A program made the position numbers and the translations under genes. A DNA stretch of 64,000 nt from Bryobacteraceae bacterium (GTDB taxonomy: Bacteria; Acidobacteriota; Terriglobia; Bryobacterales; Bryobacteraceae): NCBI GenBank assembly GCA_019748195.1, contig JAIEPW010000013.1, forward strand, positions 1 through 64,000, written 5' to 3'. The notes beneath the pieces are model-generated. The model was not told the DNA's origin. It saw only the letters and a list, made by a program, of their open reading frames with translations, and did not search any database. Positions within the stretch are counted from its first letter, which is position 1. The number at the start of each line of letters is the position of its first letter. Below, piece by piece: positions 1 to 64,000 of the stretch.

Positions 1-1536
1 GAAGGCCAGGGCTCCACCGGTTGGGAGCAGGCCGATCTGGTGGCCGGCTTCGTGAACGAATACACCATCGGACCTCCCTTCGGCATGGTGGGAACGCGAA
101 GCTGGGAGAACGGCTTTTTCTTCCAGGATGACTGGCGCGTGAACCGCCGCCTGACGCTGAACCTCGGCGTCCGTTATGACCTGCTGACGTGGCCCGTGGA
201 AGTCGCCAACCGGCAGGCGAATTTCGATCCCGCCACCGGCCGCCTGCTGCTGGCGACGGACGACAACCGGTCGCTGATCAATAGCGATCGCAACAACTTC
301 GCGCCGCGTTTGGGCTTCGCCTGGACGCTGACCAGCAAGACCGTGCTGCGCGGCGGCTACGGCGCCTTCTACTTCGTGGATCGCGGCGGCATCGACAACC
401 AGCTCGCGCAGAATCCGCCGTTCTCCGGATTCGCGTCGTTCCGCTTCGACCAGGGGTATCGCATCACCCTGTCGGGCCAGGGCGCGCGCAGCACCACCGG
501 CGTTACCGGCAACCTTGATAACCGGCTGGCCACCAATCCGCTGCCGCTCGGCTTCCTGCAGAACTTCGACCCGAACCGCCCCACCGGCGTGACGGTCTTC
601 GCCGCCCTGCAGAACAACCGCAATTCGTATGTGCACCAGTGGAACATGCAGATCCAGCAGGAACTGCCGGCGCAGTGGGTGCTCAGCGTCGGATACGTGG
701 GCACCTCCGGCCACAAGCTCGCGGCCTACTACAACGTGAACCGTCAGCTCTACGGGACCGCTCCGGGCACGCGCCTGTTCCCGCAGTTGGGCAACGTGAA
801 CGTGCAGGAGACGCGGGGCAACTCCATCTACAACGGCCTGCAGACGCAGTTGGAACGCCGCTTCGCGCAGGGCTTCACCTTCCGCGGCGCCTACACCTGG
901 TCCCACGCGATCGATGAAGGCAACGGCGCTTTCGACGCCGGACAGCCCGCCGATTTCCGCAACTTGCGGCTGGAGCGCGCCAGCTCCGGCCTCGATGTCC
1001 GCCACCGCATGGTGCTCAGCGGGTTGTGGGAACTGCCGTTCGGGCGGGGCCGGAAGTTCGGCGCCGACATCAACCGCGCGGCGGACGTCATCCTCGGCGG
1101 CTGGCAGTTGAACGGAATCTGGCTGTGGCAAACCGGCTTCCCCGTGAATGTCACCATGAACCAGGATCCGGACAGCAACCGCCCCGACATCGTGGGTCCG
1201 ATCGTCGTCAACGAAGGCAACCCCGACCGCTACCTCGAGCGGAGCGCGTTCCGCGAGGTCGGCCGCGTCAACGGCGTCATGCTGCGTCCCGGAACCCTGG
1301 GCCGCAACGCCGTGCGCGGTCCCGGCTCCAACCAGTTGGATGCCTCGCTGTTCAAGCAGTTCCGTTTCACCGAGCGGTTCCGCACCGAGTTCCGCGCCGA
1401 ACTGTTTAACGTCACCAACTCGCCGCAGTACGCCAACCCCGAAGGCTTCCTCGGATCCGGCAACTTCGGCCGCATCACCTCGACCCGATTCGCGACCAAC
1501 CGGCAGATGCAGCTCGCCCTGCGCCTGCTCTTCTAA
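1..1536 (+). CDS. TonB-dependent receptor, Oar-like, C-terminal part (5' truncated)
   Basis: This is the C-terminal half of an outer-membrane TonB-dependent receptor; the frame is open to the left edge, so the N-terminal regulatory and plug domains lie outside the window. The roughly 510 visible residues have the alternating aromatic/polar pattern of beta-barrel strands, with motifs typical of the family: NLGVRYD, FAPRLGFAW, RGGYGAFY, TYTWSHAID-like, LPFGRGRKFG and a C-terminal FRAELFNVTNSPQY followed by a terminal Phe. It resembles the full-length receptor at 56956-59922 over the same region. The gene ends in a strong intrinsic terminator before a starch-type hydrolase and sugar transporter, so uptake of an oligosaccharide is plausible, but the substrate is inference. 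Confidence 0.88.
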   Translation, partial: EGQGSTGWEQADLVAGFVNEYTIGPPFGMVGTRSWENGFFFQDDWRVNRRLTLNLGVRYDLLTWPVEVANRQANFDPATGRLLLATDDNRSLINSDRNNFAPRLGFAWTLTSKTVLRGGYGAFYFVDRGGIDNQLAQNPPFSGFASFRFDQGYRITLSGQGARSTTGVTGNLDNRLATNPLPLGFLQNFDPNRPTGVTVFAALQNNRNSYVHQWNMQIQQELPAQWVLSVGYVGTSGHKLAAYYNVNRQLYGTAPGTRLFPQLGNVNVQETRGNSIYNGLQTQLERRFAQGFTFRGAYTWSHAIDEGNGAFDAGQPADFRNLRLERASSGLDVRHRMVLSGLWELPFGRGRKFGADINRAADVILGGWQLNGIWLWQTGFPVNVTMNQDPDSNRPDIVGPIVVNEGNPDRYLERSAFREVGRVNGVMLRPGTLGRNAVRGPGSNQLDASLFKQFRFTERFRTEFRAELFNVTNSPQYANPEGFLGSGNFGRITSTRFATNRQMQLALRLLF

Positions 1537-1563
1537 GCGAATCCGCAAGCAGCGATTCCAGAA

Positions 1564-1601
1564 GGGGAACAGGCGGATCTCGTCTGTTCCCCGTTTGTTT
1601 T
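1564..1601 (+). terminator. Intrinsic terminator after the TonB receptor
   Basis: A 12-bp stem (1564-1575 pairing with 1581-1592, one G-U pair) with a 5-nt loop is followed by the T-rich run gtttgtttt. It lies 28 nt after the receptor stop codon and 12 nt before the next start, so it separates or attenuates transcription between the receptor and the GH13 gene. Confidence 0.75.
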
Positions 1602-1612
1602 CCGAGAACGCG

Positions 1613-3478
1613 ATGAACAAGCAAATTCTGTTCGCCCTGTGTCTGGTTCCGGCGCTGCTCGCCGAGCCGCCGCGCGTGATCCAGACCGATCCGCCGAGCT
1701 GGTGGATCGGCAGCTCCCTGAACCCCATCCGTGTTCTGATCCGCGGCAGCGGTCTTCACAACGCCAAACTGCAGGCTCCCGCCGGCATGGCCGTCCGCAA
1801 CCTGAAAACCAGCGATCGCGGAACGTATCTCTTCGCCGACCTCGACCTGTCGAAAACACGCAAGCCCGGCGCGACCACCTTGAAAGTGATCACCTCCCAA
1901 GGCTCGGCCGAAGCCCGGTTCGAAGTTCTACCCCCGCTGGATCGCACTGCCCGCTTCCAGGGCTTCTCCCCGGCCGATGTCATATACCTGGTGATGCCGG
2001 ATCGCTTCGCCAACGGCGATCCGTCGAACGACGACCCCGCCTCCGCCAAGGGCCTGTTCGACCGCTCCAAGCGGCGCTATTATCATGGCGGCGACCTGCA
2101 GGGCGTGATCGACAAGCTCCCGTACCTCAAATCGCTGGGCGTTACCGCCCTGTGGCTGAACCCCTGGTACGACAACAACGACCGCATGAACGAGATCGAA
2201 CGTTACGACGGCGAGGCGATCACCGACTATCACGGCTACGGCGCAACCGATTTCTATGGCGTCGAGCAGCACTTCGGCGACCTCCCCAAGCTGCGCGAAA
2301 TGGTGGAGGCGGCCCGCAAGCTCGGCATCAAGGTGATCCAGGACCAGGTGGCCAACCACACCGGACCCTACCATCCCTGGGCCCAGGATCCCCCCACGCC
2401 GGATTGGTTCAACGGATCGCCCGCCGCGCACCTCAATAACGACTGGCAATACTGGACGCAAATGGACCCCAACGCGACCACCGAAGTCCGCCGCGCCTCG
2501 CTCGATGGCTGGTTCGTCAACATCCTCCCCGATCTCAACCAGAACAATCCCGAGACCCGCCGCTACCTGATCCAGAATGCTCTCTGGTGGGTCGGCGTCC
2601 TCGGTCTCGACGGCATCCGCCAGGACACGCTTCCCTATGCCCCGCGCGGCTTTTGGGCCGAGTGGCGCACCGCGCTCGCACGCGAGTTTCCGCGCCTCAA
2701 CGTCGTCGGCGAGGTGCTCGACGGCGATCCCCACGTCGTCTCCTTCTATCAGGGCGGGTCCATTCGCTTCGACGGCATCGATTCCAGGATCGAATCGCTC
2801 TTCGACTTCCCGCTGATGTACGCCCTCCGCAAAGTCTTCGGCGAGGGTCGGGACGCGCGCGAGATCGCGCGTACCCTCGCCAAGGACCCGCTGTACATCG
2901 ACCCCTCCCGCCTGGTGACCCTCGCCGGCCTCCACGACGTCAAGCGCTTCCTGCACGAACCCGGCGCGGATCGCATCGGCCTGGGCCTCGCCTTCACCTT
3001 CCTGTTCACCGCCCGCGGCATCCCCATGATCTATTACGGCGACGAAATCGGAATGCCCGGCGGCGAAGATCCCGAAAATCGCCGCGACTTCCCCGGCGGC
3101 TGGGCCGGCGATCCGCGCAACGCCTTCGCCGAATCCGGCCGCGCCCGCGAAGAGCAGCAGTTATTCGCGCACCTCCAGCGCCTCGCCAAATTGCGCCGCG
3201 AATCCCCCGCGCTGCAACAGGGATCCACCGTGCTGCTCCATGCCTCCGAATCCGCCCTGGTCTACGGCCGCAAGCTCGGCGAGGAACGCGTGATCGCCGC
3301 CTTCAATAACTCCAGGAGCCTGGCCACCCTCGACATCAGCGCCTCCGGCGCGGGAGTCCGCGAGGGCGCCAGGCTCACCGCCCGCCTCGGCGCGGCATCG
3401 CTGACCGCCGCCGATGGACGCCTGCGCATCGTGCTGCCGCCCCGCTCGGCGGAAGTTTATACTTTGAATCCCCACTAG
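1613..3478 (+). CDS. Secreted GH13 alpha-amylase family enzyme (cyclomaltodextrinase/neopullulanase type)
   Basis: A 621-residue glycoside hydrolase that should cleave alpha-1,4-linked glucans or cyclodextrins in the periplasm. A signal peptide (residues 1-17) precedes an N-terminal Ig-like domain (about 20-105) of the kind found in cyclomaltodextrinases, then the (beta/alpha)8 barrel. GH13 landmarks are visible: region I DQVANH (244-249), the nucleophile Asp338 in GIRQD, the acid/base Glu367 in VVGEV and the stabilising Asp442 in LHD, with a C-terminal beta domain from about 540. The ATG at 1613 is chosen because it starts the signal peptide; the same frame is open far upstream through the receptor gene. 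The transporter gene follows after 14 nt, so maltodextrin use is likely. Exact substrate specificity cannot be read from sequence. Confidence 0.9.
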   Translation: MNKQILFALCLVPALLAEPPRVIQTDPPSWWIGSSLNPIRVLIRGSGLHNAKLQAPAGMAVRNLKTSDRGTYLFADLDLSKTRKPGATTLKVITSQGSAEARFEVLPPLDRTARFQGFSPADVIYLVMPDRFANGDPSNDDPASAKGLFDRSKRRYYHGGDLQGVIDKLPYLKSLGVTALWLNPWYDNNDRMNEIERYDGEAITDYHGYGATDFYGVEQHFGDLPKLREMVEAARKLGIKVIQDQVANHTGPYHPWAQDPPTPDWFNGSPAAHLNNDWQYWTQMDPNATTEVRRASLDGWFVNILPDLNQNNPETRRYLIQNALWWVGVLGLDGIRQDTLPYAPRGFWAEWRTALAREFPRLNVVGEVLDGDPHVVSFYQGGSIRFDGIDSRIESLFDFPLMYALRKVFGEGRDAREIARTLAKDPLYIDPSRLVTLAGLHDVKRFLHEPGADRIGLGLAFTFLFTARGIPMIYYGDEIGMPGGEDPENRRDFPGGWAGDPRNAFAESGRAREEQQLFAHLQRLAKLRRESPALQQGSTVLLHASESALVYGRKLGEERVIAAFNNSRSLATLDISASGAGVREGARLTARLGAASLTAADGRLRIVLPPRSAEVYTLNPH

Positions 3479-3492
3479 GACCCGACGAAAAC

Positions 3493-4815
3493 GTGAACAA
3501 GCCGCGCCTCAGCTTCTGGCAGATCTGGAACATGAGCTTCGGATTCCTGGGCATCCAGTTCGGCTGGGGCCTGCAGATGGCCAACATGAGCGCCATCTAT
3601 GAGTACCTGGGCGCCAGGCCGGAAGAGATCCCGATTCTGTGGCTCGCCGCGCCCCTTACCGGCCTGCTGGTGCAGCCGCTGATCGGCTACATGAGCGATC
3701 GCACCTGGGGCCCGCTGGGACGCCGCCGTCCCTACTTCCTGGCCGGCGCGCTGCTCAGCTCCGCCGCCCTCATCCTGATGCCCAACGCGTCCGCGTTGTG
3801 GATGGCCGCGGGCCTGCTCTGGATATTGGACGCCTCCATCAACATCTCCATGGAGCCGTTCCGCGCCTTTGTCGCCGATCTCCTCCCCGAAGAACAGCGC
3901 AACCGCGGCTTCGCCATGCAAAGCCTGTTCATCGGCCTCGGCGCGGTCATCGCCTCCGCGCTGCCCTTCATCCTCACCCGCTGGTTCGGCGTGGCCGCCT
4001 CGGGCGGCGGAGCCATCCCGCCCGCCGTGCGCTTCTCGTTCTACACCGGCGCCGCGGCGTTCCTCGCCGCCGTGCTCTGGACCATCGTCACCACCCGCGA
4101 GTACCCGCCCGAGCCGGAACTGGAGATCGCCAAGGCGCCCTCCCGCGGCATGGTCCCCGAAATCCTGGAGGCGATCCGCGAAATGCCCGATACCATGAAG
4201 GGGCTGGCGCTGGTGCAGATGTCCACCTGGATGGGCCTGTTCTGCATGTGGCTGTACTTCCCCGTCGCGGTGGCCCGCAACGTGTTTGGCGCGCCGGACG
4301 AAAAATCACCCCTGTACGGAGAAGGCGTGGCCTGGGCCGGCATCTGTTTCGCGATGTACTCGCTGGTCTGCTTCCTGTTTTCCTTCGCCCTGCCACGCGT
4401 CGCCGAACTGCTGGGTCGCCGCACCACCCATTCCTTGTGCCTGATCTGCGGCGGCGCCGGGCTGCTGTCCGTCGCCGTGATTGAAAACAGGTATCTGCTC
4501 CTGTTGTCGATGACTGGCGTCGGCATCGCCTGGGCCAGCACGCTGTCCATGCCCTACGCGATCCTCGCCGGAGCACTGCCCGCCCGCAAGGTCGGCTTGT
4601 ACATGGGCATCTTCAACTTCTTTATCGTTCTGCCGGAGATCATGGCCTCGCTCGGCTTCGGCTGGGTGATGTCGCGGCTGCTAAACAACAATCGCATGGC
4701 CGCGGTCATCGCCGGAGGAGTGTTCTTGCTCATCGCGGCGGCACTGGTCCGGTTCGTCAAAGAGCGCCGCGCGATCCCGGATGTCGCCCTGGGAGCGGCC
4801 TCCCGCCCCGCCTGA
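3493..4815 (+). CDS. MFS sugar transporter, SLC45/sucrose-maltose type
   Basis: A 440-residue inner-membrane transporter with about 12 hydrophobic segments. The loop GPLGRRRPY (residues about 74-82) after the second helix is the signature of the glycoside/SLC45-like branch of the major facilitator superfamily, and the N-terminus FGIQ-like FLGIQFGWGLQMANMS matches maltose/sucrose symporters. It starts with GTG at 3493, 14 nt after the GH13 stop, so the two are probably co-transcribed: the enzyme trims glucans in the periplasm and this protein imports the products. Substrate assignment rests on family and context. Confidence 0.85.
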   Translation: MNKPRLSFWQIWNMSFGFLGIQFGWGLQMANMSAIYEYLGARPEEIPILWLAAPLTGLLVQPLIGYMSDRTWGPLGRRRPYFLAGALLSSAALILMPNASALWMAAGLLWILDASINISMEPFRAFVADLLPEEQRNRGFAMQSLFIGLGAVIASALPFILTRWFGVAASGGGAIPPAVRFSFYTGAAAFLAAVLWTIVTTREYPPEPELEIAKAPSRGMVPEILEAIREMPDTMKGLALVQMSTWMGLFCMWLYFPVAVARNVFGAPDEKSPLYGEGVAWAGICFAMYSLVCFLFSFALPRVAELLGRRTTHSLCLICGGAGLLSVAVIENRYLLLLSMTGVGIAWASTLSMPYAILAGALPARKVGLYMGIFNFFIVLPEIMASLGFGWVMSRLLNNNRMAAVIAGGVFLLIAAALVRFVKERRAIPDVALGAASRPA

Positions 4816-4819
4816 AAAT

Positions 4820-4849
4820 TTGTCAACCGCTTGTAACCAGTTGTCAGCC
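4820..4849. promoter_or_regulatory. Three direct repeats of TTGTNANCC-type, operator-like
   Basis: TTGTCAACC (4820), TTGTAACCA (4831) and TTGTCAGCC (4841) repeat with 11- and 10-bp spacing, one helical turn, just upstream of TATACT (4861-4866) and the serine hydrolase start. The layout resembles a site for an OmpR/PhoB-type regulator. No protein is identified that binds it. Confidence 0.35.
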
Positions 4850-4886
4850 TAAGCCCGTTATATACTTTCCAGGCGCCGGGCAAGCA

Positions 4887-5930
4887 ATGAGATTCACACG
4901 CCGCGAATGGATTGCCACCACGCTGGCTGCGCCCCTGGGGGCCGCGCCCGCTGCTTACACTCCGGGCAAGGACTGGGATTCCCTGGAGCCCGCCCGCGCA
5001 GGCTGCGATCCCGCCGCCCTGGAAGATGCCGCTGCCTTCGCCGCCGCGAACCACTCCACCGCGCTGCTGCTGGTGCGCGGCGGCCGCCTGGTGATGGAAC
5101 GCTACTGGAGTGGCTGGGATCGATTGTCGGCACAGCCCATCTTCTCCGCCGGCAAGAGTGTTTGCGCCACCCTGATCGGCGCCGCCATCCAGGACGGCAA
5201 GCTGAAAGGCCTGGATCAGCCCGCCGCCGCCTTTGTCCCCGATTGGAAAGGCACCCCCAAGCAGGCGATCACGCTGCGGCATATGCTCGCCATGACCAGC
5301 GGCATCAAGGTGGCGCGCGATGCCCCCTTTCCGGGCGAGGACCAGTTCGCCGCCACCGCCGCGCAGCCCCTGGAACACCAGCCCGGCCAGCACTGGGCCT
5401 ACAACACGCCCGTCTATCGCATGTTGTTGCGCATCCTGGAAATCGCCACCGGCGAGGAACTCAACGCTTACAGCAGGCGCCGCCTGACGGACCGCATCGG
5501 CATGGAGAATTGCTCCTGGGACAAGCAGGAGAAAAACTGGCTGTGGTTCCGCTGCACGCCTCGCGACATGTGCCGCTTCGGACTGCTCTCCCTGCGCGAA
5601 GGGAAGTGGAACGGGATGCAGATCGTGAAGGCAGCCTGGTTCCGGGAGATGATGAAGCCCTCCCAGGCCCTGAATCCCGCCTACGGTCTGCTGTGGTGGC
5701 TCAACGGGAGCGCGACCCTGATCCGCGCCAACGGCAAGCCTGCCTCCGGTCCCATGTTTCCAGCCGCGCCCGCCGATACGAGGGCGGCGCTGGGCGCCAT
5801 GGACAAGAAAATCTACGTGATTCCCAGCCTGGATCTGGTGGTCGCGCGGCATGGGCCCGCGTCCGCCGCCGGACCCGCCTCTTTCGACAACGAACTTCTC
5901 AAGCGAATTCTCAAAGGAGTCCGATCCTGA
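4887..5930 (+). CDS. Serine hydrolase of the class C beta-lactamase / 6-aminohexanoate-dimer hydrolase family
   Basis: A 347-residue exported hydrolase. The N-terminus TRREWIATT...A has twin-Arg-like residues and a hydrophobic stretch, suggesting export. The catalytic SxxK motif is SAGK (Ser87, Lys90) and the second motif is YNT (Tyr172), as in the NylB-like branch rather than the YxN of true AmpC enzymes. The C-terminal part contains the GLLWW segment common in this family. Members hydrolyse esters, amides or D-amino peptides, so resistance to beta-lactams should not be assumed. The stop overlaps the sulfatase start by one base (TGATG), so the two genes are translationally coupled. Confidence 0.85.
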   Translation: MRFTRREWIATTLAAPLGAAPAAYTPGKDWDSLEPARAGCDPAALEDAAAFAAANHSTALLLVRGGRLVMERYWSGWDRLSAQPIFSAGKSVCATLIGAAIQDGKLKGLDQPAAAFVPDWKGTPKQAITLRHMLAMTSGIKVARDAPFPGEDQFAATAAQPLEHQPGQHWAYNTPVYRMLLRILEIATGEELNAYSRRRLTDRIGMENCSWDKQEKNWLWFRCTPRDMCRFGLLSLREGKWNGMQIVKAAWFREMMKPSQALNPAYGLLWWLNGSATLIRANGKPASGPMFPAAPADTRAALGAMDKKIYVIPSLDLVVARHGPASAAGPASFDNELLKRILKGVRS

Positions 5931-7339
5931 TGCACACCACCCGGCGCCATGCGCTGGCGGCATTCGTCGCCGCGCCTTTTGTCCTCGGCCAAGGCTCCCG
6001 CCGGAAGCCGAACATCGTTGTAATTCTCGCCGACGACCTCGGTTATGGCGACCTGGGATACCTCGGCTCGCCCGACGTGCCGACTCCGAACCTGGACGCC
6101 CTGGCGCGCAGCGGCGTCCAGTTCACCGACGGCTACGTGACCGCGGCTGTGTGCAGCCCGTCACGCGCGGGACTTCTTACCGGGCGGTATCAGCAGCGTT
6201 TCGGACATGAGTTCAATACCGGACCCGCGCCTCGCGATGAGCGGGAGCGCCTGGGCCTTCCCTTGGATCAGACCACCCTCGCGCAACTGCTCAAGCAGAA
6301 CGGTTACAAAACCGGCATGGTGGGCAAGTGGCATTTGGGAGGCAATCCCGAGTTCCACCCGATGGAGCGCGGCTTCCAGGAATATTTCGGCTTCCTGCAT
6401 GGCGCCAACCAGTACGCCACCACGCGCACCCAGGACGCCGTCGAAGTGGAGGTCCGCGAGGAGCAGGGCGGAGGATTCCCGCCGACGCGGCGCAATCCGA
6501 TCTTCCGCAACCGGGAGCGCGTCGAAGAGGACGAGTACCTGACCGACGCGTTCGGACGGGAGGCGGTCGCCTTCGTGGAGCGCCACAAACAGGAACCGTT
6601 CTTCCTGTACCTGGCCTTCAACGCGGTGCATACCCCGCTGCATACCCTGAAGAAGTACCTGGATCGCTTCCCGCGCATCCAGGACGAACGGCATCGACTG
6701 CTGGCCTCCATGACCGCCGCGCTGGATGACAACGTGGGACGTGTCATGAACGCGCTGAAGGACGCGGGGCTTGAGGACAACACGCTGGTGTTCTTTCTGT
6801 CGGACAACGGCTCGCCCACCTACACCCGCGCGGGCACGAATGGCCCGCTCAGCGGGTCTAAGATCACCTTCTATGAAGGCGGCATCCGGGTGCCGTTCCT
6901 GATGCGCTGGCCGGCGCGGTTCCAGGGCGGCGCGAAGTTCTCGAAGGCGGTGAGTTCCCTCGACATCCTGCCGACGTCGCTGAGCGCGGCCGGCGCCAAG
7001 CCGCCCGCCGGCTCCGACGGCGTGGACCTGCTGCCCTTCGTCAAGGGCCGGGCCAAGGGCGATCCGCACGAATACCTGTTCTGGCGGTCCGGACCGAACC
7101 GCGCCGCCCGCAAGGGGAAATGGAAGCTGATCGCTTTGGAAGGTAAGCCGCCCCGCCTCTTTGATTTGTCGGCGGACGTCGCGGAGAAGAACGATGTCGC
7201 CGCGGCCAACCCGGCGGTCGTCAGGGATATGATGTCGGCCCTGGACAAGTGGACGGCACAGCTCGCGAATCCCAAGTGGACGCCGCGTAGCACGCCGGCG
7301 ATTCCAGTGAACGGAGAAGTGATCCGCTGGAGCGTGTAG
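5930..7339 (+). CDS. Secreted sulfatase (arylsulfatase family)
   Basis: A 469-residue sulfatase that would cleave sulfate esters after its catalytic Cys is converted to formylglycine. The site is CSPSR with Cys75, the N-terminal metal residues are ILADD (Asp35, Asp36), and GKWHLGG lies near residue 130. The start MHTTRRHALAA shows twin Arg and a hydrophobic segment, suggesting Tat-type export. A Shine-Dalgarno AAAGGAG at 5914-5919 sits 9-10 nt before the ATG, inside the end of the serine hydrolase gene. No formylglycine-generating enzyme is in the window, so a maturase must be elsewhere or the anaerobic type is used. Confidence 0.9.
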   Translation: MHTTRRHALAAFVAAPFVLGQGSRRKPNIVVILADDLGYGDLGYLGSPDVPTPNLDALARSGVQFTDGYVTAAVCSPSRAGLLTGRYQQRFGHEFNTGPAPRDERERLGLPLDQTTLAQLLKQNGYKTGMVGKWHLGGNPEFHPMERGFQEYFGFLHGANQYATTRTQDAVEVEVREEQGGGFPPTRRNPIFRNRERVEEDEYLTDAFGREAVAFVERHKQEPFFLYLAFNAVHTPLHTLKKYLDRFPRIQDERHRLLASMTAALDDNVGRVMNALKDAGLEDNTLVFFLSDNGSPTYTRAGTNGPLSGSKITFYEGGIRVPFLMRWPARFQGGAKFSKAVSSLDILPTSLSAAGAKPPAGSDGVDLLPFVKGRAKGDPHEYLFWRSGPNRAARKGKWKLIALEGKPPRLFDLSADVAEKNDVAAANPAVVRDMMSALDKWTAQLANPKWTPRSTPAIPVNGEVIRWSV

Positions 7340-7352
7340 CCCCGCTTCGTTC

Positions 7353-7808
7353 TTAGGGACAGCCCTTTTCCAGCATCAGCTTCAGCAGGTCGAAGCGGGA
7401 CACGACGCCCACCAGCTTGTCGCCCCGCATTACGGGCAGATGATTGATCTCGTGCTTCAGCAGCAGCGCCAGGGTTTGCTCCAGGGTCGCCCCCGCCGCG
7501 ACGGTCACCGGCCGCGCGGTCATGATGTCCTGCACTTTCATCAGGCGCGCCTGCTGGAAGATTGCCTCCGCATGCTCGGGCGGTAGCCAGTGTCCAAGTA
7601 CGTAGGGGTGCCGGAACGTCGAGAACGGAACGCACTCCGGCTTGCGGGCGAAATCCGACTGGGTGATGATGCCGGCCACCGTGCCGTCTGCCGTCATCAC
7701 GGGCACGCAGCCGATCCGATGCTCCAACATCAGGCCGGCGGCGCGCTCCACGTTGTCGCTTACCTGCACGACGATCGGAGGCGACGACATGATCTCTTCC
7801 GCTGTCAT
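7353..7808 (-). CDS. Two-CBS-domain protein
   Basis: A 151-residue cytoplasmic protein with two CBS domains: roughly residues 1-58 (ending GIITQSDF) and 86-148 (DIMTARPV...VGVVSRFDLL). Such pairs bind adenosine nucleotides and often regulate transporters. The ATG at 7808 overlaps the stop of the upstream P-type ATPase by four bases (ATGA); a longer frame upstream exists but has shadow composition. The coupling suggests that this protein senses energy charge for the pump, which is inference. Confidence 0.85.
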   Translation of the reverse strand: MTAEEIMSSPPIVVQVSDNVERAAGLMLEHRIGCVPVMTADGTVAGIITQSDFARKPECVPFSTFRHPYVLGHWLPPEHAEAIFQQARLMKVQDIMTARPVTVAAGATLEQTLALLLKHEINHLPVMRGDKLVGVVSRFDLLKLMLEKGCP

Positions 7809-10276
7809 TCGGATCGAGCTTCCCCGCTGCGCCACGCCAGGCGGTTCACCGCTTCCGCCAACGCCCAGGCGGCAACCGCGCTCATCATCACCAGTATCCA
7901 CAAACTGGCTTCCAGCAGCGGAGCCTCCAGCGCCGCCGCCGTCCAGGCGTTGGCGCCCACGGCCAGTTGCAGGAGTACTCCGGCCGCCACCGCGCCGTGC
8001 AGCCACAGGTTACGCCTTGGTCTTCTGCGCGTGTGCCGGGCCGGATAGCTGAACAGCAACTGTCCGATCGCCATGAAGTGGAACGTGGCCGACCTCGCGC
8101 TTTCGAGCGAGTAGCCCCACTGCGGCACGATCCCCAGGATTGCCAGGGCGAACAGCGCCTTCACCACTCCCGACATCACCACGAAGCGCAGCGTCGCGGG
8201 CTCCAGCAGCGGAGTCTCCGGCGGCCGCGGCCGGTTGCGCATCAGCCCCGGGTTGCGATCCGCGGCCAGCGTCAGCGCCGGCAGCCCGTCGGTGACCAGA
8301 TTGATCCACAGGATCTGCACCGCGGTCAGCGGCAGAATAATGCCGCCCGCCGCGTCGCGCAGCCCCAGAAACGCGGCGATCACCACGCCCACCGTCACCA
8401 CCAGAACTTCCGACAGATTGGTGGAGAACAGGAAGCGGATGAACTTCTGGATGTTCTCGTAAATGCTGCGGCCCTCTTCCACAGCGTTCACGATCGTGGC
8501 GAAGTTGTCGTCCAGCAACACCAGGTCCGCCACTTCGCGCGACACATCGGAGCCGCGCTGGCCCATGGCCACGCCCACGTCGGACTTCTTCAGCGCGGGA
8601 GCGTCGTTGACGCCGTCGCCGGTCATGGCCACTACCTGGCCCTGTTGCTGCAGCGCCTCCACCAGCATCAGCTTGTGCTCCGGCAGGACGCGCGCGAACA
8701 CATTCTCTTCGGCCACGATCCGCCGCAGTTCCTCGGGGGAGGCGGCGTCCAGGTCCTCGGCTTGGATCGCGCGCGTCGCGCTGATCCCCACCCGCTCGGC
8801 GATGGATAGCGCCGTCTCGGGATGATCGCCGGTGATCATCAGCACCCGGATGCCCGCATCGCGGCATTCGCGGATCGCGCCGGGGACCTCCGCGCGCGGC
8901 GGATCCCAGAACAGCACCATGCCCAGGAAATCGAGATCCTCCTGCTTCTCCGCTCCGCCGCGCGCCGCGCCCAGCACGCGAAAACCGTTGGAGGCGTACT
9001 CGTGCGCCTTGCGCTTCCACTCCCGCCGGCCGCTCTCGGAAAGCGCGCTTCGCTGCAGCAGGACTTCCGGAGCGCCCTTCCAGTAGGTGACCCCGCCGCC
9101 CGCTTCCCGCACGGTGACGTTCATGAACTTGCGCGCGCTGCTGAAGGATTGCTCGGCGATGCGCGGCGCGGCGGCGCGCATTGCTTCCGGATCGTGCCCG
9201 GCGGCGCGCGCCCACTCCATCAAGGCCCGGTCCACCGGATCACCCGCGTTGCCGCTGGCGTCGTTGGCCAGCACGAAGGCGCGAATCGCCAGTTCCGGAG
9301 AGGGTGAGTCCAACTGCTGCACCTCCATCCGGTTCTCCGTCAACGTGCCGGTCTTATCGGTGGCGATCACCGTCACGCTGCCCAGCGATTCCACTGAAGA
9401 CAGCCGCCGCACCACCGCTTTGCGCCGCGCCATCCGCTCCACGCCCAGCGCCAGGGTGAAGGTCAGAACCGCGGGCAGTCCCTCCGGAACAGCGGCGACC
9501 GCGATCGCTACCGCGAACAGCAGGATCGGGCCCAGCCGCCCCACGCCTTCCGCCAGCACCCCTCCCACGGCGATCAGCGCCGCCAGGGTGACCACCCATC
9601 GGGCCACGCGCTTCCCGAATACCGAGATCCGCCGTTCCAGCGGCGTCGGCTCGGCTTGCACGCCCCCCAGCATCCCCGCGACACGGCCTAGCGCGCTTGT
9701 GGCCCCGGTCCGCGTGATCTCCACCGTGGCATGACCGGACACCGCGAGCGTCCCGGAAAACACTTCCTCCCCGTCGACCTTGTCCACCGCCATGCTCTCG
9801 CCGGTCAGCATCGATTCGTCCAGCGACAGCGAGCCGTGCATTACGCCGTCCGCCGGCACTCGATCGCCTTCGCCCAGGCGAACCACGTCGCCGGGCGCCA
9901 GGTCCCGCGACGCGATCAGCTTCCATTCGCCGCCCCGCAGCACCAGCGCTTGCGGCGCCGCCAGCGTGTTCAGCTTGGAAAGGGCGGCCTCGGCCTTGCC
10001 TTCCTGCCATAAGCCCAGGCCGGCGTTCAGCAGCAGGATCAGCGCGATCACCACCGATTCGAGCGGCCATCCGTGACTCCGATCGCTGAACCACACGCCC
10101 AGCTCCAGCGCGAGAGCAAACAAAAGGATGTAAATCAGCGGGCTGCGGAACTGCCGAAGAAAGCGGTGCAGCCACGATTCCCGCTCCGGTTCGGGCAGGG
10201 CATTTGGTCCCGTTTCGGCCAGTCTTCGCGCAGCTTCGGCGTCGCTCAGACCGCCGGCTTGCGTGAGGGCGCCCAC
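7805..10276 (-). CDS. Cation-translocating P-type ATPase, type II (Ca2+-like)
   Basis: An 823-residue ion pump. It has an N-terminal cation-ATPase domain, the actuator motif TGES (158-161), the M4 motif PEGLP (264-268), the phosphorylation site DKTGT (Asp307), TGDGVNDAP in the hinge, and NLVTDGLPA in M6. PEGLP and NxxTDGLP match Ca2+ ATPases of the SERCA/PMR1 branch, so Ca2+ or Mn2+ export is the best guess. The start is GTG at 10276 and the upstream gene ends 7 nt before it. It appears to be in an operon led by an ECF sigma factor and ending in a CBS-domain protein, which suggests an envelope-stress-responsive pump. Confidence 0.9.
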   Translation of the reverse strand: MGALTQAGGLSDAEAARRLAETGPNALPEPERESWLHRFLRQFRSPLIYILLFALALELGVWFSDRSHGWPLESVVIALILLLNAGLGLWQEGKAEAALSKLNTLAAPQALVLRGGEWKLIASRDLAPGDVVRLGEGDRVPADGVMHGSLSLDESMLTGESMAVDKVDGEEVFSGTLAVSGHATVEITRTGATSALGRVAGMLGGVQAEPTPLERRISVFGKRVARWVVTLAALIAVGGVLAEGVGRLGPILLFAVAIAVAAVPEGLPAVLTFTLALGVERMARRKAVVRRLSSVESLGSVTVIATDKTGTLTENRMEVQQLDSPSPELAIRAFVLANDASGNAGDPVDRALMEWARAAGHDPEAMRAAAPRIAEQSFSSARKFMNVTVREAGGGVTYWKGAPEVLLQRSALSESGRREWKRKAHEYASNGFRVLGAARGGAEKQEDLDFLGMVLFWDPPRAEVPGAIRECRDAGIRVLMITGDHPETALSIAERVGISATRAIQAEDLDAASPEELRRIVAEENVFARVLPEHKLMLVEALQQQGQVVAMTGDGVNDAPALKKSDVGVAMGQRGSDVSREVADLVLLDDNFATIVNAVEEGRSIYENIQKFIRFLFSTNLSEVLVVTVGVVIAAFLGLRDAAGGIILPLTAVQILWINLVTDGLPALTLAADRNPGLMRNRPRPPETPLLEPATLRFVVMSGVVKALFALAILGIVPQWGYSLESARSATFHFMAIGQLLFSYPARHTRRRPRRNLWLHGAVAAGVLLQLAVGANAWTAAALEAPLLEASLWILVMMSAVAAWALAEAVNRLAWRSGEARSE

Positions 10277-10283
10277 TGCTTCT

Positions 10284-10784
10284 CTAGAATGCCACTTTGT
10301 GCGCAGCCCGGCTCAAGCGGAGAACCAGCGGAGGATGCAGCGAGCGCGGAAGAGCGCCCGCCGGCTCGGACTTCAGGCGGATCTCGCAACGATGGGAGGT
10401 CCGGTCGCCGCACACCGCCACCGCCAGTTCCAGGTCTTCCTCGCCCGCAGACGCGAAGGTCTCGATCCACTCACCGGGGCGCTCGCCCGGCTTCAAGCTT
10501 CCCAACAGATTCCAATCGCGTGCGCCGGGGGTGCGCGCCAGCGCCCAAATCGTGGCGTGTAGCGGAATCCGGCCGCGAACGCGGACCCGGAAGCTGCCGT
10601 TCAATGGCCGCCTGGGATCGGGCTCCACCACGCGCATCCGCGCGGCCGGATCCGGCCAGAGGCGGCTGAAAAGCTGGTTAAGCAGAGATGCGCGGTAGCC
10701 GGGATGCCGGGAAGCAGGGCTTCCCGTTAAGTCGGCCCCGGAGTGCCAATGGGCAAGACTGCCGGATACATTCCGGTACGACAT
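10284..10784 (-). CDS. Hypothetical protein, 166 aa
   Basis: No family is recognised. The ATG at 10784 is preceded by an excellent Shine-Dalgarno (GGAGG at 10790-10794), which is the main support for a real gene and for this start rather than the upstream ATG of the same frame. The middle (about 45-130) alternates hydrophobic and charged residues as in a small beta-sandwich, with segments such as VRVRGRIPL and LELAVAVCGD. The tail is basic. It lies between a Spy-like protein gene (85 nt upstream) and the P-type ATPase (7 nt downstream), so it probably shares their transcript. A carbohydrate-binding-like fold is possible but not supported by a motif. Confidence 0.6.
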   Translation of the reverse strand: MSYRNVSGSLAHWHSGADLTGSPASRHPGYRASLLNQLFSRLWPDPAARMRVVEPDPRRPLNGSFRVRVRGRIPLHATIWALARTPGARDWNLLGSLKPGERPGEWIETFASAGEEDLELAVAVCGDRTSHRCEIRLKSEPAGALPRSLHPPLVLRLSRAAHKVAF

Positions 10785-10869
10785 GTTTTCCTCCGAAGGC
10801 TCCTTTGCCTCGTAACCGCGGGCAAGGTGAGCGTTTGGCGGACGGGTCGCGCCGTCCACCTCCACCAGT

Positions 10870-11271
10870 TTAGCGTCTTTCGGAGGAATCTTGCTCCCGC
10901 CGGCGGCGGTCGCGTTCCTCGCGCATGCGGGCATACTCCTGCTGTTGCGCGGGGGAAAGGATGGCGTTGACCTTGTCGGTCTGCTCCTTGCGGATCTGCT
11001 GCATCTCCGGCTTCATCCGGTCCTGGGCTTCCCGGTACCGCACTCGCGTTTCATCCAGGATGACCGTCAACTGACGCTCCTGCTCCGCGGTGATCTTCAG
11101 CCGCGAACGCATCTCGTCCATGTACTTGCGGCGGTATTCCTCCGAGTTCCGGGGGCCGGAAGCGCTTACCGGGCTCACCGTGTACAGGCGATGCCCCAGC
11201 CCGCCGACAAGAACCCCGCTGGCGAACACCAGCAGCACATACAACGCGACGGCGGTCTTGGAGAGGTTCAT
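10870..11271 (-). CDS. Periplasmic Spy/CpxP-like protein
   Basis: A 133-residue protein with an N-terminal membrane segment or signal anchor (about residues 7-27) and a helical, strongly charged remainder. The pattern of MRSRLKITAEQE, ILDETR, MKPEMQQIRKEQ and ILSPAQQQEY is typical of the LTxxQ-type Spy/CpxP/zinc-resistance-associated family that senses or buffers envelope stress. Its ATG overlaps the stop of the anti-sigma-like gene by four bases (ATGA). Proteins of this kind commonly sit beside ECF sigma factors, which matches the neighbours here. Confidence 0.75.
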   Translation of the reverse strand: MNLSKTAVALYVLLVFASGVLVGGLGHRLYTVSPVSASGPRNSEEYRRKYMDEMRSRLKITAEQERQLTVILDETRVRYREAQDRMKPEMQQIRKEQTDKVNAILSPAQQQEYARMREERDRRRREQDSSERR

Positions 11272-11588
11272 TTATGTGCTTCCTGCGCGTGCGTCAGGTC
11301 GGCGTACGCCGCCAGATCCGTATCATCCATCAGCGCGTCCACGTAGGTGGCCGAATAGATTTCGTGGTTGGAATATTGGGGAATCAGGACGGCGCCCATC
11401 AGCAGCGCGGCCGCGGCCGCGGCCACTACGGTTGCCGCCGCCAGGCGCTTCAACATCGCGATCGATCCGCGCCGCGCCTCGATGCGACTCCAGACGCCGG
11501 GCATGAAGCCCGCGGTGGGTTCGCCGTCGGGGCAAGCCTCCCGATAAGCGTCCAACAAAGTTCGCAGCTTGGGATCGAGTTCTTCCAA
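11268..11588 (-). CDS. Anti-sigma-factor-like single-pass membrane protein
   Basis: A 106-residue protein with a cytoplasmic N-terminal stretch containing LDAYREACPD, a transmembrane helix at about residues 46-69, and a short periplasmic tail. It starts one base after the ECF sigma gene ends, with TTG as start codon; the Shine-Dalgarno GGAG lies inside the end of the sigma gene (rev. strand near 11597-11600). Position and topology point to an anti-sigma factor, but the canonical zinc-binding HxxxCxxC motif is absent, so the role is inferred from context. Confidence 0.7.
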   Translation of the reverse strand: MEELDPKLRTLLDAYREACPDGEPTAGFMPGVWSRIEARRGSIAMLKRLAAATVVAAAAAALLMGAVLIPQYSNHEIYSATYVDALMDDTDLAAYADLTHAQEAHK

Positions 11589-11589
11589 G

Positions 11590-12192
11590 TTATTGCTCCT
11601 GTTCGCCCTTCGACTTCGCCTCGCCGCGCGCGGTTTCCACGCTCCGGAAAGCCTTCAACACCCTTTGCCGCGCCCGGAACAGCCGGACCTTCAGGGCGTT
11701 CTCATTCACCCGGTAGATCTTCTCCAATTCCTTCAAGGTCAGACCTTCCACTTCCTTCAACGTCAGCAGAATCCGGTCTTCCTCGGATACTTCACCCAGC
11801 AACGATTGTACAAATTCGCGGATCTGCGACTTGTACACATCATCGGCCCGCTGCTTGCCGCCCGCCACCGCGTCGGCCATCATCACCTGCTGTTCGCTGA
11901 GGTCCGCCATCCGCGATTCGTTTCTCCGCCGCTGCCGCCGCAGGTAATCGTAGGATGCGTTTACCGTCAGGCGATACAGCCACGGCTCGAACACTTCCGG
12001 AGTCCGCAGTTGGTCCAGCGAGTAGTACAGCCTCATGAACACTTCCTGCCCGACATCCTCGACATCTTCGGGCCGCCCGATGAGCCGCGCGATAGTCCCC
12101 AGAATCCGTTTCCGGTAGGCCTGCACAACCTGGTTGAACGCCGCGTCATCGCCGCTCTTGGCCCTTTGAATGAGGTCAAACTCAACCAGCAT
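11590..12192 (-). CDS. ECF-type RNA polymerase sigma factor
   Basis: A 200-residue sigma-70 family factor lacking region 1 and region 3. Region 2 spans about residues 10-90 with EDVEDVGQEVFMRLY and the LRRQRRR end of 2.4; region 4 spans about 125-185 with EVEGLTLKELEKIYRVNENALKVRLFRAR-type helix-turn-helix (only short parts quoted as signature: LTLKELEKIY). The acidic/basic linker 95-115 and the charged tail after 185 are variable. It heads a run of minus-strand genes (anti-sigma, Spy-like, unknown, ATPase, CBS), so it probably controls them. The upstream region contains no clear Shine-Dalgarno. Confidence 0.9.
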   Translation of the reverse strand: MLVEFDLIQRAKSGDDAAFNQVVQAYRKRILGTIARLIGRPEDVEDVGQEVFMRLYYSLDQLRTPEVFEPWLYRLTVNASYDYLRRQRRRNESRMADLSEQQVMMADAVAGGKQRADDVYKSQIREFVQSLLGEVSEEDRILLTLKEVEGLTLKELEKIYRVNENALKVRLFRARQRVLKAFRSVETARGEAKSKGEQEQ

Positions 12193-12288
12193 GCATATCC
12201 GAGCCGCCGGCGAAGTCGACCATCCAGGCTACATGGAAAGGCGAACCGGCAAACTCACAGGTTACAAGGGGTTGCGTCAGGATGCAAA

Positions 12289-12310
12289 GCCGGATCGGGG
12301 CGGATCCGGC
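12289..12310. repeat. 8-bp inverted repeat (hairpin)
   Basis: GCCGGATC at 12289-12296 pairs perfectly with GATCCGGC at 12303-12310 across a 6-nt loop, upstream of the ECF sigma gene. There is no T-tract, so it is a possible regulatory hairpin or operator rather than a terminator. Confidence 0.3.
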
Positions 12311-12359
12311 TGTCCGGCCGGGCTTGGGAACAGTCCCGGCAAGCGCACTGAACGGCTTT

Positions 12360-12533
12360 TTAAGCCACTTTAGGGAGCTTAAGCGGTCCTTTACGGGGCT
12401 TAGACACCGTCAAAAATGACTCGTATCGCTCCAGGCACTCAATCACTTGATTTAGCAGCGCGCGGCGGCGCTGCAGACCGTTGATCGTCCTGATCCGGGT
12501 CTTTGAAGGGGAGGTAGACTTTCTCCGAACCAT
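12360..12533 (-). CDS. Possible small basic protein, 57 aa
   Basis: An ATG at 12533 opens a 57-codon frame ending in TAA at 12360-12362. The product is basic (about a quarter Lys/Arg) with a Ser/Thr/Lys-rich start, a helical middle (LQRRRALLNQVIECLERYESF) and a Pro/Lys tail KPRKGPLKLPK. It has the look of a real short protein rather than a shadow because no gene lies opposite it. There is no good Shine-Dalgarno, and codons such as AGA, AGG and CTA are unlike the neighbours. Function unknown. Confidence 0.35.
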   Translation of the reverse strand: MVRRKSTSPSKTRIRTINGLQRRRALLNQVIECLERYESFLTVSKPRKGPLKLPKVA

Positions 12534-12671
12534 GAGGATACTTCTAAAGTACTATCAGGGTGGACTACAATACCCCTTTATGCGGGGAACATCTTTGCTC
12601 TTTTTTCGCCCCCGTTGGTCCCCGCTATCTCGCTCATGCTACAATCATTATCACCTTCCCGGCGCTCTCCC

Positions 12672-15047
12672 ATGGATTTTCTCAGCGGTCTGAATCCCCA
12701 GCAGCGGCAAGCAGTTGAGCACGTGGAAGGCCCCCTGCTTTTGCTGGCCGGGGCCGGGAGCGGCAAGACCCGGGTAATCACCCATCGCATCGCGCACCTG
12801 GTGACCGCCCATCGCGTGCCGGGACCGGCGGTGTTGGCCGTCACCTTCACCAACAAGGCCGCCGGAGAAATGCGGGACCGGGTGGAAAAGCTGCTCGGGG
12901 GGGCTTCCTATGGACTGCCGGAAGTCTCGACTTTTCATTCGTTTTGCGTTCGTTTGCTGCGCCGCGAGGGAGCCCCGCTGGCGGCCATCCGGCCGGGCTT
13001 CACCACCCGCTTCAACATTTACGACGACGACGACCAAATCGCGCTGTTGAAGCAGGCATACCGCGCCCTGGGCCTGGACGAAAAGTTCATGCCGTACCGC
13101 ACAGCGCTGTCGCGGATCAGCCACGCCAAGAGCAATCACACCGCGCCGGAGGACATGGCCCGGAACGCGCAGGATCCGCTGACCCAGCGGCTGGCGAGCG
13201 TCTACGAGCGTTACGAAGGAGGCTTGCGCCAGGCTAACGCGCTCGATTTCGACGACCTGCTGCTCGAGGCGGTGCGTCTGCTGCGCCACTCCGCCGAGGT
13301 TCGCGATCGCCTGAACTGGCGGATCGAGTTCCTGATGGTGGACGAGTACCAGGACACCAATCGCAGCCAGTACGAGCTGATGCGGCTGGTGAGCCAGGAA
13401 CGCAAGAACATCTGCGTGGTCGGCGACGAGGATCAGTCGATTTATGGCTGGCGGGGAGCGGACATACGCAACATCCTGGATTTCGAGAAAGACTTTCCGG
13501 ACGCCCGGGTGATTCGCCTGGAACAGAATTACCGCTCGACCAAGAACATACTGGAAGCGGCCAGCGCGGTAGTCGCGAACAACAAGGAACGCAAGGGCAA
13601 GTGGCTGTGGACGGACTCCGGCGAAGGCGACCGGATCGGGCTGTATGAGGCGCTGGACGGCGAGAACGAGGCGCTTTGGATCGCCGATACCATCGAGCGG
13701 CACATGGACCGCAATCCGGACGAGCGCATCGCGGTGCTGTACCGGACCAATTTCCAGTCGCGGCAGATAGAAGAGGCACTGCGGCGGCACCGCCGCCGCT
13801 ACATCGTGGTGGGAGGTTTCAGCTTCTACCAGCGCGCGGAGGTGAAGGACATTCTTTGCTACCTGCGCGCCCTGGCAAGCCCGCACGATTCGATCGCGCT
13901 GCTGCGCATCCTGAACGTTCCGGCTCGCGGGATCGGGAAGACGACCATCGAGCAGATCGAAGCCCAGGCCGCGCAGAACCAGTTGAGCCTGTGGGATGCG
14001 ATCGCGCGGATGCTGGAAGAGGGAGCCCTGCCCGGGCGCGCGGAAGCGGCCGTGGGAGCGTTCCGGCGCATGATGGAGGAGCTGGCGGGGGAGAGCGGCG
14101 CCAAGCCTCTCAACGATTTCGTGCGCGGCGTGATGGAGCGCAGCGGCTACGAGAAGATGCTGGCCGCCGACGAATCGCCGGACGCCGAATCGCGGATGGA
14201 AAACCTGAACGAACTGGTGAACGCGGCGGCGGAAGCCGCGGAACGGGGGGAGACGTTGGCCGACTTCCTGGACCATGCCGCGCTGGTGGCGGACGCGGAT
14301 CAGGTGGACGAACGCGCCCCGGTGTCGCTGCTGACCGTGCACAACGCGAAGGGCCTGGAGTTTCCGGTCGTGTTCCTGGCGGGGCTGGAGGAGGGGTTGT
14401 TTCCGCACAGCCGGTCTCTCAATTCGGAATCGATGCTCGAAGAGGAGCGCCGCCTGTGCTATGTGGGCATGACCCGCGCGCAAAAGAAGCTGTACCTGAG
14501 CTGCGCGCGATACCGGCGGCGGTTCGGGGGCGGACCGGCGGAGCCGAGTCTGAGATCGCGGTTCCTGCGAGAGGTGCCGGCCACCCTGGTGGAGAAGCTC
14601 AGTCCGTCCCGCGGGATCGAATCCACGCCACAGGTGGATCTTTACGCCGAGCAGCATGAGGTCCGCGAGGCGGTGAAGAAGAATCTGTACACGGGAAAGA
14701 CTTATAATTCGGTAGACAACATCAAGCAGTTTTTTGCGGAGCGGGGAATGCCCGCGCCGCGTGGACTCGAACAGCCGCAGGCTCCGCGACCGCCGCAAGC
14801 GGCGCAGCCCTCGGCTCCGGTTTATCCGCCAAGGAAGGAAACGCCCCCGCCGGTTGCGCGGCAAACGCGGCCGGCGGCGGCGAAGCGGCTGGCGGCGGGC
14901 GCCACCATCACCCACCCGAAGTACGGGCGGGGGACGATCCTGCGGCGGGAAGGCGATGGCGACGACGCCAAGCTGACTGTGAGTTTTCCGGGCTACGGCC
15001 TGAAGAAGATCGTGGAGAGGTTCTTAGGACAAAAGATCGAGGAATGA
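12672..15047 (+). CDS. pcrA: ATP-dependent DNA helicase PcrA/UvrD (SF1A)
   Basis: A 791-residue 3'-5' helicase for repair and for clearing protein and R-loops from DNA. Motifs in order: Walker A AGAGSGKT (26-33), Ia VTFTNKAA, II VDEYQDT, III GDEDQSIYGWRG, IV QNYRST, V VHNAKGLEF and VI YVGMTRA. The end carries the small Tudor-like domain of PcrA (ITHPKYGRGTI to the C-terminus), which in known PcrA proteins binds RNA polymerase. The ATG at 12672 gives the standard start (FLSGLNPQQ); an in-frame TTG 57 nt upstream and an ATG at 12636 are less likely. Its stop overlaps the start of a 52-residue basic protein. Confidence 0.93.
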   Translation: MDFLSGLNPQQRQAVEHVEGPLLLLAGAGSGKTRVITHRIAHLVTAHRVPGPAVLAVTFTNKAAGEMRDRVEKLLGGASYGLPEVSTFHSFCVRLLRREGAPLAAIRPGFTTRFNIYDDDDQIALLKQAYRALGLDEKFMPYRTALSRISHAKSNHTAPEDMARNAQDPLTQRLASVYERYEGGLRQANALDFDDLLLEAVRLLRHSAEVRDRLNWRIEFLMVDEYQDTNRSQYELMRLVSQERKNICVVGDEDQSIYGWRGADIRNILDFEKDFPDARVIRLEQNYRSTKNILEAASAVVANNKERKGKWLWTDSGEGDRIGLYEALDGENEALWIADTIERHMDRNPDERIAVLYRTNFQSRQIEEALRRHRRRYIVVGGFSFYQRAEVKDILCYLRALASPHDSIALLRILNVPARGIGKTTIEQIEAQAAQNQLSLWDAIARMLEEGALPGRAEAAVGAFRRMMEELAGESGAKPLNDFVRGVMERSGYEKMLAADESPDAESRMENLNELVNAAAEAAERGETLADFLDHAALVADADQVDERAPVSLLTVHNAKGLEFPVVFLAGLEEGLFPHSRSLNSESMLEEERRLCYVGMTRAQKKLYLSCARYRRRFGGGPAEPSLRSRFLREVPATLVEKLSPSRGIESTPQVDLYAEQHEVREAVKKNLYTGKTYNSVDNIKQFFAERGMPAPRGLEQPQAPRPPQAAQPSAPVYPPRKETPPPVARQTRPAAAKRLAAGATITHPKYGRGTILRREGDGDDAKLTVSFPGYGLKKIVERFLGQKIEE

Positions 15048-15202
15048 ACACCAAACACGTTAGTGACCGGGACGAACGGAAGAAACAGAAGCGAGCGGCG
15101 CGGAAGAAGCAGGCGCCCAAGGCCAAGCGAGCCTCGGGCGTGGCCCGCGGAGAGAACAAGAAAAAAGTGAAGAAAATCGTGAAGGGTCAGCGCAAGCGCT
15201 AA
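15044..15202 (+). CDS. Small highly basic protein coupled to PcrA, 52 aa
   Basis: The ATG at 15044 overlaps the pcrA TGA (ATGA), a classical coupling signal. The product is 52 residues with about 22 Lys/Arg (for example DERKKQKRAARKK and KKKVKKIVKGQRKR) and almost no hydrophobic residues, so it is likely disordered and nucleic-acid binding. Because it is too short and low-complexity it would usually be missed. A role as an accessory of the helicase or of transcription-coupled repair is inference from coupling only. Confidence 0.6.
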   Translation: MNTKHVSDRDERKKQKRAARKKQAPKAKRASGVARGENKKKVKKIVKGQRKR

Positions 15203-15226
15203 GTCATTCCTTCCACGCGGTTTCAC

Positions 15227-15267
15227 GCCGCGCCGGACCAGTGGCGTTCGCCGCGGCCCGGCGCGGC
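15227..15267 (+). terminator. GC-rich hairpin, possible terminator
   Basis: GCCGCGCCGG (15227-15236) pairs perfectly with CCGGCGCGGC (15258-15267) around a 21-nt loop, 25 nt after the end of the pcrA unit. It is followed by ttgccgtggttt rather than a clean T-run, so termination is plausible but not certain. Confidence 0.4.
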
Positions 15268-15349
15268 TTGCCGTGGTTTCCCCATCACTGCACCGGCCCG
15301 TGATCACAACCAGCCCGCGTTTACGCAGCCAAGTATGGAGGATTAATTC

Positions 15350-16234
15350 ATGGCTGTCGAAAAGGCTCCGGTCAACCCGCCTTCGTTTCCGCCCGCCGGA
15401 TTTGCCGGCAAACACCGCGTCTCCACCGGAGACAACTGGAAGTCGCTGGCCGACAAGTACTGCCGGTCTGACGTCTGGGACATCATCTACTTCAACTTCC
15501 GGACCATGGATCCGAAGGAAGTGAACTGGCTGTTGCGGAAGATGATCGGCTGCACCACGCAGACTCCGGACGGCAACAACTACCGGTTTTCCAGCAGCGA
15601 TTCGCCGGGTATCGTGTACATTCCTCCAGCGTCCTGGACCAAGGGGTCGAAGATCCGCACGCCGGTGCCGGGCGAGAGCGACAGCGCGCGGAGCGCGGTG
15701 CTGTGGGCTCTGGCCAAGCCGCACCTGCAGAAGATCAACTTTTCCTACGGCGGGCACCGCTTCGACGTGTCGAGCTACCTGAAGGTGGCCAACGCCATTA
15801 TCGACCGGCGGATCGGGGTGGCCATCGACGGAGCGCTGGGAAGCCAGTGCGTTTACGACAGCGGCACGAACACCATCTACGTGCCTTCGAACGGCGTGTC
15901 GCTGAGCAGGCAGGCGGCGATCATTCACGAGGCGACGCACGCCTACCTGGACATCCAGAAGTCGGGCGTAACCAAGTTCAAGTCGGAGACGGCGGCGTAC
16001 CTGGCGCAGGCGATTTTCGCGCTCGAGATCTTCGCCGACGGCAATCAGTTGGTGAGCGAGAACCCGTACACGATGCAGGTATTCAAGATCGCATGGATGA
16101 TGGCCGAGGAACTGGGGAAAGGCAAGTCCCTGGGTTCGCTCAGCCTGGAGTTGTCGGCGTTGGAAGCGGCGGTGCAGAATCATCCCGAGTACAAGAAAGA
16201 CGCGTTCAAGACCGCCGGGTTCGACGGTCTCTAA
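15350..16234 (+). CDS. LysM-like domain protein with HExxH metallopeptidase-like motif
   Basis: A 294-residue protein with no signal peptide. Residues about 20-95 resemble a LysM module (HRVSTGDNWKSLADKY, then a short IYFN segment and a closing IYIPP-like stretch). The second half contains IIHEATHAYLD: His193, Glu194 and His197 form an HExxH zinc motif, and Glu213 in KSETAAY is a good candidate for the third ligand. A Shine-Dalgarno GGAGGA at 15337-15342 sets the start. Families with this layout include peptidases near extracellular contractile injection systems and peptidoglycan-associated enzymes; no such neighbours are seen here, so the role is open. Confidence 0.7.
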   Translation: MAVEKAPVNPPSFPPAGFAGKHRVSTGDNWKSLADKYCRSDVWDIIYFNFRTMDPKEVNWLLRKMIGCTTQTPDGNNYRFSSSDSPGIVYIPPASWTKGSKIRTPVPGESDSARSAVLWALAKPHLQKINFSYGGHRFDVSSYLKVANAIIDRRIGVAIDGALGSQCVYDSGTNTIYVPSNGVSLSRQAAIIHEATHAYLDIQKSGVTKFKSETAAYLAQAIFALEIFADGNQLVSENPYTMQVFKIAWMMAEELGKGKSLGSLSLELSALEAAVQNHPEYKKDAFKTAGFDGL

Positions 16235-16252
16235 AGAAGCGTCGAGCCCGGC

Positions 16253-16882
16253 TCAGATCAATGTGACCGGATCGCCCACGCGAATGGCGCCGCCCCGCAG
16301 CACGCGCGAGTTCAAGCCCAGCGTGCCGTCCAGTTCGCGGACGATGCGCCGCAGGACCTCGGGGTTCTGCTGATTTGTGTCCGGATCGAAGGTAGTCATC
16401 ACGCAGCGGCCGCGGAGGTCCTCCATCTGGATGAGAACCTCGCCGATGCGCAGCCGGCGTCCTTCCCATTCGCGCTCGGCGAGGCCATCCACGCCGCCGA
16501 TCAGCAGATTGGGCCGGAAGCGACGCCGGTCAAAGCCAAGCGAGGCGATAGCGCCGCCGGTCATTACCAGCAGCGGCAGGATATCGAAAGTGGGCAGTTG
16601 CGTACGTTCCAGGATTAAGCCCGGGCCGGCGGCCTCGCGGATCGATTGCAGGGCTTCGCTCGAATCCCAGGGACGTCCGTCGATTTGGACTTGGCCGTCG
16701 CGCAGGACCGCGTGATGGGCGAGCAGTCGGGGCTTGGTCCGCGCCGTGACTACCTTGCCGGTGGGCGTGGCGACGCGCACCAGGCGATCGCCGGGAATGC
16801 CGTCGGCCGTGATTTCCGTTTCGTCGAGTTGCTCGCCGGCCAGAGATTTCACCGGGTACCGCCAGATTTCTTCGATGTGCAT
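16253..16882 (-). CDS. MOSC domain protein (YcbX/YiiM-like)
   Basis: A 209-residue protein with the N-terminal MOSC_N beta-barrel (WRYPVKSL at residues 7-14) followed by the MOSC domain, whose conserved cysteine is in LRGRCVMTTFDP. MOSC proteins bind molybdenum cofactor or persulfide sulfur; YcbX-like members reduce N-hydroxylated compounds. It ends close to the converging LysM-like gene (18-nt gap) and diverges from the amino-acid permease. Confidence 0.85.
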   Translation of the reverse strand: MHIEEIWRYPVKSLAGEQLDETEITADGIPGDRLVRVATPTGKVVTARTKPRLLAHHAVLRDGQVQIDGRPWDSSEALQSIREAAGPGLILERTQLPTFDILPLLVMTGGAIASLGFDRRRFRPNLLIGGVDGLAEREWEGRRLRIGEVLIQMEDLRGRCVMTTFDPDTNQQNPEVLRRIVRELDGTLGLNSRVLRGGAIRVGDPVTLI

Positions 16883-16949
16883 GTGCCTGCTTATGGATTC
16901 AGGGGCGCGAAAAACGACTCAAAGCTCCTCGTGAAAATTACGTTCGCGA

Positions 16950-16955
16950 TACAAT
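16950..16955 (+). promoter_or_regulatory. -10 element placing the permease start at the 5' end of its mRNA
   Basis: TACAAT ends 7 nt before the GTG start codon at 16963, and there is no Shine-Dalgarno. Transcription from it would begin at or next to the start codon, giving a leaderless mRNA. No clear -35 is visible. Confidence 0.45.
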
Positions 16956-16962
16956 TGCGCGG

Positions 16963-18456
16963 GTGAGCCTACTCCGCACGAAGTCCATTGACGCTCTGAT
17001 CGCGGCCAGCGAGGAGCCGAATGTCCGGCTGAAGCGGACGCTGGGGGTTTGGAGCCTGGTGGCTCTGGGCATTGGGAGCGTCATCGGCTCGGGCATTTTC
17101 ACGCTCACCGGAACCGCCGCGGCGGGAGTCACCTTCAACTACCCGAGCTTCCTGCATGCCCCGGTGCTCGACATTCTGATGCGCGGCACCGAAGCGGTGA
17201 GCAGCATCGGGCGCCCCGGCGCGGGTCCGGCGATTTCCATTTCGTTCTTGCTGGTGGCGATCGCCTGCGGGCTGGCGGGACTGTGCTACGCCGAGATGGC
17301 GAGCATGATTCCGGTGGCGGGCAGCGCCTATACCTACGCGTATGCGTCGCTGGGCGAGATTGTCGCCTGGATCATCGGCTGGGATTTGATTCTGGAGTAT
17401 GCGGTCTCGAACATGGCGGTCGCCGTGGGGTTCGGAGCTTACCTGAACGACCTGATGGACAACGCGCTGGGGTTCCATCTTCCCGCTCATTTATCCGGCC
17501 CGGTGATCGCGGCGAATCAGCTTACGGGGAACTGGTTCAACGTTCCGGCCTTCCTGGTGCTGATGGTGCTGACCATGGTGCTGGTGCGGGGGATCAAGGA
17601 GTCGATTGAGACCAACAACGTGATGGTGATGATCAAGCTCGGCGCCATCCTGTTGTTCATTTTCGGCGCGGCGCGCGCGGTGCAGGTGGAAAACTGGCGT
17701 CCGTTCGCGCCGAATGGCTGGACCGGCATTCTGACCGGCGGGGCGCTGGTTTTCTTCACCTATATCGGCTTCGATTCGGTGTCGACAGCGGCGGAGGAGT
17801 GCAAGCGCCCGCAGCGCGATCTGCCGATCGGCATCATGGCCACGCTGGTGATCTGCGCCGTGCTGTACGCATCGGTGGCGCTGGTGCTGACGGGGGTGCA
17901 GAACTGGACCACGCTGAATAACGCCGCGCCGGTAGCCAACGCGCTGAAGGCGCTGGGCATGGACAACCTGCGATTCGCGGTAACAGTGGGGGCGCTGGTG
18001 GGCATGATCTCCTCGCTGATGGTCTTTCAGTATGGGCAGGCGCGAATCTGGTTCGCGATGTCGCGGGACCGCCTGCTGCCCAACCTGTTTTCGAAGGTTC
18101 ACCCGGTGCACCGGACGCCGCATATCTCGACGTGGATCGCGGGCTTCGTGGTGGGCATCGGCGCGGGAATCTGGGATATCGGCGCGCTGGCGGAGCTATC
18201 CAACATCGGTACGCTGTTCGCGTTCGCTATCGCCTCCGCGGGCGTCATCGTACTGCGGCGGACACAGCCGGACCGGGCGCGCGGCTTCCGCGTCCCGCTG
18301 GTGCCCCTGGTTCCGGGCCTGGCGATCTTTTTCTGCCTGCTGCTGATGTTCAGCCTGCCGCTGCTGACCTGGATCGCGTTCTTCATCTGGCTGGCGATCG
18401 GGCTGGTGATTTACTTCGGCTACAGCCGGCGGCGCATCGCGGAGCTGGAGGGCTGA
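16963..18456 (+). CDS. APC superfamily amino-acid permease (cationic amino acid transporter type)
   Basis: A 497-residue inner-membrane transporter with 12 or more hydrophobic segments. The first helix has the APC signature GIGSVIGSGIF (about residues 35-45), and FFTYIGFDSVSTAAEE in helix 6 is typical of the CAT subfamily. The start codon is GTG, preceded by a -10-like element only 7 nt away. It is followed after 6 nt by a secreted M61 peptidase, so a shared transcript linking peptide breakdown with amino-acid uptake is likely. Confidence 0.88.
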   Translation: MSLLRTKSIDALIAASEEPNVRLKRTLGVWSLVALGIGSVIGSGIFTLTGTAAAGVTFNYPSFLHAPVLDILMRGTEAVSSIGRPGAGPAISISFLLVAIACGLAGLCYAEMASMIPVAGSAYTYAYASLGEIVAWIIGWDLILEYAVSNMAVAVGFGAYLNDLMDNALGFHLPAHLSGPVIAANQLTGNWFNVPAFLVLMVLTMVLVRGIKESIETNNVMVMIKLGAILLFIFGAARAVQVENWRPFAPNGWTGILTGGALVFFTYIGFDSVSTAAEECKRPQRDLPIGIMATLVICAVLYASVALVLTGVQNWTTLNNAAPVANALKALGMDNLRFAVTVGALVGMISSLMVFQYGQARIWFAMSRDRLLPNLFSKVHPVHRTPHISTWIAGFVVGIGAGIWDIGALAELSNIGTLFAFAIASAGVIVLRRTQPDRARGFRVPLVPLVPGLAIFFCLLLMFSLPLLTWIAFFIWLAIGLVIYFGYSRRRIAELEG

Positions 18457-18462
18457 CGGGCG

Positions 18463-20142
18463 GTGGCGCGGGCGTGGCTTTGCCTGATCGTCGCGGCGGC
18501 CGGCCTGGCGCAGACGCCGATCCGCTACACGGTGCGGATTCCCGATCCGGAGAATCACTACATCGAGGTGGAGGCTCGCGTACCCACGGAGGGCCGGCCC
18601 GCCGTGGAACTGAAGATGGCGATCTGGACCCAGTACGTCATCCGCGAATTCGCCAAGAATGTGGAGGACGTCTCGGCCTGGACGCCGGCCGGCGCCGCGG
18701 CGCGTGTCGAAAAGATTCGCAAGAACCGCTGGAGGGTGGCGGCGAACGGCGCCAAAGAGGTTGTGGTGCGGTATCGCGTGTACGCGCATCGGCTGCACGT
18801 GCAGGACAACTTCGTCGATGACGAATTTGCCCTGCTGAACGGCGCGCCCACTTTTCTCACGCTGGCCGATCATCGCCGCCCGCACGAGGTTCGGGTGGAG
18901 ATTCCAAAGCCGTGGACTCGCGCGATCTCCGCGATGGACTCCTGCGGGGAGAATTGCTTCCGCGCGCGGGATTACGACGACCTGGTGGATTCGCCGATCG
19001 TGCTGGGCACGCCCGCGGTGTATGAGTTCCGGGTGGACGGCACGCCGCACGCACTGGTGAACGTCAGCGAACTGGGCCGGTTCGACGGAGCCCGCGCGGC
19101 GCGGGACCTGGAGAAGATCGCGGCGGCACAGCAGAGGATCTGGGGCTCGTTTCCGTATGACCGTTACTTCTTCCTGAATCTGCTGACCGGGGGAGGGGGC
19201 GGCATGGAGCACGCGCGATCCACCGTGATGATGGCCGATCGCGGTGCGAGCGGCAATGCGGGGAGGTATCGCCGCTGGCTGACGCTGTCGAGCCATGAGC
19301 TGTTTCACGCCTGGAACGTGAAGAAGCTGCGGCCGCGCGCGATTGTCCCGGGCGAGTTCGAGCAGGAACCGTACACGCGCGAGCTGGGAATCGCCGAGGG
19401 GTTCTCGACTTACTACGGCGCGCTGGCCGTGCATCGCGCCGGGCTGATGGACGCCGGCGAATATCTGGGTGAGCTTTCGCGCACGGTGAATGAACTGGAG
19501 TCCGCTCCGGGCCGCCTGGCGCAAACGCTTGCCGAATCGAGTTTCGACACCTGGATCAAGTTCTACGGCCCGGACGAGAACACGCGGAACACGTCGATCA
19601 GCTATTACACCAAGGGCGCGGTGGTGGGCTGGCTGCTGGACGCGAAGATCCGGGAGAGCAGTGGCGGCGCGAAGTGCCTGGATCACGCGATGAGGCTGGC
19701 GCTGGCGCGGTTCCCGGCGGAGCGCGGTTACACGCTGGAGGATTTTCGCGCGGTGGCGTCGGAGGTCGCGGGCGCGGACCTGAGCGGCTTCTTTCGGGAT
19801 GCGTTCGAGACGACACGGCCGCTGCCCTGTGAGGCCGCGCTGAAGTGGCTGGGCTTGCGCTGGGAGGAGCAACCCGGGGATGCGGCATGGACCGGGATGC
19901 GGGTAGAGAACGGCGTTGTCCGGGAGGTGACGCGCGGGTCGCCGGCCGGGCGGGCCGGTATCAGCACCGGAGATCGCCTTCCGGGCGGGGAAACCGGCGA
20001 TGTCGAGATTGAGCGGAGGGGCCGGAAGCTGCAGCGAAGGATCGAGCCCGCCCCCGGTCCTCCGATTCGCAGGCTGCGAGTGGATGAGAACGCGACGGAA
20101 GCGCAGAAGCGGAATCGGGAAGCGTGGCTGGCGGGGCGTTAG
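18463..20142 (+). CDS. Secreted M61 family (glycyl aminopeptidase-like) peptidase with partial PDZ
   Basis: A 559-residue exported metallopeptidase. A short signal peptide (1-16) precedes the M61 N-terminal beta domain, then the catalytic domain with HELFH (278-282) and the Glu ligand near 312 in GIAEGFSTYYG. A PDZ-like stretch follows (about 470-535: GSPAGRAGISTGDRL) but is short for a full PDZ. The start is GTG at 18463, 6 nt after the permease stop. Its TAG and the stop of the converging kinase gene overlap by a few bases. Confidence 0.85.
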   Translation: MARAWLCLIVAAAGLAQTPIRYTVRIPDPENHYIEVEARVPTEGRPAVELKMAIWTQYVIREFAKNVEDVSAWTPAGAAARVEKIRKNRWRVAANGAKEVVVRYRVYAHRLHVQDNFVDDEFALLNGAPTFLTLADHRRPHEVRVEIPKPWTRAISAMDSCGENCFRARDYDDLVDSPIVLGTPAVYEFRVDGTPHALVNVSELGRFDGARAARDLEKIAAAQQRIWGSFPYDRYFFLNLLTGGGGGMEHARSTVMMADRGASGNAGRYRRWLTLSSHELFHAWNVKKLRPRAIVPGEFEQEPYTRELGIAEGFSTYYGALAVHRAGLMDAGEYLGELSRTVNELESAPGRLAQTLAESSFDTWIKFYGPDENTRNTSISYYTKGAVVGWLLDAKIRESSGGAKCLDHAMRLALARFPAERGYTLEDFRAVASEVAGADLSGFFRDAFETTRPLPCEAALKWLGLRWEEQPGDAAWTGMRVENGVVREVTRGSPAGRAGISTGDRLPGGETGDVEIERRGRKLQRRIEPAPGPPIRRLRVDENATEAQKRNREAWLAGR

Positions 20143-22781
20143 CGGGTCTTCCAGCCGCGCAGGACAATAAAGCGCGCGGCGTCCCCGGCCCGATCGAGCA
20201 CCAGGAAACGCTGTCCGGCCTGAGCGATGTCGTAGGGGAAAGCGAAGTTCAATCCAGGCGGCGCGTTGATGCGGAACAAGGCCTGGGGCGCGCCGATCTC
20301 CGGCTTGGTGCTGCTCAGCCTTACTGGAACCGCCATCAGATCGCCGTTGGGCGCGACGTAGTACAACTCCTTGCCGTCGGGCCGCCAACGCGCGCTGCTG
20401 CCGCCGTCGGCGGAAACGGCGAACCGTTCGCCTCCGGGCTGGAGCGACTGGAGGTACACATCATCGCGTCCCTTGCGGTCCGAGGTGAAGGAGATCCAGG
20501 CTCCGTCGGGCGAAAACTGACCATGGTAGGCGTTGAACGCGGGGTTGGTGAGCGGCGTTGACGCGCCGTCCGGGATGGCCATTTTCCGCAGAACCCACTT
20601 GCCCTCCGACGTCAGTTCGGAGATCAACGCGAAGGCATCGTCGTTGGACCAATCCCAGGTGAGGCGGTGCGCCGTTGCCTGGCCGATCCGTTTGCCGTTG
20701 TCGACGCCGTTGGGGTCCTGCATGTGGACCTGGAAGAGTCCAGAGCGGCTGGAACTGTAGAGGATCGCCTTGCCGCCGGCCGACCACACCGGGAAGGCGT
20801 CGAGCCCGGGCTCGAAGGTCACGCGGGAGCTGGTGTTGCGGTCGAGATCCAGGGTCCAAAGATCCATGGAGTTGGTGCGCAGGTTGGCTCGGGCCAGGGC
20901 GAGGCCGCGGCCGTCCGGCGAAAGCGCGGGGTAGCCGTCGAGGCCGGGTTCGGTAACCCTGCCGGTGGTTTTGCCCTCGCGGTCCTTCCAAACCACCTGG
21001 CCCGGCTTGCGGTTGGCTGCGCCCAGCACCAGGATGCCGTTCCCGGATGCCGAGAAGTCGCTGGTTCCGGCGGCGCCCTCGACTACCGCCGGTTCGCCGG
21101 CGAAGGCGAGCTTGTCGGCGTCGAACGGATGCGCCACCAGATCCGTGCCGCGGACGTAGAGCAGGATTCCCGGTTTTGGCAGCAGGGCCGCGGGGCCGCG
21201 CGTGTAGCTCACATGGGAGCGGAGATTCAGCAGCGGCTTCGGCGGCTCATTCCGGTTCAGCGATCCGACCATCAAGCGGTCGTTCTCCGGGTTGGTGCTG
21301 AGCGCGGAGTAAAGGAAGTGGGACTGATCCGGGAGAAATTGCGCCCAGGTGTGCGAGAACTCGCCGCGCGCGGAGTCGAGCGTGGTGAGCGGCTGGGGCT
21401 CGCCTCCCTGGGCGGTCACCTGGTAAAGGCCTCCGGTGGCGGCGCGCGAGAACACGATGACGCCCGCCGAGTTCCAGGTTCCGCCGTCGCCGGCGGGGGT
21501 CTGGGCGAGTGTCCGGGCGCCGCCGCCGCGTTCGGCGCGCCGCAGCGCTCCGAGGGCGAAGAAGCCGATCGATTCGCTGTCCGGCGACCAGAAGGGGGAA
21601 TAAGCGCCTTCGCTGCCCGCCACCATTTGGCTTTCGAGCGAATCGACGCGGCGGATCCACAGGTTGGTTTTTCCTTCGGACGTAGCGGTGAAGGCGAGCC
21701 ACTTGCCGTCCGGCGAGACCTGGCTGCCTCCGGTGAGGGCGTGATCGGGGACAATCTGTGTGCCGGCGGGAGCTTCCAGCGAGTACACCAGCGATTCGGA
21801 AGGCGCCTGGCGCGGCCAGAAGGCGGCGGCCCAACCCGTGGTTGCCAGCAATACGCAAGCTGCCGCGGCCGTCTTCCACCATGCCTGCCGGGCTTCGGCC
21901 GGCGAGGCCGGCGGAGAGCCGGCCGCCGGCACCGGCTTGGGCTCCTGCCGCAGCAGGAACTCGAGGTCGCGCTGGAGATCGCGGGCGGAGTGCCGCCGCA
22001 TTTCGGGATCGCGCTCCAGGCAGGAGTACATCAGATGCTCCAGCCATGGCTGATGGAGGGAGTCGAGGTCCGGCAAAACGGGCCTGGCGCCGGACAGAAT
22101 CGCGGTGATGACGCTGGCGTGGCTGTCGCCGGTGAAGGCGCGCTTGCCGCTCAGCATTTCGTAGAGCACGCATCCGAACGCGAACAGGTCGGCGCGGAAG
22201 TCCAGCGCCTTGCCTTCCAGTTGCTCGGGGGCCATGTAGTACAGGGTCCCGACCACCATTCCTTCACTGGTCAGATCCAGCGACCTGGTCTTGTCTTCGG
22301 CGGTGATCACCGGCTTGGCGAGTCCGAAATCGAGCAGCTTCACGCCGTTGGCGGCGATCATGACGTTGGCGGGCTTCAGATCGCGATGGACGATGCCGCG
22401 GCGGTGGGCGGCGCCGAGGGCGCCGCAGATCTGGGCGCCGATCCGCATCGCCTGGCCCACGGTGAGGCGGCCGCGGGCCAGCCGGTCGGCCAGCGTTTCG
22501 CCTTCCAGCAGTTCCATGACGATGTAGTCGTTGTGGTTCTCGCGCCCGATGTCGAAGAGGGTGCAGATGTTGGGATGGTTCAGGGCGGAGACCATGCGCG
22601 CTTCCCGCTCGAAGCGCTCGCGGAAGCTGGAATCCGCCGAGACGTCCGGCGGCAGAACTTTCAGCGCGACGTCGCGGCCCAACCGGCTGTCCTTGGCGCG
22701 GTAGACCTCGCCCATGCCGCCCTTGCCGAGCGGAGAAATGACTTCGTAAGGGCCCAGGCGATCGCCGGAAGCGAGTCTCAT
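20139..22781 (-). CDS. Membrane Ser/Thr protein kinase with TolB/WD40-like beta-propeller
   Basis: An 880-residue eukaryotic-like kinase. The cytoplasmic kinase domain (about 12-275) has the glycine loop GKGGMGEV, Lys41, HRDLKPANV (His132-Asp134), DFGLAK (151-156) and APEQ (184-187), all intact. A transmembrane helix at about 303-322 leads to a large extracytoplasmic part with repeated PDGKWLAF, PDSESI and SPDGAWISF segments, characteristic of TolB/PD40-type propellers. This kinase-propeller design is common in Acidobacteriota. The ligand is unknown. It lies 67 nt downstream of the acyl-CoA synthetase/acetyltransferase gene. Confidence 0.92.
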   Translation of the reverse strand: MRLASGDRLGPYEVISPLGKGGMGEVYRAKDSRLGRDVALKVLPPDVSADSSFRERFEREARMVSALNHPNICTLFDIGRENHNDYIVMELLEGETLADRLARGRLTVGQAMRIGAQICGALGAAHRRGIVHRDLKPANVMIAANGVKLLDFGLAKPVITAEDKTRSLDLTSEGMVVGTLYYMAPEQLEGKALDFRADLFAFGCVLYEMLSGKRAFTGDSHASVITAILSGARPVLPDLDSLHQPWLEHLMYSCLERDPEMRRHSARDLQRDLEFLLRQEPKPVPAAGSPPASPAEARQAWWKTAAAACVLLATTGWAAAFWPRQAPSESLVYSLEAPAGTQIVPDHALTGGSQVSPDGKWLAFTATSEGKTNLWIRRVDSLESQMVAGSEGAYSPFWSPDSESIGFFALGALRRAERGGGARTLAQTPAGDGGTWNSAGVIVFSRAATGGLYQVTAQGGEPQPLTTLDSARGEFSHTWAQFLPDQSHFLYSALSTNPENDRLMVGSLNRNEPPKPLLNLRSHVSYTRGPAALLPKPGILLYVRGTDLVAHPFDADKLAFAGEPAVVEGAAGTSDFSASGNGILVLGAANRKPGQVVWKDREGKTTGRVTEPGLDGYPALSPDGRGLALARANLRTNSMDLWTLDLDRNTSSRVTFEPGLDAFPVWSAGGKAILYSSSRSGLFQVHMQDPNGVDNGKRIGQATAHRLTWDWSNDDAFALISELTSEGKWVLRKMAIPDGASTPLTNPAFNAYHGQFSPDGAWISFTSDRKGRDDVYLQSLQPGGERFAVSADGGSSARWRPDGKELYYVAPNGDLMAVPVRLSSTKPEIGAPQALFRINAPPGLNFAFPYDIAQAGQRFLVLDRAGDAARFIVLRGWKTR

Positions 22782-22848
22782 GCTCTGGAGTGATCGAACG
22801 CCTGCGCTGTAAACTTTACTTCCGGAATACAGCAGTCCCCCAGCAAAA

Positions 22849-25563
22849 TCAACTTAGAACGAGTTCCGCCTTCAAGGCGGGATCGCCGGGTTCGCGGGTG
22901 AACCGGAAGCCCTGACGCTGGAACACGACCTGCATGGCCCGGTTGTCGGAGAGCACGTCGGCAACCATGCGTTTCACTCCCTCCTTGCGGGCGACTTCGA
23001 TCAGCCGGCGGGTCAGCTCGGCGCCCAGGCCGTGACCCTGGAATTCGTCGCTCACCAACAGCGCGATTTCGGCGTCGTCGGTTCCGGCGATTTTCTGCAC
23101 GCGGCCGACGGCGATCACCCGGTTGTCGGCGGTCAGCGCGACGAGCGCGATCTCGCGGTCATAGTCGTTGAAGCAGATGCGTGTCAGGCGGTCGTGGGCC
23201 ACGCGCTGGCTCAACCGCAGGGATTGAAGGTAGCGCATGTACACGCTTCGCTCCGACAACCCTTCGTGGAACTTGCGGATCAGCGGTTCATCCTCGGGGC
23301 GGATCGGACGCATCAGGATGGAGAGGCCGTTGCGCGTGGTCCAGGGCGCGACGTACTGCACGGGGTAGGCGCGAATGGCGGTGCGGGGCGGCGTTTTGAC
23401 ATCCGCGTCATAAAGGACAATGCGCGCATCGAGGGCGAGGATCCGCTCCGGACTGCACAGCAGGGGGTTGATGTCGATCTCCCGGATGCGGCACAACTCG
23501 GCCACCAACTGGCTGAACCGGACCATCAACTGCTCCACCTCGGCGATTTTCACGGGAGGCCGTCCCCGGACGCCGCACAGCGCCTTGAAGATGCGAGTCT
23601 GTTCCATCATGCGGCGCGCCAGCGTGGAGGTCAACGGCGGCAGCCCCAGCGCGCGATCCTCGAACACCTCCACCAGTTGCCCGCCGGCGCCGAACAAAAG
23701 CACCGGGCCGAACTGGGGATCGGCGCTGGAGCCGACAATCAGCTCATAGCCGTCCAGTTTCACCATCGGCTGCACGGAAACGCCCTGGAAATGCCCGGGG
23801 CCGGCTTTCTGCTCCACCGAACGGCGGATGCGATCGAAGGCCTGGCGGACGGCGGCTTCGTCGCGCAGGTTGAGCTCGATGCCGCCGACATCCGACTTGT
23901 GCGTGATGGTCTCCGAGTTCAGTTTCAGCACGGCCGGATAGCCGATCGCTTCGGCGGCGCGCACGGCCTCCGCGGGGGAACTCGCGAGTTCCGTCCGCAC
24001 GGTCGGAATTCCATACAGATCCAGAATCTGCTTGGATTCGTACTCGGTGAGCAACGTGCGGCCGGACGCCGCCACGCGCTCCAGCAGCGCCGCGGCTTTC
24101 TGATGATCCGCCTGGGAACGCTCATTGTCGTCGGTGAACACCGGCGTTTCATAGATGGCGCGGAGGTTGTTGGCGAAGGACCACATGTATTGGAACGCGC
24201 GAACGGCGGTATCGGGGTAGTTGAAGGTGGGAATGCCGGCGTTGGTCAGCACCCGATCGCCGGCCGCCACTTCGGATCCGCCCATCCAGGAAGCGAGCAC
24301 CGGGCGGTCGGCGACGCGGGCGAAGGGTTTCATCAACTCGGCCGTCCGGGTCGGATCCGTCATATCCTGCGGGGTCAGAATCACCAGCAGCCCGTCGCTC
24401 GCGGGGTCCTTGGCGGCGACTTCGACGGAGCGGGCGTAGCGCTCGGGGTCGGCGTCGCCGATGATGTCGATGGGATTGCGGTGGCTCCAGTGGCGTGGCA
24501 GAAACTGGTTGAGCGCTTCGATCGTCTGAGGAGCGAGTTCGGCGAGCTCGCCACCGGAACCGATGAGAGCGTCGGTCGCCAGAACCGCGGGTCCTCCCGC
24601 GTTGGTCAGGATGGTGAGCCTGGGGCCGCGGGGGCGCGGCTGCTTGTCCAGCGCTTCGGCCATGGAGAATAAGTCGGAGATGTTGTTCACCCGCAGGACG
24701 CCCACCCGGCGGAACGCCGCGTCCAGCACGTCGTCGGATCCGGTCATCGCGCCGGTGTGCGACGCCGCCGCCTGCCCGCCCTGCGCGGTGCGTCCCGCCT
24801 TGATCACGATGATCGGTTTGGAAAGCGCCACCTCGCGCGCGGCCGACAGGAAGGACCGGGCGTTGCCGATCGACTCCATGTAAATCAAGATGCTGCGCGT
24901 GCGGGGGTCGCGGCCCAGGTAGGAGATAAGATCGCCCCAGTCCACGTCGATCATGGAACCGATGCTGACGAACGCGCTGAAGCCTACGTTCTGCTGGAAG
25001 CTCCAGTCCAGAATGGAGGTCATCAAAGCCCCGCTCTGGCTGAGGAAGGCCACGCTGCCGGCGCGCGCCACGCCGCGGGCAAAAGTCGCGTTCAAACCGG
25101 TCAGCGGGCTCATGACGCCGAGGCAATTGGGGCCGATCAGCCGCAACCCCGACCGTCGCGCTTCGGCGAGGACTTCGTTTTCCAACGCCGCGCCCTCCGG
25201 GCCGAGTTCCTTGAAGCCGGCGGAAATCACCACCGCCCCTTTTACGCCGCACTCCCCGCATTCGCGGATCACCTGCGGCACGGTTTTGGCCGGGGTGATG
25301 ACCACCGCCAGGTCCACCCGCTCCGGCACCTCGCGGATGCTCGGATAGGCCTTGATTCCCAAGACATTGGACCGCTTGGGATTGACGGGAAACACCGTGC
25401 CTCCAAAGGGAGAGCTGATCAGATTCCACAGCGTGGTGCGTCCCACGCTGTTCTCATGTTCCGTAGCGCCGATCACTGCGACGTTCGACGGCTTGAAGAA
25501 AACGTCGAGCGGATGCGGCGGCAGGTAGAGGACGGAGGAGAACTTGGTCGGCGAGGCGGCCAT
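22849..25563 (-). CDS. NDP-forming acyl-CoA synthetase fused to GNAT acetyltransferase (PatZ/Pat-like)
   Basis: A 904-residue protein with the order CoA-binding Rossmann domain (about 20-150; VAVIGAT), succinyl-CoA-ligase-like domain (150-470), ATP-grasp domain (about 490-720) and C-terminal GNAT domain (about 740-900; [16 protein letters not shown]). This matches E. coli PatZ and related protein lysine acetyltransferases. The loop [10 protein letters not shown] keeps the His that is phosphorylated in active ADP-forming synthetases, so both halves could be active. ATG 25563 is chosen because CATAAT ends 7 nt upstream; an ATG three codons earlier (25572) is the alternative. Neither has a Shine-Dalgarno. 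Confidence 0.88.
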
Positions 25564-25570
25564 GCTTTCC

Positions 25571-25576
25571 ATTATG
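25571..25576 (-). promoter_or_regulatory. -10-like element for the acyl-CoA synthetase/acetyltransferase gene
   Basis: On the minus strand CATAAT is followed by 7 nt and ATG (25563), the same spacing as at several other unit starts here; it implies a leaderless transcript. Confidence 0.35.
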
Positions 25577-25685
25577 GCGGCAGCGGCTCCCCCGCCACCC
25601 CGCGAGAGCAAGCTTCCGCCACCCGAACCGCCGCGCCCGCCCCAACAGCCGGGTACGATTCCCGGGTCCTGCCGTCCAAACCGCC

Positions 25686-26405
25686 ATGAAAACCCTGGCT
25701 TCCGTGCTGTTCGCCTCGGCTTGTCTCGCGGCAGTTCCGGCACGGCAGGATTTCGAGGTCGCGGCGCCGGGCGGGGTGGCGCTGAAGGCTTCGCACTGGT
25801 CCGGGGGCAAGCCGGGTCCGGCGATTCTGCTGCTTCACATGTGCGCTCCCAAGGCCAGCCGGCTGGACTGGGAGCCGCTGGCCGTTAGGCTCGCCGATGC
25901 CGGATTCCAGGTGTTCGCTTATGACCATCGCTCCTTCGGCGAAAGCGGCGGGGAGCGAAACGGGTCCAGAAGTTTGGAAGAGATGTTCGGGATCTGGCGA
26001 GGCTCCTGGCTGGCGGATACGGAAGCGGTCTTCAATTCCCTTCAGAAACGGCCCGGCGTGCAGCCGGCGCGCTTGGGCTTGGCCGGCGCGAGCTGCGGCT
26101 CATTCCTGAGCATTGCCTTCGCGGAAAAGCACGCCGGACGGGTGAAGGCGATGGCCCTGCTTTCCGGACCGGTGGACGAACCGGGGCTGGCGTTCCTGGG
26201 TCAAGCCAACATTCCGGTGTTGATGACGGCCAGCGCGGAGGACGGGCCGACGTCGAAGTGGGCCCGGTCCATCGCCGCGAAGGCGAAGCATCCGGCATCG
26301 GCACTGGCCCTATACGACGGCGCGGGTCACGGGACGAACATGTTCGCGAAGCAGCCGGAACTGCTGGACAAGATCGTGCAGATGTTTCGGGCGCAGGTTC
26401 GCTGA
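25686..26405 (+). CDS. Secreted alpha/beta hydrolase (dienelactone-hydrolase-like)
   Basis: A 239-residue hydrolase with a signal peptide ending near residue 17. The nucleophile elbow is GASCG (Ser in the centre), a [10 protein letters not shown] segment forms the strand-3 region, the acid is probably Asp in ASAEDGP, and the His is in GAGHGTNMF. The catalytic triad is therefore complete. It diverges from the acyl-CoA synthetase gene and converges with the NmrA-like gene. The substrate cannot be inferred. Confidence 0.82.
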
Positions 26406-26407
26406 GG

Positions 26408-27283
26408 TCAGCCTTGGGCCACGGCCTGACCGGCGGAAAAGAACTCGCGCACGAAGGCTTCGAAGCCGCGCGGCGGGCGGCCCAGCAATGTCTCCAGGTC
26501 GCGCAGTTCACCCGGGCTGGCGACCAGGCCATGCTCCAGGAAATGCGCGTACATGATGCGCAGATCGAGCACCATCCAGCGGGGCATCATTTTCGATGCG
26601 GCGGCTTCCCACGCCGCGAGGTCCGCGCCGACGTAGGCGACGTCGCGACCTAGAACGCGCGCGTAGGTCGCGGCCACCTGCTCCCCAGTCAGGAGATCCG
26701 GCCCTGCGACGGTGTAGTTGCGCCCGGCAACGCCGTGGGCGGTAAGGCAGATTGCCGCGGCTTCGGCGATATCTCGGGTGTCGACACGGTTCAAGCCCCG
26801 GGCGCTCATGGGTTGCGGATAGACGCCCGCCTGGACGATCGCGTCGCGCACCCAGAAATCGTTCTGGAAAAAATTGTTGGGCCGCAGAATGGTCCACTCG
26901 AGCCCGGAATGGCGGATGGCGTACTCGATCGGGATCTTGGTGGCGAAATGGGGAATGTGGACCGCCTGTTCGGCGGCCTGAACGCTCATGTAAACGATGC
27001 GTCGAACCCCGGCGGCCTTGGCCGCCTCCACTGCTTCCAGTCCCTGGTTGATCTCATCCGGGGCGAGCGCCGTCGCCAGGAAGACGGCATCCACGCCCGC
27101 CATCGCCGGCGGCAGAGTCTGTGGCTGCTGCAAGTCCCCGACAACGCCTTCCACGCCGGAGGGAAGGCTGGCAAACCTGTCCGCCGAACGCGACATCACG
27201 GCTACCGCGACCCCCCGGTTCCGAAGTTCCAAGGTCACCTGACTGCCCACCGTTCCTGTCCCGCCGATGACGAGCGCTTTCAT
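26408..27283 (-). CDS. NmrA-like NAD(P)-binding protein
   Basis: A 291-residue Rossmann-fold protein beginning KALVIGGTGTVGSQV (GxxGxxG dinucleotide motif at 7-13). The atypical SDR/NmrA pattern continues with VMSRSADR after strand 2, GDLQQPQTL, and an active-site-like YMSVQ region without the YxxxK of classical SDRs. Relatives are redox sensors or NAD(P)H:quinone reductase-like enzymes. It probably has its own leaderless promoter (TATGCT, 7 nt before the ATG). Confidence 0.82.
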   Translation of the reverse strand: MKALVIGGTGTVGSQVTLELRNRGVAVAVMSRSADRFASLPSGVEGVVGDLQQPQTLPPAMAGVDAVFLATALAPDEINQGLEAVEAAKAAGVRRIVYMSVQAAEQAVHIPHFATKIPIEYAIRHSGLEWTILRPNNFFQNDFWVRDAIVQAGVYPQPMSARGLNRVDTRDIAEAAAICLTAHGVAGRNYTVAGPDLLTGEQVAATYARVLGRDVAYVGADLAAWEAAASKMMPRWMVLDLRIMYAHFLEHGLVASPGELRDLETLLGRPPRGFEAFVREFFSAGQAVAQG

Positions 27284-27290
27284 TTAGCCG

Positions 27291-27296
27291 AGCATA
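27291..27296 (-). promoter_or_regulatory. -10-like element of the NmrA-like gene
   Basis: TATGCT on the minus strand ends 7 nt before ATG 27283 with no Shine-Dalgarno between, consistent with a leaderless mRNA. Confidence 0.35.
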
Positions 27297-27399
27297 GCAC
27301 CAGTTGTACCTCGGCGCGGCGTGGCGGCGTCTCAAAGAGCAGAGGGTTGGCGGGGTGAGAAAGCTTTTGCATGCAACTGGTTAGCCGGACCCTCCGGTA

Positions 27400-27405
27400 T
27401 TGACA
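27400..27405 (+). promoter_or_regulatory. Possible -35 box upstream of the ccm operon
   Basis: A perfect TTGACA lies 67 nt before the ccmE start in an AT-richer stretch. No hexamer at the usual 16-18 nt spacing looks like a -10; TATACT at 27447-27452 is too far. The element is therefore only a weak promoter candidate. Confidence 0.25.
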
Positions 27406-27471
27406 AATCCTTGCTTTTCGCAACCCCCTGCACTATTCTGGGGAGCTATACTTAAGTTTTGAGGTGACCTG

Positions 27472-27918
27472 GTGAACACTTACGTAAAGTTCGGCATTCT
27501 TACGGTTGCGATTTTAGGCACGCTGGGCTGGCTCGCCGCGGGCGGGATCAGCGAAACCAAGACCTACTACAAGACTCTGGCGGAGCTCGAGCAATTGGGC
27601 GACCAGGCGAGGGATAAACGCTTGCGCGTGGGCGGCGATGTGGAGCAAGGCTCCATCGAGCGCAACGGCAAGGATGTGAGTTTCATGCTGACCGCCGAGG
27701 GCAAGCGGCTGAAGGTGGTCTACACGGGCACCGATCCGCTGCCTGACACGTTCCGCGACGGCGCTCAGGCGTTGGCGGACGGGCGGCTGGGGCCGGATGG
27801 GGTATTTCAGGCGTCCCGCATCCAGGCCAAGTGCGCCTCCAAGTACGAAGCCAAGCCGGGCGGCAAGTATGACAAGCTGCCGGTGCAGGAAAAGCCGGCC
27901 GACAAGGCGGCCCTTTAG
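27472..27918 (+). CDS. ccmE: CcmE, heme chaperone of cytochrome c maturation (Cys variant)
   Basis: A 148-residue periplasmic heme chaperone with an N-terminal anchor (about 5-24) and the OB-fold with LRVGGDVEQGSI and VVYTGTDPLPDTF, both typical of CcmE. The residue that binds heme covalently is His in the usual HxxxY motif; here the position is Cys121 in CASKY (CxxxY), the variant known from Desulfovibrio and archaeal CcmE. The start is GTG with GAGGTGA as Shine-Dalgarno (27461-27467). It opens the nine-gene ccm cluster; ccmF follows after 24 nt. Confidence 0.9.
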   Translation: MNTYVKFGILTVAILGTLGWLAAGGISETKTYYKTLAELEQLGDQARDKRLRVGGDVEQGSIERNGKDVSFMLTAEGKRLKVVYTGTDPLPDTFRDGAQALADGRLGPDGVFQASRIQAKCASKYEAKPGGKYDKLPVQEKPADKAAL

Positions 27919-27942
27919 GTTCTTTCGCATCAGGACAACGAA

Positions 27943-29952
27943 ATGGAAAATATCGGCGCACTTTCCCTGCTGCTCGCCTTCTGTTTCTCCATCTATTCGG
28001 TGGCGGCCTCGCTGGTCGGCAAGTGGAAACGGAAACCGTTTCTGGTGCTGAGCGCGGAGCGCGCTGTCTATGCGATCTGGGCGCTGGTGTCGGTTGCTTC
28101 CGGCATCCTTGTCTACGCACTGTTGACCGGGGACTTCCGCCTGGCATACGTCGCGGCGCATTCGAACAAGGCGATGCCCAACGTGTACAAGTTTTCCGCG
28201 TGGTGGGGCGGACAGGAAGGCTCGCTGCTGTTCTGGAGCTTTCTGCTGGCCAGTTACGCCGCCATCGTGGTGTGGACCAATCGCAAGAAATTCCGCGACA
28301 TGATGCCCTATGTGGTCAGCGTGCTGATGGTGACGCAGGCGTTCTTCCTGATGCTGATCACCTTCATCGTGCCGCCGTTCCAGGTTCTGGCGGTGGGCAA
28401 GGGGATCACCGACGTGGGCGACGGCAACGGACTGAATCCGCTGCTGCAGTATTGGACGATGGCCATCCATCCGCCGATGCTGTATCTGGGTTACGTCGGA
28501 TTCGTGGTGCCGTTCGCGTTCGCCTTCGCCTCGCTGGTGACCAGGCAGCCGGGCGAGGCATGGATTCATGAGACGCGCCGCTGGACCATCATCACCTGGG
28601 CGTTCCAGTCGAGCGGCATCCTGCTGGGCGCGGGTTGGGCGTACGCGGTGCTGGGCTGGGGCGGCTACTGGGGTTGGGATCCGGTGGAAAACGCCTCCCT
28701 GCTGCCCTGGATCACCGCGACCGCTTTCCTGCACTCCGTGATGATGCAGGAGAAGAAGGGCATGATGAAGGTGTGGAACATGGTGCTGATCTCCTCCACC
28801 TTCTTCTTGTGCATCTTCGGCACCTTCCTGACCCGCTCCGGCGTATTGAGCTCGGTGCACGCGTTCGCCACCTCGCCGATCGGCAACTACTTCGTCGCCT
28901 TCCTGGCAGCCGGCATCGCGCTGACGGTCTACCTGATTCTGGACCGCCTGGATTACCTGAAGAGTGAAGCTCATCTGGAAAGCGTTGTGTCGCGCGAAAG
29001 CGCCTTCCTGTTCAACAACCTGATCCTGCTGGCGAGCTGCTTCGCGGTGCTGTGGGGAACCATGTTCCCGCTGATCTCGGAAGCCGTGACGGGCGAGAAG
29101 ATTTCCGTCGATGCCCCGTTCTTCAACCGCGTGAACGTGCCCATCGGGTTGTTCCTGTTGTTCCTGACGGGCGTGGGACCCCTGATCGCCTGGCGGCGCA
29201 GTTCGGTGGAGTCGCTGAAGCGCGCGTTCCTGGCGCCGTCGATCGCCGGACTGGCGTTGATCGTGCTGCTGGCGGTGCTGGGCGTGCGGCATCCCTACGC
29301 GCTGATTTCCTTCGGCCTGTGTCTCTTCGTCACGGTCACGGTCGCCATGGAGTTCTGGAAGGGCGCGCGGCAGATCGCCGCGAAATCGGGTCAGAACCTG
29401 GCCGCCGCGATGGTCGAGTTGACGCATCGCAACACCCGCCGCTACGGCGGCTACCTGGTGCACATGGGCATCGTGCTGATGTTCATCGGCTTTACGGGCG
29501 CGGCGTTCAACAAAGACGCGACTCTGGAAGTCGCCCCCGGCCAGATGTTCCGGCTGGGAGCTTACGAAATGAAGGTGACTGACCTGATCAAGGGTCAAAA
29601 CGACAACTACCAGTGGGCCTACAGCCATGTGGAGATCTTCCAGAACGGAAGTCAGATCGGCGTGCTGAAGCCGGAGCGGCGGATGTATCTTTCGCCGCCG
29701 CAGCCCACCTCCGAGGTCGCCATACGGCGCCGCTTGAACGAGGATCTGTACCTGAACTTCGCCAACGTCACCGAGGACGGCAAGGTGGTGCTGCAAGCGT
29801 ATATCTTCCCGCTGGTGAGTTGGATCTGGATCGGATACTGGGTGCTGCTCATCGGCACTCTGATCTGCCTGGCGCCGTCGAAGCAGAAGCTGTCGTACGC
29901 GCGCACGCAGGTGGTGGGAATCACCAAGAAACATGCAACGGTGGAAAGTTAG
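27943..29952 (+). CDS. ccmF: CcmF, cytochrome c heme lyase subunit
   Basis: A 669-residue integral membrane protein of the heme-handling superfamily. It has many hydrophobic segments and the WWD motif GWGGYWGWDPVENASLLPW (about residues 235-253), where heme is presented to apocytochrome. FKFSAWWGGQEGSLLFW and HPPMLYLGYVG are conserved CcmF segments with candidate heme-ligand His residues. CcmF receives heme from CcmE and, with CcmH, attaches it to CXXCH motifs. Its end overlaps the ccmH start by 20 nt. Confidence 0.93.
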   Translation: MENIGALSLLLAFCFSIYSVAASLVGKWKRKPFLVLSAERAVYAIWALVSVASGILVYALLTGDFRLAYVAAHSNKAMPNVYKFSAWWGGQEGSLLFWSFLLASYAAIVVWTNRKKFRDMMPYVVSVLMVTQAFFLMLITFIVPPFQVLAVGKGITDVGDGNGLNPLLQYWTMAIHPPMLYLGYVGFVVPFAFAFASLVTRQPGEAWIHETRRWTIITWAFQSSGILLGAGWAYAVLGWGGYWGWDPVENASLLPWITATAFLHSVMMQEKKGMMKVWNMVLISSTFFLCIFGTFLTRSGVLSSVHAFATSPIGNYFVAFLAAGIALTVYLILDRLDYLKSEAHLESVVSRESAFLFNNLILLASCFAVLWGTMFPLISEAVTGEKISVDAPFFNRVNVPIGLFLLFLTGVGPLIAWRRSSVESLKRAFLAPSIAGLALIVLLAVLGVRHPYALISFGLCLFVTVTVAMEFWKGARQIAAKSGQNLAAAMVELTHRNTRRYGGYLVHMGIVLMFIGFTGAAFNKDATLEVAPGQMFRLGAYEMKVTDLIKGQNDNYQWAYSHVEIFQNGSQIGVLKPERRMYLSPPQPTSEVAIRRRLNEDLYLNFANVTEDGKVVLQAYIFPLVSWIWIGYWVLLIGTLICLAPSKQKLSYARTQVVGITKKHATVES

Positions 29953-30406
29953 CCTATTGCTGCTGGCCGTGACCGTGCTGAGCCTGGCTCAGAACGGCCA
30001 GCAGTTTGTCACGCCGGAGATCAAGCGCGTGGGCCAGAAGCTCGCGTGCCTGTGCCGGTCGTGCAAGAACACGGTGGCCGATTGCCCGATGCTGGAGTGC
30101 CACTACGCCAAGCCGGCCCGCGAAGTGATCGCGGCGAAGCAGGCGCAAGGCGTTTCCGATCAGGCGATCATAAACGAATTCACGAAGAAAGAGGGTCTGC
30201 AGGCGCTGGCGGTGCCGCCCGCCGAGGGCTTCAATGTCCTGGCGTGGGTGATGCCGTTCGCGGCCATCGGCGTAGGCCTGCTGGCGATCTGGTGGTTCAT
30301 CCGGCGATTTTCGGCTCGCAAGGCAGTGCCCGCCAATGACATCGATCCGGCGCTTCTCGACCGCTATCACGACGAGATTGAAAAGGACCTGGCGAAGCTC
30401 GAATGA
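29933..30406 (+). CDS. ccmH: CcmH, apocytochrome thiol reductase component (Cys-rich variant)
   Basis: A 157-residue periplasm-facing protein: signal peptide (1-19), a three-helix domain with the redox CXXC (Cys41-Cys44 in LCRSCKN, equivalent to LRCxxCQN), and a C-terminal transmembrane helix (about 97-120). Three further cysteines (39, 51, 56) flank the motif and are not typical of CcmH. The start ATG lies within the end of ccmF. CcmH reduces or holds the CXXCH thiols of apocytochromes; the extra Cys may compensate for the missing ccmG, which is speculation. Confidence 0.85.
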   Translation: MQRWKVSLLLLAVTVLSLAQNGQQFVTPEIKRVGQKLACLCRSCKNTVADCPMLECHYAKPAREVIAAKQAQGVSDQAIINEFTKKEGLQALAVPPAEGFNVLAWVMPFAAIGVGLLAIWWFIRRFSARKAVPANDIDPALLDRYHDEIEKDLAKLE

Positions 30407-30810
30407 CATTCGCCATCGCGGTCCTGCTGATTCTGGGCACACTACTCTACGTTCTCGGCATCCGAAGGAAAGATCTTCCGCCTCCGATCCCCATTTCGCC
30501 GACGCAGCATCTGGAGGAGCGGAAGGCCGCCATCTACGAGAACCTGCGCGATCTTCAATTCGAGTACCGGGTGGGCAAGCTGTCGGATGAGGATTACCAG
30601 CGGACCAAGGCGGGATTGCAGAAGGAACTCGCCGGGGTGCTCGGCGAGATCGACCGCATCCGGAAGGAGAAGCCGGAGGCGATCGCCGCCGCCGCTGCTG
30701 CTCCGGCGGTGGGCAAGCGCTTGCGCGGAAGCATCTGCCCGCACTGCGGCGCGGAATTCGACAAGATCATGAAGTTCTGCGGCGAATGCGGAAAGGCGAT
30801 CGAAGGATGA
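30403..30810 (+). CDS. CcmI-like helical membrane protein with C-terminal zinc ribbon
   Basis: A 135-residue protein: one N-terminal transmembrane helix (1-20), a charged helical region (35-92) whose KAAIYENLRDLQFEYRVGKLS-type pattern (quoted in part: DLQFEYRVGKLS) resembles the N-terminal part of CcmI, and a zinc ribbon with CPHC (112, 115) and CGEC (126, 129). It overlaps ccmH by ATGA and the next gene by ATGA, so it is translated with the ccm proteins. CcmI normally chaperones apocytochromes; a zinc ribbon in this place is unusual. Function in maturation is inferred from position. Confidence 0.75.
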   Translation: MTFAIAVLLILGTLLYVLGIRRKDLPPPIPISPTQHLEERKAAIYENLRDLQFEYRVGKLSDEDYQRTKAGLQKELAGVLGEIDRIRKEKPEAIAAAAAAPAVGKRLRGSICPHCGAEFDKIMKFCGECGKAIEG

Positions 30811-31814
30811 GGCGCCGCTGGCAGATCCTGTGCATCGCGACTCCGCTGTTCGCGGCAGTGGAAGGGACGGTGATCAACGCCACCACCGGCCAGCAGCAGG
30901 CCAACGTGCTGGTCAGCCTGGTGCAACCGGGTGAAGGCGGCATGAAGCCCGTGGGCGCCGCGAAATCCGCGGCCGACGGCAGTTTCAAGGTGGAGAAAGA
31001 CCCCAGCGGAATGGCCCTGCTGCAGGGCATCCATCAGGGTGTCATTTATACGCTGATGCTGCAGCCCGGCGCGCCCACCACGGGCCTGAAGCTTCAGGTC
31101 TACGACTCGGCCAAGAATCCCGACGCCGCGCGCCTGGGTCAACGCATGATCCTGGTGCAGCCGGGACCCGAAGGGTTGAACGTCACCGAAACGCTGCTGT
31201 TCAACAACGCGACCAATACCACGTTCAGCGATCCGGCCAACGGATCGCTCCGGTTTTTCGTTCCGGCCGCCGCGGGCGGCAAGGTCAAGGTCAGCGTTTC
31301 CGGACCTGGCGGCGTCCCCATCGAACGCGAGGCCGAGAAGACGAGGCAGGCGAACGTTTACAAAGTGGATTATCCGTTGAAGCCCGGCGAGACGCGCTTC
31401 GATCTCGCCTACGATCTGCCCAGGACCAGTCCGCAGAAGCTGGAAGGCCGCCTGATGTATCCGTTGGCGCCCACGCGCCTGGTCGCGCCCCGCGGGGTCA
31501 CGATCGCCGGGGAGGGCGTGGTCGCGCTGGGCGAGGAACCGCAAACCAAGGCCAGCATCTTCGACATCAAGAAACCGGATTTCGCGGTAACGATTGAAGG
31601 CGAAGGATCGCTGCGGGAGCCGGGAGGCGCCCCGAGCGAAACGGAGGAGAGCGGTCCGGGCATCCAGCAGATCCCGCCTCGCCTTTACGACCGCCTCTAT
31701 TGGGTTCTGGGGCTGGCCGTCGCGATTCTCGGAATCGGCTTCGCCCTTTTGTACCGCTCGGGCGCGGGCAGCGAGGCGGCCGGGACCGGCGCTGGAAAAC
31801 AGCCGCGGGCATGA
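30807..31814 (+). CDS. Membrane-anchored surface protein with carboxypeptidase-regulatory-like N-domain
   Basis: A 335-residue protein with a signal peptide (about 1-17), an N-terminal beta-sandwich with GTVINATTGQQQANVLVSL-type start as in carboxypeptidase regulatory domains, further beta-rich segments (about 110-265), and one C-terminal transmembrane helix (about 298-318) followed by a short basic tail. It overlaps both neighbours by ATGA and sits between ccmI-like and ccmA, so it is locked into the ccm operon. It is not a known System I component. It may scaffold the complex or present substrates, which is inference. Confidence 0.75.
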   Translation: MRRRWQILCIATPLFAAVEGTVINATTGQQQANVLVSLVQPGEGGMKPVGAAKSAADGSFKVEKDPSGMALLQGIHQGVIYTLMLQPGAPTTGLKLQVYDSAKNPDAARLGQRMILVQPGPEGLNVTETLLFNNATNTTFSDPANGSLRFFVPAAAGGKVKVSVSGPGGVPIEREAEKTRQANVYKVDYPLKPGETRFDLAYDLPRTSPQKLEGRLMYPLAPTRLVAPRGVTIAGEGVVALGEEPQTKASIFDIKKPDFAVTIEGEGSLREPGGAPSETEESGPGIQQIPPRLYDRLYWVLGLAVAILGIGFALLYRSGAGSEAAGTGAGKQPRA

Positions 31815-32515
31815 GCGCGAGCATTGCTGTCGAACACGTCTGGAAATACTTCGGTGATTTTCCGGCGCTGAAGGACGTCAGCCTCAGGATCGAGCCGGGC
31901 AGTTGCGTCGCGCTGCTGGGACGCAATGGGGCGGGGAAGACCACGCTGCTGCGCATCCTGGCCGGCCTTTCGCGGCCCTCCCAGGGCGCGGTGCGGGTGG
32001 ACGGGCGCGATTCCCGGGAGGAAGCCACCCGGCGGCGCGTCGGCGTGCTGGGGCACGCCATCGGAATCTACGACGAACTCTCCGCGTTTGAGAATCTGCG
32101 GCTGTTCGGCGAGTTGTACGGTCTGGACCGTCCCAAGGACACGGCGCTGGAGTGGCTGGAACGGATCGGGCTGTCGGCGGTTCGCGACGGGCTGGCGCGG
32201 GAGTTCTCGCGCGGGATGCGGCAGCGGCTGGCCTTGGCGCGAGCCTTTCTGCATCAGCCGTCGGTGGTGCTGTTCGACGAGCCGTTCACGTCGCTCGACG
32301 ACCGCGCGATCGCCGTGCTGCAACAGTTGCTGAGCGAGGCTCGGGCGCGCGGCGCCACCATCGTGATGTCCACGCACCAGATTCGCGAGGCCATGGAGCT
32401 CTCCTCCGATGTCGCGCTGATCAGCCGCGGCAAGCTGGCGCACGCCGGTCCGCGCACGGCGGAGATGCTGGCCGACCCCGGGTGGCTGTACCGCCAGTAT
32501 GGAGACGGCCAGTGA
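31811..32515 (+). CDS. ccmA: CcmA, heme-exporter ABC ATPase
   Basis: A 234-residue ABC ATPase. Walker A is GRNGAGKT (37-44), the signature is FSRGMRQR (a CcmA-like variation of LSGGQ), Walker B is VVLFDEPF, and the switch His is in STHQ. With CcmB and CcmC it forms the CcmABCD complex that releases heme-loaded CcmE. The ATG overlaps the preceding stop (ATGA), and the end overlaps ccmB (GTGA). A frame extending 111 nt upstream exists but lies inside the previous gene. Confidence 0.9.
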   Translation: MSASIAVEHVWKYFGDFPALKDVSLRIEPGSCVALLGRNGAGKTTLLRILAGLSRPSQGAVRVDGRDSREEATRRRVGVLGHAIGIYDELSAFENLRLFGELYGLDRPKDTALEWLERIGLSAVRDGLAREFSRGMRQRLALARAFLHQPSVVLFDEPFTSLDDRAIAVLQQLLSEARARGATIVMSTHQIREAMELSSDVALISRGKLAHAGPRTAEMLADPGWLYRQYGDGQ

Positions 32516-33192
32516 GATTCCTGCGCCAGAGCTGGAGCGTTGCCGCCAAGGACCTGCGCAGCGAGATCCGCACGAAGGAGGCATTGAACGCGTCGCTCTC
32601 GTTTTCACTGGTGATCCTGCTGCTGTTCAGCTTCGCCTTCGATCCGGCGGCGGAGCAGATCCGCGATTTTTCGGGCGGCCTGCTGTGGATGGTGTTTGCG
32701 TTCGCCGCCGCGCTGATCCTGAATCGCAGTTTCGCGCGGGAGCTGGAGAACGATTGCCTGGACATGCTGCTGGCGTCGCCGGTTCCGCCGGCGGCGCTGT
32801 TTCTGGGCAAGGTATCGGCGAATTTCGTGCTGCTGATGGCGGTGGAGCTGATCGCGCTGCCGGTGTTCGGCATTTTCTACAACGTGAACTGGGGCATGCA
32901 AGCCGCGTCGCTGGTGCTGGTGACCGCGCTAGGCACCTGGGCGCTGGCGGTGATCGGCACCATGTTCAGCGCGCTGACGGTCAATTTGCGCCTGCGGGAG
33001 CTGATGCTGCCGGTGCTGGTGTATCCAATGATGATCCCGGCGTTGATGGCGTCCATTCAGTTGACCACGGATCTGATCGCCGGGCAGCCGCTCGCGGGCG
33101 ACAGTTTCCTGTGGCTGCGCGTGCTGGTGGCCTTCAACGTGATCTTCACCGCGTTGAGCGTTGTTTTCGTGGATACTGTGTTGTTGGGGTGA
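32512..33192 (+). CDS. ccmB: CcmB, heme-exporter ABC permease
   Basis: A 226-residue inner-membrane protein with six hydrophobic segments. Typical CcmB features are the KDLRSEIRTKE cytoplasmic start, LNRSFARELENDCLDMLLASP after the second helix, and LRLRELMLPVLVYP between helices four and five. The start is GTG at 32512, overlapping the ccmA stop as GTGA. Confidence 0.9.
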   Translation: MRFLRQSWSVAAKDLRSEIRTKEALNASLSFSLVILLLFSFAFDPAAEQIRDFSGGLLWMVFAFAAALILNRSFARELENDCLDMLLASPVPPAALFLGKVSANFVLLMAVELIALPVFGIFYNVNWGMQAASLVLVTALGTWALAVIGTMFSALTVNLRLRELMLPVLVYPMMIPALMASIQLTTDLIAGQPLAGDSFLWLRVLVAFNVIFTALSVVFVDTVLLG

Positions 33193-33198
33193 TTTCCG

Positions 33199-33882
33199 AT
33201 GCGAGAAAAAATTCTGTACGCCCTGGCCGCGATCGCGGCGGCCTTGCTGGTTTACAACATGAACCAGATCTTCCTGGTGCTGCCCGACGAGAAGGATCAG
33301 GGCGCGATTTACCGCATTATCTTTATTCATGTCCCGGTGGCGTTCATCTCGCTGCTGGGTCCGTTCGCCGCGTGCGTCTTCAGCCTGATGTACCTTTCGG
33401 GGAAGAGACTGCAGTGGGATCGCGCCGCCTCGTCGATGATCGAAGTTAGCTGGGTGTTCGCCACCGTGAACCTGGCCACCGGGATGATCTGGGCGCGGAT
33501 CATCTGGGGCATCTGGTGGACCTGGGATCCGCGGCTGACCTCGATGTTCACGCTGTGGCTGCTGTTCGGCGGTTACCTGATGATGCGCGCGAGCATTCAG
33601 GACACGAATCAACGCGCCCGGCTTTCAGCGGTGCTGAACATCTTCGCCGCGGTGAACGTGGTGATCGTCTATAAGTCCATCGAGTGGTGGCGAACCCAGC
33701 ATCCCGGTCCGGTACTGACCGTTCGCGACGGCGGCGGAATGGCGCCGGGGATGGAACAGGCGCTTTGGCTGAACTTCCTGGCGTTTGCGCTGCTCGCCGC
33801 GGTGATCGTACTGGTGCGGATGCGCCAGCAGAGCGTGGAGCAGGAAATCGAAGCGATGCGCCGCTACGCGCACGCATTGTAA
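33199..33882 (+). CDS. ccmC: CcmC, heme delivery protein to CcmE
   Basis: A 227-residue membrane protein of the heme-handling family. The WWD motif reads WGIWWTWDPRLTS, flanked by the conserved His in FIHVPVAF (P-loop 1) and a second His in WRTQHPGP (P-loop 2), the two heme ligands of CcmC. About six transmembrane helices are visible. ccmB ends 6 nt upstream. The basic C-terminal tail reaches the cytoplasm. Confidence 0.92.
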   Translation: MREKILYALAAIAAALLVYNMNQIFLVLPDEKDQGAIYRIIFIHVPVAFISLLGPFAACVFSLMYLSGKRLQWDRAASSMIEVSWVFATVNLATGMIWARIIWGIWWTWDPRLTSMFTLWLLFGGYLMMRASIQDTNQRARLSAVLNIFAAVNVVIVYKSIEWWRTQHPGPVLTVRDGGGMAPGMEQALWLNFLAFALLAAVIVLVRMRQQSVEQEIEAMRRYAHAL

Positions 33883-33894
33883 CAAAGGGCCCCA

Positions 33895-34053
33895 ATGGAC
33901 GAACGCAATTTTCTCTACATGTTCTACGGCTTCGCCGTGGCCTGGCTGATCGTGATCGCTTACGTGGTCTTTATCGCCACGCGCGAGAAGAAACTTCGTG
34001 AGGAAATCGATCGCGTGAAGGCGATGATCGCCGACCGGGAACGCAAGAGTTGA
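33895..34053 (+). CDS. ccmD: CcmD-like small membrane protein, 52 aa
   Basis: A 52-residue protein, 12 nt after ccmC, with one transmembrane helix (about 11-29: GFAVAWLIVIAYVVFIAT) followed by a charged, helical cytoplasmic tail. Size, topology, location after ccmC and the MFYGFAVAW start match CcmD, which is needed to release holo-CcmE from CcmABC. It ends one base before the converging DUF1326 gene. Confidence 0.8.
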   Translation: MDERNFLYMFYGFAVAWLIVIAYVVFIATREKKLREEIDRVKAMIADRERKS

Positions 34054-34054
34054 A

Positions 34055-34723
34055 CTATTCCCTGTAGTCGAACGTACCCACGAAGGAGCTGCGCTTGCCG
34101 GGGTAGCTCCAGGTGGTCCCCAGTCCCTTGCCCTGGAAGCTGAGGGCCTCCGTGAACGCGGGCATGGCGTGATCCATCCTGGTCAGGGGGTCGTAGTAGG
34201 TGCTCTCGTTGTGGCAGATCTGATCGCCTTCCGTCAGCGGCCGGGTGGCCACCTTCGCCAGTTCTCCGGCTTCGAACACGGCGAAGCGGGAGTGTACATT
34301 GGCGGACTCGAATTTCATGGGCGCGGTTTCGGTGCGCACGATTCCCGAAAGCAGTGCCCCGCCCATCTTCTCGGCGAACGCCCGCAGCGCGAGCCTCTGG
34401 CTCACATCGGCCTTTTCATCCAGGATCAGGACGCTACGAACGGCGCCCGGATCCACGCCCAGGGTCGACTGGGCGCGCAGCACCGCGGCAACCTTCAGCC
34501 CATCCAGCTTCACGCCGTTCCACGCGCCCTTCTCGATGCTCCAGCCCATCACGGCGAGATCGCCGGTGTGGTTCATCTCGGAATTGGCGAAGCAGGGTCC
34601 GGTATAAATATCCGCGGTTCGGGCTTCAATGTACTCGCCGCGCACCTGGTTCGAGGGAAGACGGTTGGCGAAGGCACACGCGGCCAAGCTGAAGGTAAGC
34701 GCAATCCGGCAGGTCGTGCTCAT
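34055..34723 (-). CDS. DUF1326 family secreted protein
   Basis: A 222-residue protein with a signal peptide (1-19) followed by the DUF1326 pattern: RGEYIEARTADIYTGPCF (partly quoted) near residues 28-45 and VLAVMGWSIEKG-like DLAVMGWSI. The mature protein carries few cysteines. Function of the family is unknown. It converges with ccmD without a gap, so transcription from the two sides may collide. A longer frame upstream reaches into the following gene on the other strand and is not credible. Confidence 0.8.
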   Translation of the reverse strand: MSTTCRIALTFSLAACAFANRLPSNQVRGEYIEARTADIYTGPCFANSEMNHTGDLAVMGWSIEKGAWNGVKLDGLKVAAVLRAQSTLGVDPGAVRSVLILDEKADVSQRLALRAFAEKMGGALLSGIVRTETAPMKFESANVHSRFAVFEAGELAKVATRPLTEGDQICHNESTYYDPLTRMDHAMPAFTEALSFQGKGLGTTWSYPGKRSSFVGTFDYRE

Positions 34724-34786
34724 ACCCAATACGCTACCATAGGCGTTTCCCGCGGGCGCCAGCAGCCCGAGGGTTCGGAGGAACCG

Positions 34787-35092
34787 ATGGACGACAACAA
34801 CGACTGGATGATGCGCATCGAGGGCGCGATGAACGCCAATTTCCTGCAGGAGGATGGCGCCAGCATCCCCGGGACGGAATGGGCCGTGGGGCTGAAGAAC
34901 GGCGATGACCTGTTCAAGGTGATGGTCCGCACCTATCTGGCGGACGACGTCCGGTCTGAGGTTGCCGAAAACGTTGAGTATCAGGGGCAGACCGTGCTCG
35001 GCTATGTGTGGGATATGCTGCAGGCGGGTTGGACTCCGGATCAGGAATTGTCGCCGATCGTCATCGGCAACCCGCGCGAAGCGGAGGAGTGA
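34787..35092 (+). CDS. Hypothetical protein, 101 aa
   Basis: No known family recognised. A Shine-Dalgarno GGAGGA (34778-34783) precedes ATG 34787. The product is acidic and has no signal peptide or membrane segment; it contains an alternating pattern with GTEWAVGLKNGDDLFKVMVR-type strands (quoted in part: FKVMVRTYL) and VLGYVWDMLQAGW near the end. The same frame is open upstream but antisense to the DUF1326 gene. It probably is a small cytosolic protein. Confidence 0.7.
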   Translation: MDDNNDWMMRIEGAMNANFLQEDGASIPGTEWAVGLKNGDDLFKVMVRTYLADDVRSEVAENVEYQGQTVLGYVWDMLQAGWTPDQELSPIVIGNPREAEE

Positions 35093-35120
35093 TCGCCGCC
35101 ATTTCGCGGTCTGAGGTAAC

Positions 35121-36176
35121 GTGGATAGCGGTATGCTCAAATCCGCCGCGCTTCTTCTGACCCTCGGGGTGTCCATGCTCGCGCAGACCTCCAGCAGCCC
35201 GATCCGCCATCGCACGGTGGCGGTGAACGGGATCAACATGCACATCGCCGAGCAGGGCGAAGGACCCCTGGTGCTGATGGTGCACGGATTCCCCGAACTC
35301 TGGTATAGCTGGCGGCACATCATCCCGGCGGTTGCGGGCGCGGGATACAAAGCGGTGGCGCCCGATATGCGCGGGTACGGGCAAACGGACGCGCCCAAGG
35401 AAATCGAAGCCTACACGATGAACCACCACGTCGCGGACCTGGTCGCGCTGGTGAAGCTGCTGGGATACGAGCAGGCGGTGATCATGGGCCACGACTGGGG
35501 CGCTTCCGCCGCGTCCACAGCCGCGGCCATGCGACCCGATGTGTTCCGCGCGCTGGTGCTGTTGAGCGTCCCGTACGGCGCGCGGGGCGAAGGAGGATTG
35601 AAGCCCACCGAAGGCATGCAGCGCCGCGTGCCCGCCGGACAACAGTTCTATCAGTATTATTTCCAGGCGCCGGGCGTGGCCGAAAAGGAGCTGGAAGCGG
35701 ACGTCCGCAAGTCGCTTCGAATGCTTTACTACTCCACTTCGGGCAGTATCCCGAAGGAGCATCGGTGGCGATATGTCTTCGGCAAGAATGAAAAGGCGTT
35801 GGACGGCTGCGTCGATCCCGGCGACAAGCTTCCTTCCTGGCTCAAGCCGGAGGACCTGGATTACTTCGCCAAGGAATTCAGCCGCACCGGATTTCGCGGA
35901 GGCTTGAACTGGTATCGCGCCCAGGACGCCTGGTGGGCGATGTCGGCGTTTCTGATGGGCCGCAAGCTGTCGCAGCCCACGTTGTACATCGGCGGCGAGG
36001 ATGACGCGGTGGTGGAGTTTGCGCGCGCCGGCGTCGACCGGCTGGAACAGAGCGTACCGAATCTCTGGCGGAAGGTGCTGTTGAAAGGCGTCGGGCATTG
36101 GACCGAGCAGGAAGCGCCGGAAGACGTGAAGCGCCACGTGCTCGAGTTCCTGCGGCACATCGACGCGAAGAAGTAG
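35121..36176 (+). CDS. Exported epoxide-hydrolase-like alpha/beta hydrolase
   Basis: A 351-residue alpha/beta hydrolase with an N-terminal signal peptide (about 5-22). The HGFPE oxyanion motif, the nucleophile Asp in GHDWGAS, the acid in GGEDDAV and the His in GVGHWTEQE make up a soluble epoxide hydrolase/haloalkane dehalogenase type active site; the cap has Tyr residues (YYF, WYRAQD) that could protonate the epoxide. The GTG at 35121 is preceded by GAGG (35113-35116); an ATG at 35133 would give a 347-residue version. A secreted epoxide hydrolase is somewhat unusual. Confidence 0.85.
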   Translation: MDSGMLKSAALLLTLGVSMLAQTSSSPIRHRTVAVNGINMHIAEQGEGPLVLMVHGFPELWYSWRHIIPAVAGAGYKAVAPDMRGYGQTDAPKEIEAYTMNHHVADLVALVKLLGYEQAVIMGHDWGASAASTAAAMRPDVFRALVLLSVPYGARGEGGLKPTEGMQRRVPAGQQFYQYYFQAPGVAEKELEADVRKSLRMLYYSTSGSIPKEHRWRYVFGKNEKALDGCVDPGDKLPSWLKPEDLDYFAKEFSRTGFRGGLNWYRAQDAWWAMSAFLMGRKLSQPTLYIGGEDDAVVEFARAGVDRLEQSVPNLWRKVLLKGVGHWTEQEAPEDVKRHVLEFLRHIDAKK

Positions 36177-36224
36177 ACTGGTCCTTTCGAACGTTTCGGA
36201 CCTTTCTCTCGTCTCAAGACTCTG

Positions 36225-37055
36225 ATGCCGGTTTTTCTGCTTCTTTTCTTATTAGCGTCCGCGGCCGCCGCCCAATACTCCAAGGCGGTGGACGAGTGGA
36301 ACCAGCCGGTGGAGCCTTTCAAAATCGCCGGCAACCTTTACTACGTCGGCGCCAGCGGCGTCTCCGCGTTTCTGGTTACCGATCCGAAAGGCCACATCCT
36401 CATCGACAGCGGTTTTCGCGAGACCGTGCCCCTGGTGATGGCGGCGATCCGCAAGCTCAACCTCAAGCCCGAGGACATCCGGTACCTGCTGGCGAGCCAT
36501 GCGCACAACGACCACGTGGGCGGGCTGGTGGAGATGCGCCGGCTGACTGGCGCGAAGATTCTTCTTTCGGCGGAGGATGCGCCGCAGTTCGAACGCGGCG
36601 GGCTGGACGATCCGCAGTTCGGCGACAGCTTGTCCTATGAAGGCGGCAAGGCGGATCGCCTCCTGAAAGACGGCGACGCCATCGAAGTGGGGAGCACCCG
36701 GCTCATCGCGCGGATCACGCCGGGACACACAAAGGGCTGCACCACCTGGACCGGCATACTCAAGGAAAACGGCAAACAGTACGACTGGGTGTCCACCTGC
36801 AGCATGACCGCGCCGGACTACAAGCTGGTGAACAACCCCAAGTATCCGGACATCATCGCGGACTTCGAGAAAACGTTCCGCGTTCTCCGTTCCCTTCGCT
36901 GCGACATCTTCACCGCTTCTCACCCGAGCTTCTTCCGGATGGAGCAGAAGCGCGAGAAGGGCTCCTTCGTGGATCCGGAAGGTTTTCGCCGGTTGATCGA
37001 GCGATCCGAGGCGGAGATCCACCGTCAGGTGGAGGCGCAGAGAGCCAAGCGTTAA
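36225..37055 (+). CDS. Subclass B3 metallo-beta-lactamase
   Basis: A 276-residue periplasmic metallohydrolase. After a signal peptide (1-16), the B3 zinc ligands are all present: HAHNDH (His92, His94, Asp96, His97), PGHTKGCTTW (His168) and TASHPSFF (His233). GHTxGCTxW is the hallmark of subclass B3, so hydrolysis of beta-lactams, including carbapenems, is likely. It lies 48 nt after the epoxide-hydrolase-like gene. No resistance cassette, integron or IS surrounds it, so it looks intrinsic. Activity remains to be shown. Confidence 0.88.
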   Translation: MPVFLLLFLLASAAAAQYSKAVDEWNQPVEPFKIAGNLYYVGASGVSAFLVTDPKGHILIDSGFRETVPLVMAAIRKLNLKPEDIRYLLASHAHNDHVGGLVEMRRLTGAKILLSAEDAPQFERGGLDDPQFGDSLSYEGGKADRLLKDGDAIEVGSTRLIARITPGHTKGCTTWTGILKENGKQYDWVSTCSMTAPDYKLVNNPKYPDIIADFEKTFRVLRSLRCDIFTASHPSFFRMEQKREKGSFVDPEGFRRLIERSEAEIHRQVEAQRAKR

Positions 37056-37067
37056 CGTTCCATTCAT

Positions 37068-37097
37068 TTGACGGGCTCGGGGTGCTGCGGCTACATT
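37068..37097 (+). promoter_or_regulatory. Promoter with -35 and -10, leaderless arrangement
   Basis: TTGACG (37068-37073) and TACATT (37092-37097) are 18 nt apart; the ATG at 37104 starts 6 nt later, where transcription should begin. This is the best-formed leaderless promoter in the window. Confidence 0.5.
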
Positions 37098-37103
37098 CGA
37101 CCC

Positions 37104-38444
37104 ATGCGCCTTCTGCTGGTCCTATGGTTGCCCGCCGCATTGCTGGCGCAGCAACCGGCATATGAGACGCCGCCTCTGGATGCCAACGACCCGGAGGGTT
37201 TGGTCAGTTCACCCAATCCCGCTATCCGGCATGCCTGGAAACGGAAGGTATTCTGGAAGGCGAACTACAACCCCTATGGACCGGAGCCTCCGATTCCGGC
37301 TTATACGCCGGCGGAACGCCAGCAGGCGATCGCCAGGTTGGACGCGCTTGCCGCCGCCCTCAAAGCTACTCCCACCGGGTCCGAGGCGGAAGGATTCTGG
37401 GTGAACGAAGCGCGCTTGTTGCGTGCTCAGCAGGTGCTCAGTGCTCCGTCCGGCGTGCCGCCGGCACGCCTTCCGCTGATCTATGAGACAGGCCTGTTTC
37501 CGTTCTACCACGAAGACATATTGAGCAACGGCCGCTGGCGGCTGTCGGTGAAGGGGGAAACGGAATCCGTTTACTACACATTCAACCGGCTTCCGGGCGC
37601 GCTGAAGCAACCTGTGGTGGCGGAGGAGAGCCGGGGCCGGGATCGCGCGCCGGTGGAGTTCCACCTGCGCCCCCGGGTAACCGGCACGTTGTCGGGACTG
37701 CCGGTTTACGACGGGACTGCGCTGCTGGTGCTGCGTCCGGGCCGCGACCCGTGGGTGGCCGTTCCTCTGGGCCGCGCGCTGAAGGCGGTCCTGCCGAATC
37801 ATGAGAAGGACCGGCAGGCGGCCGAGTCCCGGCTCGCTTCCCTGAAGGCCAAGAACGAGGAAGTTCAGTCGGAGAAGTACGAAACGGCGTTCCGTGAGAA
37901 TTTCGAGAAAAGCTACGGGAACCTGCGGACGACGCGACCTTCCGGCTACGAGACGCGTCTTCGCTCCATGGAACGGGAACTTGCCTACAACCGGGAGCGT
38001 GCCGCGGCGGAGGCGAATCCCGGACGCGACGAGAAAGGCTTGTGGTATTGGAATCCGGTGGACGCCGCCGCTGAGGCGGCGCGCCGGCTGGCCGCGCTGA
38101 CCGCGGAACAGGCTGCCCAGCCCTCCTGTCTGGCGCCCTTTTCAAATGCCGCGGAAAAACAGGGCCGCTATTACACTTACGGCACGGTCCTGGCGGCGGG
38201 AACCTCGCCGGGCTGCCATGAGATCGTGATGACCAATTGGGATTACTTCGATTTCCAACTGCCGCGTTCCGCCGCGCAGATCCTCTGGATCAACGATTTC
38301 GGACGTTGCGCGAAGTTGGAAGGCGACCGGATCGTCTCGTTCACGGCGAAAGCCTACCGGGCGCCGCCGCAAGGCTGCTTCCGTCATGCCCAAATGTGGC
38401 GGGAACTGGACTGGTCCAGGATTTCCGCGTTATTACATCCCTGA
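37104..38444 (+). CDS. Secreted hypothetical protein, 446 aa
   Basis: Signal peptide RLLLVLWLPAALLAQ (residues 2-16) starts the protein at ATG 37104. The rest has no recognised domain. Notable are an N-terminal region rich in Pro/Tyr (NYNPYGPEPPIP), a beta-rich middle (about 120-230), a charged helical segment (235-330) and a C-terminal beta region with four Cys. It is soluble and periplasmic or surface exposed. It follows the metallo-beta-lactamase by 48 nt but has its own promoter. Confidence 0.7.
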   Translation: MRLLLVLWLPAALLAQQPAYETPPLDANDPEGLVSSPNPAIRHAWKRKVFWKANYNPYGPEPPIPAYTPAERQQAIARLDALAAALKATPTGSEAEGFWVNEARLLRAQQVLSAPSGVPPARLPLIYETGLFPFYHEDILSNGRWRLSVKGETESVYYTFNRLPGALKQPVVAEESRGRDRAPVEFHLRPRVTGTLSGLPVYDGTALLVLRPGRDPWVAVPLGRALKAVLPNHEKDRQAAESRLASLKAKNEEVQSEKYETAFRENFEKSYGNLRTTRPSGYETRLRSMERELAYNRERAAAEANPGRDEKGLWYWNPVDAAAEAARRLAALTAEQAAQPSCLAPFSNAAEKQGRYYTYGTVLAAGTSPGCHEIVMTNWDYFDFQLPRSAAQILWINDFGRCAKLEGDRIVSFTAKAYRAPPQGCFRHAQMWRELDWSRISALLHP

Positions 38445-38447
38445 TTC

Positions 38448-39377
38448 TCAGCGGATCCAGAGCGCCGCGGCCAGCCCTGCGATCAGCAACAGCCCGAAGA
38501 TCAGGTGCAGCCGCACCTGCGCGAACCACGCCCGGTTCAACGCGGCCGGATCGGTCTCCCGGAACACCAGACGCAACGGTGGAACGGCCAGGGGAACACC
38601 AGCCAGCACGACAACGGCGGAAAGCGGCAGCCAGGCGGCCAGAACGCCGCCCAGAACCGCCTTGAACGCCACGGCCACCATCGCGGCCAGCGCCCAGCGA
38701 GCCGCGCCCCGCCCCAGCAGCGTGGCCAGCGTGCGCTTCCCGTGCTTGCGGTCCGCGTCGTAGTCGCGCAGGTCGTTGATATGCATCACGGAGGCGGCCA
38801 GCATGCCGATCGCGATCGACAACGCCACTGCCCCCGCCGAAACGTGACCCGCCATCACGAAGTAACTGCCGCAAACCATCACGGGACCCATGAAGATCAG
38901 AACCGTGACCACGCCCAGCCCGAGGTAGCCCAGGCGGACCGGGGGCCCCGCATAGAAATAGCCGGCGGCGATGCTCGGAATCCCGATCGCCAGGATCACC
39001 GGGCCGGACAGGTAAGCCAGCGCGATTCCCGCGGTCATCCCGGCCCCGAAACAAGCCAGACCGCCGTTGCGAACCTGGCTGGAAGTCAGCAGCCCGAACC
39101 GCAGCACGGCGCTGGACGCCCGGGCATCGGACGTGGAGTGCGCCTTGTAGTTGTGGTGGACATTGATCAGGTTGGTTCCCGCCTGGATCAGCACGGAGGC
39201 CAGCCAGGCAAGGAGGGCTTTCGCCGGATCGAACCAGCCGTCATAAGCGGCCAGCGCCACACCGGACCATACGCCGATGGTCGAGATGGCCAGGGATTGC
39301 ACACGGCAAGCTTGCAGCCAGACGGCGATCGGATGGGATGGTGTGTTCGCGGCGGAGGAGGCCATGGGAATCACCAT
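38448..39377 (-). CDS. UbiA-family prenyltransferase (MenA-like) with atypical first metal motif
   Basis: A 309-residue polytopic membrane protein, about nine helices. The second Asp-rich motif is intact (NDLRDYDADRKHGKRT, as in MenA). The first, normally NDYxD, reads NVHHN in GTNLINVHHNY, so both acidic Mg2+ ligands are missing. Context GTNLxN...GLLTSSQV otherwise matches MenA. The protein may prenylate a different acceptor, or use another Mg site. Start at 39377 (an ATG at 39365 is an alternative). The 3' end converges with the preceding secreted protein. Confidence 0.8.
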   Translation of the reverse strand: MVIPMASSAANTPSHPIAVWLQACRVQSLAISTIGVWSGVALAAYDGWFDPAKALLAWLASVLIQAGTNLINVHHNYKAHSTSDARASSAVLRFGLLTSSQVRNGGLACFGAGMTAGIALAYLSGPVILAIGIPSIAAGYFYAGPPVRLGYLGLGVVTVLIFMGPVMVCGSYFVMAGHVSAGAVALSIAIGMLAASVMHINDLRDYDADRKHGKRTLATLLGRGAARWALAAMVAVAFKAVLGGVLAAWLPLSAVVVLAGVPLAVPPLRLVFRETDPAALNRAWFAQVRLHLIFGLLLIAGLAAALWIR

Positions 39378-39429
39378 GGTTTCGCGGTCTTGCGGGCGGA
39401 GTCAACCGGGACGGATCACCCAGGGGCCT

Positions 39430-39457
39430 TTGACTCCGCGCTGCAGAGGCTTATAAT
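39430..39457 (+). promoter_or_regulatory. Near-consensus sigma-70 promoter
   Basis: TTGACT (39430-39435) and TATAAT (39452-39457) with a 16-nt spacer. Transcription from here would start near 39464, giving a leader of about 45 nt that contains the strong Shine-Dalgarno of the 49-residue gene. Confidence 0.6.
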
Positions 39458-39509
39458 CACATCGGCATCATTTATACGAGCCGTTCCTGTGAGATTCGAA
39501 GGAGGGGAC

Positions 39510-39659
39510 ATGTTCGACAGTTTAGATGCCCAGATGGAAAAGACGGGCCTTGAGCCCTCGAAGCGGGACCGTGCGGTCCGCTGGGTGATTTACGTGGCGG
39601 CGGCGGTGATCGTCTTCGCCGGGATGTACTTCGGGCTGTCGTCGCTCGAAGGGAACTAA
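39510..39659 (+). CDS. Small single-pass membrane protein, 49 aa
   Basis: A 49-residue protein with a polar N-terminal half (MFDSLDAQMEKTGLEPSKRD) and one transmembrane helix (about 24-44). GGAGGGG at 39501-39507 is the ribosome site; a near-consensus promoter is just upstream. It is likely highly expressed. No family recognised; membrane-stress or complex-accessory roles are guesses. Confidence 0.65.
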   Translation: MFDSLDAQMEKTGLEPSKRDRAVRWVIYVAAAVIVFAGMYFGLSSLEGN

Positions 39660-39666
39660 GCAACCA

Positions 39667-40155
39667 TCAGTTGACCCTGGCGGCAGGGATCTTTACGCTG
39701 GCGATCTCCTGCATCACCATCCGGATCACTCTGGGGTATTCCGGGCGGGCGGGATTGTAGATCCGCAGCAGGCTGTTGAGGTCTCTGCCCCGGTAGGTGT
39801 CGGACTTGGCAAGGCTTCTGCCTACCTGGTGGATACTTTGCTCAATCGACGCAAACCGGTACCGGCAGTTGTCCCAGCCAAAAACGTTGTTATTTTTGAA
39901 GTACTTACCGCCGCTAGACTCGACCATCGAAATGCTGGGCAGCAGCCGCCAGTCCAGCCCGTGAGTGTCGGCAACCTCAAGAAACGTCTCGGACATCCGG
40001 CTGAGAGGGCAATCGTATTGCTCGAAATACTGTCTCAGTTTCAACAAACGGGGATCGGGGGGAAGCGGAACCTCGACGTCGGCCACGGCGGTGACTTCAG
40101 CGGTTCCTACCAAACCCGAAAATACCAGCAAACCAGTGGAAAGCATCCTCCGCAT
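39667..40155 (-). CDS. Secreted lysozyme-like/glucosaminidase-type protein
   Basis: A 162-residue exported protein, signal peptide about 1-18. The core LDWRLLPSISMVESSGGKY followed by NNNVFGW (only short segments shown) fits the lysozyme-like fold used by glucosaminidases and lytic transglycosylases; the Glu in MVESS is the candidate catalytic acid. The domain is short (about 120 residues) compared with most relatives. A cell-wall remodelling role is likely; which bond it cuts is unclear. A Shine-Dalgarno-like AGGAG lies about 12 nt upstream. Confidence 0.7.
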   Translation of the reverse strand: MRRMLSTGLLVFSGLVGTAEVTAVADVEVPLPPDPRLLKLRQYFEQYDCPLSRMSETFLEVADTHGLDWRLLPSISMVESSGGKYFKNNNVFGWDNCRYRFASIEQSIHQVGRSLAKSDTYRGRDLNSLLRIYNPARPEYPRVIRMVMQEIASVKIPAARVN

Positions 40156-40305
40156 CAGCTTTCAAGCTCCTATCTAATTGTTTTTATTGGCTTTATGTGA
40201 AGACGGGAAGCCTGCCCTGTGTCCCGGAGAGTTTGGGTTCACAAGAACGGCTAGAATCACGCACTCCCGAATTATACCATCCTGGCAAGAGGGTGCCGGG
40301 CGGGG

Positions 40306-40339
40306 GTTGGCCGGCTTACTGTTTCGTAAGCCGGCCAAC
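40306..40339 (-). terminator. Perfect 14-bp hairpin downstream of the small secreted protein gene
   Basis: GTTGGCCGGCTTAC (40306-40319) pairs with its exact complement at 40326-40339 around a 6-nt loop, 15 nt after the stop of the gene 40355-40729. No T-run follows on either strand, so it may terminate weakly, protect the mRNA 3' end, or serve both strands. Confidence 0.5.
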
Positions 40340-40354
40340 GTCTGGAGGAGGCGA

Positions 40355-40729
40355 TTAGCTGGTTGCGCGCTTGGCCACGATTTCGCGGCTCTGATCCGCG
40401 CCCTCGCGCGTCACCTGCATCTTGAGCTCGTTGCCGCTGACTTTCCCTTTGTAGAGGATCTTCATTTGGTTGCCCTGAACTTCGCGGACCACGGCGAACG
40501 AGATGTCGTCCCCGGAGATTTTGCCGTCGGAGATCTCGGCGGGACCTCCGCGGGCGCCTTCCACGGTGCCGGTCAGCTTCTCGCCGTCGGCTTTCAGGTT
40601 GAAGGTGGTGGTTTGGGCCCCGCGAGGGCCTTCCATGGTCGCGGTCCACTTGCCGGTGACATCGGCTGCGAAGGCGCAGACGGCAGCCAGACTTAGGGCG
40701 ACGACACGCAAAGATTTCGAAATGTTCAT
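40355..40729 (-). CDS. Small secreted beta-rich protein, 124 aa
   Basis: A 124-residue exported protein: signal peptide 1-21 followed by a compact beta-sheet domain with repeating motifs TGKWTATMEGP, GEKLTGTVEG, DGKISGDDISF and YKGKVSGNELK, as in lipocalin- or avidin-like small barrels found in many Acidobacteriota. AAGGAG lies 7-8 nt before the ATG. Function unknown; it has no catalytic signature. Confidence 0.75.
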   Translation of the reverse strand: MNISKSLRVVALSLAAVCAFAADVTGKWTATMEGPRGAQTTTFNLKADGEKLTGTVEGARGGPAEISDGKISGDDISFAVVREVQGNQMKILYKGKVSGNELKMQVTREGADQSREIVAKRATS

Positions 40730-40832
40730 GGTTCTCCTTGGATTGGTGGGAGCTTGCCCGATGAGAAAGGACGAGAAGCAACGCGAACAAGGTTACAGCG
40801 CCTGAGAGGCGCCACTCCCGGTCGCCCAGCGG

Positions 40833-43586
40833 CTATTTGCCGGCTTGCGAGGCGGGGACGGCTGCCATCAGGCGTTCCAGCGCGCGCTTCTGGTAGGGTT
40901 CGGCATCCGCCCTCGAGAGCACGGGAGCGGCGGCCTGGAGCAGCCGCCGGGCGGAATCGAAGTTACCCTGCCGGTAGGCGATCTCCGCGCGAGACAATTC
41001 CAGGTTGGCGTGCCAGTCCTTGGATCCGGCTAACTGCGCCACCGCGGCGACGTCGATTTCCTCCAGAACACGCGAGGCGTCCGCCAATTTCCCCTGTTGA
41101 ATCCAGCAGTTGGCCAGTGTGTGGGCGACGCCGCCGGTAAGTCCCGCCCGCGGGCCGAACCCCTTTACCGAGGACTGGTAGGCGCGCAGCGCGTGGCCGG
41201 CGCCTTCGTCGATCCGGCCGGCGCGGCACATCGCCAGCGCCGCGTCAGACTCCGTGGCGATGGCGAAAAACGAGAGCGGGCCTTGTTTTCTGACGGCAAG
41301 CTGGTGGATCTTCAGGTCGTCGCGAATGGCTTCTTCCCACATGCCCTGGGCGCCTTCCGATTCGGCGCGGGTGGTGAGAACCTGCATCGCGAGTTCGTGA
41401 TCCTCGCCCAGCCGCTCCACATAATGCGGATAGATGGCCGTGGTCTCGGCAACCGCATCCTTGTGCTTGCCCTGGATCATGAACGCCTGGGCGAGGTTCA
41501 GGCGGACGCGCAGCACGTTGGGACTATCGGCTCCGTGAAGACGGGTGAAGTCGGAGATCAATTCCCGGAACAGATGCTCAGCGCGCGGGCCGTCGCCCAT
41601 GCGGATGTGCGCGAACGCCATCCGCTGCTTCAGTGTGAGCTGGCCCATCTCGTCGAATCCGGGAATGGTTCTCGATCGCTCGTAGGCGGTCTGGAACTGG
41701 GCGGCCGCGAGTTTGGCGTCATTCGAGATCAACGCGATCATTCCGCGCGCGGAGGCGAGCCAGACAGGAAGCGCTTCGGGCGTGCGCCGCAGGCGCGGGA
41801 TCTTGGCCTCTTCCTCTTTCAGGATTGCCTGGGCACGCGCCAGGGATCCTTCGGTGTAAGTTCGAGCCTCCATGGCGGCTTGCTGCAGCCGGACCACCAG
41901 GGCATCGGGCGCCAGATCACCGCCCGCTTTCCGGTACAGATCCGCGGCGCGCGTATACTCGACTCGCGCCGCCGTGTAGTCGGTCCGATTGTCGAACGCC
42001 TTGGCGATGGCATGGTGAAGGCGGGCAGCCACCTGCGGCTCATTGCGGAATTGCCGGTCGATATCGCCCGAAGCCAGCCGGATGGCGTCCACCAGGGACT
42101 CGCCGGACTTGCCGCTGAGAAACGGGTTGCCTCTACCGAGCAGATCGTCGGCGAGGAACCGGTTGACCGATTCGGCGATCTCCTGCTGGCGGTTGGCCCT
42201 GGTGCGTTCTTCGGCCGCGTTGCGGTAGAGGGCCAGCGCGGCGGCCAGCCCGGTCAGGAGCAGCAGCATGGCGGCGACGGCCCAGGGGCGGCGAGCCCGG
42301 GCGCGGGCGAGCTGCTGCTCGGCGATGCGAGCCCGCTCTGTAGCCGTTTCCACTTCGCCGCGCCGGGCGCGGCGCTGTTCGAGGCTATCGAGGCGGTCGG
42401 CGAGTGCGGCCACTGAGTTCAGGCGGCGCCGCGGATCGCCGCACGCGGCCTCGGCGATGTCCTCGCGAATCAGCGGGTCGGCCACGTCGCTTTCCCATCC
42501 CGGCGATAAGGGCCGGCGAAAATCGCCGACCGCCAACTGGTACAGGACCACCCCCATGGCGTAGATGTCGGCCAAGGCGGTGGGCGATTGCCCGGCGAGC
42601 ACCTCCGGGGCGACGTAAAGGGGCGTGCCGGTTACCGGACCTTCGCCCGTGGAGAAGCCCAAATTGGTGATTCCGAATTGATCCAGGCGTCCGGGTTCCA
42701 GAAGGCTTCCGCTGCCGAAGTCGGCCACGCGGACCTGCCAGCCGGCACCGGCGGGCGAGATGAGAATATTGGCGGGCTTAAGATCCTTGTGCAGGACTCC
42801 GATCGCATGCGCCGACGCGAGCGCCCGTGCCACGTCCGTCAGCACGCGGAGCCGCGTCTCGATCGGCACGGCGGACAGACCGCCCTGGGACTGCGCCCAC
42901 TCGTTTAGGTCGACGCCGCTGTATTCGCTTTCGATGTAATAGGGATGCTGCTCAAAGTTCCATTCGAGTACCCGGACGAAAACGGGTCTCGCGCCGAGAG
43001 ATTCCTGGAGGAAGCGGGCGATGGTCACTTCACGTTTCAAAGCCTGCAAGCGGAGTCCGTCGGCGGCGAATTTGAAGACCCGGCGGTCTCCGGTCTTGGC
43101 GTGTTCGGCCAGCCACACCTCGCTCGAGAGGGAGACATCCAGTTTCCTGGTGAGGCGCCACTGATCGCGGCCGGGGACGACGCCGCCGGGCTGGAAGCCC
43201 AGCTCCGGCATTGCCGGAGGGGAGACGCGTTTCGATTGAACGGGTGCTCCCAAACGGTAGCCGATGCGCGGAACGGTCAGGATGACGGTCTGGTCTTCGT
43301 CGCCGATCGCCTTTCGCAGCTTGGACACCGCGGTAGCCAGGGAGCCGTCCACGACGTTGAGGCCTGGCCAAACCGCTTCCAGCAATTCGTCCTTGGTCAG
43401 CACCTCGCCGGCGTGCAGCAGCAATTGCTGCAGGACGTCCAACGGCTTGGACTCGAGATCCGTAACCCGTCCTTCCACACGAAGTTGCCGGGTAGTTTCA
43501 TCATATTCGCACTTGCCGAAGCGCCAGAGGCGGCCTTCGAGACGCTGGGGAGGGTCCTGCATAGCGTCGTTCCCGTTGCTGAGCAT
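40833..43586 (-). CDS. Winged-helix DNA-binding domain fused to Ser/Thr kinase, transmembrane helix and TPR region
   Basis: A 917-residue fusion. Residues about 20-112 form an OmpR/PhoB-type winged helix (ESKPLDVLQQLL, GSLATAVSKLRKAIGD, VPRIGYRL). The kinase (about 145-400) has Lys172, HKDLKPAN (His266-Asp268; HRD changed to HKD), DFG (289-291) and APE, while its glycine loop is degenerate. A transmembrane helix at about 435-454 is followed by about 460 residues of tetratricopeptide-like helices. The protein can in principle touch DNA, phosphorylate, and sense outside the cell. AAAGGAGG 10 nt upstream fixes the start; direct repeats overlap it. Confidence 0.88.
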   Translation of the reverse strand: MLSNGNDAMQDPPQRLEGRLWRFGKCEYDETTRQLRVEGRVTDLESKPLDVLQQLLLHAGEVLTKDELLEAVWPGLNVVDGSLATAVSKLRKAIGDEDQTVILTVPRIGYRLGAPVQSKRVSPPAMPELGFQPGGVVPGRDQWRLTRKLDVSLSSEVWLAEHAKTGDRRVFKFAADGLRLQALKREVTIARFLQESLGARPVFVRVLEWNFEQHPYYIESEYSGVDLNEWAQSQGGLSAVPIETRLRVLTDVARALASAHAIGVLHKDLKPANILISPAGAGWQVRVADFGSGSLLEPGRLDQFGITNLGFSTGEGPVTGTPLYVAPEVLAGQSPTALADIYAMGVVLYQLAVGDFRRPLSPGWESDVADPLIREDIAEAACGDPRRRLNSVAALADRLDSLEQRRARRGEVETATERARIAEQQLARARARRPWAVAAMLLLLTGLAAALALYRNAAEERTRANRQQEIAESVNRFLADDLLGRGNPFLSGKSGESLVDAIRLASGDIDRQFRNEPQVAARLHHAIAKAFDNRTDYTAARVEYTRAADLYRKAGGDLAPDALVVRLQQAAMEARTYTEGSLARAQAILKEEEAKIPRLRRTPEALPVWLASARGMIALISNDAKLAAAQFQTAYERSRTIPGFDEMGQLTLKQRMAFAHIRMGDGPRAEHLFRELISDFTRLHGADSPNVLRVRLNLAQAFMIQGKHKDAVAETTAIYPHYVERLGEDHELAMQVLTTRAESEGAQGMWEEAIRDDLKIHQLAVRKQGPLSFFAIATESDAALAMCRAGRIDEGAGHALRAYQSSVKGFGPRAGLTGGVAHTLANCWIQQGKLADASRVLEEIDVAAVAQLAGSKDWHANLELSRAEIAYRQGNFDSARRLLQAAAPVLSRADAEPYQKRALERLMAAVPASQAGK

Positions 43587-43598
43587 GGACTTAGCCTC

Positions 43599-43615
43599 CT
43601 TTAGAGTTCTTTAGA
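43599..43615 (-). promoter_or_regulatory. Direct repeat TCTAAAG with 10-bp period, possible autoregulatory site
   Basis: On the minus strand TCTAAAG occurs twice, starting 10 bp apart; the second copy overlaps the Shine-Dalgarno of the winged-helix/kinase gene. OmpR-type winged helices bind tandem repeats at about this spacing, so autoregulation is a reasonable guess. Confidence 0.3.
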
Positions 43616-43729
43616 CGTCCGTCAGGACTCCTCAACAAGCCCTATGTCACGCTCGTTCCGCGCGACGGAAGGGGCTTCCACATTTTACGCGTCGCGTGAT
43701 GCAAGTGGTAGCCCGGCTGGAGGCCGCAA

Positions 43730-44527
43730 TTGAAACTGTTCCTGGCAGTCGCACTCGTTTCGTTGGGGTTGGGCGCCGCGGAATTCGATATCGAGGGCAT
43801 CCGGCTCGGCATGCCCATCAAGGAAGCGATGACGCTGTTGCGGGCGCACAACCCCAACATGAGGCTTGCGCCGGACAGTATCCCGTACGCGGGACTGCCG
43901 TCGGCGCTGACGTACGGGATCAACGCCGTGGGTCAGGGGGAGGGTTTCTACTTCCTGGTGACCATGCCTCCGAATGAGGCGCTGATCTCCAAGGTCACGT
44001 GGGTGGCCCATTTCGCCGAGGACGGAAAAGTGCCGCGCCAGGAAGCGGTGGTGGCGAACCTGGCGAGGAAATACGGTCCGATCTCCTGGGACACGGGTCC
44101 CGCCGCGCTCTCCATCGGAACGCGCGACATTTTCTGGATCGATAACGAGCAGGGTGCGCGTGTCAACGTTCGGCCGCCTCCGCGATGCCTGGGGCAGAGC
44201 ACGTTCTACATGAACTCACCCAAGCCGGGCACCAAGCGGTGGGATCCCGTAAGCGTGCGGCTGCCGCCGATGGCGGCCCGGCTGCGCATCGAGGAGGGGT
44301 TTGTGAACCGCACGGATCCGGTGGCGGAACAGTGCGCCGGATACACGATGGTTCACGCCCGCCTGTTCCCTTCTCGCGTACTCGGAGTCAGGGTTCCGAA
44401 TCTGGTCGAGTACGTGGTGCTGCTGATGGCCAGCGGTCCGCTGGATCGCAAGACCACGCAGGCAACTCATCAGTACTGGCTGAAAACGGCGAAATCGCCA
44501 GCGCCTTCCGTTCAGAAAGGAAAATAA
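43730..44527 (+). CDS. Secreted hypothetical protein, 265 aa (TTG start)
   Basis: The start is TTG with a perfect GGAGG (43719-43723) 6 nt before it, followed by the signal peptide KLFLAVALVSLGLGAA. The mature protein begins EFDIEGIRLGMPIKEAMTLL, a pattern seen in small periplasmic proteins that share a SmpA-like beginning, then a beta-rich body with two or three Cys. No domain is assigned with confidence. It is followed by the NHL-repeat gene at a distance of one base, so the pair is co-transcribed. Confidence 0.75.
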   Translation: MKLFLAVALVSLGLGAAEFDIEGIRLGMPIKEAMTLLRAHNPNMRLAPDSIPYAGLPSALTYGINAVGQGEGFYFLVTMPPNEALISKVTWVAHFAEDGKVPRQEAVVANLARKYGPISWDTGPAALSIGTRDIFWIDNEQGARVNVRPPPRCLGQSTFYMNSPKPGTKRWDPVSVRLPPMAARLRIEEGFVNRTDPVAEQCAGYTMVHARLFPSRVLGVRVPNLVEYVVLLMASGPLDRKTTQATHQYWLKTAKSPAPSVQKGK

Positions 44528-44528
44528 C

Positions 44529-46325
44529 ATGAAGACCATCTTGCATAGCTGTTTGCTGGCCGCGGTCGCCGCGCTGTCCGCGTGGACGCAGACGATCAAC
44601 ACGGTCGGAGGGAATTCGAGTTGGGGCGATATACAGAACATCGCGGTGGACGGGGCGGGCAATCTGTACGCCGCTGATGTGACCCGGGCTTCGGTTTACA
44701 AAGTAGACCGGCTGGGGGTGACCACCGTGGTCGCCGGTAACGGGACGCCGGGCTATTCGGGTGATGGCGCGCTGGCCACGGCGGCGCAGTTGCGGCTGCC
44801 CGCCGGTGTGGCAATCGGCCCTGACGGGAGCATTTACGTCGCCGACTACGGGAATGCACGAATTCGCCGAGTGGCTCCGAACGGCATCATCACTACGTTC
44901 GCGGGGGCGGGCGTGGCGGGCTTCACCGGCGACGGCGGGCCGGCGACCGCGGCCCGCCTGAACCTGCCGCAAAGCGTAATTGTGGATGCGGCGGGCAATG
45001 TGTACATCGCCGACGTGGGCAACTACAGGGTGCGAAGGGTGAACCCCGCGGGCGTGATTACCACCGTGGCCGGGTCCGGACGTCTTTGCACGCAGGCCTC
45101 CGGCGACGGCGGCCCAGCCACCTCGGCGGACAGTTGTCCGGTCTGGCTGGCGCTGGGTCCCGACGGCAGCCTTTATTTCACCGATGACGGCGATCTGCGC
45201 TTTTTCGGGCACGCCCGTGTCCGCCGCGTTTCGCCTTCAGGCGTGATCACCACCGTGGCGGGCGGATCCGCGGTCGGCTTCAGCGGGGACGGCGGACCGG
45301 CCACCTCGGCGGTGTTTCGCGGAGTGGCGGGCGTCGGCGTGGATTCCGGCGGCAATGTCTTCATTTCGGATTACCTGAATGCGCGGATCCGCAAGGTGGA
45401 CCCGAGCGGCATCGTCACCACGTACGCGGGAACCGGGACCAACGGCGCGGGCGGCGACGGCGGTCCGGCGGTGCGGGCGCAAGTGAATGGCCCGTGCGGT
45501 ATTGTCATCGACCCCGAAGGCAATCTGTATTTCGCGGACCGTGTGAACGTGAAGATCCGCAAAATCTCGCCGCCGCCCGTTCCGGCCATCCGCACGGCCA
45601 ACCCGGTGGTGACATCGTTCCTGGGAAACGCGGGGTTCTCCTCCAACACGTACCTGGAGATTTACGGGTCCAATTTCGCTTCCACGCAACGGCTGTGGGC
45701 GGGGGCGGATTTCAACGGAGTGAACGCGCCGACTTCGCTGGATGGAATCAGCGTGCTGATCAACGGGCGGCCCGCGTACATCTACTACATCAGCGCGAAC
45801 CAGATCAATGTGAACACGCCGGAGGACACGGCCGCGGGCGCGGTTTCGATTCAAGTGCGGACGCCCCTGGGAAACAGCAACACGGTGACGGCGACGCGGA
45901 GCCGGCTTTCACCGACGCTGCAGAGCGTGCCGCAGTTCCTGATCAACGGCAAGCAATACGTGGTGGCTTTGACGCCCGATTTCTCGCGTTACATCGGCAA
46001 TCCCGGGATGCTGGCGGGCGTCGCTTTTGTGGCGGCGAAACCGGGCGACACGATTTCGATCTACGCCTTGGGGTGCGGCCCCACGAATCCGCCGACGCAG
46101 GCGGGCGTCGTTGCCGCCCAGGCCTCCGCGATCTCCTCGCCGTTCCAGATCCGTATCGGCGGCGTGCCCGCGCCGGTGACGTTCGCCGGGATGGTGGCGC
46201 AGAGCATCGGTCTGTACCAGTTCAACGTGACGGTCCCGTTCGTCGCGCCGGGAGATCAGCCCATCGATCTGACGGTGGACGGCGTGCCGAATAATCAAAA
46301 CCTGTTCATCGTGATCGGCCAGTAG
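44529..46325 (+). CDS. NHL-repeat propeller protein with C-terminal TIGR03437 domain
   Basis: A 598-residue secreted protein. After the signal peptide (1-20) come NHL-type repeats, each about 57-60 residues (DAAGNVYIADVGNYRVRRV, then ITTVAG), five of them ending in a GDGGPAT-like turn; they would form a beta-propeller. The C-terminal part (about 365-598) is the Ig-like Solibacter-type domain TIGR03437 (LEIYGSNFA, LINGRPAYIYYISANQIN, YALGCGPT). It starts one base after the preceding stop. The 3' end overlaps the converging GNAT gene by 20 nt. A surface binding or adhesion role is likely. Confidence 0.9.
   Translation: MKTILHSCLLAAVAALSAWTQTINTVGGNSSWGDIQNIAVDGAGNLYAADVTRASVYKVDRLGVTTVVAGNGTPGYSGDGALATAAQLRLPAGVAIGPDGSIYVADYGNARIRRVAPNGIITTFAGAGVAGFTGDGGPATAARLNLPQSVIVDAAGNVYIADVGNYRVRRVNPAGVITTVAGSGRLCTQASGDGGPATSADSCPVWLALGPDGSLYFTDDGDLRFFGHARVRRVSPSGVITTVAGGSAVGFSGDGGPATSAVFRGVAGVGVDSGGNVFISDYLNARIRKVDPSGIVTTYAGTGTNGAGGDGGPAVRAQVNGPCGIVIDPEGNLYFADRVNVKIRKISPPPVPAIRTANPVVTSFLGNAGFSSNTYLEIYGSNFASTQRLWAGADFNGVNAPTSLDGISVLINGRPAYIYYISANQINVNTPEDTAAGAVSIQVRTPLGNSNTVTATRSRLSPTLQSVPQFLINGKQYVVALTPDFSRYIGNPGMLAGVAFVAAKPGDTISIYALGCGPTNPPTQAGVVAAQASAISSPFQIRIGGVPAPVTFAGMVAQSIGLYQFNVTVPFVAPGDQPIDLTVDGVPNNQNLFIVIGQ
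44757..45470 (+). repeat. Coding tandem repeats of NHL units
   Basis: Five copies of a ggcgacggcgg-type sequence encoding GDGGPAT-like turns appear near 44757, 44931, 45107, 45288 and 45453, spaced about 165-181 nt, matching the protein repeat length. Confidence 0.7.
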
Positions 46326-46806
46326 CCGGGGCGCGGGTCCAGGTCTCGTACTCCGCCGCCAGCATCGAGAACAGCACCAGGTTGCGATAGCCGTCCTGCC
46401 GTAGCGCGGCTTCCCGGAGGATGCCCTCCTCCCGGAAGCCGAGGCCGCGGTACAAGTGAAGGGCGCGGGCGTTGTCGTCAAATGCGTCGAAGAAAAGGCG
46501 GTGCGCCTTCCGTTCCACGAAGGCGTATCGCAGCAATTCCTGGAACGCACGGCGCCCAAGCCCCTGTCCGGGGGCGGTGATCACCACGCGCTTCAATTCC
46601 AACGCATGGTGGGGCGATTGCAACCCGAGGAAGATGGCGTAACCCTGGCAGTCGCCGATCACGAAGTAGGCGGCATCGGGACTGGACATTGCCGCGAGGT
46701 GCTCCTCGCGCGAGTTTGCGGACACGAAGCCCGCCTTGCTCGCCGCAGCTTCGGCCGCGAGCAGGAAGCCGAGATCCTCCGCGTTCGCCGGGCGCAGCAG
46801 TGTCAT
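46306..46806 (-). CDS. GNAT family N-acetyltransferase
   Basis: A 166-residue acetyltransferase. The acetyl-CoA loop is GQGLGRRAF (about 79-87) after the beta-4 strand LELKRVVI, and the C-terminal LHLYRGLGFREEG is the motif B region of RimI-like enzymes. The target is unknown. Its ATG overlaps the stop of the upstream pseudo-receiver/HATPase gene (ATGA), so they are co-translated. Confidence 0.85.
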   Translation of the reverse strand: MTLLRPANAEDLGFLLAAEAAASKAGFVSANSREEHLAAMSSPDAAYFVIGDCQGYAIFLGLQSPHHALELKRVVITAPGQGLGRRAFQELLRYAFVERKAHRLFFDAFDDNARALHLYRGLGFREEGILREAALRQDGYRNLVLFSMLAAEYETWTRAPATGRSR

Positions 46807-47636
46807 TGGTCGAGGTACTTGATCAGCACCACTTCATTGCCGGCTTCGTTGTAGATTACTTCATCCATCAACTGCCGGGCCAGCAGGATGCCGAAGCCGC
46901 CGGGGCGCATGCCCTTGCTCTCGCGCGCCTCCATATGGACAACGGGATCCTCCAGAGTCGCGGCGTGTTCAGTGGCGCCGGGAGCGAATCCGGAGCCTGG
47001 ATCGCGCAAGTGGTACACCAGCGCGCGCCGGGTGCAGACGGCGTTAATCTCAACGAACTTGGAAGGGTCGAACCCCCCGCCGTGCTCCATGGCGTTGATC
47101 AGGATCTCGCGGAAGGCCATGGCGATGGGGGTTTTCACTTCGTCCGGCAGGCCGGTGCGGAGTTCGTGCATGAACTGGATGACGCGCTCGGCGGTTTCCA
47201 GCCGGCAGGCAACACGCAGCGCGATCCAGTCGGGACGCGCCGACATTACTTGAATCCCGTCGTCCCAGGCAGGACCGTCGAACGTGCGGCAGATCAGGTC
47301 ACGCACTTCGATGGGGTCGAAAGGGCGCGAAAACACGGCGTAGACATGCTCCCGCATCGCCGCGATGATGCCATCCGCGGCCTCCGAAGGCGTGAACACC
47401 ACTACTCGAACCCGCGGGTTGATGGCGCGAATGTCGCGAAGCAGCGCGAGATCCTGCTCCAGATCGCTCTCGGCGCCGGTGAGAATCAGATCGAAGGACT
47501 TCTCCTTCAGTTTTGGGAGCAGCTCGGAAGTGGACGGAACGGTTTCGATCTCGCAGTGCAGGCTGGGCAGCGTCTCGCCGATCAGGCTAAGCATATCCGG
47601 ATGATCGGCGACGGCAAGGATCCGACGGGTAGCCAC
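46803..47636 (-). CDS. Pseudo-receiver domain fused to RsbW-like HATPase
   Basis: A 277-residue protein. The N-terminal part (about 1-118) has a receiver-like fold (RRILAVADHPDML, FDLILTG, VVVFTP, FSRPFD) but the phosphorylated Asp is replaced (LTG at its position) and the conserved Lys is Arg, so it probably is not phosphorylated. The second half has an HATPase_c domain: EILINAMEHGG (N box), DPGSGF (G1) and GGFGILLARQL (G2), as in anti-sigma kinases such as RsbW/SpoIIAB. The GTG at 47636 starts the conserved region; an ATG at 47822 would add 62 residues of doubtful composition. Confidence 0.75.
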   Translation of the reverse strand: MATRRILAVADHPDMLSLIGETLPSLHCEIETVPSTSELLPKLKEKSFDLILTGAESDLEQDLALLRDIRAINPRVRVVVFTPSEAADGIIAAMREHVYAVFSRPFDPIEVRDLICRTFDGPAWDDGIQVMSARPDWIALRVACRLETAERVIQFMHELRTGLPDEVKTPIAMAFREILINAMEHGGGFDPSKFVEINAVCTRRALVYHLRDPGSGFAPGATEHAATLEDPVVHMEARESKGMRPGGFGILLARQLMDEVIYNEAGNEVVLIKYLDQ

Positions 47637-47761
47637 GCTTGATTTTGCCAGAAAACCAAGTTGCGTTTGGCCCTGCGTTGGGGAGGATCCACCACTCGAA
47701 GGTGGGGCTTCGTCCCGAGTCTCTGCCCTGGGAGCGCGGGGCGGCGCTATCCTCGGATGCA

Positions 47762-48343
47762 ATGCGCACACTCGCCTCTTTGTTCCTTGTTTTACCGCTG
47801 TTCGCGGATACGCCTCTGACAACGCAGGAGCGCGCCCGCCTGGTCTCGCACCTGGAGATGACCGAGCAGTGGATTGCCGACGAAGTGAAGTCGCTGTCCG
47901 ACAAGCAGTTAAAGTGGAGAGCGTCGGACGAATCGTGGAGCGTGCTGGATGTGATCGAGCATCTGGCGGTGGCCGAGCCGCAGTACTGGGCGCAATTCCA
48001 GGATTCGATGAAGAAGCCGGTGACGGACTTCAAGGCGCCTCGAACTCTCGACGCCGACATGCTCTGGTACGGCATCGACCGCACCCGCCGGAACAAGACC
48101 GGGGAAGCACGCACCGCCAAGGGCCGCTACACGGATCTGGCGACCCCACTGGGTGAGTTCCGCAAGCTGCGAGCCCAGATGCTCGACACGGCGAAGAACT
48201 CGCAGGAAGACATGCGCGGGCGGCGCTTCCTCGACTCCGGACAGGACTGCTACCAATGGTTCGTGATGATCACATCCCATTCCATGCGGCACATCCTGCA
48301 GATCCGCGAGATCAAGCAGAGTCCGAACTTCCCGAAGGGCTGA
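47762..48343 (+). CDS. Exported DinB-like protein
   Basis: A 193-residue four-helix protein of the DinB/YfiT group. A signal peptide (1-15) is present. The metal-binding His set is visible: His67 in DVIEHLAV and two His in SHSMRHILQ near residues 172-176. W58-type DESWSVLDV before the first His is characteristic. Family members bind divalent metals and often act as thiol-dependent transferases; the substrate is unknown. Confidence 0.8.
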   Translation: MRTLASLFLVLPLFADTPLTTQERARLVSHLEMTEQWIADEVKSLSDKQLKWRASDESWSVLDVIEHLAVAEPQYWAQFQDSMKKPVTDFKAPRTLDADMLWYGIDRTRRNKTGEARTAKGRYTDLATPLGEFRKLRAQMLDTAKNSQEDMRGRRFLDSGQDCYQWFVMITSHSMRHILQIREIKQSPNFPKG

Positions 48344-48369
48344 GTCGTACTGCCGGCGGGACGCCGTCC

Positions 48370-48375
48370 GATAAT
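48370..48375 (+). promoter_or_regulatory. -10-like element of the nitrilase gene
   Basis: GATAAT ends 6 nt before ATG 48382, in keeping with a leaderless transcript; an AGGG adjacent to the ATG is too close to be a Shine-Dalgarno. Confidence 0.35.
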
Positions 48376-48381
48376 GTAGGG

Positions 48382-49320
48382 ATGGCCCAATCGAACCTTC
48401 GCGCCGCCGTGGTCCAGGCCGCGCCGGTTTCCTTCGATCTCCCGCGCAGCGTGGAACGGGTTCGCCATTGGGCGGCCGCCGCGGGGCGCGAGAAGGCGAA
48501 GCTGGCCGTGTTTCCGGAGGCCTTCCTGAGCGCGTATCCGCGGGGCCAACGGTTCGGCGCCGTGGTGGGCAACCGCACCGACGAGGGCCGCGAGTGGTTC
48601 CGCCGCTATTGGGAAAGCGCCGTGGATGTTCCCGGTCCGGTGGTGGACACGCTGGGCGCCATAGCCTTGGAGAACTCGCTGTTTCTGGTAATCGGCGTGA
48701 TTGAACGCGAGGGCGGAACGCTGTACTGCACGGTGCTGTTCCTTGCTCCCGACGGCTCGTTCCTGGGCAAGCATCGGAAGGTGATGCCGACGGCGATGGA
48801 GCGCCTCTGCTGGGGCTACGGTGACGGGTCCACGCTGAACGTGTTCGATACCGAATACGGCAGGCTGGGCGCGGTGATCTGCTGGGAGAACTACATGCCT
48901 TTATTGCGGACGGCTATGTACGCCAAGGGGATCGCTCTGTATTGCGCCCCCACTGCCGATCATCGCGATGTGTGGGCCGCCTCCATGCGTCACATCGCCG
49001 TGGAGGGACGCTGCTTCGTGTTGTCCGCCAACCAGTTCACGACGCGCGCCGATTACCCGGCTGATTACCCGGCTGAGGAGAAAGACTGCCAGTGCCGCGG
49101 AGGCAGCATGATTGTGGATCCCTTCGGGAAAGTGCTGGCTGGACCCCACTACGAAGGAGAAGCTCTGCTGACGGCCGATCTCGACTTGCGCCAGATTCCA
49201 CGGGGCAAGTTTGACTTCGACGCCGTGGGCCACTATGCGCGACCCGACATCTTTCGCATGGAAGTGGATGAAAGCGAACGGACCGCCGTGCGGCGAAGGG
49301 GCGCGGCCGGGGCGCCCTAG
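48382..49320 (+). CDS. Nitrilase (aliphatic/arylacetonitrilase type)
   Basis: A 312-residue C-N hydrolase that converts nitriles to carboxylic acids. The catalytic triad is complete: Glu46 in FPEAF, Lys133 in KHRKVMPT and Cys167 in VICWENYMP. The segment ER-WGxGDGS after the Lys is typical of true nitrilases. The in-frame sequence upstream of ATG 48382 lies within the DinB gene and is not coding. The loop ADYPADYPAE near residues 223-231 contains a 4-residue tandem duplication. Confidence 0.9.
   Translation: MAQSNLRAAVVQAAPVSFDLPRSVERVRHWAAAAGREKAKLAVFPEAFLSAYPRGQRFGAVVGNRTDEGREWFRRYWESAVDVPGPVVDTLGAIALENSLFLVIGVIEREGGTLYCTVLFLAPDGSFLGKHRKVMPTAMERLCWGYGDGSTLNVFDTEYGRLGAVICWENYMPLLRTAMYAKGIALYCAPTADHRDVWAASMRHIAVEGRCFVLSANQFTTRADYPADYPAEEKDCQCRGGSMIVDPFGKVLAGPHYEGEALLTADLDLRQIPRGKFDFDAVGHYARPDIFRMEVDESERTAVRRRGAAGAP
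49051..49074 (+). repeat. 12-bp tandem duplication inside the nitrilase gene
   Basis: gattacccggct occurs twice in a row (49051-49062, 49063-49074), encoding two DYPA units. Such in-frame duplications arise by replication slippage. Confidence 0.85.
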
Positions 49321-49332
49321 ATCCGGGCGGCT

Positions 49333-51492
49333 TTATCTGCGGAACGTCCAGCGAAGCTTTACGGCGATCAGCTCGGTTTCCGGAATCAGGCCAAGTTCGC
49401 CGGGGCTAAGCAGGAGCCGTTTCCAGCCCCGGTTCCAGACGATGAACAGATCGTTCCCCGGCTGGATGGTCCAGCGCAGCCTGGTGTTGGTTCCGAAGTT
49501 ATTTGACTCGTTGTCGAACTGGACGAAGCTGGTGAGCACCAGGTTCGGGTTCCAGGCAAGAGCGAAATCGGCCTGCCAGAGCCTCTGCACGAAATTGCCT
49601 TGCCGCAGCTTGCCGAAGTTGTTGCGGGCGGTAAGCCCGATGAGCCACCGTCCGCCCGGTGAGGTCCAATTCACGTAGTCGCGCCATTCGGTCAGAGTAC
49701 CGTTGTAAAAGGTTCCGAACCAGGTGGTGTTCCCGAAGCGGACGCGCCGGTGGCGGCTGGTCTCGGCTTCCAGCCTCCAGCGTTGAAACGAGTACTCGCC
49801 GACCGGCAGGACGACGCCGGAAGTCACCTCGAAGGGCACGGGAAGGAACTCGTATTGCGGCGCCCAGTTGAACTCGAAGCGATCGCCGCGCTGCGTCTGG
49901 ATGTTGATGGGCGCCATGAAATAACGAAAGCTTTCCAGCACGCCGCGGTGATTCCAGACGAAGGTAAATTGGTTCTCGAAGAACTCCTGGCGGATCCAGC
50001 CCAGTGGTCCGTCCTCCCGCGGCCGCGGCCGCCAGTCGCAGCCGAAGTTGGTGCGGCGGACCGCCGGGCGCGGCAGGAAACCGAGCGCCGGCCGCAGGGC
50101 CTCGCCGAAAACCTGGAACTGCGCCTGGCAATCCCACCGGTCGTTCGGATAATCGATTTTGGCCCCATAACCGATTGGGCTTCCGGCAGGCATGTCCCCC
50201 GCGGTCCCCGCGACCCATCCGCCGATCAGGAAGTTTTTGTTGCCGCGGAAGCGGGAGGTTCTCCACACCGCGTCCGCGCCGGCAAGAGTACTGCGCCCGC
50301 GGCCGGAGGGATTGCCGTTGGTGAGGATGCCCCCGACGCGAAAGCGATCGGTGAGGTCATAAGATATGCGCGAAGCCAGCAGATTGGTGCCGGGGGCGAA
50401 ACGGCTGTCGCGGGTCTGGACATCCAGAAACGCGATGTTCCAGCGCCCGGCGCGGCCGTTGAGCTTCACTCCGGCATCGATCGGCGCGGGCTCCCCTCCG
50501 AACAGGCCGACGCGGCGGCTGAAGAACGGGATGAAGTTGGTCCCCAACCCCAGGCCAAACTCGTACTGGTTGGCGCCTTCCAGGAAGAACGCGCGCCGCT
50601 CCGGGAAGAACAAAGGGAATCGCGTGGTATTGAGCTGCCGTGAATCCACCTCCGTCTCGGCGAAGTCGGTGTTCACGGTGAGCACGGCGGCGAGCTGGGG
50701 CGTGATGCGGTAGGTCATGTCCACGCCGGGCTGCAACCGCCACGCCCGCGGACCGGTCCCGAACGAACCGAGAACGCGGCCGACCAGGTAAGGGCTTACT
50801 TCCAGACCCCAACCTTGCCGGAGCGCCTCCACGTTGGTCAGGTAGCCGGCGCGGCTGAGGTCGACGAGGAACGAATCGAGCGTGGGGGACGACCAGCGCA
50901 GCCGCAGTTGCTCACGAGCGACGTATCGCTCGACGTTCCAGCCCCAGCGCGACAAACCGGGGGTGAAGTTGAGGGTCTTGGCGGGAATTACCAGCTCGGC
51001 GGTCCAGCCGGTCCCGGTTCGCGCGGTGCGGGCGTCCCAGATTCCGTCCCAATCCAACGAAGGCCGCTCCGGGTTCGCGATCAGGCCGTCGACTCTGGCG
51101 CCCGCCGCATTGATGGCGAAGTAGTAGCCCGTTCGGCGGTCGCCGTAGGTATCCAGCGCGAAAGCCAGGTGATCGTCGCCGTTCAGCTCTCCATCCCGCT
51201 GCTGCGTGTGAATGGCGACGCGCGCGGGCTGCGGATCCTCGCATTCGACGCCGACGTACAGGTAATCGCGCGTAACCAGAACGCGAATACGTGTCTTGTA
51301 TTGAGTCGGCTCGCCCGGGCGGGGCGATTGCTGAACAAGTTCCGCCACTTGGGCGGTTTGCCAAAAGGCCTCATCCAGGCGGCCGTCGAGCTTCAACGCT
51401 CCCGCTGGGGGAGAGGCGGGCAGCTCCGGGCGCGCCGGTTCCTGGGCGGCCAGCGGGAGAAACGCCAACAGAAGCGCGGGGGCGGGCTTCAA
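49333..51492 (-). CDS. Outer-membrane protein with CBM9-like N-domain and DUF5916-like barrel
   Basis: A 719-residue protein. TTG at 51492 gives a clear signal peptide (KPAPALLLAFLPLAAQ), which is the reason for choosing it. Then a carbohydrate-binding family-9-like domain (about 25-205; KLDGRLDEAFW, YLYVGVECEDP) and a long beta-strand-rich region like DUF5916 outer-membrane proteins, ending in WTFRR-type strand. The TTG overlaps the stop of the upstream CoA hydrolase/transferase gene (TTGA). Substrate unknown; carbohydrate or metabolite contact is guessed from the N-domain. Confidence 0.82.
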   Translation of the reverse strand: MKPAPALLLAFLPLAAQEPARPELPASPPAGALKLDGRLDEAFWQTAQVAELVQQSPRPGEPTQYKTRIRVLVTRDYLYVGVECEDPQPARVAIHTQQRDGELNGDDHLAFALDTYGDRRTGYYFAINAAGARVDGLIANPERPSLDWDGIWDARTARTGTGWTAELVIPAKTLNFTPGLSRWGWNVERYVAREQLRLRWSSPTLDSFLVDLSRAGYLTNVEALRQGWGLEVSPYLVGRVLGSFGTGPRAWRLQPGVDMTYRITPQLAAVLTVNTDFAETEVDSRQLNTTRFPLFFPERRAFFLEGANQYEFGLGLGTNFIPFFSRRVGLFGGEPAPIDAGVKLNGRAGRWNIAFLDVQTRDSRFAPGTNLLASRISYDLTDRFRVGGILTNGNPSGRGRSTLAGADAVWRTSRFRGNKNFLIGGWVAGTAGDMPAGSPIGYGAKIDYPNDRWDCQAQFQVFGEALRPALGFLPRPAVRRTNFGCDWRPRPREDGPLGWIRQEFFENQFTFVWNHRGVLESFRYFMAPINIQTQRGDRFEFNWAPQYEFLPVPFEVTSGVVLPVGEYSFQRWRLEAETSRHRRVRFGNTTWFGTFYNGTLTEWRDYVNWTSPGGRWLIGLTARNNFGKLRQGNFVQRLWQADFALAWNPNLVLTSFVQFDNESNNFGTNTRLRWTIQPGNDLFIVWNRGWKRLLLSPGELGLIPETELIAVKLRWTFRR

Positions 51493-52817
51493 ATCAAGTA
51501 CAACTTTCTGGCCGCCTTGCGAAGCTCGTCGCGGAAATCCGGATGGGCGATCGCGATCAGCGCCAGCGCCCGCTCGCTTGAGGATTTCCCCTTCAACTGC
51601 GCCACTCCGAACTCCGTAACGACGCAATTGGTGTCGATTCGGGTATCGGTAATCGGACCCTGCAGGTTGGGAACGATCCGCGAAATCGTGCCCTTGGCGG
51701 CGGTCGCCGGCAGCGCGATAATGGAACGGCCACCGGCGGACTGGTATGCGCCGCGAACGAAGGCAAGCTGGCCTCCCGTACCAGTGAATTGGTGCCCGTT
51801 CAGCCATTCCGCGTTTACCTGTCCGTAGAGATCCACCTGCAGGGCGGCGTTGATAGAGAACATGTTGGCGTTCTGCGCGATCACCGCCGGGTTCACCACG
51901 TAATCCACTGGATGGCTCTCAAACAGCAGACTGTTGTCGATTGCGTCGTAGAGGTCGCGGTTACCGATGGTGAAGGTGAACACCGCCTGCCGGGGATGTA
52001 GAGACTTGCGGCGGCCGTTGGCGACGCCCCGGCGGATCAGGTCCAGCATGCCGCGGGTCAGCACTTCCGTGTGAATGCCGAGATCCTGGTGGCCGCGCAG
52101 GTAAGCGCAGACCGCGTTGGGGATCGCTCCCACGCCCATCTGGATGGTGGCTCCGTGGGGAACCATCTCCGCGACGATGCCTCCGATGGTTTCGGCTTCC
52201 GGGTCGTTGGGCGCAGCGGGCGCTTCGAGCAGCGGCATGTCGTTCTCCACGATGGCGTCGACCTCGGAGACGTGCAGCGCCGAATCGCCGAGTACTCGAG
52301 GCATGTGGCGGTTCACCTCGACGATCACGCGATCAGAACATCGCGAGGCGCCGTTGCCGTAATCGTTGTTCGTGCCGAACGTGAAATTGCCATCCTTATC
52401 CATCGGCGATACGGTGAGCAGCGTGGCGTTAACGTGAATTTCCTCGCGAAAGAAGCGGGGGAGCTCCGGGAAGGAGTTGGGGACGAACTGCACTACTTTG
52501 CGCTCGTCCTCCAGGCCGCGCTGGATCAGCTTGCGCTCAGTCTCGCGCATGAACAAGCAGTATGGCGTCAGGCGATCCATCAGCTCGTAACGAAGCACGG
52601 TTTCCGCGGCGTAGCGCTCCGAGTGGAGATAGTACAGGCGCAGGCCGGTGAGCTCCCGGGCTTCGAGACGCCGCGCGAGCGCGGCCAGCAGGGCGGGCGG
52701 TTCGGCCATCGCCATGCCCTTCACCAGGACATCGCCGGTTTTCAGCGACGCGACGGCATCGTCGGCCGTGCGCAGCTTCGAGTGGTATTCCGCAGTGTGA
52801 TCCATCCGGATCTTCAT
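51489..52817 (-). CDS. Acetyl-CoA hydrolase/transferase family (4-hydroxybutyrate CoA-transferase-like)
   Basis: A 442-residue class I CoA-transferase. The N-terminal domain has KTGDVLVKGMAMAEPP and the second domain has the nucleotide/CoA loop IQMGVGAIPNAV followed by HTEVLTRGMLDLI; the C-terminus has VTEFGVAQLKGKSSSERA, the standard acetyl-CoA hydrolase/transferase signature. It moves CoA between acyl groups, for example butyrate or 4-hydroxybutyrate. It is translationally coupled to an outer-membrane protein, an unusual partnership. A dyad element touches its start. Confidence 0.87.
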   Translation of the reverse strand: MKIRMDHTAEYHSKLRTADDAVASLKTGDVLVKGMAMAEPPALLAALARRLEARELTGLRLYYLHSERYAAETVLRYELMDRLTPYCLFMRETERKLIQRGLEDERKVVQFVPNSFPELPRFFREEIHVNATLLTVSPMDKDGNFTFGTNNDYGNGASRCSDRVIVEVNRHMPRVLGDSALHVSEVDAIVENDMPLLEAPAAPNDPEAETIGGIVAEMVPHGATIQMGVGAIPNAVCAYLRGHQDLGIHTEVLTRGMLDLIRRGVANGRRKSLHPRQAVFTFTIGNRDLYDAIDNSLLFESHPVDYVVNPAVIAQNANMFSINAALQVDLYGQVNAEWLNGHQFTGTGGQLAFVRGAYQSAGGRSIIALPATAAKGTISRIVPNLQGPITDTRIDTNCVVTEFGVAQLKGKSSSERALALIAIAHPDFRDELRKAARKLYLI

Positions 52818-52818
52818 T

Positions 52819-52832
52819 GTATGAAGTCATAC
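52819..52832. promoter_or_regulatory. Palindrome GTATGA-AG-TCATAC at the CoA hydrolase/transferase start
   Basis: A perfect 6-bp dyad with a 2-bp centre lies one base upstream of ATG 52817. It could be an operator or overlap the start of transcription for the minus-strand gene. Confidence 0.35.
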
Positions 52833-52879
52833 GGGTGCGGCACCTGGAAACGGTCCGCCGCCGCGAAGCCTCTAGCGGG

Positions 52880-52885
52880 TAGCAT
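52880..52885 (+). promoter_or_regulatory. -10-like element of galT
   Basis: TAGCAT ends 6 nt before ATG 52892, fitting the leaderless pattern of this window; no Shine-Dalgarno. Confidence 0.35.
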
Positions 52886-52891
52886 TCCAAC

Positions 52892-53905
52892 ATGTCCCTT
52901 TTCACCGAACCCCACCGGCGATACAATCCGCTGAACGGCGAGTGGGTGCTGGTATCGCCCCACCGCACCCAGCGTCCGTGGCAAGGCCAAGTGGAGAAAA
53001 CGCAGCAGGCCGCGGGCGTGAGCTACGATCCGGCATGCTACCTTTGTCCAGGGAATGCGCGCGCCGGGGGCCGCCGAAATCCGGATTACACTTCCACCTT
53101 TACGTTCGACAACGACTTCCCCGCGCTGAAGATGGACATTCCTCCAGAGGAGCATCTGCATCGGGACCTTCTGACCGCGCGGGCGGAGCGGGGCGTCTGC
53201 CGAGTCGTGTGCTTTCATCCGGACCATTCGCTCTCGGTCAGCCGGATGAGCACGGATCAAATCGCGGCGGTGGTGCGCGTCTGGCGCGATGAGTACCAGG
53301 AACTCGGCCGTAACCAGGACATCCGGTCGGTGCAGATCTTCGAGAATCGCGGCGAGATGATGGGCGCCAGCAATCCCCACCCGCACTGCCAAATCTGGGC
53401 CACGGAAAGCGTCCCGGGCGCGCTGCTGAAGGAAAGCACGCTGCAACGCCAGTACTTCCAGGAGCGCGATTCGCTGCTGTTGCGGGATTACCTGGACGTT
53501 GAAATGCAGTCTCGCGAGCGGCTGATCTTCCATAACCAGGAGTTCGCGGTGCTGGCGCCGTTCTGGGCGGTGTGGCCGTTTGAGACGATGATCCTGCCCT
53601 TCCGTCCGGCGCCGTCCCTGCTGGAGATGGACGAAGGGCAGCACATCGCGCTCGCGGAGAGTCTTCGCGAAATCACCGCCCGCTACGACCGCGTGTTCGA
53701 AGCGCCTTTCCCCTACAGCATGGGTTTCCACCAGCGGCCCACCGATTCGAGCGAATATCCGTTCTTCTGTTTCCACGCGCACTTCTATCCTCCGCTGCTG
53801 CGGTCGGCGACGGTTCGCAAGTTCATGGTCGGCTTTGAGCTTCTGGGAGACGCGCAGCGGGACATCACGCCGGAAGCCGCCGCGCAGCGACTGCGGGAAG
53901 TCTGA
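52892..53905 (+). CDS. galT: Galactose-1-phosphate uridylyltransferase
   Basis: A 337-residue GalT of the HIT-like superfamily. The active site is HPHCQ (163-167), with His165 as the nucleotide-carrying nucleophile; CYLC (Cys49, Cys52) are zinc ligands, and [15 protein letters not shown] shows the usual pre-catalytic loop. It transfers UMP between UDP-glucose and galactose-1-phosphate in the Leloir pathway. galK and galE are not in the window. The next gene is a 6-phosphogluconate dehydrogenase, 31 nt downstream, with its own possible promoter. Confidence 0.93.
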
Positions 53906-53923
53906 AGCGCTCGGCCGCTGTGC

Positions 53924-53929
53924 CACAAT
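53924..53929 (+). promoter_or_regulatory. -10-like element of the gnd gene
   Basis: CACAAT ends 7 nt before ATG 53937 with no Shine-Dalgarno in between, again suggestive of leaderless initiation. Confidence 0.3.
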
Positions 53930-53936
53930 CATCTTC

Positions 53937-54917
53937 ATGCAACTCGGCATGATCGGACTCGGGCGCATGGGCGCCAACATGGTTCGCCGCCTGATGCGGG
54001 GCGGCCATGACTGCGTGGTTTTCGACGTGAACCCCGATAACGTGAAGGCTCTGGAGGCCGAGGGGGCCTCGGGCGCATACACGCTGGAAGAGTTTGCGCG
54101 GAAACTGACTACGCCGCGGGCCGCCTGGGTGATGGTCCCGGCGGGCGAGGCGACCGGGAAAACCGTGAACACGCTGAGCGAGCTGTTTCAGCCCGGCGAC
54201 GCCATTGTCGACGGCGGGAACTCATACTTCAAGGACGATGTCCGGCGCGCGCAGTTGCTCGGCGCGCGCGGCATTCACTATGTCGATGCGGGAACCAGCG
54301 GCGGCGTCTGGGGCCTGGAGCGGGGCTACTGTCTGATGATCGGCGGCCCCAAGGAGGCGTTCGAACGCCTGGAGCCGATCTTCCGCACGCTGGCGCCCGG
54401 ATCCGGCAACGTCCCGAAAACCGCCACCCGGGAAACCGCCACCACAGCCGAGCAGGGCTACCTGCACTGCGGTCCCAGCGGAGCGGGCCACTTCGTGAAG
54501 ATGATTCACAACGGCATCGAGTATGGAATGATGCAGGCCTACGCCGAGGGTTTCGACCTGTTGAAGCGCGCCGATGTCTCCGACATCGCGCCCGAGTACC
54601 GGTTCCAGTTCGACGTCGCGGAGATTGCCGAAGTCTGGCGGTACGGCAGCGTGATCACGTCATGGCTGCTCGACCTGACCTCGCTGGCGCTGGCCCGCGA
54701 CGGCGAGCTCGCGCAATTCTCGGGTGTGGTCAACGATTCCGGGGAAGGCCGCTGGACCATCATCCAGGCCATCGAATCCGCGACTCCGGCGGACGTTCTT
54801 TCTGCTTCGCTCACCACGCGGTTCCGGTCGCGGCAGGACCATACGTACGCGGAGAAGATTTTGTCGGCGATGCGATTCGGCTTCGGTGGTCACGTGGAAC
54901 CGCCGAAGAAGGGCTAG
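53937..54917 (+). CDS. gnd: 6-phosphogluconate dehydrogenase, decarboxylating, short (YqeC) type
   Basis: A 326-residue dehydrogenase that oxidises and decarboxylates 6-phosphogluconate to ribulose-5-phosphate. The N-terminal Rossmann motif is [13 protein letters not shown] (residues about 6-18). The catalytic domain has [22 protein letters not shown] and the Lys/Asn pair in [15 protein letters not shown]. The length is that of the short single-helix-domain enzymes, not the 470-residue form. Upstream in-frame sequence lies inside galT and is ignored. Confidence 0.9.
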
Positions 54918-54918
54918 C

Positions 54919-56109
54919 TCACACCACCTGCGCCGCCCGCAACCCGGCGATCTCGGCTTCCGTGTAGCCAAGCTCCATCAACACCTCTCCGGTGTGTTCC
55001 CCGAGCAGGGGTGCGCGGTGCCGTATCCCGCCGGGAGTGGCGGAGAGCCGGACCGCCGTGTTCGCCAGAGGGATGGGAGCCGGCGCGGATGGGAAACTGA
55101 CATATTTCAGCAGCTCGCGAGCCTGCACCTGGGGATCCGCCAGCACCTGATCCAGGTTCAGAACCGGGCCCGCCGGAACGCGCGCTTTTTCGAACGCCTC
55201 CAGCGCCTCCGCGGTAGTGCGATCCGCAAGAAAGGCGTTCATCGCTTCGTCGATCACAAACCGGTTGGCGGCGCGCAGCCCGTCATCGGCCATGCGGGGA
55301 TCCGCGATCAAATCCTCGCGACCCACCGCGCGAGCCCAGCGCTCGAACATCGGCGTGCCGTTCGTGGCGATCGTGATCCAGCCGTCGCGCGTAGAGTAAG
55401 TGTCGTTAGGCGCGGCATAGAATCCAGCGTTGCCCTGCTGCCGGCGCTCCGCGCCGGTCACCGCGCGCTCGGCGAGCAGGGCTTGCATAAACGTAACACC
55501 AGAAGCGAAGAGGGAACCGTCCACCACCTGGCCCTGGCCGGTATTGGCTCGGTGATACAAGGCCACCATCACCCCAAAGGCGGCGTGCAGCGCCGTGCCG
55601 TAATCCTCGAACGGAACCACGGAACGCACAGGCACGCCATTGAAGCCGGTCAGGCTCATTACTCCGCTCATAGCCTGGGCGACGCTGTCGAATCCAAGGC
55701 GGCGCGCGTAGGGACCGTCCGGACCGAATGTCGAGATACGCGCCAGGATGATGTCAGGGCGGATGGCGCGCAAGGCATCGTAGCTGATGCCCATCTTTTC
55801 CATCACATCCAGCGGAAGGTTGGCGACCACGATGTCGGCTCGCTTCACCAGGCGCCGAATCACTTCGCCGGCTTGCGGGCGCGAGGGGTCGAGCGTCAGG
55901 CTGCGCTTGTTCCGGTTCAACGACAGGAACGCGCCGCCGTGGCCATCCTCGGTGATCGGCCCCGGGTAGCGATCCTCGCTTCCCTGGCGCCGGTCGACCC
56001 GGATCACGTCCGCGCCCATGTCGGCCAGCAGCATGCCGCAATAAGGGCCGGCGATGAACCGCCCGAAGTCGACAACACGAACGCCCGCCAGGGGTCCCGC
56101 TGGTTGCAT
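54919..56109 (-). CDS. Class III (CaiB/BaiF) CoA transferase
   Basis: A 396-residue CoA transferase. It begins LAGVRVVDFGRFIAGPYCGMLLADMGADVIRVD, standard for the family (shown in part: ADMGADVIRV). The catalytic Asp is probably Asp169 in FEDYGTALHAAFG, aligned with Asp169 of formyl-CoA transferase. These enzymes exchange CoA between dicarboxylic or bile-acid-like thioesters. The gene ends one base after the converging gnd. ATG 56109 is preceded by GACAAT at 6-nt spacing; a longer frame runs into thiD and is not credible. Confidence 0.9.
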   Translation of the reverse strand: MQPAGPLAGVRVVDFGRFIAGPYCGMLLADMGADVIRVDRRQGSEDRYPGPITEDGHGGAFLSLNRNKRSLTLDPSRPQAGEVIRRLVKRADIVVANLPLDVMEKMGISYDALRAIRPDIILARISTFGPDGPYARRLGFDSVAQAMSGVMSLTGFNGVPVRSVVPFEDYGTALHAAFGVMVALYHRANTGQGQVVDGSLFASGVTFMQALLAERAVTGAERRQQGNAGFYAAPNDTYSTRDGWITIATNGTPMFERWARAVGREDLIADPRMADDGLRAANRFVIDEAMNAFLADRTTAEALEAFEKARVPAGPVLNLDQVLADPQVQARELLKYVSFPSAPAPIPLANTAVRLSATPGGIRHRAPLLGEHTGEVLMELGYTEAEIAGLRAAQVV

Positions 56110-56115
56110 CGCTCT

Positions 56116-56121
56116 ATTGTC
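56116..56121 (-). promoter_or_regulatory. -10-like element of the CoA transferase gene
   Basis: GACAAT on the minus strand ends 6 nt before ATG 56109, within the 3' spacer of thiD, consistent with leaderless transcription. Confidence 0.3.
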
Positions 56122-56123
56122 TT

Positions 56124-56903
56124 TCAATCGGGGCGGGGCGCGAAATGATTTACCGGACCCGATCCCCCGCCGATGCCGGGGTTGGTGCGGATCGCCTCGG
56201 TGATGAACCGCTTGGCGACCGCCACCGCATCGAGCAGGCCCTCGCCGCGGGCGAGCAGCGCGGTGATCGCCGCGGAGTAGGTGCATCCCGTGCCGTGCGT
56301 GTGAACCGTGGGCACTCGCGGCGCGCGGAATTCGTGAAACCGGCCGCCCGCCAGAAGCAGGTCCAGCGCGTCTCCATCCAGATGTCCGCCTTTCACCAGC
56401 ACCGCGCCCGCCCCCGCGGCGGCGATCGCCTCGGCGGCGCGCTTCATCGAGTCGAGATCTTCAACCGCGAACCCGGCAATGGCCGCGGCCTCATGCAGGT
56501 TCGGAGTCACCAGAAACGCCTTGGGGAGCAACTTCCGGATCAGGGTTTCGCGGCCGTCCGCGGCCAAGAGCGGTGCGCCGTGCTTCGAGATCATCACCGG
56601 GTCCACCACCAGCGGGCATCCCAGATCCAGCGCCGCAACGGCCCGTATCATCTCGGCGGTTCCCAGGGCCCCGGTCTTCGCGGCCTGGGGAGGAAGATCT
56701 TCCAGCACCGCGCGCGCCTGCTCCAGCACCAGCGCGGGATCGATGATTTCCACGCGGCTCACGCGGCGCGTGTTCTGTACCGTGAGCAGCGTAATCGCCG
56801 CCGCGCCATATACGCCGAACTGGTGGAACGTTTTCAGATCGGCCTGGATGCCCGCGCCGCCGGAGGGGTCCGAACCCGCGATGGTGAGTGCGATGGGAAA
56901 CAT
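56124..56903 (-). CDS. thiD: ThiD, hydroxymethylpyrimidine/phosphomethylpyrimidine kinase
   Basis: A 259-residue ribokinase-fold enzyme that phosphorylates HMP twice for thiamine synthesis. It starts FPIALTIAGSDPSGGAGIQADLKT (shown in part: SDPSGGAGIQADLK), has MISKHGAPLL in the substrate loop, and the anion hole/catalytic GTGCTYSAAI near residue 213. No other thiamine genes and no TPP riboswitch are visible. The start has no Shine-Dalgarno: a hairpin with five T residues ends two bases before the ATG. Confidence 0.92.
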   Translation of the reverse strand: MFPIALTIAGSDPSGGAGIQADLKTFHQFGVYGAAAITLLTVQNTRRVSRVEIIDPALVLEQARAVLEDLPPQAAKTGALGTAEMIRAVAALDLGCPLVVDPVMISKHGAPLLAADGRETLIRKLLPKAFLVTPNLHEAAAIAGFAVEDLDSMKRAAEAIAAAGAGAVLVKGGHLDGDALDLLLAGGRFHEFRAPRVPTVHTHGTGCTYSAAITALLARGEGLLDAVAVAKRFITEAIRTNPGIGGGSGPVNHFAPRPD

Positions 56904-56904
56904 G

Positions 56905-56930
56905 AAAAAGGGCGGCGCGAGGGCCGCCCT
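56905..56930 (-). terminator. Intrinsic terminator of the TonB receptor, abutting the thiD start
   Basis: On the minus strand AGGGCGGC (56930-56923), a 6-nt loop and GCCGCCCT (56916-56909) form an 8-bp stem immediately followed by TTTTTC and then the thiD ATG (56903). It should terminate most transcripts from the receptor gene; thiD would depend on read-through or another promoter. Confidence 0.7.
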
Positions 56931-56955
56931 CTTACTCTAACAATCGGACTCAGGT

Positions 56956-59922
56956 CTAGAAGTTCAGCCGCACCATTAGCTGCAGCGATCGCGCGCTGCC
57001 CTGACCGGTGGGGCTGGCGTTAGCCAGCGCCAGGATCTGCCCGAAGGTGGCATTGGAGATATTGTTCTCCGGATTGCCGTACTGCGCGCGATTGAACAGG
57101 TTGAATAATTCCGCGCGGAACTCCAGGTTCATGCGTTCGGTGATGGCCGTGCGCTTCTGCACTCCGATGTCGACCTGCCACAGGCCGGGTCCACGGAACG
57201 CGTTGCGGCCCAGGTTGCCCCACGAGCCGCGGGCGGGCGCCGCAAAGGCAGCGCGATTGAGCCACAGCCCTGTGGTTTGCACCGAGGGCACAGCCGCGCC
57301 GAAGTCGAGCACGTTCGGGCGCTGCCGGACCGTGTTTCCGTCCGGAACGTCGCCCGAGGCGCGGTTCAGCACCACGTTCACCGGACGGCCCGTCCGGAAG
57401 GAGTAGATGCCGGAGAGCGACCAGCCGGAAGCCAGGCCGCCGCCGAAGCCTTCCTTCCAGCCGAAGGCCCTGCCCCGGCCGAAAGGAAGCTCATACACCG
57501 TGTTGAAGTTGGCGGAATGCCGGATATCGTTATCGCTGAAAGCCTTGTCGCACACGCGGCAGGAGGCGATCATGATTTCGCTGCCGTCGCCGGAGCCGGA
57601 CGTGTCGTCGATCGCCACGCCGTACAGGTAGTTGCCCTGGAACAGCCATCCGCTGGTGAACTGCCGGGTGAGCGAGAACTGCCCGCCGTTGAAATTGGAG
57701 CGTCCGTAATTCTGCTTTTCATCCACGATGCCGAACGCGGGAAGCGGCCGCTGCCCCGTGGTGAGGCTGGGAAGATTCACGAAGCTGCGGTTGAACAGGT
57801 TCGTGCCCTTCTGGCCGACATACCCGAAGGTAGCGACGAAGGCCATCGGCAACTGCTGCTGGATGGAGAACGACCATTGCTGGGAGTAGAAATCCTCGCG
57901 GTCCCGCTGGACGCCGCGGGGGGTGATGCCCTGGTTGCGAGCCTGAGGCAGGAACGGCGCGATCGGATAGCGCAGGCCGGGAACGTCGCGCGCCTGCAGT
58001 TGGAACGTCTCTTCGATGCTGTCCACGGCGGCGGTTACGTCATCGTTCTGACCCGGGCCGAAGAACATGCCGTATCCGGCGCGGAACACGGTTTTGTTGT
58101 TGAGCATCTTCGGTGACCAAGCCAGTCCGACGCGGGGCGCGACGTTATTCCGATCGGGGAAGAACCACTCCGTGCCGGGGGGACAGAACCCGGCGCAGCG
58201 CGTGACATCGAATACGTTGCCGCGGCCGTTAACTTCGCTGGAAACCGTGTAGTACTCCCAGCGGACGCCCAGATTCAACGTGAGCGTGGAACTCAAGCGA
58301 AAGTCGTCCTGCGCGTACAGAATCCCGTACCAGCGCCGCACGCCCTGGGTTGGCAATCCGGTTCCGACATCGAAGCGATCCAACTGGTTGCGTTCGAACG
58401 CCGCCAAATTCGCGTATCGAAGCACGGTGTCGGTGGTCTCACCCACGTTCATGCGCACGCGCCGCAGTTCGCCGCCGAACTTGAAGGCATGGCGACCCTT
58501 CAGCAGCGAAGTCGCGTTCAGGATGGAGAACGTTGTCGGCTTCTCAACGTTGGTGAATTGCGCCTGGGTGGAGGTGAGTCCTCCGACCCGGATGGACTCG
58601 GTAGCCACTCCCTCGGCGGTCCGCTCGAGCGGGGACCGGTTGTAGCCGAAGCGCGTCTCGTTAATGATGGAAGGCGAGAAAACATGCGAGAGCTGGATGG
58701 TGCCCTGCGCCGGCATTACATCGCTGACGCGAGGCTCCAGCAGGTCGGTCCGGATCTCGTTGAAGATGCCCTGAACGATGTTGAAGCGGGCGAACATCGA
58801 TGTGCGGTCGCTGAAGCGATGGTCGAAGCGAACCATACCCGCGTCCTCATCCTGGTTTACGCTGCCGGTGCCGATGAAACGCTCGACATCCGCATTGGAC
58901 GTCAGTCCGGCGTTTCCCAGGGGGAATGCGTCCAGCAGAGGCGCGATCGCGGGCGACGTCTGAATCGCGCGGGCGCGGAACGCGCGGCTGGGCACCAGCG
59001 CCGCCGCCCGCACCGATTGAAGGCGCTGGCGCAATCCTTCGTAATTCACGAAGAAGAAGCTGCGGTCCTTGACGATGGGACCGCCGAAGTTGGCGCCGTA
59101 CTGATTCAGCTTGAAGGGCGGCGGCCGCGACCCGTCGAAAGGACGCCGCGCGTCGAAGGCGCTGTTACGGACGAACCAGAACACGGAACCATGGAAATCG
59201 TTGGTGCCGGTCTTCGATACCAGGTTCACCTGGCCGCCCGCGCCGGTGCCGGAATCAGCCGAATAGTTGGCGGAACTCACACGAAACTCCGCGATCGCGT
59301 CCATCGGGACTACCAGGCGGAGATTCGCCTCCTGCCGGGGATCCTTGATGCCGGTGGCATCGGTCCCGTCGAAGGTCCAGTTGTTCTCGTCGCGGCCCCG
59401 CCCATAGAACCGGATGGAATTCTGCGATCCGTCTCCGGTGTTGACCGCTCCGGGAGCGAACTGCATCAGGCTGCTCCAGTTGCGGCCGTTGATCGGGATG
59501 TTGGAGAGCTGCGTGGAACCGATGGCGGTTCCGATCTCCGCCGTGGTCTGCTCCAGCGGAGTCGCCTCGGCTGTTACCGTCACCGCGCTGGCGACAGCCC
59601 CAACCTCCATGCGAATGTCCTCGACGCGGCGCAGACCCACCATCAGAGCCAGCTTTTCGATTTTACGCGGCTGAAAGCCTTCCTTGGAGGCGGTCAGGGT
59701 GAACTCACCTACCGGAAGCCCGGGCATCGAGTAGACGCCATCATCTCCAGACACCACAGCGCGCCGGAATCCGGTCGCCTGGGACACAATCTCGATCTTC
59801 GCACCACTGACCGCGGCTCCCGAAGCATCTGTCACCGACCCGGTAAGCGAAGCGCGATCCACCTGAGCGGCCAACGGCAGGCAGGCGAGCAGCAGCCATG
59901 GCACTGTATTCCTCGGATTCAT
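56956..59922 (-). CDS. TonB-dependent receptor, Oar-like, full length
   Basis: A 988-residue outer-membrane protein. Signal peptide 1-19; carboxypeptidase-regulatory-like beta-sandwich (about 22-105: RASLTGSVTDASGAAVSGAKI quoted in part as GSVTDASGAAVSG); plug domain (about 110-230, with IPINGRNWSSLMQFAPG); then the 22-stranded-barrel-like remainder ending VRLNF. The TonB box is not obvious. This design, common in Acidobacteriota, imports large or oligomeric substrates. Its nearest mate in the window is the truncated receptor at the left edge. The gene ends in a terminator that precedes thiD. Confidence 0.92.
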   Translation of the reverse strand: MNPRNTVPWLLLACLPLAAQVDRASLTGSVTDASGAAVSGAKIEIVSQATGFRRAVVSGDDGVYSMPGLPVGEFTLTASKEGFQPRKIEKLALMVGLRRVEDIRMEVGAVASAVTVTAEATPLEQTTAEIGTAIGSTQLSNIPINGRNWSSLMQFAPGAVNTGDGSQNSIRFYGRGRDENNWTFDGTDATGIKDPRQEANLRLVVPMDAIAEFRVSSANYSADSGTGAGGQVNLVSKTGTNDFHGSVFWFVRNSAFDARRPFDGSRPPPFKLNQYGANFGGPIVKDRSFFFVNYEGLRQRLQSVRAAALVPSRAFRARAIQTSPAIAPLLDAFPLGNAGLTSNADVERFIGTGSVNQDEDAGMVRFDHRFSDRTSMFARFNIVQGIFNEIRTDLLEPRVSDVMPAQGTIQLSHVFSPSIINETRFGYNRSPLERTAEGVATESIRVGGLTSTQAQFTNVEKPTTFSILNATSLLKGRHAFKFGGELRRVRMNVGETTDTVLRYANLAAFERNQLDRFDVGTGLPTQGVRRWYGILYAQDDFRLSSTLTLNLGVRWEYYTVSSEVNGRGNVFDVTRCAGFCPPGTEWFFPDRNNVAPRVGLAWSPKMLNNKTVFRAGYGMFFGPGQNDDVTAAVDSIEETFQLQARDVPGLRYPIAPFLPQARNQGITPRGVQRDREDFYSQQWSFSIQQQLPMAFVATFGYVGQKGTNLFNRSFVNLPSLTTGQRPLPAFGIVDEKQNYGRSNFNGGQFSLTRQFTSGWLFQGNYLYGVAIDDTSGSGDGSEIMIASCRVCDKAFSDNDIRHSANFNTVYELPFGRGRAFGWKEGFGGGLASGWSLSGIYSFRTGRPVNVVLNRASGDVPDGNTVRQRPNVLDFGAAVPSVQTTGLWLNRAAFAAPARGSWGNLGRNAFRGPGLWQVDIGVQKRTAITERMNLEFRAELFNLFNRAQYGNPENNISNATFGQILALANASPTGQGSARSLQLMVRLNF

Positions 59923-60022
59923 GCTGCTACGTTACCGGATGTAGGTTACAAAACAGCACGGATATGTTTCGGAATGGTGAAAAGTGCCGGGCGGACGAGG
60001 ATTTCTGTGGAAAAGAACGGAA

Positions 60023-60057
60023 CGCCCGGGCTGCCTTGGGAGTCAGCGGCCCGGGCG
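60023..60057 (-). terminator. GC-rich hairpin after the DUF4397 gene
   Basis: CGCCCGGG (60023-60030) pairs with CCCGGGCG (60050-60057), with further pairing inside. On the minus strand it is followed by gttccgttctttt, a partial T-run; it lies 22 nt after the DUF4397 stop and before the TonB receptor gene. Confidence 0.45.
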
Positions 60058-60079
60058 CGAAAACGGACAGGAGCTCGGG

Positions 60080-60766
60080 TCACCGCCGATCCGGGATGAC
60101 CAGAAAACTGAAGGATCGGTCCCCGGAGCCTGGGTTCTCCACGGCGACGATCGTGTACACCGTTCCACCCTCGAGCTGCAAGGAACCGCTTTGGATCGCA
60201 ACCGTCTTGGTTCCGGCCAGCGTTACACGAGCCTGATACGCACCGGCGGGAACGGTCAGCGTCGGCGTAACTTCGCCCCATCCGCGATTCGGAGCGGCGG
60301 GCGTGGCCGTGGAGAGCGCCGCCCAGGGGCTGGTGGCGTAGATGTCGACTTTGGGCGCGCTCGGCGCCCCATGAATCGCGCGGATGCGGGTCCGGGTGCG
60401 ATCGCCGATCGCATTGTCGTCCTCGGCGACCACCAACTGCAGACGCGGCTCGCGATCGCCCGAGGCGAAGCCGCCGGCGAACACGGTGTAATCGACACCG
60501 GCCCGCAGGGTCAGGTTGGCCCGCAGCACCGTGGTCTGAGTGCCGGCAAGGTTCACCTGCACGCCGTACTGTCCCGCCGGCAGGGGCAGGTAAGGAGTGT
60601 AGCCAAGGTAGGGAAGACCCTCCAGCACCGCGGCGCCGTTGACGAGTACGTCGACGGCGGGTGCGTCCGGCGACAGGTGAATCACGCGAAGGCCGGCGGT
60701 CTGCGCGTGAGCGCCGGAGTTCAGCAGAAGACAGAGCGAGAGCACAGCAAGCGAAAACGCTTTCAT
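60080..60766 (-). CDS. DUF4397 domain secreted protein
   Basis: A 228-residue exported protein, signal peptide 1-22. It has two similar Ig-like units: LRVIHLSPDAPAVDVLVNG at about 26-44 and RIRAIHGAPSAPKVDIYA at about 127-144, as in DUF4397. Each unit has conserved DxxxG and PAG turns. AGGA precedes the ATG by 9 nt. Family function is unknown, often a surface or adhesion component. Confidence 0.87.
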   Translation of the reverse strand: MKAFSLAVLSLCLLLNSGAHAQTAGLRVIHLSPDAPAVDVLVNGAAVLEGLPYLGYTPYLPLPAGQYGVQVNLAGTQTTVLRANLTLRAGVDYTVFAGGFASGDREPRLQLVVAEDDNAIGDRTRTRIRAIHGAPSAPKVDIYATSPWAALSTATPAAPNRGWGEVTPTLTVPAGAYQARVTLAGTKTVAIQSGSLQLEGGTVYTIVAVENPGSGDRSFSFLVIPDRR

Positions 60767-60872
60767 TTTGGTGGTCCTGTTGTTTTGGATTTAGCTTCGA
60801 ACGCGGCCGATGCTGATTTTCCGGGCAGCTACCGGAATGATTTCAGGATTCAGCAGCCAGATTTAAATTTCT

Positions 60873-61481
60873 TCACGGAATAGACACGCCGTAAGATGTC
60901 AGTTCGTCGCGAAGCGCATCCAGGCCGCGGAAGTGAATGCCGTTGAGGCCCAGCAAACGCGCAGGATCCAGGTTCTCCGCGCGGTCATCGATGAAGACGC
61001 ACTCCTCGGGCGACCTCTGCAGGATGCGCAGCGCGTTCTCATAGAAAACAATCTCCGGCTTCCGCGCGCCCAGGTAGCAGGAACTGAGGAACACGGGGAT
61101 GATCTCGCGCAATCCGAAGCGCGTGATCCGGTATTGATTCAGTTCGGCGGATTCGTTGTTCAGCGCTGCCAGGCGGTAATGTCCCGACAACCGGCGCGTG
61201 AACTCTATCACGGGCAGGTGAGCCTCGCTCTGCTCGCACAGAAAAGCCCGGAACTCCTCCAGCGTGAAACTCCGGGGCTGATGAAACACCGTCCAGGCGA
61301 GATACTCATCCAAGGTGATACGCCCCACCTCCAGGTCGCGATCCACCACCCGATGCCGGCGGTCGAATTCCACCGGATCGAGCCGGAATTTCTCCACTGC
61401 CCGGTTGCGGCGCTCGCGATCCCAGCCGTTGGTCAGCAGCACTCCGCCAACGTCGAACAGCAGGGTGGTGATCTTATCCAT
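60873..61481 (-). CDS. HAD-superfamily hydrolase (FCP1/EYA or haloacid-dehalogenase-like subfamily)
   Basis: A 202-residue phosphatase-like enzyme. Motif I is LLFDVGGVLL, in which the second Asp of DxD is Gly; motif II is AALNNES, motif III Lys is in ARKPE and motif IV is FIDDRAENL. A Gly at the second position is found in some epoxide-hydrolase-N and alpha-D-glucose-1-phosphate phosphatase YihX-like members, to which DVGGVLL with PEECVFIDD is typical. Substrate unknown. It starts at 61481, diverging from tpx. Longer in-frame sequence upstream is antisense to tpx. Confidence 0.85.
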   Translation of the reverse strand: MDKITTLLFDVGGVLLTNGWDRERRNRAVEKFRLDPVEFDRRHRVVDRDLEVGRITLDEYLAWTVFHQPRSFTLEEFRAFLCEQSEAHLPVIEFTRRLSGHYRLAALNNESAELNQYRITRFGLREIIPVFLSSCYLGARKPEIVFYENALRILQRSPEECVFIDDRAENLDPARLLGLNGIHFRGLDALRDELTSYGVSIP

Positions 61482-61488
61482 CAGGGTC

Positions 61489-61494
61489 AGTGTA
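61489..61494 (-). promoter_or_regulatory. -10-like element of the HAD gene
   Basis: TACACT on the minus strand ends 7 nt before ATG 61481, again without a Shine-Dalgarno. Confidence 0.4.
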
Positions 61495-61505
61495 ACCGCT
61501 CGCGC

Positions 61506-61511
61506 TACAAT
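61506..61511 (+). promoter_or_regulatory. -10-like element of tpx
   Basis: TACAAT lies about 40 nt before the tpx ATG and about 21 nt before its GAGGAGG, giving a normal leader. It partly faces the divergent HAD promoter. No good -35 is seen. Confidence 0.35.
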
Positions 61512-61551
61512 AAGACTTTTCAACCCTGATCGAGGAGGCATTACCTTTTCC

Positions 61552-62058
61552 ATGGAACGTCCTGGAGCGACTACTCTGCGCGGCAACGGAATGACGTTGA
61601 TCGGCCCGGAGCTGAAAGTTGGAGACAAGGCGCCGGATTTTACGGCGGTAGACGACAAGCTGCAGCCGGTCAGTCTGAGCGCGACCGGCAATGGCGTGCG
61701 AATTTTCAGCGTCATCCCCTCGCTCGACACGCCCGTTTGCGACATGCAAACCAAGCGGTTCAACGACGAAGCCGGCAAGCTGCCCAACGTCTCGATTTAC
61801 ACCATCAGCATGGACCTGCCGTTCGCGCAGAAGCGCTGGTGCGACAGTTTCGGCGTCGATCATGTCAAGATGATTTCGGATCACCGCAACGCCAGCTTCG
61901 GGGAGAACTACGGAACCCTGATCAAGGAATTGCGGATCGAGAGCCGGGCGATCTTTGTCGTGGATGGAAGCAACGTGATCCGCCACGCGGAGTACGTCAA
62001 GGAAGTAGGCGATCATCCGGATTACGATGCGGCGCTGAATGCCGCCAAATCGCTGTAA
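61552..62058 (+). CDS. tpx: Tpx, thiol peroxidase (atypical 2-Cys peroxiredoxin)
   Basis: A 168-residue peroxiredoxin that reduces lipid hydroperoxides and H2O2. The peroxidatic Cys63 is in SLDTPVCDMQT and the resolving Cys97 in KRWCDSFG, with VGDKAPDF at 23-30. GAGGAGG is 13 nt before the ATG, a long spacing; an in-frame ATT 12 nt upstream (61540) is an unusual alternative start, ATG being preferred. The gene diverges from a HAD hydrolase. Confidence 0.92.
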   Translation: MERPGATTLRGNGMTLIGPELKVGDKAPDFTAVDDKLQPVSLSATGNGVRIFSVIPSLDTPVCDMQTKRFNDEAGKLPNVSIYTISMDLPFAQKRWCDSFGVDHVKMISDHRNASFGENYGTLIKELRIESRAIFVVDGSNVIRHAEYVKEVGDHPDYDAALNAAKSL

Positions 62059-62099
62059 GAGCCTGTCCAGTCCGGCGGACGTTCCGCCGATAGAGAATT

Positions 62100-62459
62100 G
62101 TGAAACGGGCGATCCCGTTGGCGATGGTTCTGTTGACGGCCGGGTGCGGGCCGGTTGCGCGGTGGGTGTTCTCCGGAGCCGAGAACACCTGTATCGTTCT
62201 CGTGGGGTCCACCACACGTGAAATCGACGGCGTGAGGCGGATCATCGGCTCCGTGCGCAACGATTGCGATCGCCGGTTTCTGACGGTCAACATCGTGTTC
62301 CGCCTCTACCGGTCCACGGCGCGGGGCGCCGCCGGGATGCCGGAGCCGGCGGCGGTCGCCGCGGTCCGCGACCTTGAGCCTGGACAAGTGAAGGAGTTCG
62401 AAACGCTTCCCGTGGGCCGTGATGCGGCCTTCCGGCTGGAGAGAATCAGCGGCTTCTAG
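62100..62459 (+). CDS. Predicted lipoprotein, FxLyD-like, 119 aa
   Basis: A 119-residue protein with a lipobox (LLTAGC, Cys16), so it should be lipid-anchored. The region REIDGVRRIIGSVRNDCDRRFLTVNIVFRLY (about 41-70, shown in part as IIGSVRNDC) resembles an FxLyD fold, ending in GQVKEFETLPVG. The start is GTG at 62100. It follows tpx by 41 nt and precedes the ankyrin gene by 9 nt, so co-transcription is likely. Function unknown. Confidence 0.75.
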   Translation: MKRAIPLAMVLLTAGCGPVARWVFSGAENTCIVLVGSTTREIDGVRRIIGSVRNDCDRRFLTVNIVFRLYRSTARGAAGMPEPAAVAAVRDLEPGQVKEFETLPVGRDAAFRLERISGF

Positions 62460-62468
62460 AAGTGGCTT

Positions 62469-62942
62469 ATGACCGAGGAAGAGCGCTGCGCCGAGGCCCG
62501 CAAGTTCGAGGGGATTCATAACGCCTTCCGGCTCGGCGATCTCGCCGCATTGCGCGCCGCCCTGGACGAACCGTCGATTGTGCCGAACGGGCGAATGCCG
62601 TGCGCCTTCGATCCTTGCCTCGTCTACGCGGTTTATCACAGCCCGCTTGCCTTCATTCGGGAGCTACTGGAGATCGGCGCCGACCCCAATCCTCCGGTTG
62701 ATGACGGCTTCCCACCGCTGCTCGCAGCTCTGAGTTGCGGCCGCGACGCGCCGGGCGCCAATCGTCGCGACGACATCGACGAGATCGTGCGCATGCTGCT
62801 CGCATCGGGAGCGGACCCGAATCAGCGGGGGATCAACGATTACACGCCGCTTCACATGGCGGTGGCCGAGGGCAACGCGCTGGCGGTCCAGGTGCTGCTG
62901 GATGCCGGGGCGGACCCGGAACTGCGGACGCGGATCGACTAA
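62469..62942 (+). CDS. Ankyrin-repeat protein, N-terminal part of an interrupted ankyrin-FKBP gene
   Basis: A 157-residue frame with ankyrin repeats: LGDLAALRAALDEP, SPLAFIRELLEIGADPN, IVRMLLASGADPN and TPLHMAVAEGNALAVQVLLDAGADP. A TAA at 62940-62942 ends it directly after RTRID, in the middle of a repeat: the next in-frame residues CETPLEMACAAN continue the ankyrin pattern. The frame then runs on to an FKBP-like domain (62961-63395). Changing one base (TAA to GAA or another sense codon) would restore one 308-residue protein. It may be a pseudogene, a sequencing error, or two coupled genes. Confidence 0.75.
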   Translation: MTEEERCAEARKFEGIHNAFRLGDLAALRAALDEPSIVPNGRMPCAFDPCLVYAVYHSPLAFIRELLEIGADPNPPVDDGFPPLLAALSCGRDAPGANRRDDIDEIVRMLLASGADPNQRGINDYTPLHMAVAEGNALAVQVLLDAGADPELRTRID

Positions 62943-62960
62943 TGCGAAACGCCGCTCGAG

Positions 62961-63395
62961 ATGGCTTGCGCCGCGAATCTCGAAGTCATCGCCGGGATTC
63001 TCGAACGAAGAGGTGCGCCGCTCCGGCAGCGCTTGCGATCCGGTGTCAGCCTTCTGCTCGACATTCCCGGCGCGGGCGAATTCGTCCGCCGCCAGCATTC
63101 CTACGCGATTCGCCTCCGGATGCAATTGCAGAACAGAACTCCGGTCCGCTGGCCCCAGCCCTGGGGACCCGTGGGAGCTTCGCGGCTGGGCGACGACGGC
63201 GGGACGCTCTACACCGAGATCCTGCTGCATCGCGGACGGCTGGTCAACGGCCTCTTCTACGGGATCGATGGAATGCGCGTGGGCGGGACCCGCCGCCTGG
63301 AGTTAGCTCCACACATGGCGTATGGCGATCGCGGAGTGCCCGGCGTAATTCCTCCGGGAGCGGCGTTGTTCGCCGAAATTACGATCTTGAGCTGA
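62961..63395 (+). CDS. FKBP-type peptidyl-prolyl isomerase domain, C-terminal part of the interrupted gene
   Basis: A 144-residue frame, the in-frame continuation after the TAA at 62940. It begins inside an ankyrin repeat and has no Shine-Dalgarno, which argues against independent translation. The C-terminal half (FYGIDGMRVGGTRRLELAPHMAYGDRG...VIPPGAALFAEI, shown in part as GMRVGGTRR and VIPPGAAL) is a clear FKBP-fold half with the AYG and IPP motifs. A restart at ATG 62961, 18 nt after the stop, is possible but unproven. Confidence 0.6.
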   Translation: MACAANLEVIAGILERRGAPLRQRLRSGVSLLLDIPGAGEFVRRQHSYAIRLRMQLQNRTPVRWPQPWGPVGASRLGDDGGTLYTEILLHRGRLVNGLFYGIDGMRVGGTRRLELAPHMAYGDRGVPGVIPPGAALFAEITILS

Positions 63396-63397
63396 GC

Positions 63398-63790
63398 CTA
63401 GCCGTCCAGCCAGCGGGCCGCCAGATGCGCGGGATCGCCATTCAGGTCCAACGGTTCGACGCCGCGCTCCACGCCATTTTCCGAAAACACCGCAATCACG
63501 CCGCCCACATCGGGGCGTAGGTCCAGGCGCTTGGATTTCGCTTCGAAGCGGGCGGTGGTTTGGATCCAGCTCATCCGCACCAAGGTGCGCGAAGCGTGCC
63601 CGGCCAGACGGGCCGCGGCCAGCAGATTGGGAGCGTAGTCGCGAAGGGCGGCGGCATGGGGCGCGGACAGCCGCGCCGCCTCCTGGGCCGCTTCACGGGC
63701 CTGGCGTTCGCGCTGCAGCGCTTCCGGATCGCGCTGCTCGCGAGCCTCCATCGCCTTCACGCTGTTTTCGAGATTATCCAGAAAGCTCAT
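63398..63790 (-). CDS. Hypothetical protein, 130 aa
   Basis: No family recognised. The first 45 residues are a charged helix (KAMEAREQRDPEALQRER) typical of a coiled coil, then an Ala-rich helix and a beta-rich end with GVIAVFSENGVERG. There is no signal peptide or membrane helix. It lies 14 nt downstream of the TIGR03437 gene on the same strand and converges with the FKBP-like frame. Probably cytosolic. Confidence 0.6.
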   Translation of the reverse strand: MSFLDNLENSVKAMEAREQRDPEALQRERQAREAAQEAARLSAPHAAALRDYAPNLLAAARLAGHASRTLVRMSWIQTTARFEAKSKRLDLRPDVGGVIAVFSENGVERGVEPLDLNGDPAHLAARWLDG

Positions 63791-63804
63791 GGATGTTCCG
63801 AAGG

Positions 63805-64000
63805 TCAGCGCAGCACGATCGTCACCGGCGGGCTTACCTGGCCCGAAATCTCTAAGGTCACTGGAACTGCGTCGCCCGGCGTCACCCCGGAGGGAACGAC
63901 GGCGTTCACCTGGTAAAGGCCTGGGAAACCCGGCGCGAGGCCGGAGAAGTTCACCGCGGCGTTGACGCCGCCGATGCGCACCGTAACTGGGGTCGTGGTG
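63805..64000 (-). CDS. TIGR03437-domain protein, C-terminal end (truncated by the window edge)
   Basis: The frame is open to the right edge and ends at TGA (63807-63805). The 64 visible residues (VTVRIGGVNAAVNFSG, GLYQVNAVVPSGVTPGDAVPV, PVTIVLR) match the C-terminal Ig-like segment of the protein at 44529-46325 (RIGGVPAPVTFAGM, GLYQFNVTVP, GDQPIDLTV). It is therefore a second secreted TIGR03437 protein. Start and N-terminal domains lie outside the window. Confidence 0.85.
   Translation of the reverse strand, partial: TTTPVTVRIGGVNAAVNFSGLAPGFPGLYQVNAVVPSGVTPGDAVPVTLEISGQVSPPVTIVLR

Follow-up and report, generated by a model that had tools for sequence, protein, structure and literature searches.

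On the forward strand of the window, the whole 64,000-nucleotide stretch of Bryobacteraceae DNA analysed here, a reading frame opens at an ATG at 62469, meets a TAA at 62940-62942, and beyond it stays open, with no shift of register, as far as a TGA at 63393-63395. The TAA, at codon 158, is the sole stop inside the frame 62469-63395, and the FKBP half beyond it contains neither a second stop nor a frameshift. A preliminary description of this DNA had reported an ankyrin-FKBP gene cut by one in-frame TAA; its coordinates and its residue number, 158, are correct. The 157 codons before the stop (62469-62939) encode ankyrin repeats that match the Pfam families Ank, Ank_2, and Ank_4 and are homologous to residues 2-157 of two intact relatives discussed below. 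Past the stop come the remainder of the last ankyrin repeat and a linker (62943-63035), which can be aligned with the corresponding stretch of the two intact relatives and with the C termini of four relatives that have ankyrin repeats only. These are followed by an FKBP-like domain with its own TGA (63036-63395; Pfam FKBP_C), which has 64% identity to each intact relative over 118 columns. The first in-frame ATG past the stop, a possible re-initiation site, is at 62961-62963, and the next candidate start, a TTG at 63033, immediately precedes the FKBP-like domain. A DNA search placed the locus as a single copy at G000:C138 and found no second copy of the ankyrin-FKBP gene in its own genome.

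Upstream on the same strand, a small ORF (62100-62459) ends 9 bases before the ankyrin ATG and could share a transcript with it. This ORF is weakly FxLYD-like (NCBIfam FxLYD, 20.6 bits against a cut-off of 23), and is itself preceded by a thiol peroxidase gene that ends at 62058. No counterpart of either neighbor, or of the downstream ORF, was detected on the contigs of 13.2 kb and 4.2 kb that carry the intact relatives.

The domains that the preliminary description had placed on either side of the stop, in one frame, were both recovered by profile searches. The ankyrin part scored 58.2 bits with PF00023 (cut-off 21.1; Pfam Ank E value 5.7e-16) and 53.4 bits with PF12796 (cut-off 27.3). The FKBP half alone scored 40.2 bits with FKBP_C (PF00254; cut-off 21.1, E value 4.3e-10), and the intact relatives scored 38.8 and 43.1 bits. 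The FKBP_C match of the window protein spans only profile positions 38-93 of 94, and the first third of the domain (profile positions 1-37) has no Pfam match in this half. The resemblance to FKBP-type peptidyl-prolyl isomerases lies in the later part of the domain, with its YG...G.IPP..A.L motif; the best sequence match is PDB 4dz3, and solved FKBPs are similar by sequence over that later part only. When aligned to solved FKBPs, the window half has Leu instead of Trp and Ala instead of Phe at two positions that we take to be the FKBP12 drug-pocket residues Trp59 and Phe99 (FKBP12 numbering). Judged by its sequence, the half appears to have neither the whole domain nor the canonical pocket residues (Trp59 and Phe99) of an active isomerase, and it may be a protein binder that lacks strong isomerase activity. 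Predicting the structure of this half from its sequence alone gave no usable model (mean pLDDT 45.1).

With the read-through protein as query, carrying X at the stop, we obtained matches in 83 of 257 genomes of the order at E ≤ 1e-9. Two of the matched proteins cover nearly the whole length without a stop: one in G443 (C152:10574-11491), with 68% identity over residues 2-307 of 308, and one in G618 (C288:1251-2165), with 65% identity over residues 3-307. Both have the same domains in the same order as the window protein and align with it without an internal gap, but unlike the window gene they have sense codons at position 158. The preliminary description had named residue 158 of the orthologues as the place to look, and had held that orthologues encoded as two separate genes would speak against an interrupted gene; the G443 and G618 genes are single and uninterrupted. 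A nonsense-mutated pseudogene should have just such relatives, open throughout and with a sense codon in place of the stop. Because both full-length relatives are uninterrupted and have sense codons at 158, the ankyrin-FKBP fusion is genuine, and among the genomes seen the window genome alone has the stop.

The other matches listed cover the ankyrin part or extend slightly beyond it, the exceptions being those in G622 and G511, which cover the FKBP part only. A profile of the three proteins, run against the same 257 genomes at E ≤ 1e-14, recovered the three and one partial relative, in G643. The fusion is common to three genera of one family. Since full-length ankyrin-FKBP proteins occur in 3 of the 257 genomes of the order, the window's own included, the architecture is unusual, as had been suggested, but the chaperone-like character ascribed to it is only putative, given the unmatched profile positions 1-37 and the Leu and Ala at the pocket positions. 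No further fused gene was found in the family of G707 (12 genomes, of which only G707 itself matched), in the family of G066 (one genome, no match), or with the ankyrin part as query in five genomes of the phylum. Among the top-ranked abstracts of a literature search we found no bacterial ankyrin-FKBP protein, and the sole mention of FKBP among the passages of PMC3482391 that were retrieved concerns a different, FKBP-like immunity protein.

Each half also occurs on its own. When 399 genomes drawn from the class were searched with the profile of the fusion protein (E ≤ 1e-20), six matched: the window genome, G618, G707, G668, G722, and G666, the last four over the ankyrin half only. The ankyrin-only proteins of these four (G707:C510 and those of G668, G722, and G666) have 45-66% identity to the window ankyrin part over the aligned residues. 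Unlike the fusion, they end after the last repeat, having extended 29, 25, 23, and 24 residues, respectively, past the position aligned with the stop. A tblastn search with the G443 FKBP half, over 3.1-3.6 kb around each of the four genes, found no FKBP half nearby. In G643, an ankyrin-family relative whose N-terminal end is cut by a contig end (L052:970-1788, G643:C498) continues for about 170 further residues without a Pfam match, and is the same ankyrin module with a different C-terminal partner. From the sequences of the ankyrin-only relatives and the G643 C-terminal region, the module seems to occur both alone and with different partners. Found by itself and, in G643, before a different C-terminal region, the same ankyrin family has the look of a binding module that is portable and can exchange its partners.

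At E ≤ 1e-12, a profile of the FKBP half had matches in 34 of 396 genomes sampled from the phylum. End-to-end matches were confined to the window and G066, which are themselves rows of the profile, and the others matched from position 39 or later. With the FKBP half itself as query, 100 of the 396 genomes had matches at E ≤ 1e-6, and all but the locus itself and G066 (residues 31-147) began at residue 83 or later. The G066 copy (L028) can be read as a 128-residue ORF. It and the FKBP-like ORF of G622 (L058) align nearly end to end with the G443 FKBP half, at 31% and 38% identity, respectively. Unlike the fusion, neither has ankyrin repeats, and no ankyrin match was found in the 3.4 kb around the G066 ORF or the 3.2 kb around that of G622. 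The G622 ORF (L058:1348-1662, G622:C359), from the same family as the window, matches nearly the whole Pfam domain. Among 41 genomes (the window's own and 40 relatives, none of the same genus), the FKBP half had matches in four, its own included; the locus itself apart, these covered query residues 96-149 only. The ankyrin part had matches in 40 of the same 41, which shows merely that ankyrin repeats are common. A scan of a wider collection of genome contigs gave one partial FKBP match, and on plasmids there was no place that covered 80% of either half.

The position of the stop sets it apart from a natural gene end. It coincides with none of the ends found in the ankyrin-only and G643 relatives, and because the four ankyrin-only relatives extend 23-29 residues further, it must cut inside the last repeat. 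The repeat continues through the stop, as the preliminary description had it. Two adjacent ordinary genes are ruled out, since the last ankyrin repeat spans the stop and both halves form a single gene in the full-length relatives.

The substitutions on the two sides of the stop were compared among the three full-length proteins. In the FKBP domain (residues 190-306) the window protein has 22 amino acid changes of its own, against 6 in G443 and 7 in G618, while in the ankyrin part (residues 3-157) the unique changes number 17, 13, and 18, respectively. The corresponding Fisher test (17:31 vs 22:13) gave p = 0.016, uncorrected and one of four tests. The other three gave p = 0.096 for the whole part past the stop, 0.068 for amino acid against synonymous changes in the FKBP half, and 0.53 for the same comparison in the ankyrin half. 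Unique third-position synonymous differences in the FKBP half (17 in the window, 16 in G443, and 10 in G618) show no window excess. In LG+G4 trees the window branch is 0.44 for the FKBP half, against 0.13 and 0.10 for the relatives, and 0.26 for the ankyrin half, against 0.20 and 0.29. Relative-rate tests on the FKBP half, expressed as the window's own changes to those of the relative, were not significant (9:2 and 8:3 with G622 as the outgroup, 7:6 and 7:4 with G066; smallest p 0.065). If the excess in the FKBP half is real, it favors a loss of constraint past the stop; such a pattern would be expected of a genuine loss that is no longer entirely new, and not of a wrong base call.

The NG86 dN for FKBP residues 190-306 is 0.28 against a dS of 1.17 or more, and 29 of the 34 columns common to G443, G618, and the distant G066 are kept in the window. 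Long-standing neutrality is impossible given the lack of indels, the low dN/dS, and the retention of these shared columns. That no second stop is present carries little weight, since the chance of finding none, given that many changes, is about 0.4-0.5. As the FKBP half is mostly conserved, an old loss is excluded unless that half continues to be produced.

The best explanation, to which we give a probability of roughly 0.7, is that a real and fairly recent nonsense mutation has interrupted a rare ankyrin-FKBP fusion gene. The gene could instead be intact in the organism, with the TAA a wrong base in the draft assembly, which is in 154 contigs; a single codon separates the locus from an open frame that is otherwise intact. 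We consider this unlikely, as the genome is listed as 99.67% complete and 1.5% contaminated, and a base-calling error would not cause an excess of window-specific changes in the FKBP half, although that signal is weak. A scan of the window for other genes interrupted by single stops found 12 that pass a loose threshold, of which 11 are followed by a start codon no more than 27 codons downstream. The scan misses the stop at 62940 itself because codon bias is weak past it (a score of 0.04 in the 50 codons after the stop, compared with 0.35 in the 50 before), and so it provides no control for this stop.

The conservation of the FKBP half could also mean that the one fusion has been split into two adjacent functional products, with re-initiation at the ATG at 62961 (or the TTG at 63033) making the whole FKBP-like domain. 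The ATG is in frame, begins 21 bases downstream of the point where the stop begins, and could yield a 144-residue FKBP protein; the TTG lies just before the domain; and stand-alone members of both halves occur elsewhere. The low dN/dS and the 29 retained columns would fit a recent fission that is undoing a domain fusion, in which translation from an internal start continues to supply an FKBP-like half that selection maintains. However, the cut is off the domain border and costs the last repeat its end, a segment retained in ankyrin-only relatives, and by eye there is no clear Shine-Dalgarno sequence before the ATG. The methionine at 62961 is invariant in the three aligned proteins and is therefore ordinary repeat sequence; since the intact relatives share it, re-initiation is not the reason it arose. 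A functional split seems quite improbable to us, and a fission of this kind equally doubtful. Programmed read-through or recoding of the TAA, giving a regulated amount of full-length protein, would likewise account for a frame that is open and largely conserved past the stop. Neither full-length relative has a stop at codon 158, however, and there is no sign of a recoding structure, since the predicted folding of the 100 RNA bases that follow the stop is no stronger than that of shuffled sequences (z = 0.65). We regard such recoding as very improbable.

With the recent nonsense mutation as the preferred reading, we infer that the stop is in the organism's DNA. Translation would then terminate at codon 158, giving an ankyrin fragment of 157 residues whose last repeat is incomplete at its end, while the FKBP half would for the most part go untranslated. 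Ankyrin repeats are protein-binding. The ankyrin module of the intact relatives probably engages a partner protein and may act as an adaptor, presenting that partner to the FKBP-like domain or being steadied by the domain. The window gene belongs to an uncommon, though not isolated, ankyrin-FKBP family, and its interruption by a nonsense codon is ordinary as an event. Its architecture is of modest use. An uncommon kind of two-domain protein, in which an ankyrin module is joined to a divergent FKBP-like domain, is defined by the intact relatives. The case matters mostly for annotation, where gene prediction would report a pair of unrelated genes at this locus and lose the link between them.

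The ankyrin part (62469-62939) is also matched, at 42 bits, by the PADLOC model PDC-M72A, which represents a candidate defense protein. A weak "Ankyrin" model of the defense library falls within the ankyrin part as well. The PDC-M72A match probably reflects just the ankyrin repeats.
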